In this document: in pieces, positions 1 to 64,000 of the stretch | Layout of the letters: every line of letters starts with the position of its first letter | How positions within the stretch are numbered: position 1 is the stretch's first letter | Source of the DNA: Acidobacteriota bacterium | Lineage (GTDB): Bacteria; Acidobacteriota; Terriglobia; Acidiferrales; UBA7541 | Direction: 5' to 3' | DNA: 64,000 nucleotides | Assembly: GCA_003223245.1 (NCBI GenBank) | Contig: QHYI01000130.1 | Coordinates: 14,986-78,985, forward strand | Program-made: the position numbers and the translations under genes | Notes under the pieces: generated by a model | The model's database searches: none | Seen by the model: the letters and a program-made list of their open reading frames with translations, nothing else | What the model was told of the DNA's origin: nothing

Positions 1-1
1 C

Positions 2-79
2 CCGACCGAGCACCAGGCCATTCTGTTGCAGCGCCTCGGTCTGGAACTACCGAGCTCGCTGGAAATAACTCAAGTGTAG
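2..79 (+). CDS. Possible transposase C-terminus (partial)
   Basis: An open frame enters from the left edge and stops at 77-79, giving 25 residues that include PTEHQAILLQRLGLELPSS. The pattern of a short 'leucine-rich helix, LG, LP' tail resembles the C-termini of some IS4/IS1634-type transposases as I remember them. With so little sequence this is only a suggestion. No terminal inverted repeat could be recognised downstream. Confidence 0.25.
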   Translation, partial: PTEHQAILLQRLGLELPSSLEITQV

Positions 80-826
80 TGAAGACTCGGGCATACCCTT
101 GTTGAGAATACAGGACTGCGTCCCACAACTGCGGAAGATGAGCTAGCGACTATAGCGTAAGTGCTAGACTTAGACTAGGGCCAAGCCAGCGACGTTCGAG
201 TCTCAGACTGATCTTAATGTCTCGGACCTCTCGCCTCGACGACGACGTCCATATTTGCCGACTGTAAATCCGACTGCCGTTCACTAGGCGGGTGAGAGTC
301 GTGAGCAATGTGGCGCAGACTACCGCGGCGAAAGGCGCCAGAATCGTTTCTGGATGACCAGCAAGACCAACGGAGCCAGTTAGCAGGCCACTGCTTATAA
401 GATCGTCGGCTCTGTCAAGAGACACGTAGATTGCACGAGCTGAACGGCTCGTTGTTTTTCTTCACCCGAAAGGATCTTTCTCTTTCCTTTTCTTGCATTG
501 CGCCCAAGACTCGCTTCGTGAATCGTTCGGTGGAAACTCGTTCCACCAACCAAGGAGACCACCACCAATGCACATGACGACATCCATTGAGCGGCCGTAC
601 CCTTTTCCTTCTAGACTCTAGACTATTGCCCGTTAGCCAGCCAGTGGCCCATCCAACGAAAATCCCTAGCACCATTAACATGGCTTTTCCTTTGCGAGAG
701 AAATGACACTTCGAGACACCGTTGGCGTACTCCTGAAACGAAGGAATGTTTCATGAAACAAGAGCCAGACGCGCAAGAACGGCAAAACTTAAAATCGGGC
801 AACGACAACTGTCCTCTCACAGTTAA
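80..826. other. Gene-free stretch with two dyad symmetries
   Basis: No open frame here has a convincing start, ribosome binding site or recognisable family; the short minus-strand frames look random. Two structures can be seen. One is a stem-loop at 529-547 (GGTGGAA, five-base loop, TTCCACC). The other is a perfect 14-bp palindrome TGTTTCATGAAACA at 747-760, which lies just past the 3' end of the response-regulator gene. Confidence 0.5.
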
Positions 827-1567
827 TTAAGGTTTTGGATTTGTGACGAACTGGTATCCGAGTCCGCGGATCGTAAGCAAATAGCGGGGCTTCGAGGGTT
901 TGAGCTCAATATAACGACGTAAACGCACAATGAAGTTGTCTATGGCCCGCGTGTTCGTATCCTCGTGCAAATTCCAGACATCCTGAAGAATCGCTTTCCG
1001 GGAAACGGGACGTCCTGCGTTCCTGATCAAATAGCGGAGCAGGTCCAACTCCATCACCGTGAGTTGAACGATGCTGCTGCCGGCGCGCAATTGAAGATTC
1101 TGAAAGTCCACGACTTTGTCGTCGAAGCGAAAGATGTCAGGTGAATCCGAATTTGGCCGCTGCTGATCCGGCGCGTGTAATTTCGCCGCGCGCGACCAGT
1201 TCTTCCGGCGCAGCAGGCTTTCAATCCGCGCAATCAAGATCGAGAGATTGAACGGCTTCGGCAAATAATCGTCTGCACCCGACTCAAACCCCTTGAGCAC
1301 ATCCTCTGGACGCCCGCGGGCCGTCAACATAAGGAGCGGAATGTAATTCTTCGCTTCCCTTAACTCCCGGGCAACAGAGAATCCGTCTTTGTCCGGTAGC
1401 ATCACGTCGAGCACAAGAGCGTCGAAGTTCTCTCGATTCTTCACTAGGCGGGTCAGCGCGTCTTCACCGCGTTCGGTCGTTTGAACGGAGTGCCCTTCGG
1501 CTTCAAAATTAAAGCGAAGGCCCTGCGCGAGGTGCGCTTCGTCTTCGACGATGAGTATCCGGCTCAT
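827..1567 (-). CDS. OmpR/PhoB-family response regulator
   Basis: This 246-residue protein has an N-terminal receiver domain (about residues 3-117) with the acidic pair near residues 8-10, the phosphoacceptor Asp54 in LVLDVMLPD, and the conserved lysine in LPKPF near residue 104. A C-terminal winged-helix DNA-binding domain of the OmpR type covers about residues 145-242 and ends in RGLGYQF. Its start codon overlaps the stop of the histidine kinase gene at 1564-2469 by ATGA, so the two are translationally coupled, kinase first. The neighbouring kinase is the obvious phosphodonor. The target genes are not evident; the desaturase upstream is divided from the pair by only a short gap but this does not prove regulation. 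Confidence 0.93.
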   Translation of the reverse strand: MSRILIVEDEAHLAQGLRFNFEAEGHSVQTTERGEDALTRLVKNRENFDALVLDVMLPDKDGFSVARELREAKNYIPLLMLTARGRPEDVLKGFESGADDYLPKPFNLSILIARIESLLRRKNWSRAAKLHAPDQQRPNSDSPDIFRFDDKVVDFQNLQLRAGSSIVQLTVMELDLLRYLIRNAGRPVSRKAILQDVWNLHEDTNTRAIDNFIVRLRRYIELKPSKPRYLLTIRGLGYQFVTNPKP

Positions 1568-2469
1568 GCGCGATAGATTCTGGGAAGTCGCATGGTGAAG
1601 GTGCTGCCCAGGCCTTCCCCTTTACTCTCGGCGTAGGCATCGCCGCCGTGACGACGGGCGATCGAACGCACAATGAATAGACCCAGGCCGGTTCCGTTCA
1701 CTTGCCCGGCCATGGAATTCGGCGCGCGGTAGAAGCGCTTGAAAATGCGTTTCAGCTCTTTCGGCTGTATTCCCACGCCGTTGTCACATACGCGCAATGA
1801 AACGGTATCGAGATTGGGCGTCGAGATATCGACAGCGATATTCTTTTCCTTCCCCGAATACTTGACGGCATTGTCGAAGAGATTAAAGACCGCAGTACGC
1901 AGCTCCTCGGCGCTCCCCATAACGGTGATTTCGTCCGTCCGCTCACTGCTTAAATAAAGTGAGCTGGCGGATAAGTGCTGCCGCAAACGAGTAAGTTCTA
2001 GCACATCGTTCACAATTTCGGTGAAATTCACGCCCTGCCAGTTCTCCCGCAGACTCCTGTGCCGTACCTGGCTGGCCCTGAGCACTTGCTCAACCGTGCC
2101 AAGCAGTCGGTCAGTATCTTCGAGCATGATGCGGTAAAAATCACGCCTCTGAGTATCGTCCAGTCGACGGCTTTCGAGCGTTTCCAGGTACAAGCGAATC
2201 GACGTGATCGGCGTCTTCAGTTCGTGGGTAATTGCGTTCAGGAAGCTGTCTTGCTGCTCATTCCGGCGGATCTCGCGGACAAGGAAAATCGTATTCATGA
2301 CGAGGCCAGCAATCAGCAGTCCAAACAGAATGCTACCGAGGACCAGCGGAACAACTTGACGCCAGTGGAAGATCATCCAGCTGACGTTGAGAGCCGTTGC
2401 CAGCGCAACGAGGCAGGTACCTAATGCGATAAAGAACGCGATAGCCTTCGTGCGGCGCGTAATTCGCAT
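1564..2469 (-). CDS. Membrane sensor histidine kinase
   Basis: The 301-residue protein has two N-terminal membrane helices (about residues 8-30 and 37-62) with almost no periplasmic loop, so it probably senses within the membrane or through a partner. The HisKA region carries the phospho-accepting histidine in THELKTPITS, followed by a HATPase domain with N box (FDNAVKYSG), G1 box (DNGVGIQP) and G2 box (GTGLGLF). It is the first gene of a two-gene operon with the OmpR-type regulator, overlapping it by 4 bp. It has no HAMP or PAS domain that I can recognise. The signal is unknown. Confidence 0.92.
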   Translation of the reverse strand: MRITRRTKAIAFFIALGTCLVALATALNVSWMIFHWRQVVPLVLGSILFGLLIAGLVMNTIFLVREIRRNEQQDSFLNAITHELKTPITSIRLYLETLESRRLDDTQRRDFYRIMLEDTDRLLGTVEQVLRASQVRHRSLRENWQGVNFTEIVNDVLELTRLRQHLSASSLYLSSERTDEITVMGSAEELRTAVFNLFDNAVKYSGKEKNIAVDISTPNLDTVSLRVCDNGVGIQPKELKRIFKRFYRAPNSMAGQVNGTGLGLFIVRSIARRHGGDAYAESKGEGLGSTFTMRLPRIYRA

Positions 2470-2596
2470 GTCTTTAGTTTACGCCGAAGATAAGCTTCTC
2501 GTGTCAGATTGAAATGGCGCCGCGCGCCCGTTTTTTTCCTCGCGCGTTGGCGTCCGCTCTAGTCCGCCACGATGGTTGGCAGCGGGACTCGGGACT

Positions 2597-3445
2597 TCAG
2601 CTGGCTGTGTTGCGGCGTGGCGCAAGCTTCTGCTGCTTGATGTCCCAGGCGAGGCGGAGCGTCCGCAGGGCGCAGATCCCGTACCAGTTCATATCGAACT
2701 CATACCAGGCAAGGCCGTGCCGCGCGGCTTGCGCCGACGCATGGTGATTGTTGTGCCACCCTTCCCCGAACGTGAGTATGGCCACCCAAAAACTGTTCTT
2801 CGACGTATCACCTGTGATGAATCGCTGCGATCCCCACATATGCGTCGCCGAGTTGACGAGCCAAGTGGCGTGGAGCCCGACGGTTGTCCTTAAGAAGAGT
2901 CCCCACAACAGGCACGACCAGCCACCGATTGCGAAGATAAGCAGACCGAGCAATGCGACTGGGACCCAGTGCCACTTGCTGATCCAGAGATGAAACTTGT
3001 CTCGTCGAAGATCCGGTACGAAAGGTAAGAGCTCTTTGGCGTTGTTGTGCATCGCCCGGCCCGTCAGAATCCAACCCATGTGCGCCCAGATCCCGCCATC
3101 GCGCGGAGAATGCGGATCACCTTCCTTATCGGTATTCTGATGATGCACGCGATGCGTGGCCACCCAGGCGATAGGGCCGCCTTCGAGGGCTAGAGTTCCG
3201 CAAACGGTGAGGAAATATTCCATCCATTTCGGTGTCTTGTAGCCCCGATGCGTGAGCAACCGGTGGTAGCCCATGCCGATGCCAAGGCTCCCAGCAACCC
3301 ACGAGAGCAATATCGCCAACGCAAGCGCCTTCCAAGTGAAGAAAAACAAGGCTATGATCGCACCGACGTGGAATGCTGCTATGAAGGAGCTTGTTATCCA
3401 ATTGATGGGTTGTGCAAATGTTTTGTCGCGTCCAAAGATGCTCAT
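2597..3445 (-). CDS. Membrane fatty acid desaturase (acyl-CoA delta-9 type)
   Basis: The three histidine clusters of membrane-bound di-iron desaturases are all present: HRLLTH at residues 61-66, HRVHH at 98-102 and HNNHH near residue 230. Hydrophobic segments before the first box and around residues 160-200 fit the usual four-helix topology. The reaction in this family is O2-dependent insertion of a cis double bond into a saturated acyl chain, which would adjust membrane fluidity. I start it at the ATG at 3445 (282 residues, MSIFGRD...), because the longer open frame to 3619 adds an Arg/Cys-rich leader unlike the family. It lies upstream of the sensor kinase operon on the same strand. Confidence 0.9.
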   Translation of the reverse strand: MSIFGRDKTFAQPINWITSSFIAAFHVGAIIALFFFTWKALALAILLSWVAGSLGIGMGYHRLLTHRGYKTPKWMEYFLTVCGTLALEGGPIAWVATHRVHHQNTDKEGDPHSPRDGGIWAHMGWILTGRAMHNNAKELLPFVPDLRRDKFHLWISKWHWVPVALLGLLIFAIGGWSCLLWGLFLRTTVGLHATWLVNSATHMWGSQRFITGDTSKNSFWVAILTFGEGWHNNHHASAQAARHGLAWYEFDMNWYGICALRTLRLAWDIKQQKLAPRRNTAS

Positions 3446-4191
3446 GGTCCCGTAGTCCTCTGTGGCGCCCTGCTGCCTACTCCCACAACGTAGCACCCGG
3501 GCGTCCGAGCTTCTGTAATAGTTGTGTAATTGCGCCGGGCAAAGGAGAGGTCCTCGCCCACATACGCCGCAGAGGGGTCTTCTAGGCTTTCGTAGCCTGA
3601 CAGGAGGTGCGCGCCCCAAAACTACAAGCAGTCACGGTGGCGGCCATGGGACATCAAAGCGCGCTCGGGTCGAAATCGCGTCTCAGTGAAATCCAAAACA
3701 TCACGAATCCGGTTGTCACCCGTGCCGTTCGAAAGAAACGCAGAACCGGATCATTGGCCTAATCTGCCCCTTTTTGCCCCTGCGTGTTTCTGTTAAGTGT
3801 CCACTCATCAGGAAGATGGATGGTAGGGGTCGTGGGGATCGAACACGACCCCCAAACTACAAAGTCCCGTGGAATGAAGGCGTTGGCTGTGCGCCAAATC
3901 CAATTGCTAATTCTGCTGACTGAACCGTTGTGGCCATCCGGGCCACTTCCGTTGGCCGCTTTTGAACTGCCCCCCGAGGAAGTTGAGCGCGCCAACCGAT
4001 CGGCAGTTTGGCTTTAGCAGGGAACCGCCTGAGGTTCTGGTCGGGTTGTCTCGAAGGCTGCATAAGTCGGATACCGTCCTTCGATAGAACCAGCACATCC
4101 TTCATGGTGATTTCATCCTTCGAACCATTCTGAACCTGAATCACCAAGTTCGCGGCTACACCGTGTGCGATGGTGGCAATGACACTGGCTC
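3446..4191. other. Low-coding region, left part of a decayed island
   Basis: No gene could be supported here. Frames at 3857-4147 (minus) and 3784-4017 (plus) lack family resemblance and good ribosome binding sites. A hairpin at about 3827-3848 has a GTCGTG/CACGAC stem on the minus strand around TTCGATCCC and is reminiscent of a tRNA T-arm, but no full cloverleaf can be built. The stretch leads into toxin-antitoxin remnants. Confidence 0.45.
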
Positions 4192-4506
4192 TTATGGTTC
4201 GCGGCTATCGCAACCGAGGGAGAAGCGGAGTGCGGTGCAGATTTCCTGCATCCGCGTGGAACTTAGCTGAGCCACGCGCCTCCCCAACCGCTGTTGCGAG
4301 ACCGTAACCGCGTTGTGCAGATTGACTGCACAGGGCGCTTTCATGCCATCCTCTTCGTTCAGGACCACCTCCGACGGGACACCACGGATCGTAGGGGTGA
4401 TCGGCGCTACGGTGACGGTCGATAGATAAGCAATAGAGCTGTTGCGAGTAAGCACAACCGCTGGTCTGTTCTTGTCGGGCGGCGGCTCACCGATCTCGCT
4501 GGCCAT
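4192..4506 (-). CDS. MazF/PemK-family toxin-like protein
   Basis: The protein (104 residues from the ATG at 4506; a TTG at 4536 would add ten) contains the MazF-type core: RPAVVLTRN, then a strand TVTVAPIT, a GVPSEV loop, AVNLHNAVTV and a C-terminal helix. MazF toxins are ribosome-independent endoribonucleases that are held inactive by a small antitoxin. The usual N-terminal start of the family (a 'GEIW' strand) is missing or altered, so the gene may be truncated. No antitoxin frame is visible directly upstream on the same strand; instead a broken HigB-type gene lies there, overlapping head to head. Confidence 0.6.
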   Translation of the reverse strand: MASEIGEPPPDKNRPAVVLTRNSSIAYLSTVTVAPITPTIRGVPSEVVLNEEDGMKAPCAVNLHNAVTVSQQRLGRRVAQLSSTRMQEICTALRFSLGCDSREP

Positions 4507-4515
4507 TCGGCAGAC

Positions 4516-4776
4516 GATGTGCTTCGGCAGATGCAAGATGAGTTACTCCAGAATCGCGAACGCGGGAACATGGTCCCAGGGGCTAGGTGGGATACGTAAG
4601 GCGCGTGCGGCGAATCCGGCGCGAGGCAAAGGGAAGAGGGGAGGTTATCGATACCTGTTCCTTTACTTGTACTTGGAGCACACGCAGCACATCCAGCTAC
4701 TGGATGAGCAGGAGGATTTGGACGATACCCAGCGGAAGCGCTTAGAAAGATGGTCGCGGACCTGAAGAAGCTTTAG
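4516..4776 (+). pseudogene. HigB/RelE-type toxin remnant, frameshifted
   Basis: Three frames must be joined to recover one toxin-like protein. Frame one (from 4516) gives LRQMQDELLQNRERGNMVPG; after an extra G in the GGGG run at 4579-4582 the reading continues as LGGIRKARAANPARGKGKRGG with the strand YRYLFLYL; after another slip near 4750 it ends MVADLKKL and stops at 4774-4776. The GLGGIRK...RGKGKRGG pattern is typical of HigB-like mRNA interferases. The N-terminus is missing. The remnant is followed, after GGAGG, by the XRE-type antitoxin at 4788, so the original order was toxin then antitoxin. Confidence 0.65.
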
Positions 4777-4787
4777 GGAGGTTAATT

Positions 4788-5125
4788 GTGGCCAAGACCA
4801 AGAAGAAGGTAATCAACATTTTCGACGATCTGGGCAGTTCCTTGCTGACGCGCAGGCATACGAGCGCGGTGAAGAGGTCGATTTGCGTGTGATGGAGATT
4901 GCGGCTCCGCCAAAACCCATGAAGCCCAACGAGATTCGTAAGGTCCGGGAATCCTTGCACGCGAGTCAGACCGCGTTCGCGCATTTTCTCTGCGTCAGTC
5001 CAAAAGCGGTACAGAGTTGGGAGCAAGGAGTTCGACGACCACAGAGTACGGCGTTGCGCTTGCTCGACATTGCCAAAAAAAATCCCAAATTCTTGTTGGC
5101 AACGGTGAGCGCACGAGCGAAGTAA
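4788..5125 (+). pseudogene. XRE/HigA-type antitoxin, frameshifted
   Basis: The start is the GTG at 4788, preceded by GGAGG, giving MAKTKKKVINIFDDLG and then a stop when read in one frame. Missing one base near 4847-4850, the frame continues as DAQAYERGEEVDLR and into a helix-turn-helix protein (NEIRKVRESLHASQTAFAHF, then SWEQGVRRPQ) that ends at 5125. The intact family has about 110 residues and represses its own operon while neutralising the HigB toxin. The open part from about 4883 could still be translated from an internal start, in which case a truncated repressor would remain. Toxin and antitoxin both carry indels, which points to decay or to assembly errors. Confidence 0.65.
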
Positions 5126-5330
5126 AGAACTAATGCTGGAGCGCAGCCTTTGAATAGGTTGGCCCTTTTCGTTGTGCGCATCACAATGGGATGCTAACTG
5201 GGGGGACGGCATTCTCCTTAGGATAGTCGATGCACGGTTTTGTTGGTGAGTTCGGTTGGCCAGTTGGCCAATTCACGGGCTGCCAGAAGTTTGTATGTGA
5301 CGCCAAAGCAACGACTTAGACATTTTCACC
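5126..5330. other. Non-coding, right part of the decayed island
   Basis: I see no gene, RNA or repeat in this stretch. It separates the antitoxin remnant from the tRNA-like fragment. Confidence 0.4.
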
Positions 5331-5398
5331 CCCGGCTGTTCACCGAAGGGTTGCTAGTTCGAATCTAGCTTAGCTAGCTTAGCTAGCCCTGCGAGCCA
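5331..5398 (+). pseudogene. tRNA-Asn-like 3' fragment with a 9-bp duplication
   Basis: The anticodon loop CTGTTCA (anticodon GTT at 5338-5340, Asn) sits in a three-base-pair stem CGG/CCG. It is followed by a perfect T-arm: GCTAG at 5353-5357, loop TTCGAAT, CTAGC at 5365-5369. Two copies of TTAGCTAGC (5370-5378 and 5379-5387) then interrupt the acceptor strand, which resumes as CCTGCGA, G and an encoded CCA at 5396-5398. No acceptor 5' strand or D-arm lies upstream, so this is a 3' half only. Such tRNA 3' halves are common scars of integrated elements, which fits the neighbouring toxin-antitoxin debris. Confidence 0.45.
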
Positions 5399-5450
5399 AC
5401 TTCTTCTCTTCGACCACTTGTCCGAAGATCAGAAGGAACTTTTCATGGAC

Positions 5451-6386
5451 TCAGCTGCGGCCGAGGACGAACCGATCGAAGCGTCTGACCACGTCACGGA
5501 GATAGGCTTCGTCGCCTCCCTCAAGTTCGGTGACGGCACTGCCAGAATAACCTATATCCGCAAACGCTTGCCGTACTGCCGGCCAATCCACGTCGCCATC
5601 ACCGAGGTTCACCCAGGCGTAACCATCCTCCTTGCGCTTGAAGTCCTTGACGTGAACCTTGACGATGCTGCTTCCGAGAGTGTGAATCCAGTCCTGCGGA
5701 TAACCGTAAAGCAACACGTTTCCCACGTCGAACCAGGCTTTAACCCAAGGACTCTGAAATTCACTGATGTAGTTGACCATCTCCAGCGGGCTCAGGAGGA
5801 ATTTGTTCCACACTTCTTCGATGGCGATAATCACTTTCAATTCTTCCGCGAGCGGAATCAGTTTGCGGATTTCCTTTTGCGAACGCGTCCAGGCCTCACG
5901 GTAGGACGTTTGCGGATTCACTACCGCGGGAACAAGCAACACGGCATCTGCCCCCCAGAATTTGGCGTTATGCAAAGAGGTGCGCATTCCCGCCAGGCTC
6001 TTCTCCACGACCGCAGGGTCGCTCGACGACAGGGGATACTTCCAATGGTCCATGTTCATCACCGACTCGATGCGGATACCCGCAGCTTCGGCGGCTTTCT
6101 TGAATTCTTCGGTCTTGCGCTGGTCCGGCTCGGTCGGCACTTGGGCGACCTCGAAGCCGACGTCGCGAGCCATTCTGAAGCGATCTGCGATGCTCAGCTT
6201 CGCCGGCAGCATTCCAAACCAAACGCCCTTCTTTAGGGAAAGCGTTGGGGGAAGTAATCGAGTCTCAGAGAGCACCTTGGCCACCGGCGGGTCAGCCAGA
6301 GCTTGGCCGCTGAGACCTGCTGCGCAGACCGCTGCAACCGAAGATTTCAAAAACTCGCGACGGGATGAATGACGCATGGGACCCAC
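5451..6386 (-). CDS. Tat-exported sugar phosphate isomerase/epimerase
   Basis: This 311-residue protein starts with a twin-arginine signal (SSRREFLKSS followed by a hydrophobic stretch and an Ala-rich cleavage region), so it should be folded in the cytoplasm and exported. The rest is a xylose-isomerase-like TIM barrel; the metal-binding acidic residues are visible as IAIEEVWN, WFDVGN and, near the C-terminus, TELEGG. Members of this family isomerise or epimerise sugars or keto-sugars. It is the last gene of a minus-strand run (PIG-L, DUF1080, a second isomerase, this one), 21 bp after the second isomerase, which suggests one operon for handling a modified sugar. The substrate cannot be read from the sequence. 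Confidence 0.88.
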   Translation of the reverse strand: MGPMRHSSRREFLKSSVAAVCAAGLSGQALADPPVAKVLSETRLLPPTLSLKKGVWFGMLPAKLSIADRFRMARDVGFEVAQVPTEPDQRKTEEFKKAAEAAGIRIESVMNMDHWKYPLSSSDPAVVEKSLAGMRTSLHNAKFWGADAVLLVPAVVNPQTSYREAWTRSQKEIRKLIPLAEELKVIIAIEEVWNKFLLSPLEMVNYISEFQSPWVKAWFDVGNVLLYGYPQDWIHTLGSSIVKVHVKDFKRKEDGYAWVNLGDGDVDWPAVRQAFADIGYSGSAVTELEGGDEAYLRDVVRRFDRFVLGRS

Positions 6387-6407
6387 CTCAGGGCAGCTTA
6401 TTGAGAA

Positions 6408-7394
6408 CTATCCGATCAGTTTTTCCAAAAATGTCTTTGCTTCGCGAACGTCCGCCACTTGTTGCGGTCCGGAAATCTCCCGCTCAATGGTGACCGCGCC
6501 GCGATAGTCCAGCTGCTTCAGTCTTTCAATAATTCGCGGGAAATCCACTTTGCCCTTGCCGATGGGAACTTCTTTGCCAAGTTCTCTCGGGTTTGTCGGC
6601 CACAAGCCGTCCTTGGCGTGGATTCCCTGAATGTACGGACCGAGGAGTCCAATAGCATCCACGGGATTGGCCTTGCCATAAAGTATCAGATTCGCCAGAT
6701 CAAAGTTGACTCCTTGATTGTCCAGGCCAACATCCTGCATGGCGCGTACTAAGGTGATGGGCGTCTCCTGGCCGGTCTCGTAGCGGAAGTTCTGGCCGTT
6801 GTTCCTGCAGTACGCGACGACCTCACGCGCCGCTGCGACAGTTTCCTTGTAGAGCGGGTCGTTGGGATTTTCGGGTATGAAGCCGCAGTGCGTCTGAACG
6901 GCTTCGATGCCGCATTGCTTGGCGAAATCCGAAGCCTTTTTGATGTGGGCGATTCGCGCAGCGCGTGTCTCGCGCGGAACCAAGCCAATCGTAAGCGGAC
7001 CCCCGTAAAAGTCCCAAACTTCTTTTCCCGGTCCTCCGACGACCAGCGAGGTAGGCTCAATTTGATGCTTTTCAAGCGCCTGACGCAGTCGCCCCGCGAG
7101 ATCCATCTCAAACTCCTCCACAAATATCTGGCTTGTGGGTAAGCCAAGGTCGCGGACCTTGGCCATGGCGGCATCGGGATCTTTACCGATGCCGATAATC
7201 AAACCGAGGCGCAGCGGCTTTTTCCCTTCGTTGGCGGTTACATTTGGCGCGCTTTGAGCAGGGCCAAGGGACTCTATTCGTGGGGCGTCGGCAACAACCA
7301 AATCGTTTTTGGCCTCAACCGCTCTGCCGAAAGGCGCGGCCAAAGCTGCCGCAGCCGAAGTTTGCAAAAACTTGCGACGATTCTGTTTATTCAT
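6408..7394 (-). CDS. Tat-exported sugar phosphate isomerase/epimerase
   Basis: The start is the ATG at 7394 (328 residues), which begins MNKQNRRKFLQTSAAAALA, a clear twin-arginine signal. An open frame continues upstream to 7508 but adds residues without a signal. The mature part is a xylose-isomerase-like TIM barrel with acidic metal-ligand positions in FRYETGQE, NFDLAN and TIEREI. It is paralogous in type, not closely similar, to the isomerase at 5451-6386, and lies between it and the DUF1080 gene on the same strand. The context suggests that both act on the same catabolic route in the periplasm. Confidence 0.88.
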   Translation of the reverse strand: MNKQNRRKFLQTSAAAALAAPFGRAVEAKNDLVVADAPRIESLGPAQSAPNVTANEGKKPLRLGLIIGIGKDPDAAMAKVRDLGLPTSQIFVEEFEMDLAGRLRQALEKHQIEPTSLVVGGPGKEVWDFYGGPLTIGLVPRETRAARIAHIKKASDFAKQCGIEAVQTHCGFIPENPNDPLYKETVAAAREVVAYCRNNGQNFRYETGQETPITLVRAMQDVGLDNQGVNFDLANLILYGKANPVDAIGLLGPYIQGIHAKDGLWPTNPRELGKEVPIGKGKVDFPRIIERLKQLDYRGAVTIEREISGPQQVADVREAKTFLEKLIG

Positions 7395-7477
7395 GGTAAC
7401 CCGCCCCGGGTGACACTCTAAGCTAAGCCAATGATCTAATTCCCATGATGAGCTTCGTATCAGCAGTGTGCTGCTTC

Positions 7478-8116
7478 TTATTCCTGCTTCAGGTAAATGT
7501 CCTTCCAACGCATTTTCACGCCGCCTCCGGTATGAATCTGCAAACCGATTACTCCGTCTGTGAATTTGGGCGATGTGTCCGTGAAGTCCACAATCTTTGT
7601 TCCGTTGAGCTGTGTAACCATGTGTGTGCCGCGCACTGACACTTCCAGGTCATTCCAATCGCCAGGCTTCAAAGCCTGCTCGCCTTCCGCCCTCGGCATC
7701 GCCACCCAACCGCGACCGCCGCTTTCGTACAAGCCACCTGTATGCTTGCCTACGTTGGGGTCAACCTCCACCTGCATCCCTTCAATATCCGGCCCATGCT
7801 GCGGATCAATACCGAGAATCCTGGAGTGAAAAAAGACCCCACTGTTGCCCGCGGCCTCACCCTTGAACTTGAGGCGCAGAGTAAAATCACGATAGGTGTT
7901 CTCCGTGGTCAGGTATCCGTATTTGTTCGCTGTGCTTTCGCAGAGGATCGTCCCCTGGTCGACAATCCACTTCTCGTCGCCGTTCTTCTTCCAACCAGCT
8001 AGGTCTTTTCCATTAAAGAGAGGCACCCAGCCGTCTTCCCTAGGAGCTTGGGCTCCTGCGCCAATCGCGAGAAATAACACGGCTACGAAAATGCCACCAC
8101 ATCTATTCATATTCAC
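7478..8116 (-). CDS. DUF1080 (3-keto-disaccharide hydrolase) family protein
   Basis: A signal peptide (about residues 1-22, ending GAGA) is followed by one DUF1080 jelly-roll domain covering nearly all of the 212 residues. Typical markers are PLFNGKDLAGW near the start, GNSGVFFHS in the middle, and GVIGLQIHTGG with MRWKDIYL at the end. Characterised members of the family cleave 3-keto-glycosides or 3-keto-disaccharides; the fold also resembles concanavalin-type carbohydrate-binding domains. The gene sits in a run with sugar isomerases and a PIG-L deacetylase, which fits degradation of oxidised sugars outside the cytoplasm. The function is inferred from family and context. Confidence 0.87.
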   Translation of the reverse strand: MNMNRCGGIFVAVLFLAIGAGAQAPREDGWVPLFNGKDLAGWKKNGDEKWIVDQGTILCESTANKYGYLTTENTYRDFTLRLKFKGEAAGNSGVFFHSRILGIDPQHGPDIEGMQVEVDPNVGKHTGGLYESGGRGWVAMPRAEGEQALKPGDWNDLEVSVRGTHMVTQLNGTKIVDFTDTSPKFTDGVIGLQIHTGGGVKMRWKDIYLKQE

Positions 8117-8200
8117 GCCAGAGCCTCCGCCCCCCGAATGGCTTTGGGTTTTAGGGCTTTCCCGGCGCCATCGGGGAAGGAAATCAAGCCCAAGGTGTTT

Positions 8201-9124
8201 CTACCGGTCCGGGAAAAATGGGAAGAGTTTGCGAATCTCTTCCTCGCTCGGCTGATGTCCGTACTCGGTGATCTCAAAAGCTTCAGCATGCTGAACGCGC
8301 GCCGCTTGGGCTCCATAGCGCTTCTCCAGCGCTTCTCTCCACTCAGGTTGCAGTTTCCTCGTTGCCAGCGGCCCTGCCGCAAGCCATTTCTTCCGCTCCG
8401 CTGGATCTTTGGGAACCTGCTCCAACTGTCCTTCGGTCCACGGCAGCCACTCGTAGAACTGCGACACGTGTGCGTCCAGCATGTTCATCTTTTTCTCGAA
8501 CACATCGTCGATCGATACCGCGATGTCCGCGTGAAAGGGCTGCGGGCGCGTGAACCTGTCGCTGTAGTAGAGGAAAACCGGGTTTCGCTTGAGAGGCGGG
8601 GTATCCGTGACCAAATCCGGCACGATCACCATGTAAGACGCGTCCTGGACCAGCACCCCCGTGTAACGATGATCTGGATGATAGTCATTCGGTCGCGGCG
8701 CAATGACAATATCCGCCTTCCACTGGCGAATTTCGCGAATAATCTGCTCGCGGACTTCTAGAGTCGGCAAGAGCATGCCGTCGTGATTATCGAGGACTTC
8801 GTATTCGATCCCGATGCGACGTCCGGCTTCTTGCGCTTCCGCTTTTCGCCGCCTGGCAAGCTCTTCTCCGCCCATCGACTGATGTCCCGCGTCGCCGTTG
8901 GTTACCGACACGAATTTCACCTTATCGCCGTGCGCGGCATATTTGGCGGCAAGGCCGCCAGCACCAAGGTCGCAATCATCGGGATGCGCACCGAAAGCGA
9001 TGATGCGCACAGGTTGATTCTGTGCGCGCACAGGCCAAGCTAGTAGGCCCACCGCAGTCAGAACGCATGCCAGCCGCGCACCATCCAACACGCAGTTTGT
9101 CGAATGCCGCACCCTCATTCTCAT
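8201..9124 (-). CDS. PIG-L/LmbE-family deacetylase, exported
   Basis: The 307-residue protein has an N-terminal hydrophobic signal (residues about 12-34). The zinc-binding AHPDD motif of PIG-L enzymes lies at about residue 47 (GAHPDDCDLGAGG), and the second zinc-ligand region is YHPDHRYTG. These enzymes remove acetyl groups from N-acetylglucosamine-type substrates or related amides. Being first in the minus-strand run with DUF1080 and the two isomerases, it may deacetylate the sugar before further breakdown. The region just upstream holds debris of further genes of the same type, so the operon may once have been longer. Confidence 0.88.
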   Translation of the reverse strand: MRMRVRHSTNCVLDGARLACVLTAVGLLAWPVRAQNQPVRIIAFGAHPDDCDLGAGGLAAKYAAHGDKVKFVSVTNGDAGHQSMGGEELARRRKAEAQEAGRRIGIEYEVLDNHDGMLLPTLEVREQIIREIRQWKADIVIAPRPNDYHPDHRYTGVLVQDASYMVIVPDLVTDTPPLKRNPVFLYYSDRFTRPQPFHADIAVSIDDVFEKKMNMLDAHVSQFYEWLPWTEGQLEQVPKDPAERKKWLAAGPLATRKLQPEWREALEKRYGAQAARVQHAEAFEITEYGHQPSEEEIRKLFPFFPDR

Positions 9125-9175
9125 CAGACCGTTTTCATCGGATGGATTATATATCGGTCGTTCCCCGGCGAGGTG

Positions 9176-9459
9176 CTATTTTGGGGCTTCGTCGAGGATC
9201 GCCTCGGCGTTAGGATCCCAGCAGATTCTTTTCCCCGTCCGATAGGCATGCGTAGCCATCGTGTAGGTCCACGGAGCCGAAGGGGATGATTTGCGTTGGA
9301 TGCTGTTTCGCCGCGTCGAGGACCACTTCCTGTTAGCAAAAGGGCGTGAGCACACACGCCGTGAGATTCAGCCTGTAGGGAAAGCTTCAGCAGTTGGTCA
9401 AGGAAACGGGAATTGCTTTCATCGAAATGCACATGTACGTCGACGCTTCGGTCCGGCAT
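9176..9459 (-). pseudogene. Fused remnant: amidohydrolase N-part and Gfo/Idh/MocA C-part
   Basis: Read from the ATG at 9459 the minus strand gives MPDRSVDVHVHFDESNSRFL, which has the metal-binding DVHVHFDE start of an amidohydrolase. After a frame change it continues as VVLDAAKQHPTQIIPFGSVD, again amidohydrolase-like. A further frame change gives the tail YTMATHAYRTGKRICWDPN and a stop at 9176-9178, which is the typical C-terminus of a Gfo/Idh/MocA oxidoreductase. So an internal deletion appears to have joined two former genes. Both families commonly accompany DUF1080 and sugar isomerase genes, so this is probably what is left of the upstream part of the neighbouring operon. Confidence 0.55.
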
Positions 9460-9764
9460 TTCGGGAGCGGCAGTCGCCCCCCTCACCTAATGGCACCAGC
9501 TGATTGCCCGGTCATTCCCACCACAAAACAATCTAAAGCGTCCATGCCGCGTCTCGCGGCGCCACTCGCCAAGACGATTGGAACGGGCCTTGGTGCGGCG
9601 CACCAAGGGCGTCCTGGACATCGATGGCGACAGCGAGCTTGCGCGCCTCTCGCTCATTAGGCAAGAAGATACCTTCTTGGCGCAACGGCTTTGCGTTGTA
9701 GCCTACCCCGTACCAAACACATGATTTGCCGCATCGGAAATGAATGAGAGTTTTGGAGGAGATC
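9460..9764. other. Degenerate region upstream of the aldo/keto reductase
   Basis: A minus-strand frame at about 9533-9755 reads as possible protein (for example RCGKSCVWYGVGYNAKPL) but has no usable start and no family that I recognise; it may be a remnant of another gene. The last bases contain the ribosome binding site GGAGGAG for the gene at 9765. Confidence 0.35.
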
Positions 9765-10643
9765 ATGAACGCAAAACAAGTATCCGCAAGTTTGGCCGGG
9801 AGTGTTCCACTCGGCCGAGAAGCCTCTGTGCATCGTCTGGGCTTCGGGGCCATGCGCCTCACGGGAGAAGGTATCTGGGGCCCTCCGAAAAATCGAACGG
9901 AGGCAATAGCGGTTCTACGCAGAGCGATGGAACTCGGCGTGAATTTCATTGACACTGCGGATTCCTACGGACCTAACGTGAGTGAGGAGCTTATTGCGGA
10001 GGCATTATCCCCTTATCCCAGCGGTCTTGTGATTGCAACTAAGGGAGGCTGGAATCGTCCAGGCCCGAACCAATGGACTCACGACGCGACTCCAGCACAT
10101 CTGCGAAAGGCGGTCGAGGGCAGTCTAAGAAGGCTGCGAGTCGAACGTATCGACCTTTATCAGTTACATCATCCCGATCCAGTGGTATCTCTCGAGGATT
10201 CCGTGGGAACGTTATCGCAACTCAAAGATGAAGGGAAAATTCGGCTCATCGGCTTGTCGAACGCGACCCAGGAACACATCGAGCGAGCGCGCCGGATCGT
10301 GCCCATCGTTTCGGTACAGAACCGCTATAGCTTTGCCGATCGCGAGTGGGATTATGTTGTGGATTATTGTGAGCGCAACGGTATCGCCTTCATCCCTTGG
10401 TTCCCGCTAGGAGCCGGCCGAGTTGCTGGTCAGGCACTTGATCAGATTGCGCGAGAACATCGAGCCACCCCGCATCAGGTAGCAATTGCCTGGCTCTTGA
10501 AACGATCTCGCGTTATGCTGCCCATTCCCGGAACCTCGTCGGTCAAACATCTCGAAGAGAACGTTGCCGCTGCATCCTTGCAATTAAGTGATGAAGAATT
10601 CCAAAAGCTTTCCCGGGTACCTCAATTGGCGGCCACGCGCTGA
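9765..10643 (+). CDS. Aldo/keto reductase
   Basis: The ATG at 9765 follows GGAGGAG by a normal distance and gives 292 residues. The AKR catalytic tetrad can be traced: Asp and Tyr in FIDTADSYG, Lys in VIATKGGW and His in YQLHHPDP; the phosphate-binding C-terminal part contains LPIPGTSS, typical of NADPH binding. The protein is a cytoplasmic TIM barrel that reduces aldehydes or ketones. Close in type are the YajO/Tas-like reductases. It is transcribed away from the sugar cluster at 5.4-9.1 kb and could handle keto-sugar intermediates, but this is only inference from position. Confidence 0.9.
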   Translation: MNAKQVSASLAGSVPLGREASVHRLGFGAMRLTGEGIWGPPKNRTEAIAVLRRAMELGVNFIDTADSYGPNVSEELIAEALSPYPSGLVIATKGGWNRPGPNQWTHDATPAHLRKAVEGSLRRLRVERIDLYQLHHPDPVVSLEDSVGTLSQLKDEGKIRLIGLSNATQEHIERARRIVPIVSVQNRYSFADREWDYVVDYCERNGIAFIPWFPLGAGRVAGQALDQIAREHRATPHQVAIAWLLKRSRVMLPIPGTSSVKHLEENVAAASLQLSDEEFQKLSRVPQLAATR

Positions 10644-10734
10644 TAAATCACCGCTGATTATCGCAACGCCCAGCCCTCGACAACAGGGGCGCAAGAGAAC
10701 AGCCTCGTTGGTCGAAACTACCTGCCTCAGGTCA

Positions 10735-12543
10735 TCAGGGTAAATCGCCCGCGCGAATGAGAATTGACCCATCCAGTTCTGTGTCGCCAGCGAGATACCT
10801 CCGCCGTATCTCCTGCTCGATCGGCTGGCGGTTCGCTCGGAACACCTTGAGTTTGTCCTTGCCGTCTCCCTGGAAGTGAACGTCCAGGGTTTCCCCGGTG
10901 ATGGCGCACCGCACGACCGCGTCGCCATCTTGCCCGTAGAAAAGGACCATGTCGCGCCCGAGAACGAGGCTCTCCATGGGCGCTGGGAATGTCAGGTCGT
11001 GCGGTTCCAGGCGCCATTGCACGCGGCGTACGATAAAGATCGTGAACGGATGGATGTCCATCTCGATACTGGCGCGGTCCAGGGCGCTTAGATAGGACTT
11101 GCGATCCACGATCCGAATCACGGTCCAAGGGTAGCCACCCGAAGCGAGCATGACATTCATCAGGAAGCGCGCCATGCGTCCGTTGCCATCCGGGTACGGG
11201 TGGATATAACCGAGAAGCCAGTGTCCTAGCACCGCCCGCACCGAGGGCTCGGGTTCCTTTTCCAGAACATCGAAGAACGCTGGCATAGCTTCGCGCACCG
11301 CTTCCCACCTCGGCGGAACGTAGCGCGATCCGCGCAAATATACAGGCAAATTCCTGTAGCCGGCCAAAGCCCCCGGTTCAAGCAAACCGGCGGTAACGCA
11401 GGGCTGGAACAATTCGCGATACCAGTCGTTGTGCGCAGCGCGGGCGAGCGTGGCGGGGTTCTCCCCGGCGATCACTTTCTCTACTTCTTTTTTCACCAGC
11501 TGAAACGCTTGCCAGTATCCCCGCGCCGCGAGCGCGTCGCGGTTTCTGCGATCGCCCGCGTCATGCTCGGGGTCCCAACCGCCCTGCCGCACTCTCTCAA
11601 CCAGGGAAGGCGTGACGGAATAGCCTTCAATGGACAACGAGTGGTAGGCATCAGTGCGATAGATTTCGTCGACGCAGCGAAGATAGGCTTCCCTGTCTGT
11701 CGGAAGCCCCGGCGGCTTCGGGAACGCCGCGAGGACCTTACCACGCATCGATTCCCAAAGCATTTCGACGCGGCTCATGATCGGAGCGGCTCGCTGCGGC
11801 TTGCGGAAGATTTGTCCCGCTTCAAATGGACTGCTCTCCCGCACATCGTATCCGGCGCCCTTCATCGCGCGGAGGATCTCGTCAGCGAGTTCAGGTCGCC
11901 CGGTTTGGCGGAAGGCTTTGGCCAGATAACCGGCTTTCGCGGAATGACCACCGTTCAAGAGGAGCCGAAGCAGGTCGGAGGCGTCAGCGAGGCTCGCCAT
12001 CACCACCTGCGCCTCGAGGGGATACAGCTGAAAAAATGATTCCGGCACACGTACCAAGGCCGCCGCCGCCGTAAACAGACGCAATCCGTCCCTCACCGTG
12101 AGAGCCGCAGGCGGGGGCATCTCCGCAACTTTCAGATCGTAGAGGGTCGTGCCGAACAAAAGCTGGATATCGTTATTCGTCGCTTTCGGACTGTGCACCA
12201 CCAACTGATCTGGGATCACCGTTCTCTCGCCGTGCAAAAAAAGGGACTGCTCCGGCGATAGGTGCCATTGATCGCCGAAGCGCTCATCGCAGTAGCGTGC
12301 GCAGAATTCCCAGAACGATGCGTGCCAAGGGGTGCTCTCGCCCGCTTGTGTATCGGGGCTTGAAGAGATCAGCCAACCTTTCATGACTTCCTGCAAGAAG
12401 CCGTTCTCGACCAGGCGTTCGCGGTGAACCCGGCTCAGGTCGTCGGACCGGAACACGCGGCGATGGCCTTCCTGGAGTGCCTTGAGGACGTCTAAGGATT
12501 CCGCCAGCTTTTCGTTGGGCAAGGGCACGGAGCTCTCCTCCAT
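10735..12543 (-). CDS. Fic-domain protein with AbiEi-like N-part and DUF1488-like C-part
   Basis: The 602-residue protein shows three parts. Residues about 15-145 look like an AbiEi-type antitoxin/regulator region with a winged-helix start (QEGHRRVFRSDDL) and the stretch IPDQLVVHSP. Residues about 270-510 form a Fic domain with the complete catalytic motif HPYPDGNGRM at 448-457. An inhibitory motif of the S-x3-E-G type, SLSIEG, lies at 302-307, so the enzyme is probably autoinhibited. Residues about 520-602 resemble DUF1488 (VRCAITGETLDVHF, FRANRQPIEQE). Fic enzymes usually transfer AMP from ATP to a target hydroxyl. The promoter carries five regularly spaced repeats, which suggests autoregulation by the N-terminal part. 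The target is unknown. Confidence 0.85.
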   Translation of the reverse strand: MEESSVPLPNEKLAESLDVLKALQEGHRRVFRSDDLSRVHRERLVENGFLQEVMKGWLISSSPDTQAGESTPWHASFWEFCARYCDERFGDQWHLSPEQSLFLHGERTVIPDQLVVHSPKATNNDIQLLFGTTLYDLKVAEMPPPAALTVRDGLRLFTAAAALVRVPESFFQLYPLEAQVVMASLADASDLLRLLLNGGHSAKAGYLAKAFRQTGRPELADEILRAMKGAGYDVRESSPFEAGQIFRKPQRAAPIMSRVEMLWESMRGKVLAAFPKPPGLPTDREAYLRCVDEIYRTDAYHSLSIEGYSVTPSLVERVRQGGWDPEHDAGDRRNRDALAARGYWQAFQLVKKEVEKVIAGENPATLARAAHNDWYRELFQPCVTAGLLEPGALAGYRNLPVYLRGSRYVPPRWEAVREAMPAFFDVLEKEPEPSVRAVLGHWLLGYIHPYPDGNGRMARFLMNVMLASGGYPWTVIRIVDRKSYLSALDRASIEMDIHPFTIFIVRRVQWRLEPHDLTFPAPMESLVLGRDMVLFYGQDGDAVVRCAITGETLDVHFQGDGKDKLKVFRANRQPIEQEIRRRYLAGDTELDGSILIRAGDLP

Positions 12544-12589
12544 CCTTACGCCAGGTCGTTACCAAGCTTCTTGTGGCGATTATTAAACA

Positions 12590-12698
12590 CAAGTATATCA
12601 TGCTGGTTGACTACAAGTCAATTGTGTTGTGCAAATGCAAGTAAATGATGGCGTGCCTATACAAGTTACTCGTGCTGTGCAAACTCAAGTATATAGTG
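12590..12698. repeat. Five 13-bp direct repeats with an exact 24-bp period
   Basis: Units start at 12590, 12614, 12638, 12662 and 12686, each 13 bp with 11-bp linkers: CAAGTATATCATG, CAAGTCAATTGTG, CAAGTAAATGATG, CAAGTTACTCGTG and CAAGTATATAGTG. The consensus is CAAGT-N-A-N-T-N-R-TG with the fixed CAAGT and TG ends. The array begins 47 bp upstream of the Fic-fusion start codon and overlaps its candidate promoter. A related but out-of-phase element may lie at 12563-12575. The regular spacing of a little over two helical turns suggests cooperative protein binding. Confidence 0.85.
12592..12621 (-). promoter_or_regulatory. Candidate sigma-70 promoter of the Fic-fusion gene
   Basis: On the minus strand TTGACT (complement of 12616-12621) is separated by 18 bp from TATACT (complement of 12592-12597). 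Both hexamers lie inside the first two units of the 24-bp repeat array, so a protein bound to the repeats would block or shape transcription. The start of transcription would be near 12584, about 40 bases before the ATG. Confidence 0.6.
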
Positions 12699-12870
12699 TG
12701 AAGTCTTCGTATAAGCATCTTACTCTCAATTAGTTACCTAAGATTTCTCGCTTTGTGAAAGTCAACTGTTCAAAGCTGCCGGACCGCCCTGGGGGAAGCA
12801 TGGAAGCAGAAAGGCAGTTAACCAAAGGCCAGATTCAGCGTGGAGATTTACAATTCGAAGAGAGCTCAAA

Positions 12871-14973
12871 ATGGCGACAACACGGAGAACGGCAGACTCG
12901 TTGACGAAACAAAGCGCGCCCGTAGCTGCGCGCCTGACCGCTATTGAATTTGGCAGGGAGATTTGCAGCTCTCTGGAAATTGCCGAACAGCGTGAGTGGC
13001 TGGTCACGAATGGAATCGGTGGGTATGCTTCCGGGACAATAAGCGGGAACTTGACCCGTCGTTATCATGGCCTTTTGGTCGCCGCCCTCCATCCACCGGT
13101 CGCTCGAACGCAGTTGGTCGCCAAGTTGGAAGAAGACGCGAGCTACGACGGCAAGGATTACGCGCTCGCGACAAATCGTTGGGCCAATGGCGCGGTCGAG
13201 CCGAAAGGCTATTTCAACATCGAGGGTTTTCGCTTGGAAGGCACGACTCCTGTCTGGCGGTTTGCGTTTGCCGACGCGCTTCTCGAAAAGCGCATCTGGA
13301 TGCGACGGGGCGAGAACACCACTTACGTCCAATACTCGTTGGTCCGAGGAAGGGGACCTGTTCGCCTCGCGCTCAAGGCACTTGTCAACTACCGCGACTT
13401 TCATTCGAGCACGCATGCTGGAGATTGGCGCATGCGGATTGCACCTGTCGAGCACGGAATAAAAGTTACCGCGTTTGACGGAGCGACCCCTTTCTACCTC
13501 CTAACCGAGGATGCGAGATTCGAACCCAAGCATGAGTGGTACCGCGACTGCTTTATGCTCCTGGAGAAGTACCGCGGCCTCGACGATCATGAGGATCATC
13601 TGCTAGCGGCGACGGCAAGCCTCGAACTCGCTGTCGGCAAGAGCGTGTCATTTGCTTTCACGACCAACCCGCAATCAGAGCTAGACGCAGCCAAGAGCCG
13701 CGCGGATCACATCGAATACGAAAGCAAACTGTACTCGCGATGGTTGGAAACAGACGCTGCGGCATCTACCGCGCCTTCCTGGATTCGCCAGCTTATTCTT
13801 GCGGCCGACCAATTTATCGTGAAACGAAGCCTGCCCGAAGAACCAGACCGAAGGTCCATTATCGCGGGCTATCACTGGTTTGGTGAGTGGGGACGCGACA
13901 CGATGATTGCGCTTCCCGGCCTCACGCTGACGACCGGTCGCCCCGAAATCGCCAGAAAAATTCTCTTCGCGTTTGCGCGTTACGTGGACGGCGGGATGTT
14001 GCCCAACAATTTTCCAGACTCGGGCGGTAAACCGGAATACAACGCGGTAGACGCAGCGCTGTGGTATTTCGAGGCGGTCCGGCAATACTTCGCGTCCACC
14101 AACGACACGGAAGGGGTATCGAGCTTGTACCCGGTCCTAGCGGAAATCATCAACGCGCATCGCAACGGTACGCGGTACCACATCCATGTGGATGACTCCG
14201 ACGGTCTTCTCTATGCCGGCGAGGACGGCGTGCAGCTGACCTGGATGGATGCGAAGGTCGGCAATTGGGTGGTCACGCCGCGCATCGGCAAGCCCATCGA
14301 AGTTAATGCGCTTTGGTACAACGCTCTCGGAACGATGGCCAGGCTTGCATCCGTAGCCGGCAAATCCGCCGAACCGTTCCAAAAAATGGCCGACACGGTC
14401 AAGCAGAGTTTCTCCAAATTCTGGAACTCGCGCACGAACTGCTGCTTCGACGTGATTGACGATCCGCGCGTCGGCAACGATGATTCCCTTCGTCCCAATC
14501 AGATTTTTGCGGTTTCGCTGCCGGAGAGTCCTCTTTTTCCGGAGCAGCAAAAGGCCGTCGTGGACGTTTGCGCGCGCCACTTGCTCACGTCGCACGGCCT
14601 TCGCAGCCTCGCTCAGGAGGAGCCCGGATACCAGGGACATTACGGCGGCGATCCTAGCGGGCGCGATGGAGCCTACCACCAGGGAACCGTTTGGGGGTGG
14701 TTGCTGGGACCTTTTGTGCTGGCGCACTTGCGGGTTTACGGAGACCGCAAAGCGGCCCAGAGTTTCCTCGAGCCGTTAGCGGGGCAAATTACTTCCTATG
14801 GTCTCGGAGGCCTGGACCGTTGCCGAGGTGTTGCGAGCCTGGCGCGCGACAACCGGCTGATTCAGCGGCTGGTTTATTTTTGTCGATCCCACTATTGCGT
14901 CTCTCCTCCGCAACTTTTGAATTATGAGCGTTGGCGCCAGCTCCGCGTGCTCCCTACCCTAATTCTCAATTAA
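12871..14973 (+). CDS. Glycogen debranching enzyme, amylo-alpha-1,6-glucosidase type
   Basis: This 700-residue protein has the N-terminal domain of bacterial debranching enzymes (REWLVTNGIGGYASGT, LTRRYHGLL, residues about 40-70) and a C-terminal (alpha/alpha)6 glucosidase domain with WFGEWGRDTMIALPGL near residue 335 and YHQGTVWGWLLGPF near 605. The acidic residues in GEWGRD are likely catalytic. The enzyme removes alpha-1,6 branches from limit dextrins or related glucans in the cytoplasm; no signal peptide is seen. It belongs functionally with the exported GH31 and GH13 enzymes near 24-28.4 kb, though it is a separate transcription unit. A start further downstream, in the region of residue 10-30, cannot be excluded. 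Confidence 0.9.
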   Translation: MATTRRTADSLTKQSAPVAARLTAIEFGREICSSLEIAEQREWLVTNGIGGYASGTISGNLTRRYHGLLVAALHPPVARTQLVAKLEEDASYDGKDYALATNRWANGAVEPKGYFNIEGFRLEGTTPVWRFAFADALLEKRIWMRRGENTTYVQYSLVRGRGPVRLALKALVNYRDFHSSTHAGDWRMRIAPVEHGIKVTAFDGATPFYLLTEDARFEPKHEWYRDCFMLLEKYRGLDDHEDHLLAATASLELAVGKSVSFAFTTNPQSELDAAKSRADHIEYESKLYSRWLETDAAASTAPSWIRQLILAADQFIVKRSLPEEPDRRSIIAGYHWFGEWGRDTMIALPGLTLTTGRPEIARKILFAFARYVDGGMLPNNFPDSGGKPEYNAVDAALWYFEAVRQYFASTNDTEGVSSLYPVLAEIINAHRNGTRYHIHVDDSDGLLYAGEDGVQLTWMDAKVGNWVVTPRIGKPIEVNALWYNALGTMARLASVAGKSAEPFQKMADTVKQSFSKFWNSRTNCCFDVIDDPRVGNDDSLRPNQIFAVSLPESPLFPEQQKAVVDVCARHLLTSHGLRSLAQEEPGYQGHYGGDPSGRDGAYHQGTVWGWLLGPFVLAHLRVYGDRKAAQSFLEPLAGQITSYGLGGLDRCRGVASLARDNRLIQRLVYFCRSHYCVSPPQLLNYERWRQLRVLPTLILN

Positions 14974-15031
14974 TTAATCGTATGCTTCTTGGACCAAGAC
15001 CTTTTCTGCGTGGAAATCGTGTAGGCCTTTT

Positions 15032-15046
15032 CTGACAGCTTGTCAG
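15032..15046. promoter_or_regulatory. Inverted repeat, possible operator
   Basis: CTGACAGCTTGTCAG is a perfect 6-bp inverted repeat with a 3-bp centre. It lies 34 bp upstream of the candidate -35 box of the sedolisin gene. A dyad of this size could bind a dimeric regulator; no regulator can be assigned. Confidence 0.35.
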
Positions 15047-15079
15047 ATAAATTTTACAACAAACTTCCTGCTTTGCGCG

Positions 15080-15108
15080 TTGACTTCCCTTTTGGTTCGG
15101 GTTATTTA
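15080..15108 (+). promoter_or_regulatory. Candidate promoter of the sedolisin gene
   Basis: TTGACT at 15080-15085 and TATTTA at 15103-15108 are separated by 17 bp, a good sigma-70 arrangement. Confidence 0.4.
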
Positions 15109-15326
15109 AATGCTTGCAACTGGGGTGCTTCCTTATTCTTTCATCAACTTGGTTAGCTTGCTCAATGCACCAGCCCTTGCCCTGGGTCTCGGCCATGGGG
15201 GGATCGTGTGTCCATACTTGCCGCGTTTCGCCGCGCTAAGAGGACTCCTTCCACCACGGCCTAGTTTGTCCCCGGTCCTGCAGCCAGCGCACCTCGCTGG
15301 TATCTCGTTCAAGGAGACACCAATTT

Positions 15327-18300
15327 ATGCATGTAAAGCCCAGACTGGCGTGTGTCCTAGGAGGCATTCTGGCACTGGCATGCAGCTCCCAGTTCGCACG
15401 CACTGAGAGCGCGCAATCCAGATCCCCCCGCGTCCTAGTCACAAAGAACATAGAGGAAGCAAAGTTAGTGACGCTTCGCGGTAATGTGCGGCCGGAGGTA
15501 AACACTGTCAATGATCGAGGCGCAGTCTCGGAAAATTTTGCGATGGAACATATGCTGTTGCAGTTGCAGCGCCCGCCCGAACTGGAAAAAGAACTCCAGC
15601 AATTCATTGAGGATCTTTATGATCCAAAATCGCCGAATTTTCATAAATGGATCACCGCGCAACAGTTCGGTCAAAGATTCGGCGTCGCTCAGCAGGATAT
15701 CGACGCCCTAACGCGCTGGCTCGGGTCTTACGGATTCAATATCAACGCGATCTATCCGAGCAACATGCTGATTGACTTTTCCGGAACCGCCTCGCAGGTG
15801 CGCGCCGCTTTTCACACCGAGATTCATAACCTTGAGGTAAAAGGAACGCGCCACGTCGCCAATATGAGCGAGCCGCAGATTCCGGCAGCACTCGCGCCGG
15901 TCGTCCTGGGCATCGTCTCGCTCCATAATTTCCGGCCGCACGGGGCCCACAAGATGCGCATGCCGAGCGCGTCGTACACTTTCGCCGGCTCATCGGGCGG
16001 CACGGAATACGGGATGGTGCCGGGGGATTTGGCCACTATTTACAACCTGAATCCCCTTTTCACTTCGGGCGTGACCGGAAAGGGGCAAACCATCGCGCTC
16101 ATTGAAGACACAGATCTTTATACGACGTCGGACTGGAAAACTTTCCGATCGACGTTTGGCCTTTCGTCTTTCTCGTCGGGCTCTCTCACGACAGTGCACC
16201 CCGGAAGCAACTGCCTCGCTCCTGGCTTGGTCGGCTCAAACGAAGCCGAAGCGATCTTGGACGCGGAGTGGGCCACCGCCGCCGCGCCGAACGCCGCCAT
16301 TGAGATGGCAACTTGCGCAGACACCGCGACGACTTTCGGCGGTTTGATTGCCATTGAAAACCTCATCAACGCGAGCAGCCAGCCGCCGGCCATCATGAGT
16401 GTGAGCTACAGCGCGTGCGAAGCGGAAGACGGCTCCTCTTCGAACGCGGCATTCAATTCCGCTTACCAGCAGGCCGCCAGCGAGGGTGTCTCTGTCTTTG
16501 TTGCGGCGGGGGATAGCGGAGCCTCCTCGTGCGACAACGGTGCCTCGGCCGCAACGCACGGAATCGGGGCCAATGCGCTGGCTTCCAGTCCCTACGATGT
16601 GGCTGTGGGCGGAACAGACTTCGGTGACACCTATTCGCATACAAATAGCACTTATTGGAGTTCCACGAACTCCTCGACCTCTTCTTCCGCGCGTTCCTAC
16701 GTTCCCGAGATTCCTTGGGACAACTCCTGCGCAAGTTCACTGATTTCCAGCTTTGAAGGCTATTCCACAACCTACGGCTCCGGGGGTTTTTGCAACAGCC
16801 CTCTCGGACAACAGCACTTTGAAACCACGGTAGCCGGCGGCGGCGGGCCGAGCGGGTGCGCCTCTGGCTCACCTTCGATCAGCGGCGTTGTCAGCGGCAG
16901 TTGCCAGGGATGGGCGAAACCTTCGTGGCAATCTGTCCTGGGGAACCCGAGCGATGGCGTGCGTGATCTGCCCGACGTTTCGCTCTTCGCAGCTAACGGC
17001 GTCTGGAGCCATTACTACGTCATATGCTTTTCAGACCTCGCCAACGGCGGAGCCCTTTGTTCAGGCAGCCCAAGCGGCTGGTCTGGCGCAGGAGGAACCT
17101 CCTTCGCCGCGCCCATTCTCGCGGGAATTCAGGCCTTGGTTAATCAAAGCACTGGCGCTCGCCAGGGGAACCCTAATTCTGTTTATTACCAACTCGCGGC
17201 GGGTGAATACGGCTCGAGCGGCAGCAGCTCTTGCAATTCCTCCAATGGGAACAGCGTGGGGAGCTCCTGCATTTTTTATGACGTCACCCAAGGCGATATG
17301 GACGTGAACTGCACCGGTTCAAGCAACTGCTACTTACCCTCTGGTTTTGAAGGCGTGCTCTCCACGTCGAACAGCTCGTCTAAGCCGGCCTTCGGTACAA
17401 AAGTGGGTTGGGATTTTGCCACAGGCATCGGCACCGTCAACGCGGCCAATCTGGTGAAGAACTGGCCGGGCTCGAGCGCACCACCACCAAGCCAGCCGGA
17501 TTTCTCCTTGTCGGCTTCGCCCAGCAGTTTGACAATTACGCAAGGCTCGAGCGGGAGTAGCAAGATCACCGTTAATGCGTTGAACGGCTTCAATAGCAGC
17601 GTCAGTCTAGCTGCTTCGGGTCAGCCGACCGGGGTGACAGCTTCTTTCAGTTCGAACCCGGCAACGGGTTCGAGCACGCTGACGCTGTCCGCAAGCGGCA
17701 CAGCAACGCTGGGAACAACAACGGTAACTGTGACAGGCACGTCAGGAAGCTTGACGCATACGACGACCATCAGCCTGACAGTGAGTTCAACTGCTCCTGC
17801 TCCCTCACAACCGGACTTTTCTCTTTCCGCTTCCCCGGGCAGCGTGACGATCACGCAAGGAGGTTCGAGCAGCAGCAGCACGATCACCATTAATCCAATA
17901 AACAGCTTCAGCGGCAGCGTCAATCTAACGGCTTCCGGGCCCAGCGGGATCTCCGCTTCCTTCAGTCCCAACCCGGCAACCGGTTCGAGCACACTGACGT
18001 TATCCGCAAGCAGCACGGCGACCCTGGGCACGGGGAACATAACGATTACCGGAACATCGGGCAGCTTGTCGCATACAACGACTATCAGTCTCACGGTGAA
18101 TGCGCCTGCGCCACCGCCTTCGCAACCAGACTTCCTGCTCTCTGCCTCACCGAGCAGTCTGACCGTGGGACAAGGCTCGATAACGGCGACCACAATCACA
18201 ATTACTCCGCAAGGTGGCTTTAACAGCCCCGTGTTCTTGTTTGTGCTGAATCCACCGCCTGGAGTTTTTGCTGGTTTCAGCGCCAACCCGGCAAACCGAC

Positions 18301-18422
18301 AGAGTATATTGACGTTCAGCACCTTCTCGATTACTCCGCAAGGCACGTACTCGGTGACGCTGCTTGGGTTTGGCGGCAACACCATACATGAAATCAATGT
18401 CACCTTGAGAGTGGCTCCCTAA
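15327..18422 (+). CDS. Secreted S53 (sedolisin/kumamolisin) peptidase with Ig-like repeats
   Basis: The 1031-residue precursor has a signal peptide (about 1-26), a pro-kumamolisin activation domain (about 45-205, with SPNFHKWIT), and an S53 catalytic domain (about 225-715). The catalytic Glu308 and Asp312 lie in EAILD, the oxyanion Asp396 in AAGDSG and the nucleophile Ser592 in GGTSFAAP. Sedolisins are acid-active endopeptidases, processed from the proenzyme outside the cell. From about residue 723 three repeats of about 100 residues follow, each starting QPDFSLSASP or similar and rich in Ser/Thr; they look like Ig-like or BACON-type surface domains. The DNA of the first two repeats is nearly identical over long parts. 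The start follows AAGGAGACACC. Confidence 0.93.
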   Translation: MHVKPRLACVLGGILALACSSQFARTESAQSRSPRVLVTKNIEEAKLVTLRGNVRPEVNTVNDRGAVSENFAMEHMLLQLQRPPELEKELQQFIEDLYDPKSPNFHKWITAQQFGQRFGVAQQDIDALTRWLGSYGFNINAIYPSNMLIDFSGTASQVRAAFHTEIHNLEVKGTRHVANMSEPQIPAALAPVVLGIVSLHNFRPHGAHKMRMPSASYTFAGSSGGTEYGMVPGDLATIYNLNPLFTSGVTGKGQTIALIEDTDLYTTSDWKTFRSTFGLSSFSSGSLTTVHPGSNCLAPGLVGSNEAEAILDAEWATAAAPNAAIEMATCADTATTFGGLIAIENLINASSQPPAIMSVSYSACEAEDGSSSNAAFNSAYQQAASEGVSVFVAAGDSGASSCDNGASAATHGIGANALASSPYDVAVGGTDFGDTYSHTNSTYWSSTNSSTSSSARSYVPEIPWDNSCASSLISSFEGYSTTYGSGGFCNSPLGQQHFETTVAGGGGPSGCASGSPSISGVVSGSCQGWAKPSWQSVLGNPSDGVRDLPDVSLFAANGVWSHYYVICFSDLANGGALCSGSPSGWSGAGGTSFAAPILAGIQALVNQSTGARQGNPNSVYYQLAAGEYGSSGSSSCNSSNGNSVGSSCIFYDVTQGDMDVNCTGSSNCYLPSGFEGVLSTSNSSSKPAFGTKVGWDFATGIGTVNAANLVKNWPGSSAPPPSQPDFSLSASPSSLTITQGSSGSSKITVNALNGFNSSVSLAASGQPTGVTASFSSNPATGSSTLTLSASGTATLGTTTVTVTGTSGSLTHTTTISLTVSSTAPAPSQPDFSLSASPGSVTITQGGSSSSSTITINPINSFSGSVNLTASGPSGISASFSPNPATGSSTLTLSASSTATLGTGNITITGTSGSLSHTTTISLTVNAPAPPPSQPDFLLSASPSSLTVGQGSITATTITITPQGGFNSPVFLFVLNPPPGVFAGFSANPANRQSILTFSTFSITPQGTYSVTLLGFGGNTIHEINVTLRVAP

Positions 18423-18445
18423 AATCGCTGGCCGTTTTTTAACAG

Positions 18446-18490
18446 GCACCGAGCACCCGCAGACCTTTTGCAAGGCCAGGTGCTCGGTGC
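18446..18490 (+). terminator. Terminator-like hairpin after the sedolisin gene
   Basis: A perfect 12-bp stem, GCACCGAGCACC (18446-18457) with GGTGCTCGGTGC (18479-18490), lies 24 bp after the stop codon. The loop has 21 bases and a weak T-rich tail (TTCATCATTT) follows. Confidence 0.65.
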
Positions 18491-18855
18491 TTCATCATTT
18501 CTGAACGGCAACTGCCCTCGCGAACTGCTCCCTTTGTGACGCGCTTTTCCCACTCACAATCCAAAGACCCTCCGGATACACCAAGTGTTTCGCATCGCAA
18601 TGTCTTTGCGTACGCGAAAGCTCTTTATGCCCGCATGCGACCGAGGCAGGAGCCCTCGCGGGAAAGAATTGTTTGATTTTGGGCGTTTCAGCGACGGTTT
18701 CTCGTTCGTTGGGGTCAAGAACCCATTGGTGCGCGGGTTTTTCCCACTTACGTGATCCGAAGGGACTTGCCTAAACTGAGCCCGCTTTCAGCCCGTGCGC
18801 GATCGTGGGGTGGAAACTCGCTCCGCAGCGCAAAGTCAAGCTCAAGGAGAAATCA
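18491..18855. other. Intergenic region upstream of the first repeat protein
   Basis: No gene or known RNA was recognised. Only the ribosome binding site AAGGAG at about 18844-18849 before the ATG at 18856 is clear. Confidence 0.4.
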
Positions 18856-19908
18856 ATGAGTATAAAGCTAGGAAAAACAGCCGCAGCGGTCCTGATGGTA
18901 GGGCTGTTGTGTCTGTCCCAACTCCCCGTACCAGTGCAAGCTCAGAGCGTCGCCCTGGTTTCCGGGGCAATCACCGTTGCCGGAGCCACGTCGATCTCAG
19001 GTAGCACGATTGTGGCCGGGTCGACGATGGTTACCGGAGCCACGGTAGTGTCGGCTGGTAGCGTGCTGGAAACCGGTACAGTGGTAGCAGCGGGAAGCGT
19101 GATCAACGGTGCGTCGGTAGCATCGTCCACGGTTCTTGCGTCAGCCACCTCTGTGAACAGCACATCCGTGCTGGCCAGCAGCAGCACCATCGCGGCTGGC
19201 TCCACTTTCGCCAGCAGCACGATGCTGGCAGCGGGGACAGCTCTCGCGGCTGGCAGCTCGATTGAGGCTGGCAGCACACTCGCGACCGGCAGCGTCATCG
19301 CTGCGGGCAGCGTGGTCAACGGCAGCAGCTTCAGCTCAGCCACCACGTTGAGCCAAGCCATGGTTATCTCGGGCACCTCCACCCTCGCCTCTGGTAGCAC
19401 GATTGCGGCGGGCAGTTCACTCGCGAGCGGCACAGCCATTGCGGCTGGCTCAAGCGTTGTGAGCGCCACCGCAATTGCACAAGGCAGCGTTCTGGCAGGT
19501 GGCAGCTTTGCGTCCTCCAGCAGTATCGTTAACGCGGTAGCGGTCTCCGGTGGCGAGTCTTTTGCCGCCAACACGGCGATCGTAGCATCCACCAGCTTGG
19601 CTGGCGGCAGCGTCATCTCTGGCGGTTCTATGCTGGCGGCTGGCAGCGCGTTGGTGAGCAGCACGACCATCGCGGGAACCACGTTTGTGGGCGGATCGGT
19701 TGCCGTTGCTAACACCACGGTGGTGGCGGGCGGCAGCATGCTGGCAGCGGGCACTGTCGTAGCGGCAGGCAGCCTGGTGAACGGCACGAGCGTCTCCTCA
19801 GCGACCGTCCTCAGCTCGTCAACAGTGGTAAGCGGTTCGACCGTTCTGTCCTCGGGCAGCACTGTCGCGGCCAGCAGCGTGTTCGCTGCCGGTACCATGG
19901 TCATCTAG
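18856..19908 (+). CDS. Secreted hexapeptide-repeat protein, predicted beta-solenoid (paralogue 1)
   Basis: The ATG at 18856 follows AAGGAGAAATCA and gives 350 residues; a longer frame from 18805 adds a charged leader before the signal. After a signal peptide (about 1-30, ending VQAQS) the whole protein is built of six-residue units of the form [LIV]-[AG]-x-G-[ST]-x, for example LAAGTA, LATGSV, IAAGSV. This agrees with the hexapeptide rule of left-handed beta-helices (hydrophobic at i, small at i+4). The mature chain is made almost only of Ala, Ser, Gly, Thr and Val with very few charged residues and no cysteine. No catalytic motif or anchor is seen. I know of no named family. A paralogue lies 248 bp downstream. 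Confidence 0.8.
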   Translation: MSIKLGKTAAAVLMVGLLCLSQLPVPVQAQSVALVSGAITVAGATSISGSTIVAGSTMVTGATVVSAGSVLETGTVVAAGSVINGASVASSTVLASATSVNSTSVLASSSTIAAGSTFASSTMLAAGTALAAGSSIEAGSTLATGSVIAAGSVVNGSSFSSATTLSQAMVISGTSTLASGSTIAAGSSLASGTAIAAGSSVVSATAIAQGSVLAGGSFASSSSIVNAVAVSGGESFAANTAIVASTSLAGGSVISGGSMLAAGSALVSSTTIAGTTFVGGSVAVANTTVVAGGSMLAAGTVVAAGSLVNGTSVSSATVLSSSTVVSGSTVLSSGSTVAASSVFAAGTMVI

Positions 19909-20156
19909 CCACCGCAGAGCACCTACCTTAGTTCAGTTCTAATAACTCAACACTTGCCCAGTCATCCTTGGATGGGAAAGAGGCCTGTAGGGGAAACCCG
20001 CAAGCCTCCCCCATCCCTTGTGTAAATCTATGTGTGAATGAGGCGACCTACGTTCATGTGACTGCGGACCTGAATCAAGATCAAGCGAGTGGGGACGACC
20101 AGCTGTCTCCTTAAACCTCAGAACACAAAAGAGAAAAAGTAAAAGGGGAGGTTAAA
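19909..20156. other. Spacer between the two repeat proteins
   Basis: No gene was recognised. A very strong ribosome binding site, AAGGGGAGGT, ends about five bases before the ATG at 20157. A GAGGC/GCCTC hairpin near 19980-20008 could be a weak terminator for the first paralogue. Confidence 0.4.
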
Positions 20157-21218
20157 ATGCGCAAACAAAATCATGTGGGGAAGAAATTCACCACACTAAT
20201 GGCGGCCGCACTCTTGGCGGGCTTCGTTCCCATCGGCATGCTGCCGGAGCCTAGTTACGCCCAGAGTAGCGGCGGAACAATCCTGGTGGCCGGAAACACC
20301 ACCCTAGCTGGCGTCGCCATGGTGAACGGAACGATCATGATTCAGCAAAGCATGACGCTGGCCGCAAACAGCGAGCTGGCCGCAGGCAGCTTTATTGCTG
20401 CGGGCAGCGTGTTGAATGGGCAGCGGGTCAAGAAAGGGGAAACGTTAAGCAGCGTTGTAGTGGTTACCGACAACACGGTTCTCAGACCGGGCAGTAAGCT
20501 CGCTTCCGGTTCGGTCTTTGGCGCCACAACCGTCTTAGGTGCAGGAACGACCTTATCCCCTGGCACCGTCATTGAAGTCGGGAGCTCGCTCGGAGCGGGA
20601 ACCATAGTGACCGCGGGAAGCTCCGTGAACGGCACCACCTTTGACGTAGCAACGACTCTTTCTTCCAACACGCCCATTGTGGTTGTTTCTTCTCTGGCCG
20701 GCGGCAGCGTCATCGCGGCAGGCAGCACCTTGGCGAATGGCTCCACTTTCGAAGGTACTGGGCAGCTGTCCGGAAGCACTACGATCGCTGGGGGCAGCGT
20801 GATTGGAGCAGGTAGCTTTGTGGCACCGGGAAGCATGCTGAACGGTGTGGCAATGGCAACCGGCGCCGTCATGGAACAAGACACCCAGGTGGTGACCGCC
20901 AGCAGCCTGGGTCCAGGCAGCTTTTTCGCAGCTAACACTTCCATAGCGGGCGGCAGCTCGCTGGTGTTAGGGCTCTCGATGCTGGGACCGGTGACAATTA
21001 CGGGTACCGTCTCCGTGGCGAGCCCTGCCCTTCTGGCCAGCGGGAGTCAGCTCGCTCCTGGAACTCAGGTCGTAACGGGCAGCCTAGTGAACGGCGCAAA
21101 CGTCTCGACAGCCACCTCCTTGGCAACCCCGACGACCGTGCAGCAAGCCACTGTTTTGGCAGCGGGCAGCGTGCTGGGACGGGGTAGCCAGTTAGCGGAA
21201 GGTAGCATCATTTTTTAA
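20157..21218 (+). CDS. Secreted hexapeptide-repeat protein, predicted beta-solenoid (paralogue 2)
   Basis: This 353-residue protein has a signal peptide (about 1-36, ending SYAQS). The rest divides into hexads such as FIAAGS, VLGAGT, LSPGTV and IAGGSV, the same [LIV]-[AG]-x-G-[ST]-x rule as its upstream neighbour, with a few irregular insertions (for example VKKGET near residue 92). The two are similar in organisation but diverged in sequence, so the duplication is not recent. It is secreted or periplasmic and lacks a visible membrane anchor or enzymatic motif. Structural or surface functions, adhesion, matrix or ice/solute interaction are all possible and unproven. The gene ends just before a good terminator. 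Confidence 0.8.
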   Translation: MRKQNHVGKKFTTLMAAALLAGFVPIGMLPEPSYAQSSGGTILVAGNTTLAGVAMVNGTIMIQQSMTLAANSELAAGSFIAAGSVLNGQRVKKGETLSSVVVVTDNTVLRPGSKLASGSVFGATTVLGAGTTLSPGTVIEVGSSLGAGTIVTAGSSVNGTTFDVATTLSSNTPIVVVSSLAGGSVIAAGSTLANGSTFEGTGQLSGSTTIAGGSVIGAGSFVAPGSMLNGVAMATGAVMEQDTQVVTASSLGPGSFFAANTSIAGGSSLVLGLSMLGPVTITGTVSVASPALLASGSQLAPGTQVVTGSLVNGANVSTATSLATPTTVQQATVLAAGSVLGRGSQLAEGSIIF

Positions 21219-21246
21219 CTGATAGAAGAACAACTGGTCAATTGCC

Positions 21247-21284
21247 GGAGGCCGCTCGGTGAACGCTGGGCGGCCTCCTTTTGG
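21247..21284 (+). terminator. Intrinsic terminator after paralogue 2
   Basis: The stem GGAGGCCG (21247-21254) and CGGCCTCC (21271-21278) is perfect and is followed by TTTT. It lies 28 bp after the stop and probably ends transcription of the repeat-protein genes, just short of the convergent response-regulator gene. Confidence 0.75.
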
Positions 21285-21285
21285 T

Positions 21286-21978
21286 TTATGGCGAAGGGAA
21301 CACGCTCTTCGGAGCCGCAACGTTAATTTCCACGAGACCTTTGGAAATTGCATAGCGAGTCAGTCCGGCAACGTCGTGGATCGCGAGTTTGTCCATGAGC
21401 CTCTGCCGGTGTCGCTCCACGGTCTTGACGCTGATGCCGAGCTCGGCGGCGATTTGCTTATTGCTCCCGCCTTCGGCGATTAATTGAAGAACTTCGTTCT
21501 CGCGGGAAGTGAGCAGGTCGGTACGCTTTCTGACGGGAACCCCGCCGACGATAGTTTCGCGATAGCGGTCCGTAAGCCGCCGGGAGATAGCAGGGCTGAA
21601 AAAGGCGTTGCCTTTCTTGGCTTCCCGGATGGCCCTGACCACGTCGGTAAAGTCAGCCTGCTTCAGCAGGTAACCTGCGCCTCCGGCTTCGGTTAGCTCA
21701 TGGACGTATTCGTCGTCGTTGTAAGAAGACAGAATGAGCACGCGTGTAGAGGGAAGTTGCTTGATGATTTGGCGCGTGGCCTCGAGCCCGCTCAGCATGG
21801 GCATGGCGATATCCATAAGTACGACATCAGGCCTCAGAGCGAGGGCCAGCTGCACAGCTTGCCGCCCCGTCTCAGCCTCCCCGACGACTTCTACGTCCCT
21901 CTCTGTCTGCAGCAGGGAGCGGAGCCCCCGGCGCACGATGGTATGATCGTCAGCGATCAATACAGTGATTTTCTGCAT
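21286..21978 (-). CDS. NarL/FixJ-family response regulator
   Basis: The 230-residue protein has a receiver domain (about 4-120) with Asp10-Asp11 in LIADDHT, the phosphoacceptor Asp56 in LMDIAMP and the conserved lysine in YLLKQADF. A LuxR-type helix-turn-helix follows (about 155-215: LTSRENEVLQLIAEG, NKQIAAELGISVKTVERH). It lies 14 bp downstream of the histidine kinase gene on the same strand, so the two form an operon. It converges on the terminator of the repeat-protein genes. A role in controlling those genes is possible from proximity alone. Confidence 0.93.
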   Translation of the reverse strand: MQKITVLIADDHTIVRRGLRSLLQTERDVEVVGEAETGRQAVQLALALRPDVVLMDIAMPMLSGLEATRQIIKQLPSTRVLILSSYNDDEYVHELTEAGGAGYLLKQADFTDVVRAIREAKKGNAFFSPAISRRLTDRYRETIVGGVPVRKRTDLLTSRENEVLQLIAEGGSNKQIAAELGISVKTVERHRQRLMDKLAIHDVAGLTRYAISKGLVEINVAAPKSVFPSP

Positions 21979-21992
21979 AGGACCTCACACAG

Positions 21993-23198
21993 CTAGTAAG
22001 CTCGGGAACTTTCATTGCGCTCAAGGGAAAGCGAACTCGTGGACTCAGGCGCTCTCATGCTCGCCAGAGGGATTTCCACGGTGACCGTGGTTCCACGGCC
22101 AGGAGCCGACTGCAACGTGCAGCAGCCGTTCACTAGGCACACACGCTCTTGCATTCCGAGCAGGCCTAGTCTCTTGCTCTCGGGGGCGGAGCACTGCTGC
22201 TTCACGGCAAACCCTTTTCCGTTGTCTTTGATGCGAAGCTGGACTCCCCCCTTGACCAGCCCCAGCGTGACCACCACTTCGGTCGCCTGCGCATGCTTGG
22301 CGACGTTGGTGAGACTTTCTTGAGCGATGCGAAAAAGGGTCGTTTTTTGTTCCGAACTCAATTGCATATCGCGTGAGGCACGCTCAAAACGCACCAGCAA
22401 TCCTGTGCGCTCGGCGTAGTCCTTAAGGTAGGAGCGCAACGCCGGCATGAGCCCCAGATCATCGAGCGCCGCTGGCCTCAAATCGCGCGCAAAACTGTGC
22501 ATTCTGTCGATCACGCCAACCAGCAGCTTTTCGACGTCTGCGATTTCCGTCTTGAAAAGGGGTTCTCGCTCTCCACCAACGCAGTCGCGCTGCAAAAGTG
22601 CGAGCTGTGTGTTGACAGCCGTGAGGACTTGACCGATTTCATCATGGAGTTCACGACTGATGCGTTTTCGTTCTTCTTCTTGTATGTGGAGAATTTGAAT
22701 GGCCTTCTGCTGGCGCCGGATGATGCGTTCTCGTTGTTCAACAAAACTCACACCAACGGTGTTGGCGATGCGATTGGCGGCGGGTTCATACGCATCCAAC
22801 ATGCGGTTCAGCAGCTCTAAGTTCTTATGATATTTCTTGAACAGCGACCGCGCCAGGACGTCGCGCAGCAAAAGAACTATGCCAAGCACCTCATGGATTT
22901 CGACGCCGCGGTGAATGATACGCCGGGACAAGTCTCTGGCGTAGGCTTGCAAATCCTTGACGTTGCCCGTTTCCAAGGCTTGAATGTAGTTGTCGAAAAT
23001 CTCCGTTGCTTCCGTGAAAACCTCTTCTCTGCTCATGGCGGTAAGCAACCCAGCTTTGTGAATGCGCCCCGCCCATTCCTCCCGCAGAGAAGCACGGTTT
23101 AATCGCAGGTGCTCCACAAGTTCTCGAAACAACTCGCCTTCGCTGCTGGTTGACAAATGGTTCTCGTAACTGTCGCTCTGCTTAGAGTTGCCTTTCAT
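21993..23198 (-). CDS. Soluble NarX/DegS-type histidine kinase with RsbRD-like N-terminus
   Basis: The 401-residue kinase has no transmembrane segment. Residues about 20-150 form an all-helical domain (LREEWAGRIHKAGLL, FDNYIQALETG, VEIHEVLGIVLLLRD) that resembles the RsbRD/RsbR N-terminal sensor type. A linker helix leads to a HisKA_3 domain with His185 in ISRELHDEIGQVL, and a HATPase domain with SLTNVAKHA, IKDNGKGF and GLLGMQERV. The pair with the downstream NarL-type regulator is clear from the 14-bp spacing. Being cytoplasmic, it probably senses an internal signal. Confidence 0.9.
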   Translation of the reverse strand: MKGNSKQSDSYENHLSTSSEGELFRELVEHLRLNRASLREEWAGRIHKAGLLTAMSREEVFTEATEIFDNYIQALETGNVKDLQAYARDLSRRIIHRGVEIHEVLGIVLLLRDVLARSLFKKYHKNLELLNRMLDAYEPAANRIANTVGVSFVEQRERIIRRQQKAIQILHIQEEERKRISRELHDEIGQVLTAVNTQLALLQRDCVGGEREPLFKTEIADVEKLLVGVIDRMHSFARDLRPAALDDLGLMPALRSYLKDYAERTGLLVRFERASRDMQLSSEQKTTLFRIAQESLTNVAKHAQATEVVVTLGLVKGGVQLRIKDNGKGFAVKQQCSAPESKRLGLLGMQERVCLVNGCCTLQSAPGRGTTVTVEIPLASMRAPESTSSLSLERNESSRAY

Positions 23199-23993
23199 GG
23201 ATCACCGATGCTTGAACTTTGCCTCTCTGGAACGTTTAGCGATGCAAACTGGATCATGTGATTCCCTTCGTTGTCGTCTGTGGCCGCAAAGCGGTCGACG
23301 TGGCTCGCTCTTAAGATCATAGGGCCTGGGTTTGCAGAGTAGCAGTAGTGATTCTGTCCAGTCGCGCTTCTGTAACTCACGCTTAGGACGCGAAAGGCCT
23401 TGTCAAATTTCCTTCGCAATTGGTAAAACACCGCCCGGATGAGCATTGTGAACCTGAAGAAATGCGCGGAATCATCTTTTCCGCACTGTGGTCCTCCGGA
23501 GAGGCGAGCGGTTGTACTGCGGGCCGAGCGAGATAAAATCCAACGGACAGGGACCGAATCGTCTTTTTTCTTTTGTCTTTAACCGACGCGCGAAAGTACC
23601 ACAGTGGCCGGGGCAAGGAAATCAGGGTTTCTCCTGATTCTTTTTCCTTTCTCCCCTCAGGTCCTCGAATTGGCCCGTTCTAGGGATTTGCTTTCCCGAT
23701 AGCGCCCGATTCGAGCAAATTTTTGCAGCCCTTCAGGTTTTTCTTCCACATTGATGTAGGGGATTTGCCTGATTAAGAAATGCGTCTTCGTCGCGCCATT
23801 CGCTTTCCTCCAGCAGGTCGACGCCAATCGCAGCCGCACGGAAAGTTTCCGGTAGCATTGAGGCTTTAGTGCGCCTGTTATAGACTGCGCGTTCACAAAT
23901 GTTCTGCCGTTTCTTTAGGCGGGTTTGCGCCGTGGATGGCTCTCTGGACTTGGTCGAATTCCCACGAATCCCGAGGATCCTTGGAGGAACACG
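23199..23993. other. Long gene-free stretch between kinase and GH31 gene
   Basis: Several short minus-strand frames exist (for example 23195-23446 and 23657-23896) but none has a ribosome binding site, family resemblance or codon pattern like its neighbours. The stretch must hold the divergent promoters of the kinase (minus) and the alpha-glucosidase (plus). The ribosome binding site GGAGG is at 23983-23987. Nothing else was recognised. Confidence 0.45.
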
Positions 23994-26441
23994 ATGACAA
24001 GAGTTGCCCGGCATGCGGCGATGGGCTTTCTGATGGTGGCTTGGGCTTGCGCCCTGGCGTCGAGCGCCGGCTTTGCTCAGGGCTGGCACCACATTAGCAA
24101 TGTCCAGCATGTCGAAAGACTTAAGGACGCTGTTCAGCTGACCGCAGGAGCCGCGAAAGTTCGCATCACCGCGTTTCGAGACGGCATTTTCCGGGTTCGC
24201 CTCGCGCCAAACGGAAACTTCGCGAAGGATTACTCCTGGGCCGTCGTTGAATCCCCGGCTCCGCCAACCGTAAAGGTTGAGGAAAATGCGAACGAAGTAC
24301 GAATCACCGCCGGTGACGTTACGGTTTCAGCCCAAAAGTCGCCTTTGCTTATCAATTTTTCCGATCGCGCGGGGAATGCCCTTCTTGCTGACGAGCCGAG
24401 CCTGCCCATGGCCTGGGACGGCCCTCAGGTGCAGGTGTGGAAAAAAATGCCGGAAGACGAAAATTACTACGCCCTCGGCGACAAAGCCGGGCCGATGCAT
24501 CGCCGCAACCGCGCCTTCACCAACTGGAACACGGATGCGTTTGGCTGGCAGGAATCTTCCGACCCGCTCTACAAAACCATCCCATTCTTTATCGGATTGC
24601 GCAAAGGCGTTGCATACGGCGTTTTCTTTGACAACACCTACCGAAGCTCTTTCGATTTTGGCAAGGAAGGACGCAACTACTTTTCGTTTGGCGCAGAAGG
24701 CGGAGAACTCAACTATTACTTCCTGGCTGGTCCCGAACCCAGGAAGATCGTCGAACAGTACACCGCCATGACCGGGCGCTCACCCCTGCCTCCACTGTGG
24801 TCGCTAGGTTATCAGCAGTGCCGCTATAGCTATTATCCCGAGTCTCGCGCCCGCGAAATTGTGAAAACGTTTCGCGAAAAGAAAATCCCAGCGGACGTGA
24901 TTTATCTCGACATCGACTACCAGCAGGACTATGCGCCCTTCACCATCAACCGCAGGTACTTTCCTACGTTTGAGAAAATGATTTCCGATTTTCGCGCTCA
25001 AGGCTTTCACACCATTCTCATCACCGACCTGCACATCAAGAAAGACCCGAACCACGATTACGCTCCGTACGACTCCGGCATCAAGGACGATGTATTTGTG
25101 AAGAATCCCGATGGCTCGATTTTTGTTGGCAAAGTGTGGCCCGGTGACAGCGTGTTCCCGGACTTCACGCTGACCCGCGTCCGGGAATGGTGGGGAAGCC
25201 TCTACAAGGAATTCGTCAGCATGGGCGTCGCTGGCTTTTGGAATGACATGAATGAGCCTTCCGTGTTTTTCCGTGCGGACCAGACTATGCCTCTCGACAC
25301 CGTGCATCGCCTGGATGACGGCACCACGATCGACCACCGCGCTGCACATAACATCTACGGCATGGAAAACGCCCGCGCCACCTACGAAGGCCTGCGAAAG
25401 CTCCAAGACGGAGAACGCCCCTTTGTGCTCACGCGCGCGGCCTATTCGGGCGCACAGCGGTATGCCGCTACTTGGACCGGCGACAACAGCGGCACCTGGA
25501 ACCATCTGAAAATGAGCACACCCACGCTCATGAGCATGGGAATCTCCGGAATGCCTTTGGTTGGGGACGACATGGGCGGATTCTCCGGTTCTCCTCCCGC
25601 CGAGCTGTTGACGCGCTGGTTTGAAGTCGGCGCGCTCAACCCGATTTACCGCGACCATACTGCCAAGGGCACCGCCGATCAGGAACCCTGGGTTCACGGT
25701 CCGCAGCAAGAAGCCATTCGCAAACATTACATTGAGGTGCGCTATCGTTTGTTGCCGTATCTCTACACGGCCATCGAAGAGGCTTCGCGAACCGGCATTC
25801 CTTTGATGCGCCCGCTTTTCCTTGAATATCCGCAGGCTACCGAATTTTATGGCGACGACCGCGATTTTCTGTTTGGCCGCGATTTGTTTGTCGCTCCGGT
25901 GACCACGGAAATGGTCGATCCCGAAGATATCAGCCTTCCCCCTGGCGATTGGTATGACTTCTGGACCGGCGCAAAACATCCGCACAGTGAAAAACTTCAG
26001 TTGCGCCCGCGACTCGACGAGATGCCACTCTACGTACGCGCGGGGGCGATTGTCCCCATGCAGCCGGTTGTTCAGTACACCGGCGAAACTCCGGACGGGC
26101 CTCTGCAATTGCGCGTTTATCCGGGTGAAGATTGCAGCGGCTCGCTCTACGAAGATGACGGGCACACCTTTGCGTACGAGAAAGGCGAAATCCTACGCAT
26201 CCGCTACTCCTGCGCAGCTTCATCGTCTTCCGTCACCATTTCGAGCAGCGTGGAAAGGAATGCTTACAAGCCTTGGTGGAACAGCACGGCGTTGACAGTT
26301 TATGGCGCAGCAGCGGCTCCTAAAGAAGTTCGTGTCGGAGAACGCGTCATTTCAGACTGGCGCTTTGACAGCCAGGCACACGACGTTACGTTCACCGTGC
26401 CTGACACTTTAAGGAATTGGAGCGCCCATCTTCAGTATTGA
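23994..26441 (+). CDS. Exported GH31 alpha-glucosidase
   Basis: The ATG at 23994 follows TTGGAGGAAC and gives 815 residues with a signal peptide (about 1-29). The N-terminal galactose-mutarotase-like domain (about 35-245) is followed by the GH31 barrel (about 265-600). The nucleophile Asp418 lies in GFWNDMNEP and the acid/base Asp497 in TWTGDNSG, both complete. Other hallmarks are YLDIDYQ near residue 304 and the substrate-binding RPFVLTRA. Beta-sandwich domains end the protein (YEDDGHTF). The enzyme should release glucose from the non-reducing ends of alpha-glucans in the periplasm or outside. It converges with the GH13 gene at 26453, with only 11 bp between the two stops. Confidence 0.94.
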   Translation: MTRVARHAAMGFLMVAWACALASSAGFAQGWHHISNVQHVERLKDAVQLTAGAAKVRITAFRDGIFRVRLAPNGNFAKDYSWAVVESPAPPTVKVEENANEVRITAGDVTVSAQKSPLLINFSDRAGNALLADEPSLPMAWDGPQVQVWKKMPEDENYYALGDKAGPMHRRNRAFTNWNTDAFGWQESSDPLYKTIPFFIGLRKGVAYGVFFDNTYRSSFDFGKEGRNYFSFGAEGGELNYYFLAGPEPRKIVEQYTAMTGRSPLPPLWSLGYQQCRYSYYPESRAREIVKTFREKKIPADVIYLDIDYQQDYAPFTINRRYFPTFEKMISDFRAQGFHTILITDLHIKKDPNHDYAPYDSGIKDDVFVKNPDGSIFVGKVWPGDSVFPDFTLTRVREWWGSLYKEFVSMGVAGFWNDMNEPSVFFRADQTMPLDTVHRLDDGTTIDHRAAHNIYGMENARATYEGLRKLQDGERPFVLTRAAYSGAQRYAATWTGDNSGTWNHLKMSTPTLMSMGISGMPLVGDDMGGFSGSPPAELLTRWFEVGALNPIYRDHTAKGTADQEPWVHGPQQEAIRKHYIEVRYRLLPYLYTAIEEASRTGIPLMRPLFLEYPQATEFYGDDRDFLFGRDLFVAPVTTEMVDPEDISLPPGDWYDFWTGAKHPHSEKLQLRPRLDEMPLYVRAGAIVPMQPVVQYTGETPDGPLQLRVYPGEDCSGSLYEDDGHTFAYEKGEILRIRYSCAASSSSVTISSSVERNAYKPWWNSTALTVYGAAAAPKEVRVGERVISDWRFDSQAHDVTFTVPDTLRNWSAHLQY

Positions 26442-26452
26442 CGTTGCCGGCG

Positions 26453-28450
26453 CTAATTTACCAAGAAAATGGAAATCGACTGTGCAGGCATGGAAACGTG
26501 CAATTCGCCTTCCTTCAAGTCTGTTTTTGTTCCGCCGAAGAGCAGCGACATCGATTCCACATTTTGCGCGGGCGTTCCTTGCAATGGGACCTTTAGTTCC
26601 CTTGTCTTGTCCGCATTATTGAAAGCCACAACCACGCGGTCTTCCTCAGACTCTCGCAAAAAAACATAAGCGCTCTCATCTGAAGCCAGATGCCAGAGTT
26701 GTCCTCCGCCAAGCGCGGCATGTTCGCGGCGAATCCGCAACAGTTCTTGAACATAGGAAAAAATCTCCTGTTGTTCCTCAGTGCGCCCAGCCCGCGTGAA
26801 CGCGTCGTTCTTATCCTCGGCCCATCCTCCCGGGAAATCGCGCCGGTTGTCGGGATCGCCTCCTCCCGGCATTCCAATTTCGTCGCCGTAATAGAGTTCC
26901 GGAATGCCACGCAAAGTCAGCGCTAAACCGAACGCCAGCTTTAATTTTGCCAGTGAGCTGCCTTCCGCGCTCGCAAACCGCGGCACGTCATGATTTGCAA
27001 AAAACGGCACTAGCCTATCGGGATGGGGGTACAGCGCATCGTGCTGCAACACGTCGGCGATTCGACCCACCGGCGCGTTTCGCAGCAACACATCCCGCAG
27101 CACGAAGAACATAGGGAAGTCAAAGACTGTCGAGAGCCCGCTGTCAATCCCGTCGTACCGGCGCACTCCCCCAACGAAGAACGACGTTACCGCCGGATCC
27201 GGGTGAAACACTTCGCCGATGGTCGTCAGATTCGGATAGAACCGCCGAAGCCCCGCATGCCAATAGGACCAGAATTTCCTGTCCACATAGGGAAACGTAT
27301 CGACGCGATAGCCATCCAGGCCCGAAGTCTCCGCCCACCACAAGCTGTTTTGCAGCAGATATTCTTCAACCATCGGATTCTCCGTATTCATGTCCGGTAA
27401 AATTCCGAAGAACCAGCCTTCCGTCAGGTTTTGCTTCATCCATGACGGAGCATGCGGATCGATCAGCGTTTCGAACGGATCATTCGTTGCAGCTTTTTCG
27501 CCCGGCTTCCCGTAAAACGTTGCTTTCAGCGGCGAGAAGGAATCCAAATGATGTTGCTTGGTGCCGTGAAACCAATCTGGCAGCGGCGGACTTGCAACCC
27601 AGGGATTGCGCCCTCCAACGTGATTCGGCACCGCATCGAAAAAAATCTTCATCCTCTGTTTGTGCGCTGCCGCCACGAGGTCTTGGTAATCTTTGAGCGA
27701 GCCCAGATGTGGGTCAACCGCATACAAATGCACGGCTCCGTAGCCGTGATAGTCCGCCGCCGCGCCATTGTTCACCACCGGGGTGAGCCACAACGTGGTC
27801 ACGCCGAGTTCTTTCAGATATGCCAAATGATTCTGAATTCCTTGCAAATCGCCGCCATGGTACGCACGGGACTTTGTGCGATCGTGCGAGCCTGGCGCTT
27901 CGGACGGCTCGTCGTTGGTCAAATCGCCGTTGGCAAAGCGATCGGGCATGATCAGGTAAATCACGTCATCCGGCGACAGCCCTTGAAATCTTCCGAGCGT
28001 CGGAGCGCGCGCTGCCAATGGAAGTTCAAAAGAAGTTGTGCCCTTCGCAGCTGTAATTCTACAAACTGCCGTTCCCGGCCTCGTCTCCGCTCCGATTTTC
28101 AACCAAACAAAAAGATAGTCCCCTCCCGCCGTGGCTTGTGTGCGCGAAACGCGCAGGGTGGGCAAATTGCACGAGACGTGCGTGGCTTCCAGGTCGTGTC
28201 CGGAAAGCAATAGCATCACTTCCGGCGTGAATCCTACCCACCAGTTTGGCGGCTCGACTTTCGTCACTTGCACCGTCGAACCGGGAGAATTCTGTTGCGG
28301 TGGCGCACACTGCGCCAGCCTACTCCAGCCCAATACACAAGTAAGCACGAAGAAAATGCTTCGATGGAAATGGTGTCCCCGCAAATAATTTTGAGAGGAA
28401 AGGAGAAACTTTTTCACCGCAAGAGCATAGGCAAAAATCCCCCGCTGCAC
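26453..28450 (-). CDS. Exported GH13 alpha-amylase-family enzyme (cyclomaltodextrinase-like)
   Basis: The 665-residue protein begins with an export signal (hydrophobic residues about 30-48). An N-terminal beta-domain of the cyclomaltodextrinase/neopullulanase type spans about 55-150. In the GH13 barrel the conserved regions are DAVPNHVG (region I), GYRVDTFPYV with the nucleophile Asp (region II), TTIGEVFHP with the acid Glu (region III) and FFANHDVPRF (region IV). It probably hydrolyses maltodextrins or cyclodextrins outside the cytoplasm and supplies the convergent GH31 enzyme. The CBM9-like gene lies 39 bp upstream on the same strand and may be cotranscribed. Confidence 0.92.
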   Translation of the reverse strand: MQRGIFAYALAVKKFLLSSQNYLRGHHFHRSIFFVLTCVLGWSRLAQCAPPQQNSPGSTVQVTKVEPPNWWVGFTPEVMLLLSGHDLEATHVSCNLPTLRVSRTQATAGGDYLFVWLKIGAETRPGTAVCRITAAKGTTSFELPLAARAPTLGRFQGLSPDDVIYLIMPDRFANGDLTNDEPSEAPGSHDRTKSRAYHGGDLQGIQNHLAYLKELGVTTLWLTPVVNNGAAADYHGYGAVHLYAVDPHLGSLKDYQDLVAAAHKQRMKIFFDAVPNHVGGRNPWVASPPLPDWFHGTKQHHLDSFSPLKATFYGKPGEKAATNDPFETLIDPHAPSWMKQNLTEGWFFGILPDMNTENPMVEEYLLQNSLWWAETSGLDGYRVDTFPYVDRKFWSYWHAGLRRFYPNLTTIGEVFHPDPAVTSFFVGGVRRYDGIDSGLSTVFDFPMFFVLRDVLLRNAPVGRIADVLQHDALYPHPDRLVPFFANHDVPRFASAEGSSLAKLKLAFGLALTLRGIPELYYGDEIGMPGGGDPDNRRDFPGGWAEDKNDAFTRAGRTEEQQEIFSYVQELLRIRREHAALGGGQLWHLASDESAYVFLRESEEDRVVVAFNNADKTRELKVPLQGTPAQNVESMSLLFGGTKTDLKEGELHVSMPAQSISIFLVN

Positions 28451-28489
28451 CAGTCTCAGCGTGCCATTCTAGCGGCAGCGAGCGTTTCG

Positions 28490-29212
28490 CTACTTTCCTC
28501 GTCTCTTGTCCCTTGCGAAAACCAACTCACCGAAAGCTTCCGGCACATGAAAATTCGGCGCGGCCGTACCCGTCGGTCTCCACGCCGAGTAAAACCGTGG
28601 CTCCTCCGATCCTTCAACACGGTAGAAATTCACTCGCCACGTCGCGGCAGGATCAAATTTTGCTACCAGGCACTTCATCGGTATCGCCAGTTCCGCAATC
28701 CAGACCTTTTTCGCCTGCTCCAGAACCACCCGCCGCTTCAACCCGCTCTTCAGGTCCTGTTTTTCTCCGGGCGCGATGTCGAGATCAATCCAGAAGCCGT
28801 TGGGGCTCACTTCGAATTCTTTGTAGCGGCGGAGATTCGACCAATCGGGTTGCAAAAAGGCTTCGGCCACGTCGCGGTCCCAAAGCTGGTCCCTTCGTCC
28901 GTTCGGCTCGGCGTCCGGAAAGACCGTAATGGCGCGATATCTCGCTCGAAAGCGCAGAAAGAGCGTTTCTGCGGTCCAAAGCAACCACACTTTGGTCTCG
29001 CGCGCGGCGTCCGGGTTTTTCCCTTGCCAGTCCGCGCTGAACTGTACCGGTAGCGCGCGTTCCCACGAAGACTGCTTCGGGAACCCTTCGGCATCGCAGG
29101 GGTCCGTCATTTGAACCACCACGGCCTTTTCGTGTTTCGGAGTTTCGTCAACATTCTTCATGGCCGCGAATCTCCATCTTTCATCGTCGGTTTCGAACTC
29201 AACTCTTTGCAC
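28490..29212 (-). CDS. CBM9-like carbohydrate-binding family protein
   Basis: The 240-residue protein reads as one family-9-type carbohydrate-binding beta-sandwich: TKVWLLWTAETLFLRFRA, DQLWDRDVAEAFLQP and YKEFEVSPNGFWIDLDI are the usual core segments, and WRVNFYRVEG closes the domain. The start is not certain. The GTG at 29212 gives 240 residues; the ATG at 29161, with GGAG eight bases upstream, gives 223 and may be the true one. No signal peptide is apparent, so it is either cytoplasmic or exported in another way. It lies 39 bp before the GH13 gene and may assist glucan handling. Confidence 0.8.
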   Translation of the reverse strand: MQRVEFETDDERWRFAAMKNVDETPKHEKAVVVQMTDPCDAEGFPKQSSWERALPVQFSADWQGKNPDAARETKVWLLWTAETLFLRFRARYRAITVFPDAEPNGRRDQLWDRDVAEAFLQPDWSNLRRYKEFEVSPNGFWIDLDIAPGEKQDLKSGLKRRVVLEQAKKVWIAELAIPMKCLVAKFDPAATWRVNFYRVEGSEEPRFYSAWRPTGTAAPNFHVPEAFGELVFARDKRRGK

Positions 29213-29323
29213 ACCCTATTCTTCATTCGTTCCGGCCCTTGCATTATGCCGTGCTAGCATCAAATTTGGTCCTTACTTCCACTGTTTCCTGTCGCCAAGA
29301 GAATGATCCACAGGAGTGGTGAA

Positions 29324-30142
29324 ATGATCGAGCCCGTCAACGAGGATTTCTCAAAACCTGTCAAGCGCACACCCGAAAAATTCAAATTCCTGAAGCTGCG
29401 TTGCGATGGCGGCGTCGCCCGCATGACCCTCAATCGCCCTGAGCACAATCTTCTCAACGAAGCCATGCTTCGTGAAATGGCGGACGGCATCAGTTATGCC
29501 GGAGAGCGCGACGACATCAAGTTGATCGTTCTCGATTCTGCATGCAAAGTCTTTTGTGGCGGCATCGACATCGGCGAATACACTTCGCAGCGCGTTTTCC
29601 AGATGCTCGATGCCTTCCACGCTACCTTCGCCGGCATGCTTGAACTCGGCATACCGGTCATTACCGTCGTGAACGGTCCTGCCATTGGTGGCGGTGCGGA
29701 GCTCGCGGCTTTCGGCGACCTGGTTATCGCCACTCCCAAAGCGCGCTTTGCTCAGCCGGAAATCAGCATCGGCGTCTTTCCGCCGCTGGCGTCCACAATT
29801 CTTCCATTTCTTGTCGGCCCAAAGATCGCTCTCGAGCTGGTGCTCACCGGCGAACCGGTAACTGCCGAACGCGCTCTCGATCTCGGCATGGTCAATCGCC
29901 TCGTCCCCGAAGCGCAACTCGAAAAAACCGTTGCCGACCTCGTGAATCGCATCAACAGCCACTCCGGGCCGGTGCTTGCCATGGCGAAAAAAGCCATCCT
30001 CGGCGGCATTGGAATGTCCTTGCGCGACGGTCTGAAGCATTCCATGAATATTTTCCTCAATGAGTTGTACCGCCTCGAAGATTCGCAGGAAGGCTTGCGT
30101 GCGCTCGTCGAAAAACGCAAACCCAATTGGAAGAATCGCTGA
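29324..30142 (+). CDS. Enoyl-CoA hydratase/isomerase family protein
   Basis: The ATG at 29324 follows AGGAG and gives 272 residues. The crotonase fold is shown by the CoA-binding and oxyanion-hole segments ARMTLNRPEHNLLN, KVFCGGIDIGEY and the GPAIGGGAELAAFGDL loop, with FAQPEISIGVFPP after it. The first glutamate of the usual hydratase catalytic pair appears replaced in the loop, so the exact reaction (hydration, isomerisation or ring-type hydration as in dienoyl-CoA hydratases) cannot be decided. The C-terminal part ends with a helical tail (SQEGLRALVEKRKP). It is a cytoplasmic enzyme of acyl- or aryl-CoA breakdown and appears to be a single gene before the B12 region. Confidence 0.88.
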   Translation: MIEPVNEDFSKPVKRTPEKFKFLKLRCDGGVARMTLNRPEHNLLNEAMLREMADGISYAGERDDIKLIVLDSACKVFCGGIDIGEYTSQRVFQMLDAFHATFAGMLELGIPVITVVNGPAIGGGAELAAFGDLVIATPKARFAQPEISIGVFPPLASTILPFLVGPKIALELVLTGEPVTAERALDLGMVNRLVPEAQLEKTVADLVNRINSHSGPVLAMAKKAILGGIGMSLRDGLKHSMNIFLNELYRLEDSQEGLRALVEKRKPNWKNR

Positions 30143-30224
30143 AGCTTTCCTATTGGCTGATGTAACCGGCCCGCACGCGCACCGCGACACCCGCATTGAC
30201 ACACCCTCGCGTGCGGCTTACACT

Positions 30225-30330
30225 GAATTTTCAATTGGCAGCCGGGGAAGCGGGGAAGGCCGTGTGAATCGGCCGCGGTCCCGCCACTGTGATCGGCTCG
30301 AACAGCCGTCAGCCAGGCCACCCTCCCTTG
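30225..30330 (+). ncRNA. Cobalamin riboswitch upstream of btuF
   Basis: Conserved blocks of the class-I cobalamin riboswitch are present in order: GGGGAAG near 30244, the GTGTGAATC region near 30261, CCCGCCACTGTGATC at 30280-30294, and the B12-box-like CAGCCAGGCCACC at about 30310-30322. A terminator hairpin follows at 30372-30400. The RNA should bind adenosyl- or methyl-cobalamin and stop expression of the uptake genes downstream when B12 is plentiful. Confidence 0.85.
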
Positions 30331-30371
30331 GCGCAGAGAGCCGCGCCCTTCGCGAGAAAGGGCGAGGGCGG

Positions 30372-30400
30372 AAGCCCCGGGCGCCTCGCGGGGCTTTTTT
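30372..30400 (+). terminator. Terminator hairpin of the first cobalamin riboswitch
   Basis: AAGCCCCG (30372-30379) and CGGGGCTT (30389-30396) form a perfect 8-bp stem with a nine-base loop, ending in a T6 run. Its position 50 bp after the B12 box and 49 bp before btuF fits a transcription-terminating expression platform. Confidence 0.8.
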
Positions 30401-30448
30401 AATTTGCGCAAAACTCTCGCCGCAGCCGTGGGGAGCCGTTTGGAGAAA

Positions 30449-31516
30449 ATGCCGCCGTCGCGCCTTCATTTCGTAGCTTGCGCTGTTGTCGTCGTTTTTT
30501 TCTGTGCCGCCGCTCCGTCCCGCGCGCAGAGCGCCACAGCTTCTGCTCCCGAGCCTGAGGCTTTCCGTGAGGTCACTGATGAAACCGGCCGCAGCGTGCG
30601 CATCCCTCAGCCCGTTCGCCGCATCGTTTCCTTGGCTCCCAGCTTGACCGAAACTATCTACGTGCTCGGCTTACAGGATCGCCTCGTGGGTGACACCAAC
30701 TACTGCGACTACCCTCCCGACGCGAAGAAAAAGACCAAAGTCGGCGGCGGCATTGATCCCAACCTTGAAGTGATTGCTTCCCTGCACCCCGACCTCGTTC
30801 TGGTGACCAAATCTTTCAACCGTCTCGAAACCACGCAATCTCTCGACCAGTTGGGCATTCCCTCCTACGCGACCGCTCCTCACACGGTCGCGGACATTAT
30901 GTCTTCGGTAAAAAACTTGGCTGCCGTCCTCGGTGTCCCCGAAGCCGGCTCCTCGGTCGCGGAAGAAATGCAACGTCAGCTCGACGGTCTCCAGCATCGC
31001 ATCGGTGACCTGCCTCCCAAGCGCGTCCTCTTTGTGGTTTGGACGCAGCCGCTCATATCGACCGGCCAGCACACCTTCCTCGCCGACGCCCTTCGCCATG
31101 CCGGAGCCGTCTCCATCGTGAATTCCTCCCAAGACTGGCCCCAAGTGAACCTCGAAGAAGTCGCTCGTCTCCAGCCGGACTTCCTGGTATTTGCGGAGTC
31201 CCATTCCGGAGATGCCGCGCGCGAGATGGCCAAGCTCGCTACCCTCCCTGGGTGGAAAATTCTTCGGGCTGTTCGCAACCGCCGTTACGCGGTCATCAGT
31301 GACGCAGTGAACCGTCCCGCGCCGCGCATCGTTTCCGCCATCGAAGACCTTGCCCGGCAGTTGCACCCGAAAGCCTTCGCGGACGAGCCCGGCGGCACAA
31401 GGAAAGAAAGCTCGAAGGAGAATCCGGCGCTGCTTAACTCCGCACCTGTTTCTCTGAGTCAACCGCTGCGGCAAACCCATCTCGGCTCGACCGGAGGCTC
31501 GGCATGCGGCCGCTGA
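30449..31516 (+). CDS. btuF: B12 ABC transporter substrate-binding protein (BtuF-like)
   Basis: The ATG at 30449 follows TGGAGAAA and gives 355 residues; the TTG at 30404 would lie directly after the riboswitch terminator and is unlikely. A signal peptide (about 1-29) is followed by a helical-backbone periplasmic binding fold: RRIVSLAPSLTETIYVLG with VGDTNYCDYPPDA, and NLEVIASLHPDLVLV. This is the BtuF/FecB type; riboswitch control identifies cobalamin or cobinamide as ligand. The gene overlaps the permease gene by 13 bp. The last 40 residues are low in complexity and may be disordered. Confidence 0.9.
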   Translation: MPPSRLHFVACAVVVVFFCAAAPSRAQSATASAPEPEAFREVTDETGRSVRIPQPVRRIVSLAPSLTETIYVLGLQDRLVGDTNYCDYPPDAKKKTKVGGGIDPNLEVIASLHPDLVLVTKSFNRLETTQSLDQLGIPSYATAPHTVADIMSSVKNLAAVLGVPEAGSSVAEEMQRQLDGLQHRIGDLPPKRVLFVVWTQPLISTGQHTFLADALRHAGAVSIVNSSQDWPQVNLEEVARLQPDFLVFAESHSGDAAREMAKLATLPGWKILRAVRNRRYAVISDAVNRPAPRIVSAIEDLARQLHPKAFADEPGGTRKESSKENPALLNSAPVSLSQPLRQTHLGSTGGSACGR

Positions 31517-32544
31517 CCTTCCGCAAAATCTTCTTTCAGTGCTTCGTCCTTTTGATCATCTTGTTTTTCGTCGTCATTGTCGCCTTGAAGTTCGGTGCTG
31601 TGCCGGTTTCTCTTTACGCTCTTGGCCGCGATTTGCTTCGCGTTCTGCTTGGCCAAAGCAGTCAAATCTCGAGCGACTATGGCCTGATCATCCAGAACAT
31701 CCGTATGCCGCGCATCATTCTCGGCATCATTGTCGGAGCGTCCCTCTCCGTCGCCGGCACCAGCTTCCAGGCGCTACTGCGCAATCCACTCGCGGATCCT
31801 TACGTTCTCGGCGTCTCTAGTGGCGCGGCCCTCGGCGCCATTGTCTCGCTTATCGCAGAACCTCATTTGGCGCTTCCGCCCGGGTTCGAAGTGCTGCTTA
31901 CCCCTTTGTGCGCGTTCGTCGGCGCCGCCCTGACCGTTACTGCTGTTTATTTTCTCGGCCGCCGCCAGGGTCAGATTGACAGCAACACGCTGCTCCTCGG
32001 CGGCGTCATCACCGCTTCTTTTCTCTCCGCCATCATTGTATTTTTGATGAGCACGGTGAACAGCAGCAACACCCGCGGCATGGTTTTCTGGCTGATGGGC
32101 AATCTTTCCACTTCTTTTCAGAAAAGCATCTACTGGTTTTTAGCCGGCGGCTTTTTCATCGCGGCGGGAGTGATCTACGGCACCGCCAACGATTTGAATA
32201 TTCTTCTTTCCGGCGAAAAGGAAGCCATGCATCTTGGCGTGGATGTTCGCCGCGTGCGCTTTGTGGTCTACATTGCCGCTTCTCTTCTCACAGGCCTCGC
32301 CGTTTCCGTCAGCGGCGCGGTGGGCTACGTCGGCCTCATTGTTCCTCATGTGATGCGCTTTATTTTCGGCTCCGACCATCGCACGCTTCTCCCCACGGCC
32401 GCGCTCGGCGGCGCCATCGCCGTGGTTATTGCCGACACTCTCGCGCGTATCGTCGTTGCTCCCAACGAGCTTCCTGTCGGCGCGGTTACGGCCGTTGTCG
32501 GCGCTCCGCTGTTCATCTACCTCCTGCGTCGGAGGCTCGCATGA
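31504..32544 (+). CDS. btuC: B12 ABC transporter permease (BtuC-like)
   Basis: The 346-residue protein has about ten hydrophobic helices and the FecCD-family hallmarks: RMPRIILGIIVGASLSVAG near residues 62-80, LRNPLADPYVLG, and GAVGYVGLIVPHVMR near residue 265-280, where the cytoplasmic coupling helix contacts the ATPase. It should form the homodimeric inner-membrane channel of a BtuCD-F importer. It overlaps btuF upstream by 13 bp and btuD downstream by ATGA, so the three are translated from one message under the cobalamin riboswitch at 30225. Confidence 0.92.
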   Translation: MRPLTFRKIFFQCFVLLIILFFVVIVALKFGAVPVSLYALGRDLLRVLLGQSSQISSDYGLIIQNIRMPRIILGIIVGASLSVAGTSFQALLRNPLADPYVLGVSSGAALGAIVSLIAEPHLALPPGFEVLLTPLCAFVGAALTVTAVYFLGRRQGQIDSNTLLLGGVITASFLSAIIVFLMSTVNSSNTRGMVFWLMGNLSTSFQKSIYWFLAGGFFIAAGVIYGTANDLNILLSGEKEAMHLGVDVRRVRFVVYIAASLLTGLAVSVSGAVGYVGLIVPHVMRFIFGSDHRTLLPTAALGGAIAVVIADTLARIVVAPNELPVGAVTAVVGAPLFIYLLRRRLA

Positions 32545-33401
32545 GCCCGGCTCGCAGCTCCACCGCTCCGCGCATTCTGCCCGAATCCACGCGCCTGGGC
32601 GCGGAGATTCGTCTGGCGGTCGAGCAAGTCAGCTACGCCTACTCCGCCAATCCTTCGCAAGCTCCGCTCTTTACGCTCGAAGCCACAAGTTTTCAAGCCC
32701 GGCCCGGCGAAATCGTCGCCATTCTTGGCCCGAACGCCAGCGGCAAATCCACCTTGCTCCAGTTGATCGCTGGAGTTCTCCAGCCCCTTTCCGGCCGCAT
32801 TCTTCTCAACGGCTTTGTCATCCATTCCCTCAGCCCGCGCACTCGCGCGCAGCGCATCGCCATGGTTCAGCAGGAAAGCCGCTTGCTCTTCCCCGCGCGT
32901 GTCTGGCAATTTGTCTTGCAAGGCCGCCACGCGCATGGGGGTTCGTTCCGTTTCGAATCCAAAGAGGACACGCTCGTCGCGCGAAACGCGCTCACGCAAG
33001 TGGGCGCGGCCGAACTCGCCGACCGCTGGATGGACCAAATCTCCGGCGGAGAAAAACAGCGCGTGATTCTCGCTCGCGCCCTTGCGCAGCAGCCTTTGCT
33101 CTTGTTGCTCGATGAGCCCACGCTGCATCTCGACATCGCCGCGCAAGTCGGCCTGCTCGATGCGCTTCGCCGCCTCTGCGCCCGCAACCGTTACACGGTG
33201 ATTGTCGTTACCCACGAATTGAATCTCGCTGCGGAATATGCCGACCAGATCCTCTTGATGCAAAGCGGCCGTTGCTTGCGCGTTGGCCCTCCGTCTGCGA
33301 TTTATCAGCGGGAGTTGCTCGAGCAGGTTTTCCAGGTTCCGCTGAAAGTGGAAATGCGCGGCCACGGACGTCCGCGCGTCACGATTTTGTCTGACTCTTA
33401 G
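32541..33401 (+). CDS. btuD: B12 ABC transporter ATPase (BtuD-like)
   Basis: The 286-residue ATPase has Walker A GPNASGKST near residue 75, Q-loop QQESRLLF, signature ISGGEKQRV near 170, Walker B LLLLDEPTLH near 190, and the H-loop VVTHEL near 228. It powers import by the BtuC channel. The start overlaps the btuC stop by 4 bp. The first 25 residues before the ABC core are extra compared with shorter homologues. A GC-rich hairpin follows the stop at 33406-33427. Confidence 0.93.
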   Translation: MSPARSSTAPRILPESTRLGAEIRLAVEQVSYAYSANPSQAPLFTLEATSFQARPGEIVAILGPNASGKSTLLQLIAGVLQPLSGRILLNGFVIHSLSPRTRAQRIAMVQQESRLLFPARVWQFVLQGRHAHGGSFRFESKEDTLVARNALTQVGAAELADRWMDQISGGEKQRVILARALAQQPLLLLLDEPTLHLDIAAQVGLLDALRRLCARNRYTVIVVTHELNLAAEYADQILLMQSGRCLRVGPPSAIYQRELLEQVFQVPLKVEMRGHGRPRVTILSDS

Positions 33402-33405
33402 CGTA

Positions 33406-33427
33406 GGGGCGCGTTTTAGCGCGTCCC
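33406..33427 (+). terminator. Hairpin after the btuFCD genes
   Basis: GGGGCGCG (33406-33413) pairs with CGCGTCCC (33420-33427), with one G-T wobble and a TTTTAG loop; TGTTGTTT follows. Similar 'GGGGCGC' hairpins stand at 36148-36169, so this may be a family of small dyads used as terminators. Confidence 0.5.
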
Positions 33428-33519
33428 TGTTGTTTCGCAAGCGCAGTTACATGGCTATTTTCTCGTTCACCTCAACCCTGCGGCGCTTTTCCGCAGACCA
33501 CATTTACCGCAGACTTCGT

Positions 33520-33740
33520 GCACGGGAAGACGGTTCGTTAGCCCGGTTGAGCCGGGCCACAACGAAAAATCCGTCGCCGCCGCGCGACTGTAAGGCGGAA
33601 GCCGCCCAAGCTTTTGGGCGCTTGAAAGTCGACCGAGTGAGGGTCGCCTTGAATTAGAGTTCGAAAGCCACTGCTTTTTTGCGGGAAGGCTGCGAACCAG
33701 TGACACCGCCAAGCCAGGAGACCGGCGAAGTCTGCAGCCT
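33520..33740 (+). ncRNA. Second cobalamin riboswitch, upstream of the TonB receptor
   Basis: The characteristic core is present: AAAATCCGTCGCCGCC near 33565-33580, the CGCGACTGTAAGGCGG block at about 33582-33597, AAGCCACTGC near 33665, and the B12-box region CAAGCCAGGAGACCGGC at about 33710-33726. It is longer than the first riboswitch because of an extended peripheral arm between about 33600 and 33660. It ends about 65 bp before the receptor start; no strong terminator lies between, so it may control translation instead. Confidence 0.85.
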
Positions 33741-33803
33741 GCGCGTTGTTCTCGAGCGCAGGACAACCTTCAAACTCCCGCGCGTGAGGGAGTGGAGGAC
33801 AAA

Positions 33804-36092
33804 ATGAACAGTGCTCTTCTTCGTTCTGCTTTTCTCGCTTTCGCAGTTCTGGCTTTATGCATTTCCTTGCAGGCGCAAAGCAATTCCCAACCGGCTCATC
33901 TTTCCGGCACGTTTACCGATTCCAGCGGCGGCGCTGTTGCAAACGTTCAAGTGCAAGCACGTTTGGAGGGTTCGCCGAATTTCCAGAATTGGTCTACCCA
34001 GTCGTCGCCAGGTGGAGAATATTCTCTCGAACTGCCTCCTGGCCGCTACCTCGTGCGATTCACTCATCCCTCGTTCGCGCCCCGCTACCTGGTCATCGAC
34101 CTCGCTCCCGGCGAATCACACACCCTCAATCTTCGACTCGATCTCGAGCCTCTTTCTTCCAATGTCGTCGTCACCGCCCAGGCGGAACCCACGCTCTCAC
34201 AAGAGCCTGCCGCTCCCCTGACTATTCTCGATCGCGGCGAAATCGATGCGCGCCAATCTGTCAGGCTTCCGGACCTGCTTCTCTTCGCGCCCGGAATTTC
34301 CATTGGCCGCACGGGTGCGGAAGGTGGTATCGCTTCGGTATTCCTCGACGGCGGCAATTCCAATTTCACCAAGGTCCTGGTCGACGGCGTTCCCATCAAC
34401 CCGCCCGGTGGCGCCGTGGATTTTTCCAATCTGACCTTGGACAACATCGATAAAGTCGAAATCGTACGGGGCGCGGAAAGCGCCATCTACGGCACCGACG
34501 CCGTTTCCGGCGTCATTCAACTCTTTACTCACCGCGGCACGACGCGCGTGCCCGAGTTCCGCGCCTTCGGCGAAGGCGGAAGCTTCTCAAGCGCGCGCGG
34601 CGGGGGCCAACTAAGCGGCTTGCTCGGCGCCTTAGACTATTCCGGTGCGGCCTCTTATTTCGAAACCTCCGGCCAGGGACCGAACGACGATTTTCTCAAC
34701 CGCACCCTTTCCGGAAATTTTGGTTACCGCTTCAGCGAGTCCAATCAGCTTCGCCTTTCCCTCCGCAACAACTCCAGCGAAGCCGGCATCCCCGGCCAGA
34801 CCGTTTTCGAGCCGCCCAGCCTCCATCAGCGCTATGCCCTTCATGATTTCAGCTCCAACGCTCGCTGGGACTTGGCTGCCAGTTCGCATTGGCATTATCA
34901 GGTCAGCGGCAGCGAATGGTACGAGCGCCAGCACAGCTTCAATCCCCTCCAAAGTTTCTTCGCAACGGATCTGAACGCCTTCTGCCCGCAAACGAATACC
35001 ACAGCCCTGCCCACCCCCGAATTTTGCGATTTCACTTACGACAGCCGTTATCAATACAACCGCGCCAACGTCGCTGCTCAAGCGACTTATCTCCTTCCGA
35101 AGCTCGGCGTGACGGCTGGCTATCAATACGAAGTGGAAAACGCTTCTATTCCTTTTTTGAACGTCGGTCACGTTCGCCGCAACAATCAGGGAGGATTCCT
35201 CGACTTTCACTTTGCGCCGCATCCGCGCCTCTCTTTGAATTTTGGCGCGCGCGCCGAAGACAACGCCAATTTTGGCACGCGTGTTGTTCCCCGCCTCGGC
35301 GCTTCTGTTGCCTTGCATGACGGAAAAGGCTTTTGGGGCGACACCCGCTATCGCGTCTTCTTCGGTCAGGGCATCAAAGAGCCGCGCTTCGACCAGCTTT
35401 ACAACGATACATCTGGTGATTTCGGCAACCCTTCCCTCAAGCCCGAAGCCAGCAAAAACTGGAGCACCGGCTTCGAGCAAAAGCTCGTGGGTGACCGGCT
35501 CCTGGTCTCCGCCGACTATTTCTACAACCGCTTCTACGACATTGTAAGCTTCGAGTTCTGCACAATTCTGAACAATTTCTGTAACAACGTGCTTCCCGGC
35601 CAGACTTCGGACTTTGGCTACTACGTCAACACCGATCGTGCCCGCGCTCGCGGAACGAGCATTTCCGCCGAGGCGCGCCCTTTCTCCTGGTTTATGGTCA
35701 TGGGAAACTACACCTACGACGACAGTGTCGTCCTGAGCGCGCCAAATGCATTCGATCCTTCGGAGCTTCCTGGAAACCGGCTGATCCGCCGGCCTCCGCA
35801 TTCCGGCTCGCTCACCATGAATGCGGCATTTCGTCAGTTCACTCTTTCTCTCGCTGGATATTTCAGCGGCGTTCGCACCGATAGCGCGTTCCTTCCTGTG
35901 AGTATTCCGCCGCGCAATCCCGGTTACGCTCGCTTCGACATCGCCACGCGTTACACCCTTGGCCGGGGTGTCTCGCTGTACGCCCGCGCCGGCAATATTT
36001 TCGACAAGTTCTACCAGGACGCTCTCGGCTATCCCGCTCTTGGCCGCGACGTCCGCGTCGGCATGAACTACCGCTTCTCCGGCAGGGACTGA
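33804..36092 (+). CDS. btuB: TonB-dependent outer-membrane receptor, BtuB-type
   Basis: The ATG at 33804, just after GGAGGACAAA, gives 762 residues. The order is signal peptide (about 1-25), a carboxypeptidase-regulatory-like beta domain (about 30-110), a plug domain (about 130-245 with LPDLLLFAPG, TKVLVDGVP and VEIVRGAESAIYG), and a 22-strand-type barrel to the end. The second cobalamin riboswitch in the leader and the BtuFCD genes upstream make cobalamin or cobinamide the likely cargo. The chain ends MNYRFSGRD, so the terminal aromatic residue is shifted inward. TonB, ExbB and ExbD are not in the window. The regulatory-like domain before the plug is an addition compared with the enterobacterial receptor. 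Confidence 0.9.
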   Translation: MNSALLRSAFLAFAVLALCISLQAQSNSQPAHLSGTFTDSSGGAVANVQVQARLEGSPNFQNWSTQSSPGGEYSLELPPGRYLVRFTHPSFAPRYLVIDLAPGESHTLNLRLDLEPLSSNVVVTAQAEPTLSQEPAAPLTILDRGEIDARQSVRLPDLLLFAPGISIGRTGAEGGIASVFLDGGNSNFTKVLVDGVPINPPGGAVDFSNLTLDNIDKVEIVRGAESAIYGTDAVSGVIQLFTHRGTTRVPEFRAFGEGGSFSSARGGGQLSGLLGALDYSGAASYFETSGQGPNDDFLNRTLSGNFGYRFSESNQLRLSLRNNSSEAGIPGQTVFEPPSLHQRYALHDFSSNARWDLAASSHWHYQVSGSEWYERQHSFNPLQSFFATDLNAFCPQTNTTALPTPEFCDFTYDSRYQYNRANVAAQATYLLPKLGVTAGYQYEVENASIPFLNVGHVRRNNQGGFLDFHFAPHPRLSLNFGARAEDNANFGTRVVPRLGASVALHDGKGFWGDTRYRVFFGQGIKEPRFDQLYNDTSGDFGNPSLKPEASKNWSTGFEQKLVGDRLLVSADYFYNRFYDIVSFEFCTILNNFCNNVLPGQTSDFGYYVNTDRARARGTSISAEARPFSWFMVMGNYTYDDSVVLSAPNAFDPSELPGNRLIRRPPHSGSLTMNAAFRQFTLSLAGYFSGVRTDSAFLPVSIPPRNPGYARFDIATRYTLGRGVSLYARAGNIFDKFYQDALGYPALGRDVRVGMNYRFSGRD

Positions 36093-36147
36093 GCCATGTG
36101 CAAACCTGAGCGGCACGGGCGTTCACAATTCATCCGCTTTTCTAGCA

Positions 36148-36169
36148 GGGGCGCACGCTGCGGCGCCCC
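36148..36169 (+). terminator. Hairpin after the receptor gene
   Basis: GGGGCGC (36148-36154) and GCGCCCC (36163-36169) pair perfectly and are followed by CATTTTGG. The site is 56 bp after the receptor stop codon. Confidence 0.5.
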
Positions 36170-36282
36170 CATTTTGGCGCAATCCCGGCCCATGGAATGG
36201 AGGCTCTTGCTCAAGCGCATCCGGCGACAAAGGACAAATCGCGGTCACTCTCTTTGCTGAAAACTGACGACTGACAACTCTT

Positions 36283-36972
36283 ATGCCCACACGCGAATCC
36301 ATTCTCTTCTGCTGGAGCGGCGGCAAAGACAGCGCCATGGCGCTCCACTCGCTTCTCCAGCAGCAAAAATTTCGCGTGACCGCTCTCCTGACAACCGTCA
36401 CTGAGGGCTACGAACGCATCAGCATGCACGGTGTTCGCCGCGAGCTTCTCCAGTGCCAAGTCGAATCCATCGGTCTGCCGCTCCACGAAGTTCGCATTCC
36501 TCCGCATTGCGTCAACTCCATCTACGAAGCGCGCATGCAGCAAGCCGTGCGCATTTTCTACGATCGGGGCGTTCGCAAAGTCGCCTTTGGCGACATTTTC
36601 CTCGAAGACTTGCGCGCCTACCGCGAAAAAAACCTTGCTGGAATGGGGATAACCGCTCTTTTCCCGATTTGGAAGCGTGACACGCGCGAACTCGTTCGCT
36701 TTTTCCACCTGCAGCGTTGCCGCGCCACCGCCGTTTGCATTGATCCCAAGGTTCTCGATCCCAGCTTCGCCGGACGCGAACTCGACGACTCTTTTTTTCG
36801 CGATCTCCCGCCCGGCGCCGACCCCTGCGGCGAAAACGGCGAATTCCACACCTTTGTCTTCGATGGCCCTATTTTCCGGTGGCCCGTCCCCGTTCGAACC
36901 GGGGAGGTCGTCCATCGCGACGGTTTTGTCTTTTGCGATTTAATGCCAGAAACACGAGGAGCTAGAAAGTGA
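36283..36972 (+). CDS. PP-loop ATPase of the Dph6/MJ0570 family
   Basis: The 229-residue protein begins with the adenine-nucleotide alpha-hydrolase motif CWSGGKDSAMAL (about 9-20), the PP-loop. Further family marks are FGDIFLEDLRAYRE near residue 105 and GENGEFHTFVFDGP near 185. The eukaryotic relative Dph6 makes diphthamide by ATP-dependent amidation, but bacteria lack diphthamide, so the bacterial reaction is open. Here it lies after B12 uptake genes and overlaps the next gene by 4 bp, so it may amidate a corrinoid side chain or a related molecule; this is inference from position. No good ribosome binding site precedes the ATG. Confidence 0.82.
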   Translation: MPTRESILFCWSGGKDSAMALHSLLQQQKFRVTALLTTVTEGYERISMHGVRRELLQCQVESIGLPLHEVRIPPHCVNSIYEARMQQAVRIFYDRGVRKVAFGDIFLEDLRAYREKNLAGMGITALFPIWKRDTRELVRFFHLQRCRATAVCIDPKVLDPSFAGRELDDSFFRDLPPGADPCGENGEFHTFVFDGPIFRWPVPVRTGEVVHRDGFVFCDLMPETRGARK

Positions 36973-37532
36973 AAATCGAAATCTCTCAGAAAGAAAATCT
37001 CATTTACCGCCTGCTGTTCGCCCTGGCCATCATCGTCGTCGCGGCCGCGCTGCGTATCGCGCCGCATCCGTGGAATTTCACGCCGATCGGCGCGATGGCG
37101 CTCTTTTCCGGTGCGCTTGTCGGTGATCGCCGCCTGGCGTTCGCGTTTCCTCTGCTCACGCTCTTCTTTGGCGACCTGTTTCTCGGCTTTTACAAGTCTG
37201 GCCTCATGCTCGTCGTGTATGCCAGTTTTCTTCTTAGCGTCCTCATCGGCCGCTGGGTCGAGAATCATCGCTCCCTGGCGCGCATCTCCGGCGCCACGCT
37301 TCTCGGTTCAATTCAATTTTTCCTGATCACCAATTTCGGCGTCTGGGCTCTGGGGAGTTCTTACCCGCACTCGCTCCCGGGACTTACGGCCTGTTACGCC
37401 CGAGGCGTTCCTTTCTTCTGGAACACCCTTGCCGGCGACACCTTCTATGTCACGGTGTTCTTCGGCGGCTTCGCGCTAGCCGAACACTTCGTCCCCGTTC
37501 TCCGCGAACCCGCGCGGGCCTCAATTCAGTGA
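36969..37532 (+). CDS. DUF6580-type small membrane protein, B12 locus
   Basis: The start is a GTG that overlaps the stop of the PP-loop ATPase (GTGA), with AGGAGCTAG upstream. The 187-residue protein has five or six hydrophobic segments (about 13-30, 38-60, 62-82, 98-120, 150-172) and the short motif NFTPIGAMALFSGALVGD typical of the group. It resembles the S components of small-substrate ECF transporters in size and layout. Being in the B12 region it may transport a corrinoid or a B12 precursor. No ECF ATPase is nearby. The function is unproven. Confidence 0.75.
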   Translation: MKIEISQKENLIYRLLFALAIIVVAAALRIAPHPWNFTPIGAMALFSGALVGDRRLAFAFPLLTLFFGDLFLGFYKSGLMLVVYASFLLSVLIGRWVENHRSLARISGATLLGSIQFFLITNFGVWALGSSYPHSLPGLTACYARGVPFFWNTLAGDTFYVTVFFGGFALAEHFVPVLREPARASIQ

Positions 37533-37661
37533 GGCTCCATGCTGCAAACCTCCCAGCCCCAACACATCGTGCTTTGCAGGGGCGCAGCATGCTCCGTGCC
37601 GTCTCGGCACGTCTGATCGTCTGTTCCCTTCGTTCGCCGATGCTATAATGTGTGTTTCTTT

Positions 37662-39112
37662 ATGGCGAGATCCGCCTCAGAGACCGCCTCCCTCGCGCCG
37701 GAAATCCTGGCGAAATACGAGCCCGTCATCGGTCTCGAAGTCCACGTCCAACTCCTCACCAAAACCAAAATCTTTTGCGGCTGCTCCACGCGCTTTGGGG
37801 ATCCGCCGAACACTAACGTCTGCCCCGTGTGCCTCGGCCTTCCCGGCACGCTTCCCGTTCTGAACAAACGCGCGGTCGAGATGGCCATGCGCGCTTCTCT
37901 CGCCTTGAATTGCAAAGTGCACGAGCGTTCACGCTTCGCTCGAAAGAATTATTTCTATCCCGACTTGCCCAAGGGCTATCAAATCTCGCAGTATGAATTG
38001 CCTCTCGCCACCGGCGGCTGGCTTGATATCGAAGTCGGCGGCGCCACAAAGCGCATCGGCATCACCCGCCTCCATCTTGAAGAAGACGCCGCGAAAAACT
38101 TGCACGAAGGCTTTTCGCAATCCGCCAGCAAAGCTTACATTGATTACAACCGCTGCGGCACGCCACTGGCCGAAATCGTCTCCGAGCCGGACATCCGCTC
38201 TTCCGAAGAGGCGTACGCCTACCTCACCGCGCTTCGCCAGATCATGCTTTACACCGGCGTCAGCGACGTCAACATGGAGGAAGGCTCGCTCCGCTGCGAC
38301 GCCAACGTCAGCGTGCGTCCGCGCGGCTCCGACAAGTTCGGCACAAAAGTCGAAGTCAAAAATCTAAATTCTTTTCGCTTTCTGCAAAAGGCTCTCGAAT
38401 ACGAAATCGAGCGTCACATCGGGGTTCTCGAATCCGGCGGCCGCCTCACTCAGGAAACGCGACTCTGGCATCAAGCCGAAGGCCGCACCGTGGGCATGCG
38501 CTCGAAGGAAAAAGCCCACGACTACAGGTATTTCCCCGAACCCGATCTGCTCCCCGTTCATGTCAGCTCCGCCTGGCGTGAAGAAGTTCGTCGTTCCCTT
38601 CCCGAACTCCCCGAAGCCAAGCGCTCTCGCTTTGTCGCCTCCTACGGCATTACGCCTTACGATGCCGAAGTTCTCACCGCCAGCAAAGCGCTTGCCGATT
38701 ATTTCGAATCGGTGGTGAAGTCCGGCGCTCCTGGCAAAGCGGCCGCCAACTGGATGCAAACCGAGCTTCTTCGCCGCCTCAATGACTCCGGCAAAGAAAT
38801 TGATGCGAGCCCCGTCAGCGCGAAATCGCTCGCCGAACTCGTCACCCTTGTGGAATCCGAACAACCATGTTCGAGTCCGGCCGCTCCTCCGCCGATATTG
38901 TTGCCGCGGAAGGCCTCGGCGCTCAAGTCAGCGATTCCGCCATCGTCGAGGCCGCACGCAATGTGATCGCCAAAAATCCGGACAACGTCGCCAAGTTCAA
39001 ATCCGGCAACGAAGGCGTCTTCAAGTTCTTCGTCGGCCAAGTCATGCGCGCCACCCGCGGCCAAGCCAATCCTCAATCCGTCAACGACATCCTCCGCAAG
39101 CTCCTCTCCTGA
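37662..39112 (+). pseudogene. gatB: gatB: Asp/Glu-tRNA amidotransferase subunit B with a reading-frame break
   Basis: The first frame (from the ATG at 37662) has the complete GatB catalytic domain: [21 protein letters not shown] with CPVCLGLPG (zinc-type cysteines), [14 protein letters not shown] and the [12 protein letters not shown] segment. It runs to VTLVESE near 38864 and is then out of frame and ends at 38966. The correct C-terminal tail resumes in another frame at 38867 with [12 protein letters not shown] and ends normally at 39112 (QVMRATRGQANPQSVND). About ten residues between (the usual GTISGKIAK region) are missing, so a deletion of a length not divisible by three has occurred, or the assembly is wrong. 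The tail is needed for tRNA recognition, and the enzyme is normally essential where GlnRS or AsnRS is missing. A TATAAT sequence at about 37645 could be its -10 box. Confidence 0.8.
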
Positions 39113-39348
39113 CCTGCATGGTTGTAGCTCCGGCCTTCAGGCCTGAGGCACGTTTGGAGTGCCGCAGCCCTGCTGCCGCTGATGTTTTCTGTGCCCTCGG
39201 CGACCTCTCGGTTAAGAAAGACCTTTAGCCTCGCTCGAACGCATCCGATTCACCACGGTTTCCCGCTATCGCATTTTGAATTTCGTGTTTCGATTTTCGT
39301 CTTTTGCGCCGCTCGAACAACCTGTTAAACTCTCTTCCATTCGCTCCC
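39113..39348. other. Short intergenic region with REP-like fragment
   Basis: No gene is seen. At about 39155-39180 a degenerate copy (GGAGTGCCGCAGCCCTGCTG) of the perfect palindrome found at 42312-42340 can be recognised, and CCTTCAGG lies at the centre of another small dyad near 39133. Confidence 0.4.
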
Positions 39349-39810
39349 ATGCTCAAGCCCGGCGACAAAGCTCCTCGGTTCCGCGTCCCATCCGACGAAG
39401 ATAAACTCGTCGCCCTGAAAGATTTCAAAGGCCAACGCGTCCTCCTTTTTTTCTTCCCAAAAGCCAACACTTCCGGTTGAATCATCGAGGCGTCCGAGTT
39501 TCGCGACGCAAAGAAACAGTTCGACAAGCTCAAAGTCGCCATCCTCGCGATGAGCGCCGATTCCGTCAAAGCGCAAGCGATCTTCAAGGCCAAGTACAGA
39601 TTCAATTTTTCCCTGCTGAGCGACCCTGATCACAAAACCATCGAAGCTTACGGTGCTTGGCAGCAAAAGCGGTTCATGGGGCACAAATTCATGGGCATCG
39701 TGCGCAGTTCTTTCCTTATCGGCAAGAACGGCAAAATCGAGGCCGTCTGGCCCGCCGTCAAAGCCAAAGGCCACGCCGCCGAAGTCCTCGAATATCTCGA
39801 GAAGAGCTAG
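39349..39810 (+). CDS. PrxQ/Bcp-type peroxiredoxin, probable selenoprotein (UGA at codon 44)
   Basis: Read through one in-frame TGA (39478-39480, codon 44) the protein has 153 residues and is a complete PrxQ: GDKAPRF at the start, the active-site region PKANTSG-U-IIEASEF, LLSDPDHKTIEAYG, FMGIVRSSFLI with the conserved Arg, and VKAKGHAAEVLEYL at the end. The TGA falls exactly at the peroxidatic cysteine of the P-x3-T-x2-C motif. No other cysteine exists in the whole protein, and the resolving position five residues later is Ser49. Downstream of the TGA, GCGTC (39490-39494) pairs with GACGC (39505-39509), inner CG/CG, with apical loop AGTTT starting 16 bases after the TGA and G in its second place, which meets bacterial SECIS rules. 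The alternative is a simple nonsense mutation. SelA, SelB and tRNA-Sec are not in the window. Confidence 0.8.
39487..39512 (+). promoter_or_regulatory. Candidate bacterial SECIS hairpin
   Basis: The five-base-pair stem GCGTC/GACGC (39490-39494, 39505-39509) continues with CG/CG around a bulged C and closes the loop AGTTT at 39497-39501. The loop starts 16 bases after the TGA. This spacing and the G in the first two loop bases are what SelB-dependent elements need; the stem also falls in coding sequence, as in other bacterial selenoprotein genes. Confidence 0.55.
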
Positions 39811-40559
39811 CTGGCGCGTACTTTTCCCGGCTCAGGAAGCTTCTTCTTTGGCCACGGAGTCAGCATCGAAACACTCTTCTGGTAATCAAGGTATCGCTCT
39901 CCGTGGATGCTTACCAGATCGCGTTCTTCCAGCTGGATGGCCACCAGGATGTACGCTGTGGTCATGATCGCGAAGAAAAGGTGCGCCGTGGTCATCGCCG
40001 GGGTGCTCCAGAAAGCGATGAGGAAGCCAGCGTAAATCGGATGGCGCACGAATTTGTAAGGTCCCGGAGTTGCGAATCGCAGGCCGGTGAATTCCTTGCC
40101 GGTGAAGAAACACCAAACCTGTTTCAGGCCGAACAGCTCGGCGTGGTCAATCAGGAACGTGCCGATCAGCACCGTTAGCCAGCCCACCACGAACAGCAGG
40201 TGTAGCACTTGAATGCCGATCGGATTCTGCACCGTCCAGATGGCTCTAGGTAGGGGCTGCCAGTATCGGATCAACAGGAGCAGCGCAACGCTCGCGAAGA
40301 GCACGAAGGTGCTGCGCTCGGCGGGAGGGGGAATAATCCGCGTCCAGGCTCTCTTGAAGAACTGCCGGGCCATGATGCTGTGCTGCAACGCAAACAGAGC
40401 CAAGAGCCCCGCGTCAATCAGCAGCCGGTCGGTCCTGGGACGCAAAACACCCACGGGAGCAGCATCCATCGTATAGACAAACCAGATGGCGTAGAGAAAT
40501 GTCCCAAGAAAAATGACGTAACACAGCAGCCCATAAAGCAGGATCGCAAATCGCTTCAT
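39807..40559 (-). CDS. mddA: Methanethiol S-methyltransferase (MddA-like)
   Basis: I start it at the ATG at 40559 (250 residues); the frame extends to 40766 but the extra 69 residues lack any similarity to the family. The protein starts MKRFAILLYGLLCYVIFLGTF, has five or more membrane helices and carries the isoprenylcysteine-methyltransferase-like C-terminal motif: RHPIYAGFLIAFW and QLEERDLVSIHGERYLDY, where AdoMet binds. Enzymes of this type methylate methanethiol to dimethylsulfide. It converges with the peroxiredoxin gene, the two stops overlapping by 4 bp. The assignment rests on the overall pattern; related NnrU-like methyltransferases are the main alternative. Confidence 0.83.
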   Translation of the reverse strand: MKRFAILLYGLLCYVIFLGTFLYAIWFVYTMDAAPVGVLRPRTDRLLIDAGLLALFALQHSIMARQFFKRAWTRIIPPPAERSTFVLFASVALLLLIRYWQPLPRAIWTVQNPIGIQVLHLLFVVGWLTVLIGTFLIDHAELFGLKQVWCFFTGKEFTGLRFATPGPYKFVRHPIYAGFLIAFWSTPAMTTAHLFFAIMTTAYILVAIQLEERDLVSIHGERYLDYQKSVSMLTPWPKKKLPEPGKVRAS

Positions 40560-40918
40560 CTTTTGACTCCTCGGGATGGAACTGCAGGCAATTTGCGCCA
40601 GTGTATAGCACGCCCCGGCGCCCGATAGCAACCCTATTCGCTGACTCCGGTCGCTGACCCCTTTGTATGTCAAAACGATTGATCCCTTTCGGCTGGGATT
40701 CCTCCGTTTTTCAAAAACTTGAAAAACTTCTGTCGTCCGGCCCTCGCTCGCGCCAATCTGCGGCATTTCGCCCCGTCAGATCTGCTCGCAGTCACCCGGC
40801 TCTCCGGGCAGGTGTTTTTTTTGGAATCCCTGGCCTTTCGGCCCGTTTCACGTCCCCGATTTCCGCCTCACAATTGTTTGCAAGGCTCGGCGTGTCCTCC
40901 CGGGCCGATGGAGGGGCA

Positions 40919-42268
40919 ATGTCCCGCATACGCTGGTTCACTCTATTTACGGCCTGCTTGCTTGTAGCTTCCGCCGCTTGGGCAGACGACTTGGGGTTCG
41001 TCGACTGCGCCAGCCATCCGGAGAGCGCGCAACTGTTCAGTAAGCGCGTCCAGACCAGGGACGGCAAGATCGGCTACGTATATTCGAATTTGATCATCGT
41101 CGACCAGGGCGGCGCGGCGCCGCAAGCGGCTGCAGCGCGCGTGCCTGACTCATCGGCATCTTCCACACCTTCCGCGACCCCGGTAGTTGCCGGTACCGCG
41201 ACAACGGCTCCCGCGTACGCCCAGCCCAGCTCGAATTCTCTGCCCGTGACAACGCCCCTACCGCCGCCCAAGCGCCGAGTGCAAGCCACAGGAGTGTTCC
41301 CAACGCCGCCCGTGCCGGCAGTAACTCCGGCCGACATGGCTTCTACGCATGCTTCGGTGTCCTCGGGAGCCCAGGCAGCTCCGGTGGCTTCTCAGCCAGC
41401 CGCCGCTGTTTCTTCTGCGCCTGCCCTTGCAGCTAGCGCTCAGCCACTGTCTTCTCAACCGGCGGCGAGCGCCTCTTCAGCGCAACCGCAGGCATCCGCG
41501 CCGGCGCAGGCCGGGCCTTTGTTCCCGAACCTGCCGCAACCCCCACCGCCTGCCCTCCCTTCGGCCTCTGCGGATCGAGCTTCCGCAGCCGCGCCAGCGG
41601 CAGCCCCGGCTACCGATTCAGCTTCCGTTTCCTCCTCGGCCGCCGCGGAGCCCGCTCCGGCCCCCTTTTCTCAGGCGGAACCGGCGCAGCCCGAAGCGGC
41701 TCAGCCTGCGCCAGAACCCATCCGCCCTGCCAGGGTGCATTCGAGCTGGGAGCTTCCTCTGCCCGGCGTTCATCAGAGCTTCCGGGTGGAGCTCTTTGGC
41801 GGCTACACCTTCGATCGGGTCAGCAGCGCAGGAACCTCCAGCAACCTCAGTGGCGGCATGGGTTCGTTTGGCTACAACGTGAAACCGTGGCTCCAGCTTG
41901 TCGGTGACAGCAGCTACAACTACGTCACAGGCACGGGCGTCAAGAACGTTTTGTACGGCAACCACTTTGGCGTCCGCTACTTCTACCACCGCGTGAGCCG
42001 CTGGAACATCGCGCCGTTCGCGGAAGGCCTGGTCGGTGGATCGCGGTTTGACGTCACCGTCAGCGGCGCCGGCGGTTACAAAACTTCGGATAACTCGATC
42101 TCCTACAAGGCCGGAGGCGGCGTCGATATCCGCGTCAACAGGCACTGGGAAATCCGCGCGATCAACGTCGACTATTACCGCACCTCCTTCGGCGGCACGA
42201 CGCAGAACAATTACTGGGCCTCTGCCGGCGTGCTGCTGCGCCTCTTCGGCTCCGGCGCCTCCGAATAA
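40919..42268 (+). CDS. Outer-membrane beta-barrel protein with Ala/Pro/Ser-rich linker
   Basis: The ATG at 40919 follows GGAGGGGCA and gives 449 residues with a signal peptide (about 1-23, ending SAAWA). Residues about 75-265 are a long linker of Ala, Pro, Ser and Gln that may span the periplasm or cell wall. The C-terminal 170 residues form an 8-strand OmpA-type barrel (SFRVELFGGYTFDRV, YNVKPWLQLVGDSSYNYV, HFGVRYFYHR, YWASAGVLLRLFG). The long linker before the barrel is the reverse of the usual OmpA order. Upstream frames back to 40667 have no signal and are unlikely. The 3' end was once duplicated; a remnant lies at 42481-42613. Confidence 0.85.
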   Translation: MSRIRWFTLFTACLLVASAAWADDLGFVDCASHPESAQLFSKRVQTRDGKIGYVYSNLIIVDQGGAAPQAAAARVPDSSASSTPSATPVVAGTATTAPAYAQPSSNSLPVTTPLPPPKRRVQATGVFPTPPVPAVTPADMASTHASVSSGAQAAPVASQPAAAVSSAPALAASAQPLSSQPAASASSAQPQASAPAQAGPLFPNLPQPPPPALPSASADRASAAAPAAAPATDSASVSSSAAAEPAPAPFSQAEPAQPEAAQPAPEPIRPARVHSSWELPLPGVHQSFRVELFGGYTFDRVSSAGTSSNLSGGMGSFGYNVKPWLQLVGDSSYNYVTGTGVKNVLYGNHFGVRYFYHRVSRWNIAPFAEGLVGGSRFDVTVSGAGGYKTSDNSISYKAGGGVDIRVNRHWEIRAINVDYYRTSFGGTTQNNYWASAGVLLRLFGSGASE

Positions 42269-42311
42269 CCCGCCTGCTCCAGTCTCGCAAAATATCGCGA
42301 CCCTGCCCTTT

Positions 42312-42340
42312 GGAGTGCGGCAGAGTTGCTGCCGCACTCC
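42312..42340 (+). repeat. REP-like perfect hairpin
   Basis: GGAGTGCGGCAG (42312-42323) and CTGCCGCACTCC (42329-42340) form a perfect 12-bp stem with a five-base loop, 43 bp after the stop of the outer-membrane protein. A degenerate relative lies near 39155. It could act as a terminator, but no T-run follows; a REP-type repeat family is likely. Confidence 0.6.
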
Positions 42341-42480
42341 CGCCTGCTCACACCGCTCCGTATTTTGCGATCCTCAATAAGACGCACCAGTGATTTCCCT
42401 CGAGGGTCGCCCGCAATGTAGGGATCTGCGCTGGCGCGTATTATTTTTCTAAATGGCTGGTCCTTCCAAGGAACTGACAA

Positions 42481-42613
42481 ATCCGCCCGATCAACGTAGA
42501 CTATTGCCGCCAGCTTCGGCACCGGCTATCCCGGCCAGAACAACGAGTGGGCCTGCGCTGGCGTGACGCTGCGCCCCCTTAGGTTCGGCGCCTCGGGGGA
42601 ACCGAAACGCTAA
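42481..42613 (+). pseudogene. Remnant of a second outer-membrane barrel gene (3' end)
   Basis: Two frames joined give IRPINVDYCRQ and FGTGYPGQNNEWACAGVTLRP, ending FGASGEPKR and a stop at 42611-42613. This matches the last 35 residues of the intact gene upstream (INVDYYRTSFGGTTQNNYWASAGVLLR, shown here in parts), so it is what is left of a tandem copy. Only the C-terminal strand region survives. Confidence 0.6.
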
Positions 42614-42618
42614 ACCAC

Positions 42619-43398
42619 ATGGAGAGCAACGAAGATTTCGTCCGCACGGACGGGTCAATGTCCACAAGGACTCGCGTCCTGATTGGTTTGGTAATTTCCC
42701 TGCTCCTGTCCTTTGCCTATCTTTGGTTTTTCGGTTTTCAGACCCTCATTGCTTTGGAAGCGGGCTATTTTGCGCGAAGAATGCCCGTTGTGAAGCTGGC
42801 TCCCGCTCCGCTTACGGATTTGTCGGTTTCTCTGTCGGCAGGCAAGAAGCTTTCCTACTTTGGCTATGAATTCGTGGTTCCGTGGGATGACGTTGACCAA
42901 GCAAGGACCAGGATGATCTCCGACAACAAGGCTATGATCGTCTTTCAATCCGGAAACTCTCTCTCGGTTTGGCACGGCTCGCCGCGGGCTTTCCTAAATA
43001 CCGCACTATCCAACGACAAGATCGATCAAAGCACCTTGCGGCGGGTCGTCGGCGATGAAGCTCTGCAATCGGACTATGCTCTTTATCGCACCCTTCTCGA
43101 CATGACGCCTGACAACATTCACCCCTTTGTCTCACCGAGTGACGCTGCCAAGCGGGCTTTGCTCCTTGTCGCAAAGCGAGTTTGCATGCCAACAGGCAGC
43201 GAGTCCGGCGTCTTTACCGTTAGCGCAGGCGAATTTTCTGGCTTTCAATTCGGCCGCCCGGGAAATCCATCCGGCGAGGTGAGCGTCAGGCTCTTTTCCG
43301 ACAGCAGTTCTTTCAATTTCATTTTTCACCAGGCGGCGGGTGGTCCCACGGTCATCTCGCAGCCCGATATCAACCGTATCCTGCGCACCCTGCACTAG
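42619..43398 (+). CDS. Hypothetical membrane-anchored protein
   Basis: The 259-residue protein has one clear transmembrane helix near the N-terminus (about 21-43, LIGLVISLLLSFAYLWFFGF) and a soluble region beyond. I do not recognise a family. The soluble part is mixed alpha/beta in character, with KLSYFGYEFVVPWDDVDQ and MIVFQSGNSLSVWHGSP as its best-structured stretches. A start at 42658 (MSTRTRVLIG) is equally possible, as neither has a strong ribosome binding site. The gene stands alone between the outer-membrane protein and fabH, in the opposite direction to the latter. Confidence 0.7.
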   Translation: MESNEDFVRTDGSMSTRTRVLIGLVISLLLSFAYLWFFGFQTLIALEAGYFARRMPVVKLAPAPLTDLSVSLSAGKKLSYFGYEFVVPWDDVDQARTRMISDNKAMIVFQSGNSLSVWHGSPRAFLNTALSNDKIDQSTLRRVVGDEALQSDYALYRTLLDMTPDNIHPFVSPSDAAKRALLLVAKRVCMPTGSESGVFTVSAGEFSGFQFGRPGNPSGEVSVRLFSDSSSFNFIFHQAAGGPTVISQPDINRILRTLH

Positions 43399-43613
43399 TC
43401 CTCTCCCCAGCCCGTCGCGAACCCGAACTCGTCAAAGTACGAACACAATGCTCCGTCAGCCACGCTCTTCTGTTCGCTTGCTCTGGGATTCCTAGTGAGT
43501 CTGGCAAAATATTGCGAGCTAGGAGGCGTGGAGTCAAACGATTGCACTGCGTCCGGGAAGCACACAGCTGGCGGAGGTTAATTGTGAATTCGGGCTTCAA
43601 GTGAAGCCTGGAA

Positions 43614-44612
43614 CTAATACGCCCAGCGGAGCAGGACGCCGCCGGTGGTGTAGCCGGCGCCGACGGTGACGATGAGCACGAGGTCGCCTTTGCGCAACCG
43701 GCCCTGCGCGACCGCGTCGCGCAAGCCCAGGGGAATCGTGCCCGCCGTAGTGTTGCCGTACTTGTCGATATTGACCATGACTTTGGAGCCGTCGATGCCC
43801 AGGCGTTCCTCGGTCGCACGAATGATTCGCAAATTCGCCTGGTGCGGCACGAACAGAGACAAATCCTCTTTCTTGAAGCCGTTGCGCTCGAGCAAATGGA
43901 CGGAAAGTTCCGCCATACGCCGCACGGCGTATTTGAAGACCTGCGAGCCTTCCTGATGCACGTAGTGCATGCGCTTCTCGACCGTTTCTTTCGTGGAGGG
44001 ATGCAGCGAGCCGCCGCCGGGCATGTACAGAAACTCGCCGCCGGAGCCGTCCACGTCATGCTCAAAATCGAGGATGCCTTCGTTCGGGCCGTTGGCGGGT
44101 TCGAGCAACACGGCGCCCGCGCCATCACCAAACAAAACGCAGGTGGCGCGATCCCTATAATCGAGGATGGAGGTCATGGTGTCGCTGCCGATGACCATGA
44201 CTTTTTTGTGCGTGCCCGCGCCGACAAATTGTGCGCCGACGGTGAGCGCGTAGGCAAATCCCGAACACGCCGCGGAAAGGTCGAAGCCCCAGGCACGTTT
44301 CGCGCCGATGCGGCATTGCACCAGGCAAGCGGTCGCCGGAAAAAACATATCCGGCGTGACGCTGGCAAGGACAATGAGGTCAATCTCCTCAGGATCGGTT
44401 TTGGTTTGGGCGAGCAGGGCTTTTGCGGCTTCGGTGGCCAGATGCGAGCTGGCCATGCCCTTTTCAACCACGTGGCGTTCGCGGATGCCGGTGCGCGTGC
44501 GAATCCATTCGTCGCTGGTGTCGACGATTTTCTCGAAATCCGCGTTGGTCATGACTTTGGGCGGAAGGTAGCCCGCGACGCCGGTGATTTTTGCCGCGAT
44601 GCGGTGGGACAT
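43614..44612 (-). CDS. fabH: 3-oxoacyl-ACP synthase III (FabH)
   Basis: The 332-residue thiolase-fold enzyme has the complete catalytic triad: Cys116 in [10 protein letters not shown], His257 in VPHQANLRI and Asn287 in YGNTTAGT. The start region [12 protein letters not shown] and the [13 protein letters not shown] motif near residue 32 are typical of FabH. It condenses acetyl-CoA (or a branched acyl-CoA) with malonyl-ACP to start fatty acid synthesis. The gene is alone on its strand; no plsX or fabD neighbour is in the window, so it may be a second copy with a special starter unit. Length and motifs are normal. Confidence 0.95.
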
Positions 44613-44807
44613 GTCTCTCCTTGGGGAAAGCTCCCTGGAACGAAAGAAATTGGATTTTATGCGATAGCGCGACGCGGTTACAAGGCGGGAGGGAGCTTTA
44701 CGTCTTTATTGAAGCACTCATCGAAGCTTGCTGTTCGGAAGCGGAGCGACGAGGAATCTGCTTTTGCCTTGCTCACCTCGCTCGAGATGGCCATCAGCGC
44801 CGGGCGG

Positions 44808-45221
44808 TTAGCCGCCGGGCGGCAAAATTTCGTAGCGCCAGGAAACGGCGGCGGTTTTCTTGAGCATGGCCGCGACGGAGCAGTATTTGTCTTCGCTGAG
44901 TTGGATGGCGTGCTTGACCGCGGCGTCATCGAGCTGCCCGCGCAGACGATAGAGAATTCCCAGCTTGACCCACACCGCGGGCGGCTCCTTGGCGCGTTCG
45001 CCGGAACAGATGATTTCGAGCGATTCGAGCTTTTGGCGTTTCTTCTCAAGGATGGTTACCACGTCGGTCGCGGTGCAGGCGCCGAGCGCCATAAGCACCA
45101 GCTCCATCGGGCCGGGCGCCTTGTTGGACTCGCGGTCGGAGTCGAAGGTAATGGCGTGCCCCGACGGGCTCGTGGCCACGAATTTTTGTTCGCCAATCCA
45201 TTTTACGGATGCGGTCTGCAT
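44808..45221 (-). CDS. OsmC-family protein
   Basis: I start at the ATG at 45221 (137 residues), which follows GGAGGGTGC on the minus strand; the frame extends by six residues upstream. The OsmC fold is shown by SGHAITFDSD near residue 25, PGPMELVLMALGACTATDV with the first reactive cysteine at about 53, and a second cysteine in LEIICSGERA. Members of the family reduce organic hydroperoxides by the two cysteines. This member belongs to the YhfA-like branch by its spacing. It is a single gene on the minus strand, before fabH with about 195 bp between. Confidence 0.88.
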   Translation of the reverse strand: MQTASVKWIGEQKFVATSPSGHAITFDSDRESNKAPGPMELVLMALGACTATDVVTILEKKRQKLESLEIICSGERAKEPPAVWVKLGILYRLRGQLDDAAVKHAIQLSEDKYCSVAAMLKKTAAVSWRYEILPPGG

Positions 45222-45414
45222 GCACCCTCCCGCTCGCAAGAATAGCAGGAGCGGAGGCCGGAAAGGAAAGCTGCGAACCCCAGCCGCGGATTGTCGCGGA
45301 GGAGCGCAGATTCGAACACGGCCAGCAGATCACCGCCGATCAATTATTCTCACAAGACGGGCATTATGACTTACACTTCATCACCAAGATTTGCGATCGA
45401 GGGGGAAACGACAA

Positions 45415-45900
45415 ATGCATCTTCAATCTTCGTTGCGGAGCCGGCGGTTGCTTACCCTGATGTTTATCGCGGTTGCGGTATTTTGTGGTTCGATGATGGG
45501 CCTAAAAGCGCAGCAGAGTTCAGCCGCGGAGACCAAAGATCAGCCGTACGCGATCGAGTATTACTACAAGGCGAAATGGGGACATGCGGAGGAGTTTCTG
45601 GCGCTCTTCAAGAAGAATCATTACCCAGTGCTGAAGAAAGAGATGGAGCTCGGGCGCATGCTGAAGGTGAGCATGGTGACGCCGCGGTATCACATGACCG
45701 AAGACGGCCGCTGGGACTATCGCGTGACCATCGTATTCAGGAACGCGGCCATCGCTAACGACAATTTCGACAGCTCCGGCATCATCAGGCAGCTTTATCC
45801 CGACCAGGAGACCTATAAGAAGGAAGAACAGCGGCGCTTCGAGATTCTCGACGCGCACTGGGATTTGCCCATCAAGGATGTGGACCTCGACGTAAAGTAG
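45415..45900 (+). CDS. Hypothetical exported protein
   Basis: The ATG at 45415 gives 161 residues with a signal or anchor segment at about 12-34 (RRLLTLMFIAVAVFCGSMMG). The remaining 125 residues form a single small alpha/beta domain with YYYKAKWGHAEEFLALFKKNHYPVL and WDYRVTIVFRNAA, which resembles the layout of a dimeric ferredoxin-like (ABM-type) fold. I do not recognise a named family. A longer frame from 45391 is possible. The gene has no obvious partners. Confidence 0.72.
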   Translation: MHLQSSLRSRRLLTLMFIAVAVFCGSMMGLKAQQSSAAETKDQPYAIEYYYKAKWGHAEEFLALFKKNHYPVLKKEMELGRMLKVSMVTPRYHMTEDGRWDYRVTIVFRNAAIANDNFDSSGIIRQLYPDQETYKKEEQRRFEILDAHWDLPIKDVDLDVK

Positions 45901-45985
45901 AATGCTTGACGGTACGCGCTCGAGCGCGCCTCTAGCTGGAAACCCCTAGCTGGAAACAAGGACAAGGCACCAGGACTTCGCCAAA

Positions 45986-46798
45986 TCAGTATAGGCGGTC
46001 GCGGTCGTCGGGCCGGCGAACGGAAGGCTGAACGACCGGCGGGAGCTGGCCAAGATTCGTGAACTGAATTTGGCTGCCGTCGAGGACGAGCGGGCGCTCG
46101 AAGACCACGTCCATGGTGGAGCCTCGTGGCATTTCGGCTTCGGGACCACGGGTCAGCAGCACGGCGGCGAGTCCCACGGCGGCGCCGATTCCCGCACCGA
46201 TTCCCGCGCCTTTCGGTGTGCGTGCGGCAATGGCGCCGATAGCAGCGCCCTCGGCGCTCGTTGTGGCGATGGTGCCCGCGTCTTTGGCTTTGTCGCCGGG
46301 GCCGCTAACTTTGCCTTCCGAGTCCATCGTTTCCCTGGCCCCAGAGTCGGCGCTCCGCGGTGCCGCGTTCAAATCCACGGTGTAGCCCGTCGGGAAGATC
46401 AGTGTGTTCAGGCGCATGCGGAATTCGCCGCGGCCCTTGATGCGGCCGGGGCGCTTGGCCGCGATCAGCTCGCCGCGGAGATAGGAACCGACGGGGATGA
46501 CAATGCGGTTGGCGATGGTGATGGGAAAGGAGGTCTCTAGATAAACCGAATCCCCTGGCTTTGCGCTGCGCGTCGAAATACCGTTTTGCAGCACGACACC
46601 GACGCGCGTGCCTGCGGGCACGATGACTTTTTCTCCGGCACCGGCGCGCGGGGTGGGTGCCGGTTTCACGGCGACAGGCGGCGGGGCCTCCGCTTGCGGG
46701 CCTTGGGGTTCTTGCGCTGACAACGAGCCCGTAGAAGAAATAGCGAACAAAAGGAAAGTGGCGCCGGCGACGATTAGGGAAAAGTGTTTCTTGTTCAT
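45986..46798 (-). CDS. Exported protein with TrbI/VirB10-like core
   Basis: The ATG at 46798 gives 270 residues; the frame runs further upstream to 47104 but that part has no similarity and no signal. A signal peptide (about 1-28) is followed by a Pro/Ala-rich stretch and a core resembling the C-terminal beta-barrel of TrbI/VirB10: VPAGTRVGVVLQNGIST, then DSVYLETSFPI and VIPVGSYLRGELI. A Gly/Ala-rich segment (about 205-235, GIGAGIGAAVGLA) looks like a glycine-zipper membrane insertion. No conjugation genes are nearby, so this is probably a stand-alone envelope protein rather than a type IV secretion part. Confidence 0.72.
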   Translation of the reverse strand: MNKKHFSLIVAGATFLLFAISSTGSLSAQEPQGPQAEAPPPVAVKPAPTPRAGAGEKVIVPAGTRVGVVLQNGISTRSAKPGDSVYLETSFPITIANRIVIPVGSYLRGELIAAKRPGRIKGRGEFRMRLNTLIFPTGYTVDLNAAPRSADSGARETMDSEGKVSGPGDKAKDAGTIATTSAEGAAIGAIAARTPKGAGIGAGIGAAVGLAAVLLTRGPEAEMPRGSTMDVVFERPLVLDGSQIQFTNLGQLPPVVQPSVRRPDDRDRLY

Positions 46799-46987
46799 GG
46801 GAGGCCCCCTGGCACGGAGAGTCCGATGCGAGTCTCCAAGGTAAAGATGCTCCGCTTGGCCAGCGCCGTCAAGATCAGAGATCAGCTCTGATCTCCGTGC
46901 TCGGTTCTCTGTTTCAACTGGGCTTCCGCCGGTTTGACCGCGAGCCTCGCGGGAGCTACCCTCGGTCTGGATTGAAGGAGAACGAAA

Positions 46988-47188
46988 ATGGCAAAGCTGG
47001 CGTTGGTTTACGGGATGAGGCTGCTGCCGGAAGAGGATTTGAGCGAAGTGAAGGACGCGAGGGTGGTGCTGAAGAACGGCCAGAGCACGCGCGTCACCAT
47101 GCACTTGATCGAAGGCAGCAAGGAAGAGATTGAGAACACCTTCCGGCAGTCGATTGAGGCGTTTTTCGACATGTATCCGGAGATTTGA
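46988..47188 (+). CDS. Small conserved-type hypothetical protein
   Basis: A 66-residue gene with a good ribosome binding site (GAAGGAGAACGAAA before ATG). The sequence has an alternating beta-alpha pattern (VVLKNGQSTRVTMHLIEG, then IENTFRQSIEAFFDMYPEI). I do not recognise a family. The start is well placed and the composition is like that of a real short protein. Confidence 0.65.
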   Translation: MAKLALVYGMRLLPEEDLSEVKDARVVLKNGQSTRVTMHLIEGSKEEIENTFRQSIEAFFDMYPEI

Positions 47189-47247
47189 CGGAAATCGTCG
47201 TTCTTCAGTTCTCAGTTTTCTCTCTTACTCCGCACCGGGCTAGCGTC

Positions 47248-47562
47248 TCACCGATTGCCGAAGTTTTCGGGGTCGGCGACGGGATCGCCAAGATTGTCGT
47301 TGATGAGCACGGTGGACTGGCCGGTGAGCTCAAACCGTTTGCGGCATTTGAAACACGCGACGAGGTCGTCGAGCCGGACCATGTAGGAAGTGGCGCGGTC
47401 GAATTTTTTGCGGTCTTCCGGGCCGGCGCCGCGCGGCAGCTCCTTCTTCTTGCGGCAAACTTTCCAGCGCACGGGAAATTCGAAATCTTTGTGGCAGCTC
47501 GGACAAACAAGCTTCACTTTCTTGACTTCTTCTTTCTCCGTATAGAAAGCGCGCTCGTCCAT
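47248..47562 (-). CDS. Small zinc-ribbon protein
   Basis: The 104-residue protein has two CxxC pairs: CPSCHKDFEF near residue 20 and CFKCRKRFEL near 70, which should bind one zinc ion. Between them lies a basic segment (RWKVCRKKKELPRG). The function is unknown; zinc ribbons of this kind may bind nucleic acids or proteins. It lies 25 bp downstream of the polysaccharide deacetylase on the same strand and may be cotranscribed with it. Confidence 0.72.
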   Translation of the reverse strand: MDERAFYTEKEEVKKVKLVCPSCHKDFEFPVRWKVCRKKKELPRGAGPEDRKKFDRATSYMVRLDDLVACFKCRKRFELTGQSTVLINDNLGDPVADPENFGNR

Positions 47563-47587
47563 GGCTCAGCAGCGGCCCTTCCAGCAA

Positions 47588-48319
47588 TCAACGCACCGCT
47601 TCGTCCATTGTAACAAACTCGAGGCCCAGGTCGCGCCAGCGCGGCAGCCAGTGCTCGAGTGCGGCGAGCGTGCGCGTACGGTCGTAGTTGAGTTCCTTGT
47701 GATAGCCGTCGTGCAGGCACAAGACGTCGCCCGTGTTTTTGTTTGCACTGCGCTGGGCGTGATTGGCTATAGGTTGCATGCGGCGGATCAGCCATTCCGC
47801 CGGCCGCTCCAGCCAATCGCCGGGGATAAGCGTCCACATCGCGGTTTTGCAACCGAGCGCTTGGGCCGTTGGGATCACCCACGGATTGCGAAAGCCGTAT
47901 GGCGGGCGGAACCACTTGGCCGGAGCGCCGATGGAGTTCCGAATAGCGTGGTGGCAAAGACGCAGTTCGACCATGACTTGCGCGGGGCTGAGTTTGAAGA
48001 GATTCCGGTGCGACTCGGTGTGGTTGCCAATGGCATGGCCGCGCGCAACGGTTTCTTTCACCAAGTCGGGACATTCGCGGACAAAGCGGCCAATCAAGAA
48101 GAACGTGGCCTTGGCCTGATAGTGGTCCAGCAAGTCCAGCAATCTCGGCGTGATGGCGGGATTCGGGCCATCGTCAAAGGTCATGGCCAGCTTGCGCGAT
48201 GAATTGGTGCGGCAAATTGTGGGTCCGAAAAGTTGCGCGCGCGGAAACGCCGCGCCGTAGGCGGCAACTCCTGCCGTTGCAACCACGGCCGCCGGCACGG
48301 AAATCAGGAAGGGGTTCAC
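47588..48319 (-). CDS. Polysaccharide deacetylase (NodB-domain) family protein
   Basis: The 243-residue protein (GTG start at 48319) has an N-terminal hydrophobic anchor (about 5-24). The NodB homology domain shows motif 1 TFDDGPNP with Asp49-Asp50, motif 2 GNHTESH with the two metal histidines, motif 3 RPPYGFRN, and a C-terminal LCLHDGYH. Metal-dependent members remove N- or O-acetyl groups from chitin, peptidoglycan or other polysaccharides outside the cytoplasm. All key residues are in place. The small zinc-ribbon gene follows on the same strand. Confidence 0.92.
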   Translation of the reverse strand: MNPFLISVPAAVVATAGVAAYGAAFPRAQLFGPTICRTNSSRKLAMTFDDGPNPAITPRLLDLLDHYQAKATFFLIGRFVRECPDLVKETVARGHAIGNHTESHRNLFKLSPAQVMVELRLCHHAIRNSIGAPAKWFRPPYGFRNPWVIPTAQALGCKTAMWTLIPGDWLERPAEWLIRRMQPIANHAQRSANKNTGDVLCLHDGYHKELNYDRTRTLAALEHWLPRWRDLGLEFVTMDEAVR

Positions 48320-48381
48320 GCCGCTATTCTCGCACGCCGAAGCACGCGAGTGTAGGCCAGAGCAATGGATTTTAGGCGCAG

Positions 48382-48651
48382 CTATCGACTTGGCCGATCG
48401 CAGCGCCAGAGGAAGTAACCGACCAGTCCACCCACCAGAAGCGTAGCTCCGAAAAACCAGCGCCAGACGGGAATGCCGACCAGGCCGACGAGCAGGACTC
48501 CCAGGACGACCACCAATTCAATGGGATGCCCGGTCCACACACCCCCGCCAAGCCTGCCGTAAGGAACGACTTCGAGCGGATGGCGGTCTTGGTTGGTGTG
48601 AGGAACCACTTCGCCGAGCGGGTGGCGGCGGAACGTAGTGTACGCTTTCAT
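48382..48651 (-). CDS. Small membrane protein with two helices
   Basis: The 89-residue protein has a polar N-terminal part with a repeated RHPLGEVV / RHPLEVV element (near residues 9 and 24) and two hydrophobic segments (about 45-63 and 66-82). GGGAGAG lies about eight bases before the ATG on the minus strand. It could be the last gene of the membrane-stress operon that starts with the XRE regulator, about 190 bp after pspA. No family was recognised. Confidence 0.6.
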   Translation of the reverse strand: MKAYTTFRRHPLGEVVPHTNQDRHPLEVVPYGRLGGGVWTGHPIELVVVLGVLLVGLVGIPVWRWFFGATLLVGGLVGYFLWRCDRPSR

Positions 48652-48837
48652 GGCAAGCTCTCCCTTGGTTCACGGAGTCGATCAAAAAGGGGAACCAAAT
48701 TTGGCTGGGCGGGACACCAAGCGCGGAAAACTCAAGCACCTCCCCGGGCTCCATTGACTTAGACGCCAAAATGTTGTGGTTGGTTCCCATCAACTTCTCC
48801 TTCCACGTAAAGGGCCAGCAGTAGCTCTACCTAGGCC

Positions 48838-49512
48838 TCAGTCGACCTTCTCGGGGAGGCCGCGGCTGGCCTTTAGCTCGGCGAGGAGGCGATCCAGTTC
48901 GGTGTCGCGCGCGAGGCGCGTCAAGCGCTCACCGGTGTCATCGTTGAGCAACTCGACTTCCGCGGTGGCCACGGCTTCGCTGTGGTGCACGCGGTCCTTG
49001 AGCCGGTCGAAGGTAGCGCTCTTCGAATTGTCGCCGAGTATCGCTTGTGCGTGCGCTGCTTTGCCAAGAGACAAGCTCCGGCGATGCCGCGCCAGGAGCA
49101 CGTCGCGCTTGCACTTCGCTTCGTCGAGTTTCTGTTCGAGTTTCATGAGCGCTCCTTTCAGCGTCTCGACCTGCGCCCGCTGGTCATCCACCTGCTCGCG
49201 AAAGCTCTGCGCCAGCCGCTGCGAAGTCTGAAAGCGGTCCAGCGCCGCGCGCGCCAAGTCGTCTTCTAGCTTGTCCACCGCGATCTCGGCTTTGCGCATC
49301 CAATCGCGGGCGGTGTCCTCGTTCTCGCGCAGTTTTTTCTCGAGCATATGTTGATCGGCGATGGAAACCGCCACCTGGGTTTTTACCTGGATAAATTGAT
49401 TTTCCATGTCGAGGATGACCTGCTTGATCAGTTTTTCCGGATCTTCGGCGCGGTCCACCAGATCGTTGATGTTCGCGCGAATCAAAGTGCCCACCCGTTC
49501 CAAAAGTCCCAT
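48838..49512 (-). CDS. pspA: PspA/IM30-family envelope-stress protein
   Basis: The 224-residue protein is almost wholly coiled coil, as in PspA: it starts MGLLERVGTLIRANINDLVDR, continues with AEDPEKLIKQVILDMENQ, and has the long hairpin helices after residue 60. The amphipathic N-terminal helix should attach it to stressed membranes, where PspA forms ESCRT-III-like assemblies that keep the membrane tight. It lies downstream of a flotillin and an NfeD-like gene, on the same strand, a grouping of proteins that act together in membrane stress. The length is normal. Confidence 0.93.
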   Translation of the reverse strand: MGLLERVGTLIRANINDLVDRAEDPEKLIKQVILDMENQFIQVKTQVAVSIADQHMLEKKLRENEDTARDWMRKAEIAVDKLEDDLARAALDRFQTSQRLAQSFREQVDDQRAQVETLKGALMKLEQKLDEAKCKRDVLLARHRRSLSLGKAAHAQAILGDNSKSATFDRLKDRVHHSEAVATAEVELLNDDTGERLTRLARDTELDRLLAELKASRGLPEKVD

Positions 49513-49629
49513 GATGAATCTCCTTTCAAATGACTTTCTCTAACCAACCACGCGAATGCCGTTGAAACTTTCTTCACCTCTTCACCCCGAACCAAGCGAG
49601 GGAGCTGCTTTTATGCGACACAGCAACCC

Positions 49630-49875
49630 CTAAGGCAAAAGGTGCGCGCCGCTGAGGCCCGCCAGGAATTTGGAAAAGAGTAACAACGAAACGATTCCGC
49701 GAATGACCGGCAGGTAACTCCACACCTGGCCGATGAAAAAGCTCAATACGGCCACAGGCAGGAGCCAGGCAATCGGGAATTTCTTCTTGCCGATGATTTC
49801 CCCGCCGGATGTTTCGTTGCCGGCTATTTCGCCGGATACTTTTTTTCCGGACATCTTGTTGCCGTTCATGTCCAT
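49630..49875 (-). CDS. Small membrane protein of the stress operon
   Basis: The 81-residue protein has a Gly/Ser/Lys-rich polar start with repeats (GNKMSGKKVSGEIAGNETSG) and two hydrophobic segments (about 34-52 and 57-75). It lies between the flotillin and pspA genes on the same strand, with gaps of 60 and 117 bp. A family was not recognised. Small membrane proteins beside PspA often modulate it. Confidence 0.6.
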   Translation of the reverse strand: MDMNGNKMSGKKVSGEIAGNETSGGEIIGKKKFPIAWLLPVAVLSFFIGQVWSYLPVIRGIVSLLLFSKFLAGLSGAHLLP

Positions 49876-49935
49876 CCCCCAAAAACTTTGCGCCCTCGGT
49901 GGACTCTCGCGAGCCCACCGAGACGGAAGTGCTAC

Positions 49936-51390
49936 TTACTGTTTTTTCGGCGCCGGAAGCGGCGGCTGCTCGGGCCTCGGCGCCTTGTCGCCGATCAGCC
50001 GCACCTTGCTCAGCAAGTCGCTCATCTGCATGCCAGAGAGCGCTTCAAAGAGCGCCGGCACCTGGGCGGCGATTTTGGTGACGTCGCCGGTCAGCTTGTA
50101 CGCCCCGGCGGCGCCGTTATCGCCCGTAGAAACGATGGTCACTTTGTCCACTTTGCTGAGCGGTTCGCTGAGCGCCCGCACAACCTCCGGCAGGCCGGTG
50201 ATGAGTTTGTCGACCACCGCGGCCTGGTTGTACTCCTGATAGGCTTCGGCCTTGACGTTCATGGCCTTGGCTTCGGCTTCACCCTTCCTGAAGATGATTT
50301 CGGCTTCGGCTTGGCCCTGCGCCCGGATGGACGCGGCGCGGCCTTCGGCTTCGGTCATCAGGCGCTGGCGTTCGGCGTTGGCCAGCGTTTCGATGCGCTG
50401 GCGCTCGATCTCCGCTTGCTTCAGCACGGTGGCAATGAGTTCGCGTTCGCGGCGCGCGATTTCCGCTTCCTGCACTTTCACCTGGGCCTCGCGCTCCACT
50501 TGCTGGACTTTCACCGCTTCGGCAATGACGTGCTGCTGCTGGACGTTGGTCTCGATTTCATAGGACTTGTCGGCTTGCGCCTGGGCTTTCTTTGTAGTTT
50601 CGAGGAACGAAGCCTTCTTGATGTCGAGGTCGCGCTGCGCTTCAGCTTGCTTGGCCAGCGAAGCGGTTTCCGCCGCGACACGCTCCTGATCGGCGAGCGC
50701 TTTGGCGACGGCCGCGGCGCGTTGCGCTTCGGCGCGCTTGATGGCGATGTCGCGCTCGGCTTCGGCGGTGGCCACTTCGGCGTCGCGCTTGATGCGCGCA
50801 ACGTCCGGCCGCCCCATGTTGGTGATGTATTCATTCTTGTCGCGCACTTCCTTGATGGTGAAGCTGACGACTTCGAGCCCCATCTTGCTCATGTCGTCCG
50901 CGCAGGTGGAACGCATGCGGTCGCCCACCATTTCCGGTTCTTTGACGATTTGCTCCACGGTGAGCTGGCCGATGATGCCGCGGAGATGGCCTTCCATCAC
51001 CAGGCGAATTAAGCCTTCGCGCTGGTTCGGTTCCTTGCTGAGGAACTGTTCCGCCGCGGTGAGGATCGATTCCTTATCGGATTTCACCTTGATTTGCGCC
51101 ACCGCTTCCACGGTGACGGCTACACCTTGCTTCGTGTACAGGTTTTGCTGCGGCGCTACATCGAACGACATGAGTTCGAGGGACAGATCGCGGCAAGTCT
51201 GTACCATGGGAAAAATGAGGGCGCCTCTCCCACAGTAGACCTGCGTGCCGCCCATGCCGTATCGAATTAACGCTTCGTTGGGACCCACTTTCCGGTACAT
51301 GCGGGCGATGACGATCATGATCATCAAGAGCCCGAGAACCAGTGATCCCGCCATGACCACCACTTCCACTTCTGTTGGCAACCCAAACAT
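49936..51390 (-). CDS. Flotillin-like SPFH protein
   Basis: The 484-residue protein has one N-terminal membrane helix (about 10-30), an SPFH domain (about 35-215 with LIRYGMGGTQVYCGRG and LEVVSFTIKEVRD) and a long Ala/Glu-rich coiled coil (about 220-390, EAERDIAIKRAEAQR), then a C-terminal tail rich in Pro. This is the flotillin/YqiK layout. Flotillins form membrane platforms and affect fluidity. The upstream neighbour is an NfeD-like protein, the classical flotillin partner, 74 bp away. Confidence 0.93.
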   Translation of the reverse strand: MFGLPTEVEVVVMAGSLVLGLLMIMIVIARMYRKVGPNEALIRYGMGGTQVYCGRGALIFPMVQTCRDLSLELMSFDVAPQQNLYTKQGVAVTVEAVAQIKVKSDKESILTAAEQFLSKEPNQREGLIRLVMEGHLRGIIGQLTVEQIVKEPEMVGDRMRSTCADDMSKMGLEVVSFTIKEVRDKNEYITNMGRPDVARIKRDAEVATAEAERDIAIKRAEAQRAAAVAKALADQERVAAETASLAKQAEAQRDLDIKKASFLETTKKAQAQADKSYEIETNVQQQHVIAEAVKVQQVEREAQVKVQEAEIARRERELIATVLKQAEIERQRIETLANAERQRLMTEAEGRAASIRAQGQAEAEIIFRKGEAEAKAMNVKAEAYQEYNQAAVVDKLITGLPEVVRALSEPLSKVDKVTIVSTGDNGAAGAYKLTGDVTKIAAQVPALFEALSGMQMSDLLSKVRLIGDKAPRPEQPPLPAPKKQ

Positions 51391-51464
51391 AACCGCCTCC
51401 CTTGTTTCACCCGTACGGACTGATGGCGTCGTACTTCAGTCCGACAAACTCTTAGGCTCGCGGT

Positions 51465-52061
51465 TCACTTCGAGAATTCTTCCCAGCGCTTCACGTAGGC
51501 GATTCCCTTTTCGTAGCGCTCGATCACCACTTCCGCACCTTTCTCGATGGGCGCGCCATCTCCGCTGCGCGCGCCAGCGCAACGCCGCGTTCCGCCAAGC
51601 GCGAAAATGACTTCCCCGGTGCCGTTTTCGCGGATGGGCATGCTCACAGTTCCCAGTGCTCCCTCCACGCGGCGGTCTTCGGTGGTCATGGGGGCATCGT
51701 CGGTTTCGACCAGCTTCACCATGAAGCGAAAAACCACCCAGCCGGCGAAGAGCCCTGCGATCACGGAAATCGCGAAAGACGCGAGCGCCAGAAGATGCGC
51801 ATGGCGGGTCAGCAAATAACCGGTCCCGCCAAACCAGGCAAGAAACGCCGTGATCGTGGACGCGCTGAACCAGGAGATGTGCACGCCCCCCTGGAAGCTT
51901 CCGCGCAAGCCGCCATGGCCGCCGCCCCAGTGATGTCCGAGATGAAACGGCAGGTGCCCTTTGACCGGCAGATGGATATGCCCCGCGCCAGCGAGAAACG
52001 AAAGCACGCTTAGCGCGAAGCCCACCAAGAAACAGAAGAGATAGAGATCCGACCAGGTCAT
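51465..52061 (-). CDS. NfeD-like membrane protein
   Basis: I start at the ATG at 52061 (198 residues, MTWSDLYLFCFLVGF), preceded by GGTGGG; the longer frame to 52265 overlaps the regulator and is rejected. Three to four hydrophobic helices (about 5-27, 72-92, 95-117) are followed by an OB-fold-like soluble domain (about 125-198, EGALGTVSMPIRENGTGEVIF). NfeD proteins with this layout cooperate with flotillins. The gene lies between the XRE regulator and the flotillin on the same strand. The His-rich loop (GHIHLP, LGHHWGGGHGG) in the middle is unusual and could bind metal. Confidence 0.87.
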   Translation of the reverse strand: MTWSDLYLFCFLVGFALSVLSFLAGAGHIHLPVKGHLPFHLGHHWGGGHGGLRGSFQGGVHISWFSASTITAFLAWFGGTGYLLTRHAHLLALASFAISVIAGLFAGWVVFRFMVKLVETDDAPMTTEDRRVEGALGTVSMPIRENGTGEVIFALGGTRRCAGARSGDGAPIEKGAEVVIERYEKGIAYVKRWEEFSK

Positions 52062-52098
52062 AACCCACCTCGAGTGCGACCAATCCCCGAGTCCGGCT

Positions 52099-52629
52099 CT
52101 AATTCCGAAGCGTCGGCCCTCGCCACGACGGAGCACTGCTGTCAGACGCGCTCGATAGACTATGGCCGGGCCGCAGCACTTCGGCCAAGCGGTCAAACAA
52201 GCCCGGCGTGCGAAGAATTTCCGCCAGGAGCAGCAGCGGCGTCCGCGAATCCGGCGTTTCGGCAATGGTCATGAGCGCGCGCTGCAAATCCGGATCGGCG
52301 GTGAACTGGTCCGCGCCCGCAAACAGCCACGAATCCACTTTGGCGTCCAAGGCGCGCAACTCGGACTGCAGCCCAGGCGTATAGCCTTCCGGATCGTCCA
52401 CCAAAAATCCCGGATACACGCGGAAGAAGCGCGCCAGCAATTCGCGTGTCTTGTGCGTTAAGTGCGGCCGCGCGCCGCTCTCGATCTGCGAGAGGTAGGC
52501 TTGGCTCAGCCCGCGCCCGATTTCGCGCTTCATGGCCGAGGCCAACTCCTGCTGCGTGAGCGGGCGGCCGAGACCGCGAAGTGAACCTTCCACCGAGCGG
52601 AGGGAGCGAACTTTATCGCCAAGTTTCAT
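52099..52629 (-). CDS. XRE-family regulator of the stress operon
   Basis: The 176-residue protein has an N-terminal helix-turn-helix (about 25-75: LTQQELASAMKREIG, LSQAYLSQIESGARPHLT). The C-terminal part has no recognised domain. It is the first gene of the operon leading to NfeD, flotillin, the small membrane protein and PspA, with 37 bp to the NfeD-like gene. Paired dyads directly upstream of its start suggest that it controls its own operon. The structure differs from PspF-type control in Proteobacteria. Confidence 0.88.
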   Translation of the reverse strand: MKLGDKVRSLRSVEGSLRGLGRPLTQQELASAMKREIGRGLSQAYLSQIESGARPHLTHKTRELLARFFRVYPGFLVDDPEGYTPGLQSELRALDAKVDSWLFAGADQFTADPDLQRALMTIAETPDSRTPLLLLAEILRTPGLFDRLAEVLRPGHSLSSASDSSAPSWRGPTLRN

Positions 52630-52642
52630 GGGCGGCTCCGAG

Positions 52643-52679
52643 ATATTGCGATATGCAACAACTATATTGCAATATGTAA
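52643..52679 (-). promoter_or_regulatory. Paired operator of the XRE-flotillin-PspA operon
   Basis: Two copies of a 16-bp element lie 21 bp apart: ATATTGCGATATGCAA at 52643-52658 and ATATTGCAATATGTAA at 52664-52679. The first contains a perfect inverted repeat TTGC-GATAT-GCAA; the second is imperfect. They begin 14 bp upstream of the regulator's start codon, so a bound dimer would cover the promoter. The 21-bp spacing puts both on one face of the helix. Confidence 0.65.
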
Positions 52680-53095
52680 TTTGTCAAGCAAAAATCGGAC
52701 AATCGGCTCACAACTCCTGTAACTATCTACTTTTCATATGCTTAAAGGTGACTGTGGAATGCCATTCTGCGCGGCGTGACGATGTGGGTGAGTCTTACTC
52801 GGGCTCCAGGGGAACTGCTAATCGTCAGGAGCGTGTGGAGGACTCCCGGAACCGGAGGACCATCACCGCGCATCCCGCTCGCGGCGCCCCGCCTCTGCCG
52901 CGGAGGCTCCGGCCGCGACATGAGTGCGCCGGTGTATCCCGGGCAAAGAACAAGAAGCGCTCGCCAATATCAAATCGGCGATTGCCGCGTGGCTCTCAAG
53001 CGGAGGACCAGCAGGCTCGCGCGCGCAGCTAAAGCTCGCGAGCCGGAAATCCTCGTCAGCGTGTGATGCGCGGGAATCGTGTTGGTTCCGTAGGG
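52680..53095. other. Gene-free stretch
   Basis: No gene, RNA or repeat was recognised between the operators of the stress operon and the end of the NtrC-type gene. A plus-strand frame at 52776-53066 is basic and shows no family. Confidence 0.4.
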
Positions 53096-54481
<1,386 letters not shown>

Positions 54482-54499
54482 GTGGGTCCTTTGGGCGCA

Positions 54500-56362
54500 C
54501 TAATCCGAAGCGGCGGCCAGAGTGGAGGGAGCGTCTTTCTTGGGTTCGGGAGCGGGTTCGCTGGGCTTCGGTTTCGGGCCGGGCTGATGCTGCGGCAACT
54601 CGATGCGAAAGGTAGTGCCGCGGCCTTCTTCGCTGGTCACGGAAATGGTGCCGTGGTGATCGCTGACGACGGACTGGATGATTGCGAGGCCCAGGCCGGT
54701 ACCCATTTGTTTCGTCGTGTAATAGGGAGTGAAGAGCCGCGAGCGTTCCTCGGGTGTGAGACCTTTGCCGGTGTCGGCGACTTCGATGCGAACGTTGCCA
54801 TTGCTTTCCATCGTGCGCAATGTGAGCGTTCCGCCCGCAGGCATAGCATCCATGGCGTTCAAAACCAGATTCTGAAAGGCGCGATGGAGCAAATCCGGGT
54901 CGGCATCGATTTGCGGAAGTGGATCGGTGAAGAAGGGTTCTTGAGTGATGGTGGGCTTGCCGACGGCGGTGAATTGCGGCTCGAACAGGCGCACGGCGTT
55001 GCGCAAGGCTTCGTTCACGTTCACGCGCACGAATTTCGGCGCGGGCATTTTGGAAAAATCGCTGAAGCGGCTGACGATGGTGTTGAGGTTCGAAAGCTCC
55101 GCTTTCAAAGTGGCCGTGGACTCGTTGAACACTTCCAGGAATTGCTTGGCGTCGAGCCGGCGGGCTTTCTGCAAATTTTCGATGGTGATTTGCATGGGGA
55201 AGAGCGGATGGCGTAGCTCGTGGGCGAGGCGGCGGGCGAGTTCGCGCCAGGCGGCCACGCGTTCGGTTTGCAGCAGACGCTCTTTTTGCGACACCAGCGT
55301 TCGCGTCATATCGTTAAAGGCGTTGGCCAGTTGGCCAATTTCATCGGTTCCGCGCACTTCGATGCGCGTGTCCCATCTTCCCGTGGCCACGTCGCGGGCG
55401 CCTTCGGCAAGTTCCTCGACGGGCTTGGTGATCCGGACGGAGATCCAAAAGCTGACAAGGAAACCGACAAAAAGGGCGGCCGCGGCGACAATAGCCGAAG
55501 TTTTTAGAATTTCCCGGGTCAGCAGCACAAGGTCGCGCCGCGAGCTGCCGACGAAAAAGACCCCCAAGAGTTCGTTGTTGCGGCCGGGCAAAGGGATGGC
55601 GTGAAAGGTTTCCGCGTCCGCGAGGTCGTTGGACCACTGAATCGTTCGAACCAGCGGTTGCGGCTGCTTTCGCAATTGCTCGACCAGAGGAGCAAAACGT
55701 TCCGCCTGGTCCGAATCGATTTTTTCTCCGAGCAGCGAAGAAGCTTGGAAGGAGGGATCGAGGCTGGTGTAGATGAGCGCGCGCATGCCCGCAGGAAGAA
55801 CCAGAGAGGCGAGAAAATTTTTGTCCAGGCGGCGTCCGCCGATGATGTAGAAAGGCTTGGGCGCATTCGGCTGCGTGCGGACAACGGAAAGAGAGAGGGC
55901 AACTTCGGTCGGCAACTCTTCCCGCTTCAAAAACGCGGGCGCGTCGCTCCAATCACTCTTCGAAGTGACCCATTCGTTCTTGTAACCGATGCGCGAGGGA
56001 TATTGCGCCGAGGAAATGATGGTGCCGTCGTAATTCACGAGCTCCACGAAATCCAGGCCATGGTCCTGCGCGGCCCCATTGGCATCGTGCATATAAATGG
56101 AAAGATCGGCGTTGGGACGGGCGGCGTCCAAAGCGGTGCGCAGAGTGATTTCCGCATCCGAGATGTTCTCAACCTGGCGAACAACCTCTTCTCCGCGCTG
56201 CGCAAATTCTTTGCGGAATTGCGCCACCAGTGCTTCCGTGCGCTGCGTGTCCATGGCTTCAAATTGCGACCCCGTGTAATACGTCACGGCGTAAGCAACG
56301 ATGGAGACGGACGCGAAAATCGTGAGCAAAACGACGAGCAGCAGTTTCGTGCGAAAGCTCAT
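54500..56362 (-). CDS. NtrY-like membrane histidine kinase
   Basis: The ATG at 56362 gives 620 residues; the longer frame to 56542 has no supporting features. Two membrane helices (about 5-28 and about 270-295) enclose a large periplasmic sensor region of about 240 residues. A HAMP domain follows (about 300-350, EVRGTDEIGQLANAFNDMT), then HisKA with RLAHELRHPLFPMQ and the HATPase domain (LVLNAMDAMPAGG, VADTGKGLTPEE, MGTGLGLAI). The C-terminus is Pro/Glu-rich and disordered. The operon partner is the NtrC-type regulator 18 bp downstream. The periplasmic domain has no recognised family. Confidence 0.92.
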   Translation of the reverse strand: MSFRTKLLLVVLLTIFASVSIVAYAVTYYTGSQFEAMDTQRTEALVAQFRKEFAQRGEEVVRQVENISDAEITLRTALDAARPNADLSIYMHDANGAAQDHGLDFVELVNYDGTIISSAQYPSRIGYKNEWVTSKSDWSDAPAFLKREELPTEVALSLSVVRTQPNAPKPFYIIGGRRLDKNFLASLVLPAGMRALIYTSLDPSFQASSLLGEKIDSDQAERFAPLVEQLRKQPQPLVRTIQWSNDLADAETFHAIPLPGRNNELLGVFFVGSSRRDLVLLTREILKTSAIVAAAALFVGFLVSFWISVRITKPVEELAEGARDVATGRWDTRIEVRGTDEIGQLANAFNDMTRTLVSQKERLLQTERVAAWRELARRLAHELRHPLFPMQITIENLQKARRLDAKQFLEVFNESTATLKAELSNLNTIVSRFSDFSKMPAPKFVRVNVNEALRNAVRLFEPQFTAVGKPTITQEPFFTDPLPQIDADPDLLHRAFQNLVLNAMDAMPAGGTLTLRTMESNGNVRIEVADTGKGLTPEERSRLFTPYYTTKQMGTGLGLAIIQSVVSDHHGTISVTSEEGRGTTFRIELPQHQPGPKPKPSEPAPEPKKDAPSTLAAASD

Positions 56363-56628
56363 GGATTTGCACCCGGGAGCGATGGTAGAGAAGAATGGCG
56401 TTTTTCTGTGGCAAACACGGCTTTCTGAGTGAGATGATACCACGGCTGCAAGAATTGCATTGAGCATGCCGATGCTTAGCCAGCAACTGACAGGTGAGAC
56501 GCTGACACCTCGGAATGGTTGGCCATTGAGAACGGTTGCCATTCCAAGGAAACTTTTCCGCGGATAGCACGTCCATTTAAGTGGCCGGGTGTCTCAAACA
56601 GAAAAATCAAATCTTTAGGAGAGATGCA

Positions 56629-59600
56629 ATGAAGCCTTTGTCCCACGGAAGGAATGCTGTGTTGTGGCTAAGTTTCGCCGCGGCGCTGTGGCTCATGGCG
56701 GCCCCAGCAAAAGCGCCGGCACAGCCTGCCGAGGAGGTTCCTTCGGGGCCGACCAAGCTTCTGCGCTACGCCGATATCTCCAAAGACCGGGTGGTATTCG
56801 CTTACGGCGGAGATTTGTGGATTGCTTCGCGGGAAGGAGGCGCCGCGCGGCGATTAACTTCCTACGTTGGCGATGAGCTTTATCCGAAGTTCTCTCCGGA
56901 CGGCAAATGGATCGCCTTCACCGGCGAGTACGACGGCAACCCGGATGTGTACGTCATTTCGATCGAGGGCGGCGAGCCAAAGCGGCTGACGTTTCATCCT
57001 GCGAACGACATCGTGCTCGGCTGGACTCCTGATGGCAAAAATATTTTGTTCCGTTCCGACCGCTACAGCGCGCCGCCGGGCCGTTTCACGAAACTCTTCC
57101 TGGTGCCCCGGCAGGGTGGCATGCCCAGGATGTTGCCGGTTCCGCGAGGCGACCTGACGTCGTTCTCTCCCGACGGAACGAAGATCGCGTACATCGAAAC
57201 GTCACAGGAATTTCGGACCTGGAAGCGCTACCACGGCGGCTGGAACTTGCCCATCGCCATCTACGACTTGAAGAACAACATCTATGAAGAGCTGCCCAAG
57301 TCCAAAGGCATGGACATGTTTCCGATGTGGCACGGGACGAGCATCTATTTCATCAGCGACCGCGACGGCGTGATGAATCTCTACAGCTACGACCTCGGCT
57401 CGAAGGAAACCAAGAAACTTACCGATTACAAAGAATACGATATCAAGTGGCCGAGCCTTGGGCCAGACGCGATCGTCTATGAAAATGGCGGGCTGCTGTA
57501 TGAGTACAGCCTGGCAAGCTATAACGCGCGGGAAATTCCCATCCTGGTGCACGCAGAGGATATTCAGGCGCGGCCGGAGTTCAAGAATGTTTCCGAGAAC
57601 ATCGGTAGCTTCGCGATTTCCCCGTCCGCGGCGCGCGCGGTGATGGAAGCTCGGGGCAATATCTTCACGGTTCCGGCGGAGCACGGCAGCATTCGCACGT
57701 TGACCACGGAACATTCCAGCATTCACGAATTGAATCCGGTGTGGTCGCCCGACGGCAAGTGGATTGCCTATTTGTCAGACCAGACCGGCGAATATGAGGT
57801 TTATATCCGCCCACAAATGGGCGGCGAAGAAACGCGCATCACCAGCGATGGCGGAATCTATCGTTACGGGCCGAGCTGGTCTCCGGACAGCAAGAAACTC
57901 GCGTATTGGGACAAGCTGCACCAACTGTGGCACGTGGGAATCGAAGAAAAGAAACCGGTACGGGTGGACAGCGCCGAGTACGGGGACATTTCAGACGCCA
58001 GCTGGTCCCCGGACAGCCTGTGGCTCACGTATTCGAAGCCGCATCGGCGCGGCAGCAACGATGTGTTTCTCTACTCGCTCAGCACCAAAAAAATCACAAA
58101 AGTTTCTGAGGGCTTCTACAACGACACCAACCCGGTCTTCGATCCCGCCGGCAAATATCTGTTCTTCTTTTCCACGCGGTATTTTTATCCGAGCCGCGGA
58201 CAGCTGGATCAGCGGTACAACTACTACACAACCGATGGAATCTTCGCCGTTACCTTGCAGGCGGGCGAAGCCTCTCCTTTCAGACCGGAGAGCGACGAAG
58301 AAAAGAAGGACGAGAAGAAGGACGAAAAGAAATCTGCGGAGGTGAAAAGCGGCGAACAAAAACCTGAGGAAAAGAAAGAAGAGGAAAAAGAGGAAAAGAA
58401 GGAAGAACCGGTCAAGCCCATTCAAATCGACCTGCAGGGCATCAGCACCCGCATCGTTCCCGTGCCCACCCATCCGGGGATTTTGAGCGGCCTGGCGGCG
58501 CGCAAAGATAAGCTGTTTTATGTGGACACTCCGCAAGAGGCGCTGCAATTCGTCCCCAACACGCCGCGGCCCAAGAATGCGCTCCATTTGTTTGACATGA
58601 CCAAGCGCGAGGACAAAGTCCTCCTCGATGGAATCGACGGCTATGACTTGGACAAAGAGGGCAAGAAGGTCCTCTACAAGGCCGGTCAAGTTTACGGCAT
58701 CGTGGAGGCCACGCCGGGAAAGGCCAAGGTCGGCGACGGCAAACTGAACCTCAGCGAAATGCAAGTAAAAATCGATCCGCGTGAAGAATGGCGGCAGGTT
58801 TTTCATGAGGCGTGGCGCATCGAGCGTGACTTCTTTTGGGACCCAGCGATGACTGGGCACGATTGGAAGAAGCTCGGCGCACGTTACCAGGCGCTGCTGC
58901 CGTGGGTCGTGGACCGCAGCGATTTGAATTACCTGATCGGCGAAATGATTTCGGAATTGAGCACTTCGCACACGTACGTGGGCGGCGGCGACCAGCCGCA
59001 ATGGACACACGTTAACGTGGGCATGCTGGGAGCGGACTTTGAGCCGGACGGCGGCTACTATCGGATCACCAAGATCTATCCAGGCGAAAACTGGAATGAG
59101 TCCACGCGGTCGCCACTCATGGAGCCCGGCTTGAAAGTAAAGGCGGGCGACTACTTGATTGCCGTGAATGGTCAGGAAGTGCGCTCCGAGCAAAGCGTTT
59201 ACGCCTATTTCCAGGACCTTGCCGGCAAACTCGTCACGCTGAAAATCAACAACCAGGCGACTTCGCAAGGCGCATGGGAAATTACGGTTAAGCCCACGAA
59301 TAGCGAAGCGGGGGTGCGCTATCTCGAGTGGATCGAGGCGAACCGCCGCAAAGTCGCGGAAGCCACCGGCGGACGCATCGGCTACATGCACGTGCCGGAT
59401 ACCAGCTTCGGCGGCATCGTTGCGTTCGACAAGCAGTTTACCGCGCAACTTGACAAGGAAGGAATCATCGTCGACGAGCGCGACAATTCCGGCGGGCAGA
59501 TTCCCGATTTCTACACCGAAAAGCTGAAGCGGGAGTTGCTCGCCATTCTTGCGCCGCGCGATACCGCGGACATTCCCTGGCCGCCCGTGGCGATCTATGG

Positions 59601-59979
59601 ACCCAAGGTGATGATCGTGAATGAGCTTGCCGGCTCGGGCGGCGATGCATTTCCGTGGTTCTTCCATCGAGAAAAGATCGGCCCGATCGTCGGGACGCGC
59701 ACTTGGGGAGGCTTGGTGGGCATCGGCAATGTGCAGCCGCTGCGCGACGGCGGATTTGTAACCGCGCCGGGCTTTGCTTTCTGGAGCACGGACAACAGCG
59801 GCGAATGGATCGTCGAACAGCACGGCGTAGACCCAGATTATGTCGTGTCCGAGCGGCCCGACTTAGTAGTGAGCGGACACGATCCGCAACTCGAGAAAGC
59901 CATCGAGCTGGCGAAGGAAGCGTTGAAGAATTACAAGGGGATTTCAGCGAGGCCGAGATATCCGTCGGTGAAAGAATAG
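56629..59979 (+). CDS. Exported tricorn-type protease
   Basis: The ATG at 56629 follows AGGAGAGATGCA and gives 1116 residues with a signal peptide (about 1-33). Two beta-propeller parts (about 45-330 and 340-560) are built of PD40/WD-type repeats, for example YPKFSPDGKWIAF and NPVWSPDGKWIAYLS. A Lys/Glu-rich stretch (about 565-610) separates them from the C-terminal half: a tricorn C1 domain, a PDZ domain (about 800-900) and an S41-type catalytic domain with IIVDERDNSGGQ and the nucleophile Ser in LAGSGGDAF near residue 1005. Tricorn trims peptides from larger proteases to short fragments. The signal peptide puts it outside the cytoplasm, so it would degrade products of secreted peptidases such as the sedolisin at 15.3 kb. 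Confidence 0.92.
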   Translation: MKPLSHGRNAVLWLSFAAALWLMAAPAKAPAQPAEEVPSGPTKLLRYADISKDRVVFAYGGDLWIASREGGAARRLTSYVGDELYPKFSPDGKWIAFTGEYDGNPDVYVISIEGGEPKRLTFHPANDIVLGWTPDGKNILFRSDRYSAPPGRFTKLFLVPRQGGMPRMLPVPRGDLTSFSPDGTKIAYIETSQEFRTWKRYHGGWNLPIAIYDLKNNIYEELPKSKGMDMFPMWHGTSIYFISDRDGVMNLYSYDLGSKETKKLTDYKEYDIKWPSLGPDAIVYENGGLLYEYSLASYNAREIPILVHAEDIQARPEFKNVSENIGSFAISPSAARAVMEARGNIFTVPAEHGSIRTLTTEHSSIHELNPVWSPDGKWIAYLSDQTGEYEVYIRPQMGGEETRITSDGGIYRYGPSWSPDSKKLAYWDKLHQLWHVGIEEKKPVRVDSAEYGDISDASWSPDSLWLTYSKPHRRGSNDVFLYSLSTKKITKVSEGFYNDTNPVFDPAGKYLFFFSTRYFYPSRGQLDQRYNYYTTDGIFAVTLQAGEASPFRPESDEEKKDEKKDEKKSAEVKSGEQKPEEKKEEEKEEKKEEPVKPIQIDLQGISTRIVPVPTHPGILSGLAARKDKLFYVDTPQEALQFVPNTPRPKNALHLFDMTKREDKVLLDGIDGYDLDKEGKKVLYKAGQVYGIVEATPGKAKVGDGKLNLSEMQVKIDPREEWRQVFHEAWRIERDFFWDPAMTGHDWKKLGARYQALLPWVVDRSDLNYLIGEMISELSTSHTYVGGGDQPQWTHVNVGMLGADFEPDGGYYRITKIYPGENWNESTRSPLMEPGLKVKAGDYLIAVNGQEVRSEQSVYAYFQDLAGKLVTLKINNQATSQGAWEITVKPTNSEAGVRYLEWIEANRRKVAEATGGRIGYMHVPDTSFGGIVAFDKQFTAQLDKEGIIVDERDNSGGQIPDFYTEKLKRELLAILAPRDTADIPWPPVAIYGPKVMIVNELAGSGGDAFPWFFHREKIGPIVGTRTWGGLVGIGNVQPLRDGGFVTAPGFAFWSTDNSGEWIVEQHGVDPDYVVSERPDLVVSGHDPQLEKAIELAKEALKNYKGISARPRYPSVKE

Positions 59980-60403
59980 CGGTTGCCGTCGGGACCGATG
60001 TCCTTTCACGGCATCGGCGGAAGTCACCGGCGGGCAAGAGGGAAACAGCGAGAACGCGTTTTTGTTCTCAGCAGAAAACTGCGGCGGCCCACATGAAAGT
60101 GGTTTTTTGAAAACCGCTAGCCGGGTGGCGCGGTGCGCGTTTGCCGGAAGAAGAGCAACTCTCGAAAGAGACGGCAAAGCGCGGCGGTGCTTGCCTCTCT
60201 GTCCCCGGTTGCTTCTCCGTTCCAGCAGACGTTCCGGAGCCACCCACAGGGGTTAGGCTAGCGGAACCCGTTGGCACTGCGCTTCTCTATGCAGGACCAG
60301 CCGCAGTGCGGATTCCGTTGGTCAGGTCATCAAGCACTCCCGGGAGAAACCGCAGGGCTTCGCCCGGCGCTACACGTCGTCACTGCCGGCGTTGCGGTTT
60401 GCG
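59980..60403. other. Gene-free stretch between two convergent genes
   Basis: Short frames on both strands show no ribosome binding site or family. No strong terminator stem was found. Nothing further can be said. Confidence 0.4.
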
Positions 60404-61726
60404 CTACCCCGCAGGCGGATCGTCCGGGTCATCGCCAGAGGGTGGGCTTGAAAACGCCGAGCGCAACACGTCATTGGCAAAGAAATTTTTTCCGTCAAAC
60501 GGTACCATCATGATCTGCAGCTTGTCCGAGAGCCGCTCCGCAACGATCTTCTGAATGAGCATCGGATTTTGCTTCAGTACTGCTGCTTCATACTTCACGC
60601 GTTCGGCATCGGCTGCCGCCGTCACGCGAATGCGGTTCGCTTCCGCGAGATTCTTCTGCCGCTCCACTTCGGCCTTGCTGTCGATGATCTTGGCTTGCGC
60701 CGCCGCCTGCGCATTTTCGAGCGTGGCTTCCTTGCGCGCCTCCGCCTCGAGCTTGGTCTGCTCGATCTGCTTCTGTTTCAACGGCAGCGTGTACTGCATG
60801 GCGTCGGCTTCCGCTTTGGCTTGCAACACACGCACTTGGGCTTGAGCTTCGGCCTGCTTGACTTCGCGCGACTTCTGCGCTTCGGCTTCCAGCTCCGCGA
60901 TTTTCACTTCTTTCTGCTTGATTTCCTGCTCCGTCCCCAGCTGCTCGTTTTCTTGTTCCTTTAGGAGCAGCCCTTCCAGCCCCTTGGCATACTCCTCAGG
61001 GAGTTGGAGGTCGCGGAGGAGCACTTCGCGAACCAGGATTCCGTCGCTCGCAAGCCGCGCGGTGATGGCTTCGGCCGCTTTGGTGCGCAGTTCTTCGCGC
61101 TTGGTGGCGAAGATTTCCTGGGTCATGTAATTCGGAGCAAGCTGCCGGTAAATGGTGGAAATGACCGGGGCAACAACTTGTTCGCCCACGGGCTGCGGCA
61201 GATTCGTATGGATGGAATCCAGGCGCTTGGGATCCAGACGATAGCGCACGGAAACCGCCAAGCCGATGTTCAACCCTTCACGCGCCTGCACGTTCAGAAC
61301 ATCGCCCTTGAGCTTGGGATTTTCAGAGGCCCGAGTCGTATAGACCTGTTCGCGCGTATCGTAGATGGCCACGGAATCGACCAGCGGCGTAATCAGGTGC
61401 ACGCCCGGATACAACGTGCCGGGACGCGCGCCGGAAATCTGGCTGATGCGGACGCCCGCTGCACCGTCGGGAATCACGACAATCGCCTGAGTGAGGAGGA
61501 TCGCCAGCGTGCCAGCCGCTGCAAGTTCGAGCGCCAGCCGCGCGCGCACCGGAGGAAAAGGACGACCGGCCGGCGGCCCCGCCTCCGCGGCAGCTTCTTC
61601 GCCTCCGCGGCCGCCCAGCAAGCGGCGAAGCTCTGTGGCGAGAAAGATGTCGTAAGCAACCAGAGCCCCGGCACTGCCAAACAAACCGATTCCGAGAATC
61701 ATCAAGAGATATTTCAAAGCCAGCAT
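60404..61726 (-). CDS. Prohibitin/band-7 (SPFH) family protein
   Basis: The 440-residue protein has two N-terminal hydrophobic segments (about 6-28 and 68-90), then an SPFH domain (about 90-270: PDGAAGVRISQISG, GTLYPGVHLITPLVDSVAIYDTREQ) and a long coiled coil (about 270-380, EIKQKEVKIAELEAEAQKS). The layout is that of prohibitin-type rather than flotillin-type proteins. Such proteins act as membrane scaffolds and often regulate FtsH-like proteases. A second SPFH protein is at 49936-51390, so the organism carries at least two classes. A small membrane protein lies 116 bp upstream on the same strand. Confidence 0.92.
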   Translation of the reverse strand: MLALKYLLMILGIGLFGSAGALVAYDIFLATELRRLLGGRGGEEAAAEAGPPAGRPFPPVRARLALELAAAGTLAILLTQAIVVIPDGAAGVRISQISGARPGTLYPGVHLITPLVDSVAIYDTREQVYTTRASENPKLKGDVLNVQAREGLNIGLAVSVRYRLDPKRLDSIHTNLPQPVGEQVVAPVISTIYRQLAPNYMTQEIFATKREELRTKAAEAITARLASDGILVREVLLRDLQLPEEYAKGLEGLLLKEQENEQLGTEQEIKQKEVKIAELEAEAQKSREVKQAEAQAQVRVLQAKAEADAMQYTLPLKQKQIEQTKLEAEARKEATLENAQAAAQAKIIDSKAEVERQKNLAEANRIRVTAAADAERVKYEAAVLKQNPMLIQKIVAERLSDKLQIMMVPFDGKNFFANDVLRSAFSSPPSGDDPDDPPAG

Positions 61727-61842
61727 CGAGTTACTCCCTTCGGTTTCCTTCCCGGCGCGTTGTAGATGCCGAGCGGCGGAGTAGGGGTAGCCACTCCGCC
61801 GCTCGCACTGGGCCGGGAAACTCCGCGGGCAGGAGGCTTGGG

Positions 61843-62070
61843 TTAATCGGTGCCCGCGCTCCCAGCACGTCTTAGCGATTCGTAGAGAAGGCGCGCGCCA
61901 GTTGCGCTCCTGCCGCGCGCCAGGTCCGTGCGCGGCGAAAGGTTGCCGGCCGTGGCGGGCCGCATCAGCACGAAGGCCATGCGCAGCGACATCCAGGAAA
62001 GAGCGGCTGCGGCAGCAGCGGCCAACATCGTGGTAATGGCGAGTACGGCGAAGTTCAACACGATGAGCAT
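61843..62070 (-). CDS. Small single-helix membrane protein
   Basis: The ATG at 62070 follows GGGAGACAGACC and gives 75 residues; a longer frame to 62184 exists. A hydrophobic Ala-rich helix fills about residues 2-36 (MLIVLNFAVLAITTMLAAAAA), followed by a basic tail with RGRSATGARLLYESLRR. It may be cotranscribed with the prohibitin-like gene downstream and could be a small partner of it. No family was recognised. Confidence 0.55.
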   Translation of the reverse strand: MLIVLNFAVLAITTMLAAAAAAALSWMSLRMAFVLMRPATAGNLSPRTDLARGRSATGARLLYESLRRAGSAGTD

Positions 62071-62324
62071 GGTCTGTCTCCCGAAATGCGCACTACCGGA
62101 CGGCAGGCCACGAGCCAATTTCAATTTATTGGAAACAAAGACGTTATACCCTGCTCGAAGACAGAGTTTTGTGGATGCGGGCACACGCTGTGTCGGGCGG
62201 GACGCGAAACGGCCTGGCGCACCGTTTTGCCGGGGGAGAAATTCGCGCTAGTGTAGATTGTGAGGCTCGCGGGATATGCCTGAGGCTGCGGCCCCGCCGC
62301 CCGCTTTCGAGAAAGCGTTGGTCC

Positions 62325-63476
62325 ATGTCTTTTCGAACCGCCGGCTTTCGAATCGCTAAAATTCTGGGCATTCCTATCTATCTGGATGCCACCTGGCTGC
62401 TCATTTTTGGCCTGATTACCTATACGCTGGCCATGAACTTCGGGCTGCAGCACCCGCACTGGACCCCGCTCCAGCACTGGGCACTGGGAATCCTCACCAG
62501 CGTATTGTTTTTTGCCTCGGTACTTTTCCACGAACTGGCGCACAGCGTGGTGGCGCTGCGTTACAAAATTCCCGTGCATTCGATCACCCTGTTTATCTTT
62601 GGCGGCGTCGCGCGAATTGGGCGGGAGCCGACGAAGCCCCTCCAGGAATTCAACATCGCCGTGGCCGGACCGCTCGCCAGCTTTTTTCTGGGCGTTGTGT
62701 TCTTGGCCATGATGCGCCTTTCTTCTCCGGACCAGATGTTAGGCGCGCTGTCGAGTTATTTGGGTTGGACGAACGTCGCGTTAGGCGCTTTCAATCTGGC
62801 TCCGGGATTCCCGCTGGACGGCGGAAGAATTTTTCGCGCGGTCATTTGGGGCATCACCAAAGATTTTTCCCGGGCCACGCTGATTGCGGGATCGAGCGGC
62901 AGAGTGGTCGCGTACGCCTTGATGGGAATCGGCGGGTACCTGGCGTTCTACAAGAATGACTGGTATTCCGGGCTGTGGCTGGGCGTCATCGGGCTTTACC
63001 TGCTCAACGCGGCGCAGCAGAGCATTGCGCAGATGACCATTCGCGATGCGCTTGCGGGGTTGCGCGCAGCGGACGTGATGAGTCACGAAGTTCCCACGGT
63101 GGAAGGCCATATGTCGCTCGAAGAATACGGCGCGGAGGTGCTGCGGACCGGGCGGCGCTGCCACTTGGTTCTCTCCGGAGACCGGCTGGTGGGCATGATG
63201 AATGTTCATACCCTGAATGCCGTGCCACGCACAGAGTGGGCCAACAACTCCATCCAGTCGGCCATGATTCCGCGCGACAAGATTCAGTGGACTTCCCCGG
63301 ATGAGCCGCTGCTGCGGCTCCTCGAAAGACTGCTGACGTCGGACATCAACCAGATGCCGGTGGTGAGCGGGGGCGCGGACCAAGCGCCGCAAGTCATTGG
63401 CATGGTCACGCGCGACTCCATCCTTCGCGTCATGCGCACGCACTCCGAGCTCGCCTCCCAACTCTCGAGCAAATAG
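62325..63476 (+). CDS. Site-2 protease (M50 family) with C-terminal CBS domains
   Basis: The ATG at 62325 gives 383 residues. The zinc motif HELAH is at 69-73 in a membrane helix (VLFHELAHSVVALRY) and the third ligand is Asp165 in NLAPGFPLDGGRIF. Six hydrophobic helices cover about 20-230. The C-terminal part (about 245-383) holds two CBS-type repeats (ADVMSHEVPTVEG, QSAMIPRDKIQWT), which usually bind adenine nucleotides and tune the protease. The family cleaves transmembrane segments of anti-sigma factors or signal-peptide remnants. Upstream frame to 62169 is not supported. The gene is a single one on its strand. Confidence 0.92.
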   Translation: MSFRTAGFRIAKILGIPIYLDATWLLIFGLITYTLAMNFGLQHPHWTPLQHWALGILTSVLFFASVLFHELAHSVVALRYKIPVHSITLFIFGGVARIGREPTKPLQEFNIAVAGPLASFFLGVVFLAMMRLSSPDQMLGALSSYLGWTNVALGAFNLAPGFPLDGGRIFRAVIWGITKDFSRATLIAGSSGRVVAYALMGIGGYLAFYKNDWYSGLWLGVIGLYLLNAAQQSIAQMTIRDALAGLRAADVMSHEVPTVEGHMSLEEYGAEVLRTGRRCHLVLSGDRLVGMMNVHTLNAVPRTEWANNSIQSAMIPRDKIQWTSPDEPLLRLLERLLTSDINQMPVVSGGADQAPQVIGMVTRDSILRVMRTHSELASQLSSK

Positions 63477-63558
63477 GCTCACGCTGGTCATTCCCTACCG
63501 CCGGCTCTAGCCGGCTGTTTTTTCTTATAGTAGGGGCAAGGAGGAACGGCTAAGTCTG

Positions 63559-64000
63559 CTAATCGGCACTGACGGCTTGGCGAGCGGGGCGGCTCTCCGG
63601 GGGAAGAATGTCTCGTGGACGGGCTTGCCGCGATTCCAGCAGCACGCGCACACCATACCGAGGACGCAGCGTTACGGACGCGAGCGGCACGACCGGATGA
63701 TGCGGCACCAAATGCAGCCGGTACTTTTGTGCTACCGTGGCCAAAATCAGCGCCGCTTCCATCGAAGCAAAATTATTTCCGATGCATTGGCGCGGGCCGC
63801 CGCCAAACGGGAAATACGCAAATCGCGGGATGCGCTTTGCGAAATCGCCCTCCCAGCGCTCGGGGCGAAATTCCTCCGGCGCATGGTACCAGCGCGTATC
63901 GCGATGGACGACCCACTGCGCCATCGCTACACCCATCCCTTTTTTCACCGGGTAGCCGGCCAGTTCGTGATTTTCGACGGCGATGCGCGCCAGTCCCCAA
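63559..64000 (-). CDS. Cytochrome P450, C-terminal part (cut by the window edge)
   Basis: The open frame covers the last 147 codons or so of the gene, stop included, and continues beyond 64000. The heme-binding signature is complete: FPFGGGPRQCIGNNFA with the proximal cysteine ligand; RPERWEG upstream belongs to the 'meander' region. The start codon lies outside the window. The P450 subfamily, substrate and redox partners cannot be decided from this portion. The site-2 protease gene lies next to it, convergent, with 82 bp between. Confidence 0.9.
   Translation of the reverse strand, partial: WGLARIAVENHELAGYPVKKGMGVAMAQWVVHRDTRWYHAPEEFRPERWEGDFAKRIPRFAYFPFGGGPRQCIGNNFASMEAALILATVAQKYRLHLVPHHPVVPLASVTLRPRYGVRVLLESRQARPRDILPPESRPARQAVSAD

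Follow-up and report, generated by a model that had tools for sequence, protein, structure and literature searches.

The peroxiredoxin locus and its in-frame UGA codon

The DNA analysed here, a stretch of 64,000 nucleotides (the window), carries a gene for a peroxiredoxin of the PrxQ/BCP type whose reading frame contains a TGA at codon 44. Upstream of it, on the same strand, lies a putative gatB-like gene, so named from its sequence. The features that enter the argument are the following:

37650-39112, + strand: gatB-like gene, upstream; it adjoins the PrxQ locus in both Sec and Cys relatives
39349-39810, + strand: PrxQ/BCP-type peroxiredoxin gene, 153 amino acids with UGA read as Sec; stop codon TAG at 39808-39810
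39476-39481, + strand: putative lower SECIS stem, 5' strand, which contains the UGA; pairs with 39520-39525 and is partly present in the minimum free energy (MFE) fold
39478-39480, + strand: UGA (Sec) codon 44, the peroxidatic position, aligned with TGA, TGC or TGT in the rows of the order
39490-39509, + strand: apical hairpin of a putative bacterial SECIS, with loop AGTTT at 39497-39501 and a bulged base at 39504; poorly kept in Cys relatives
39493-39495, + strand: codon 49, TCC (Ser), the resolving-Cys position of 2-Cys PrxQ
39520-39525, + strand: putative lower SECIS stem, 3' strand, codons 58-59; pairs with 39476-39481

A first-pass annotation of this DNA had placed the TGA inside the P-x3-T-x2-C active-site motif of an otherwise intact PrxQ, and had described the full-length protein as free of cysteine with Ser at the resolving position. 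Both observations hold. In the frame 39349-39810 the TGA at 39478-39480 is codon 44, and the motif reads P37-KAN-T41-SG-U44 (P37-x3-T41-x2-U44), with UGA where relatives carry Cys. Read through the TGA, the protein has 153 residues and no Cys, and residue 49 is Ser. It matches the AhpC-TSA domain (Pfam PF00578, 4.5e-33), and among solved structures it comes closest to AhpC/TSA and bacterioferritin comigratory proteins (best 1.4e-25); nine of the ten top PDB matches bear the name of bacterioferritin comigratory protein or of a homologue of it, which places it in the PrxQ/BCP subfamily. The resolving Cys at +5 that marks an atypical 2-Cys PrxQ is absent from the window protein, Ser49 standing in its place. 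PrxQ proteins without a resolving Cys exist, and Cys-type PrxQ rows lacking Cys at +5 also occur among our sequences from the order and the phylum. An AlphaFold2 model, built on 42 rows with U entered as C, has a mean pLDDT of 96.9 and puts residue 44 close to the N-terminal end of helix 42-53; T41, position 44 and R119 are invariant in the 42 rows. A conventional reading of TGA as stop would leave 43 residues, and we regard it as near-certain that a selenoprotein gene lies here. The host is an acidobacterium, as had been supposed, the nearest named records being 'gp2' Acidobacteria MAGs and Candidatus Acidiferrum.

The neighbourhood was compared across 41 loci (L031-L071), which represent fewer than 41 genomes because some genes occur in both L031-L059 and L060-L071. 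The body of the gatB-like gene is found in 40 of the 41 and its tail in all of them, while the gene downstream in the window (39807-40766) is found in none. The window copy of the gatB-like gene has a 34-nt gap at 38861/38862 relative to three relatives, which shifts its frame; this reflects a fault of the assembly or a true deletion.

Conservation of the TGA and selection past it

Among 95 genomes of the order, 86 gave a PrxQ match. The closer matches were taken (E≤2.8e-32, plus the G082 and G052 pieces at E ~1e-28 to 1e-31) and weaker paralogue rows were left out, which yielded 85 rows; these are not all independent, since they come from 81 genomes. Codon 44 is TGA in 59 rows (Sec rows), TGC or TGT in 25 (Cys rows) and unreadable in one, L178 of G052, where the gene is in two pieces, the other of which has one TGA. 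Hence the comparison of homologues suggested by the first-pass annotation finds TGA or TGC/TGT in every readable row of the order (84/85). The TGA rows come from 57 genomes, with identity down to ~52% (46% if the doubtful G080 is included). Pairwise comparison of seven close genes (21 pairs) gives a dN/dS of 0.16 before the TGA and 0.11 after it; the sequence past the TGA is thus under purifying selection, which argues that the codon is no nonsense mutation.

In the wider phylum, 215 of 396 genomes were matched, and outside the order at least 10 rows other than the window's own carry one TGA among the matches listed. Five of these TGA rows were read; in each the TGA is codon 44, residue 49 being Ser in four of them and Cys in the fifth. 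Of the PrxQ loci read in the phylum, among the matches listed, 24/29 are Cys.

Freedom from Cys is a property of the window gene and of 28/30 Sec rows of its genus. Of the Sec rows belonging to other genera, 27/29 have Cys at residue 68, as do 17/25 Cys rows of the order. In the model residue 68 lies near the end of strand 63-69. Cys68 may act in those other genera as a helper or, conceivably, a stand-in resolving residue.

Two individual genomes deserve separate mention. In G075, a Cys PrxQ (L157:198-713) adjoins a Sec PrxQ (L157:777-1238) and is possibly a selenium-independent spare. In G080 (L172), a lone codon-44 TGA is found within a Cys clade, together with Ile49 and lacking the usual loop G; it may be a recent gain, a nonsense mutation or an error.

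Selenocysteine machinery of the host and its relatives

The first-pass annotation had named selA, selB, selD and tRNA-Sec as the genes to seek in the rest of the genome, and a lack of selA, selB and tRNA-Sec as grounds for refutation. All four are present in the host genome (6.31 Mb in 237 contigs, 95.8% complete): selA (563.8 bits) on the same contig as the window, selB (356.9 bits), selD (345.5 bits, with one internal TGA and Sec in the motif AGUAAK) and tRNA-Sec (64.4 bits, anticodon TCA). Among the genomes with a TGA PrxQ, 56/57 have selA above the cut-off or tRNA-Sec at E≤1e-9, the sole exception being G019, which is 85% complete and in 800 contigs. This limit for tRNA-Sec is stricter than the tool's own cut-off, which 79/95 genomes pass; it was chosen because weaker matches resembled tRNA-Ser and others (ARAGORN, own genome). 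Where the PrxQ is of the Cys type only, 19 of 23 genomes have selA or tRNA-Sec, and the other four all belong to genus g12.

The host genome also holds three further probable selenoproteins, namely a Prx-like protein with UxxC and one TGA (C162, L021), a TxxU-type peroxiredoxin with one TGA and a probable signal peptide (C132, L023), and SelD itself (C232, L028). Paired neighbouring tRNA-Sec matches occur in two relatives (G014, C465:6472-6825; G033, C2:1112064-1115807).

A conserved putative recoding signal downstream of the TGA

The hairpin proposed earlier is confirmed at 39490-39509: nine bases separate the TGA from the stem, and 16 separate it from the loop AGTTT. In the RNAfold prediction the outer A and U of this loop pair, so that the loop becomes GUU. 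The legend of Fig. 2 in PMC13188914 gives as rules for the bacterial SECIS an upper stem of 4-16 bp, a distance from UGA to loop of 16-37 nt and an MFE of ≤-7.5 kcal/mol. The window hairpin has 7-8 bp with one bulge, a distance of 16-17 nt and an energy of -11.3 kcal/mol (36 nt after the UGA), and its loop, whether taken as AGTTT or as GUU with an A-U closing pair, contains the G. Relative to that legend, it therefore fits in position, spacing, loop G, stem and energy.

Taken singly, the 53-nt fold is unremarkable when set against dinucleotide shuffles (z -0.86; 39 of 200 shuffles fold equally well). Against synonymous recoding, however, the 59 Sec genes have a mean z of -1.68, with 56 of them below -1, while the mean for the 25 Cys genes is -0.11, with 4 below -1. 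In the Sec genes the codons of the stem-loop are kept down to the wobble base (GAG in 58, TTT in 58 and GAC in 59 of the 59), whereas they are mixed in the 25 Cys genes. The bulged base varies (C 36, T 19, G 4), G being found in all four Sec genes with Thr49 and in no others. Among the seven close genes (21 pairs), pS is 0.057 in codons 48-54 as against 0.41 over codons 45-150. Cells of the upper stem are paired in 98.0% of cases for Sec and 59.6% for Cys; for the lower stem, formed by codons 43-45 with 58-59, the values are 94.2% (57 distinct rows) and 54.3% (23 rows), although one of the six lower-stem pairs is impossible in Cys rows because the base there is not A. The Cys pairing count covers 23 of the 25 rows, with L176 (another family) and L177 left out. 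Gly43 is encoded by GGT in 54/59 Sec genes versus 3/25 Cys genes, a preference for which the lower stem may account.

A search of 39300-39900 against Rfam returned no family up to E 1, and two-sided compensatory changes in the apical hairpin were found nowhere within the order. Covariation lends no support because the hairpin hardly varies; the case for a SECIS is therefore made by the frozen wobble sites, the stability relative to recoding and the poor keeping of the hairpin in Cys genes.

Proposed mechanism and alternative readings of the codon

With a probability of about 0.94, we propose that the gene encodes a genuine selenoprotein, a PrxQ with Sec at codon 44. In such a mechanism, SelB and tRNA-Sec would read UGA44 as selenocysteine, the recoding being directed by a SECIS hairpin immediately downstream, composed of the upper stem-loop (39490-39509) and the lower stem (39476-39481/39520-39525). 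Located at the start of helix 2, the selenolate would then attack H2O2 or organic peroxides. Given that no Cys is left in the protein, reduction of the resulting selenenic acid would fall to an outside thiol, either thioredoxin or a low-molecular thiol.

That the TGA is instead a nonsense mutation, or a sequencing or assembly error, in a Cys-type PrxQ is hardly credible. Local errors are possible in a draft assembly of 237 contigs, as the 34-nt gap in the adjoining gatB-like gene illustrates, and the lone TGA of G080 may itself be of this kind; but the same TGA stands in 59 rows from 57 genomes of the order, dN/dS past it is 0.11, and the core of the SECIS is kept at synonymous sites. On such sequence conservation, we consider this reading refuted for the window gene. 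The odds are equally minute for an altered code or near-cognate read-through by which UGA would be read as an ordinary amino acid. The open frame agrees with it and nothing further does, whereas the host possesses the full set of Sec genes, tRNA-Sec(UCA) included, Cys occupies the aligned position in 25/25 readable non-TGA rows of the order, and the neighbouring gatB-like gene terminates with TGA (39110-39112), so the codon still works as a stop in this host. Selenocysteine could also be inserted into a protein whose main role is other than peroxide removal, for instance redox sensing or the reduction of some other substrate. The missing resolving Cys would suit such a role, and the assignment of function draws on family and motif; yet the protein retains the PxxxTxxU motif and Arg119, with no variation at T41, position 44 or R119 among 42 rows, and the fold is confidently predicted, which makes this improbable, albeit less so than the two readings above.

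Alternation between selenocysteine and cysteine

Residue 49 differs between the two classes. In the 59 Sec rows it is Ser in 54, Thr in four and Ile in one (G080); in the 25 Cys rows it is Ile in 10, Cys in six, Asn in four, Val in four and Gly in one, and never Ser or Thr. One candidate explanation, that the SECIS stem acts as an absolute bar to Cys49 through the pairing of the middle base of codon 49 with the first base of the Asp53 codon, was ruled out: the Sec genes L084 and L199 have Cys49, and their predicted hairpins pair differently there.

A tree was built from 80 family rows and 16 outside rows, with residues 44-54 masked and the second copies L170, L175 and L177 left out. On this smaller tree the Sec/Cys label changes eight times within the family (seven without G080). 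Over seven independent pairs, Ser/Thr49 goes with Sec in six, against it in none and shows no difference in one (sign test, p 0.031, the pattern having been noticed before the test). Uniting all 56 Sec rows in one clade is rejected by the AU test (p 1.7e-8). The same test does not reject a tree in which the five rows of the window's genus with Cys44 and Cys49 branch off outside all others (p 0.057), and those five rows may therefore be old rather than reverted. A larger tree of 124 rows, to which 28 phylum rows were added (L185 was left out as the same protein as L089 over 140 residues), gives seven changes in the family and a weaker basal split (93/61). The rows that adjoin the order's clade are Cys in the larger tree (L183, L193 and L196; weak support, 83/54 and 90/69) and Sec in the smaller one with its 16 outside rows, so the state outside the clade depends on sampling. 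In both trees, the order's clade (100/99) consists of an all-Sec branch (18 rows) and a mixed branch, with Sec at many depths.

The clearest case for a Sec-to-Cys reversion is genus g12, whose five Cys rows are nested in Sec clades (99/91 and 98/88 in the smaller tree, 100/87 and 92/88 in the larger). Five of its six genomes (G087-G092) have no selA match, at completeness values of 71-72% for two of them and 89-97% for the others, and their best tRNA-Sec matches reach E 4e-8 to 7e-8. The sixth, G091, has kept selA and tRNA-Sec, yet its PrxQ is of the Cys type.

The rejection of a single Sec clade points to repeated Sec-to-Cys change, the direction coming from parsimony only, and on the same footing the pattern is read most simply as a single basal gain of Sec in the family, with several later returns to Cys. 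Put more fully, and tentatively, at odds a little short of even, a PrxQ with Sec and Ser49 would have arisen once, basally, in the order and reverted in place several times, each reversion freeing codon 49 from the demands of the SECIS and of 1-Sec chemistry so that it turned either into Cys, restoring a resolving residue (Cys44/Cys49), or into Ile/Val/Asn/Gly. If the patchwork came about through several Cys-to-Sec gains or through gene transfer, the Cys44/Cys49 rows of the genus could lie outside the rest, which AU p 0.057 does not reject; the Cys rows L183, L193 and L196 beside the order's clade in the larger tree, with its basal split of 93/61, and the prevalence of Cys at the phylum loci read, among the matches listed (24/29), also accord with such an origin. 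We nevertheless consider it rather unlikely, and less probable than repeated reversion: both trees divide the clade (100/99) into the all-Sec branch of 18 rows and the mixed branch, both place a Cys genus (5 rows) within Sec clades, and the Cys copies L056-L058 sit at the same gatB-like locus. The presence of the same gatB-like neighbour at Sec and Cys loci of the window's genus speaks for a change in place there. Should repeated reversion be correct, the order would constitute a series of natural experiments on the keeping or dropping of selenium in a single enzyme, with g12 caught in the course of losing the entire Sec machinery.

Comparison with known systems

Sec peroxiredoxins with TxxU in COG1225 have been on record since 2001-2005 (PMC1088965, PMC13188914), and selenoproteins in Acidobacteria have already been counted: Table 2 of PMC1794560 has four in three families, and a passage of PMC12013277 gives three for Occallatibacter riparius. 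The present results widen the range of Sec-PrxQ to take in an order of soil Acidobacteria. Table 1 of the 2006 survey (PMC1794560) has five Cys-to-Sec and zero Sec-to-Cys changes for peroxiredoxins; by parsimony only, the order seems to run in the direction opposite to that table. Relative to these tables of PMC1794560, the repeated Sec-to-Cys change and its link to residue 49 are new to us, and a literature search, thin on subscription journals, found no published account of the order's PrxQ, of the repeated change or of the link. With close Sec and Cys versions at the same locus in the window's genus and a residue 49 that covaries with them, the family offers a test of the benefit of selenium to a peroxiredoxin.

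Compared with the bacterial SECIS as set out in the Fig. 2 legend of PMC13188914, the window hairpin agrees in position, spacing, loop G, stem and energy; it differs in its one bulged base and has no Rfam match. Among Cys-type PrxQ/BCP proteins, the window PrxQ aligns with 5enu over residues 8-149 (1.4e-25) and with 3ixr over 22-150 (1.7e-24); those proteins carry Cys in place of Sec, and a further Cys at +5 is common (20/24 Cys phylum loci, among the matches listed). The nearest known system is the Sec peroxiredoxin (TxxU; COG1225/PF00578). Passages of PMC13188914 and PMC1088965 trace it to a 2001 description in Eubacterium acidaminophilum, give it as frequent in Sargasso Sea data and bear out the earlier statement that bacterial peroxiredoxins with Sec at the peroxidatic position are known. 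The window PrxQ belongs to the same family and shares with it, as far as those passages describe it, the PxxxTxxU motif and the peroxidatic position of Sec; its host, by contrast, is a soil acidobacterium, and its freedom from Cys, with Ser at +5, may set it apart from the described forms.
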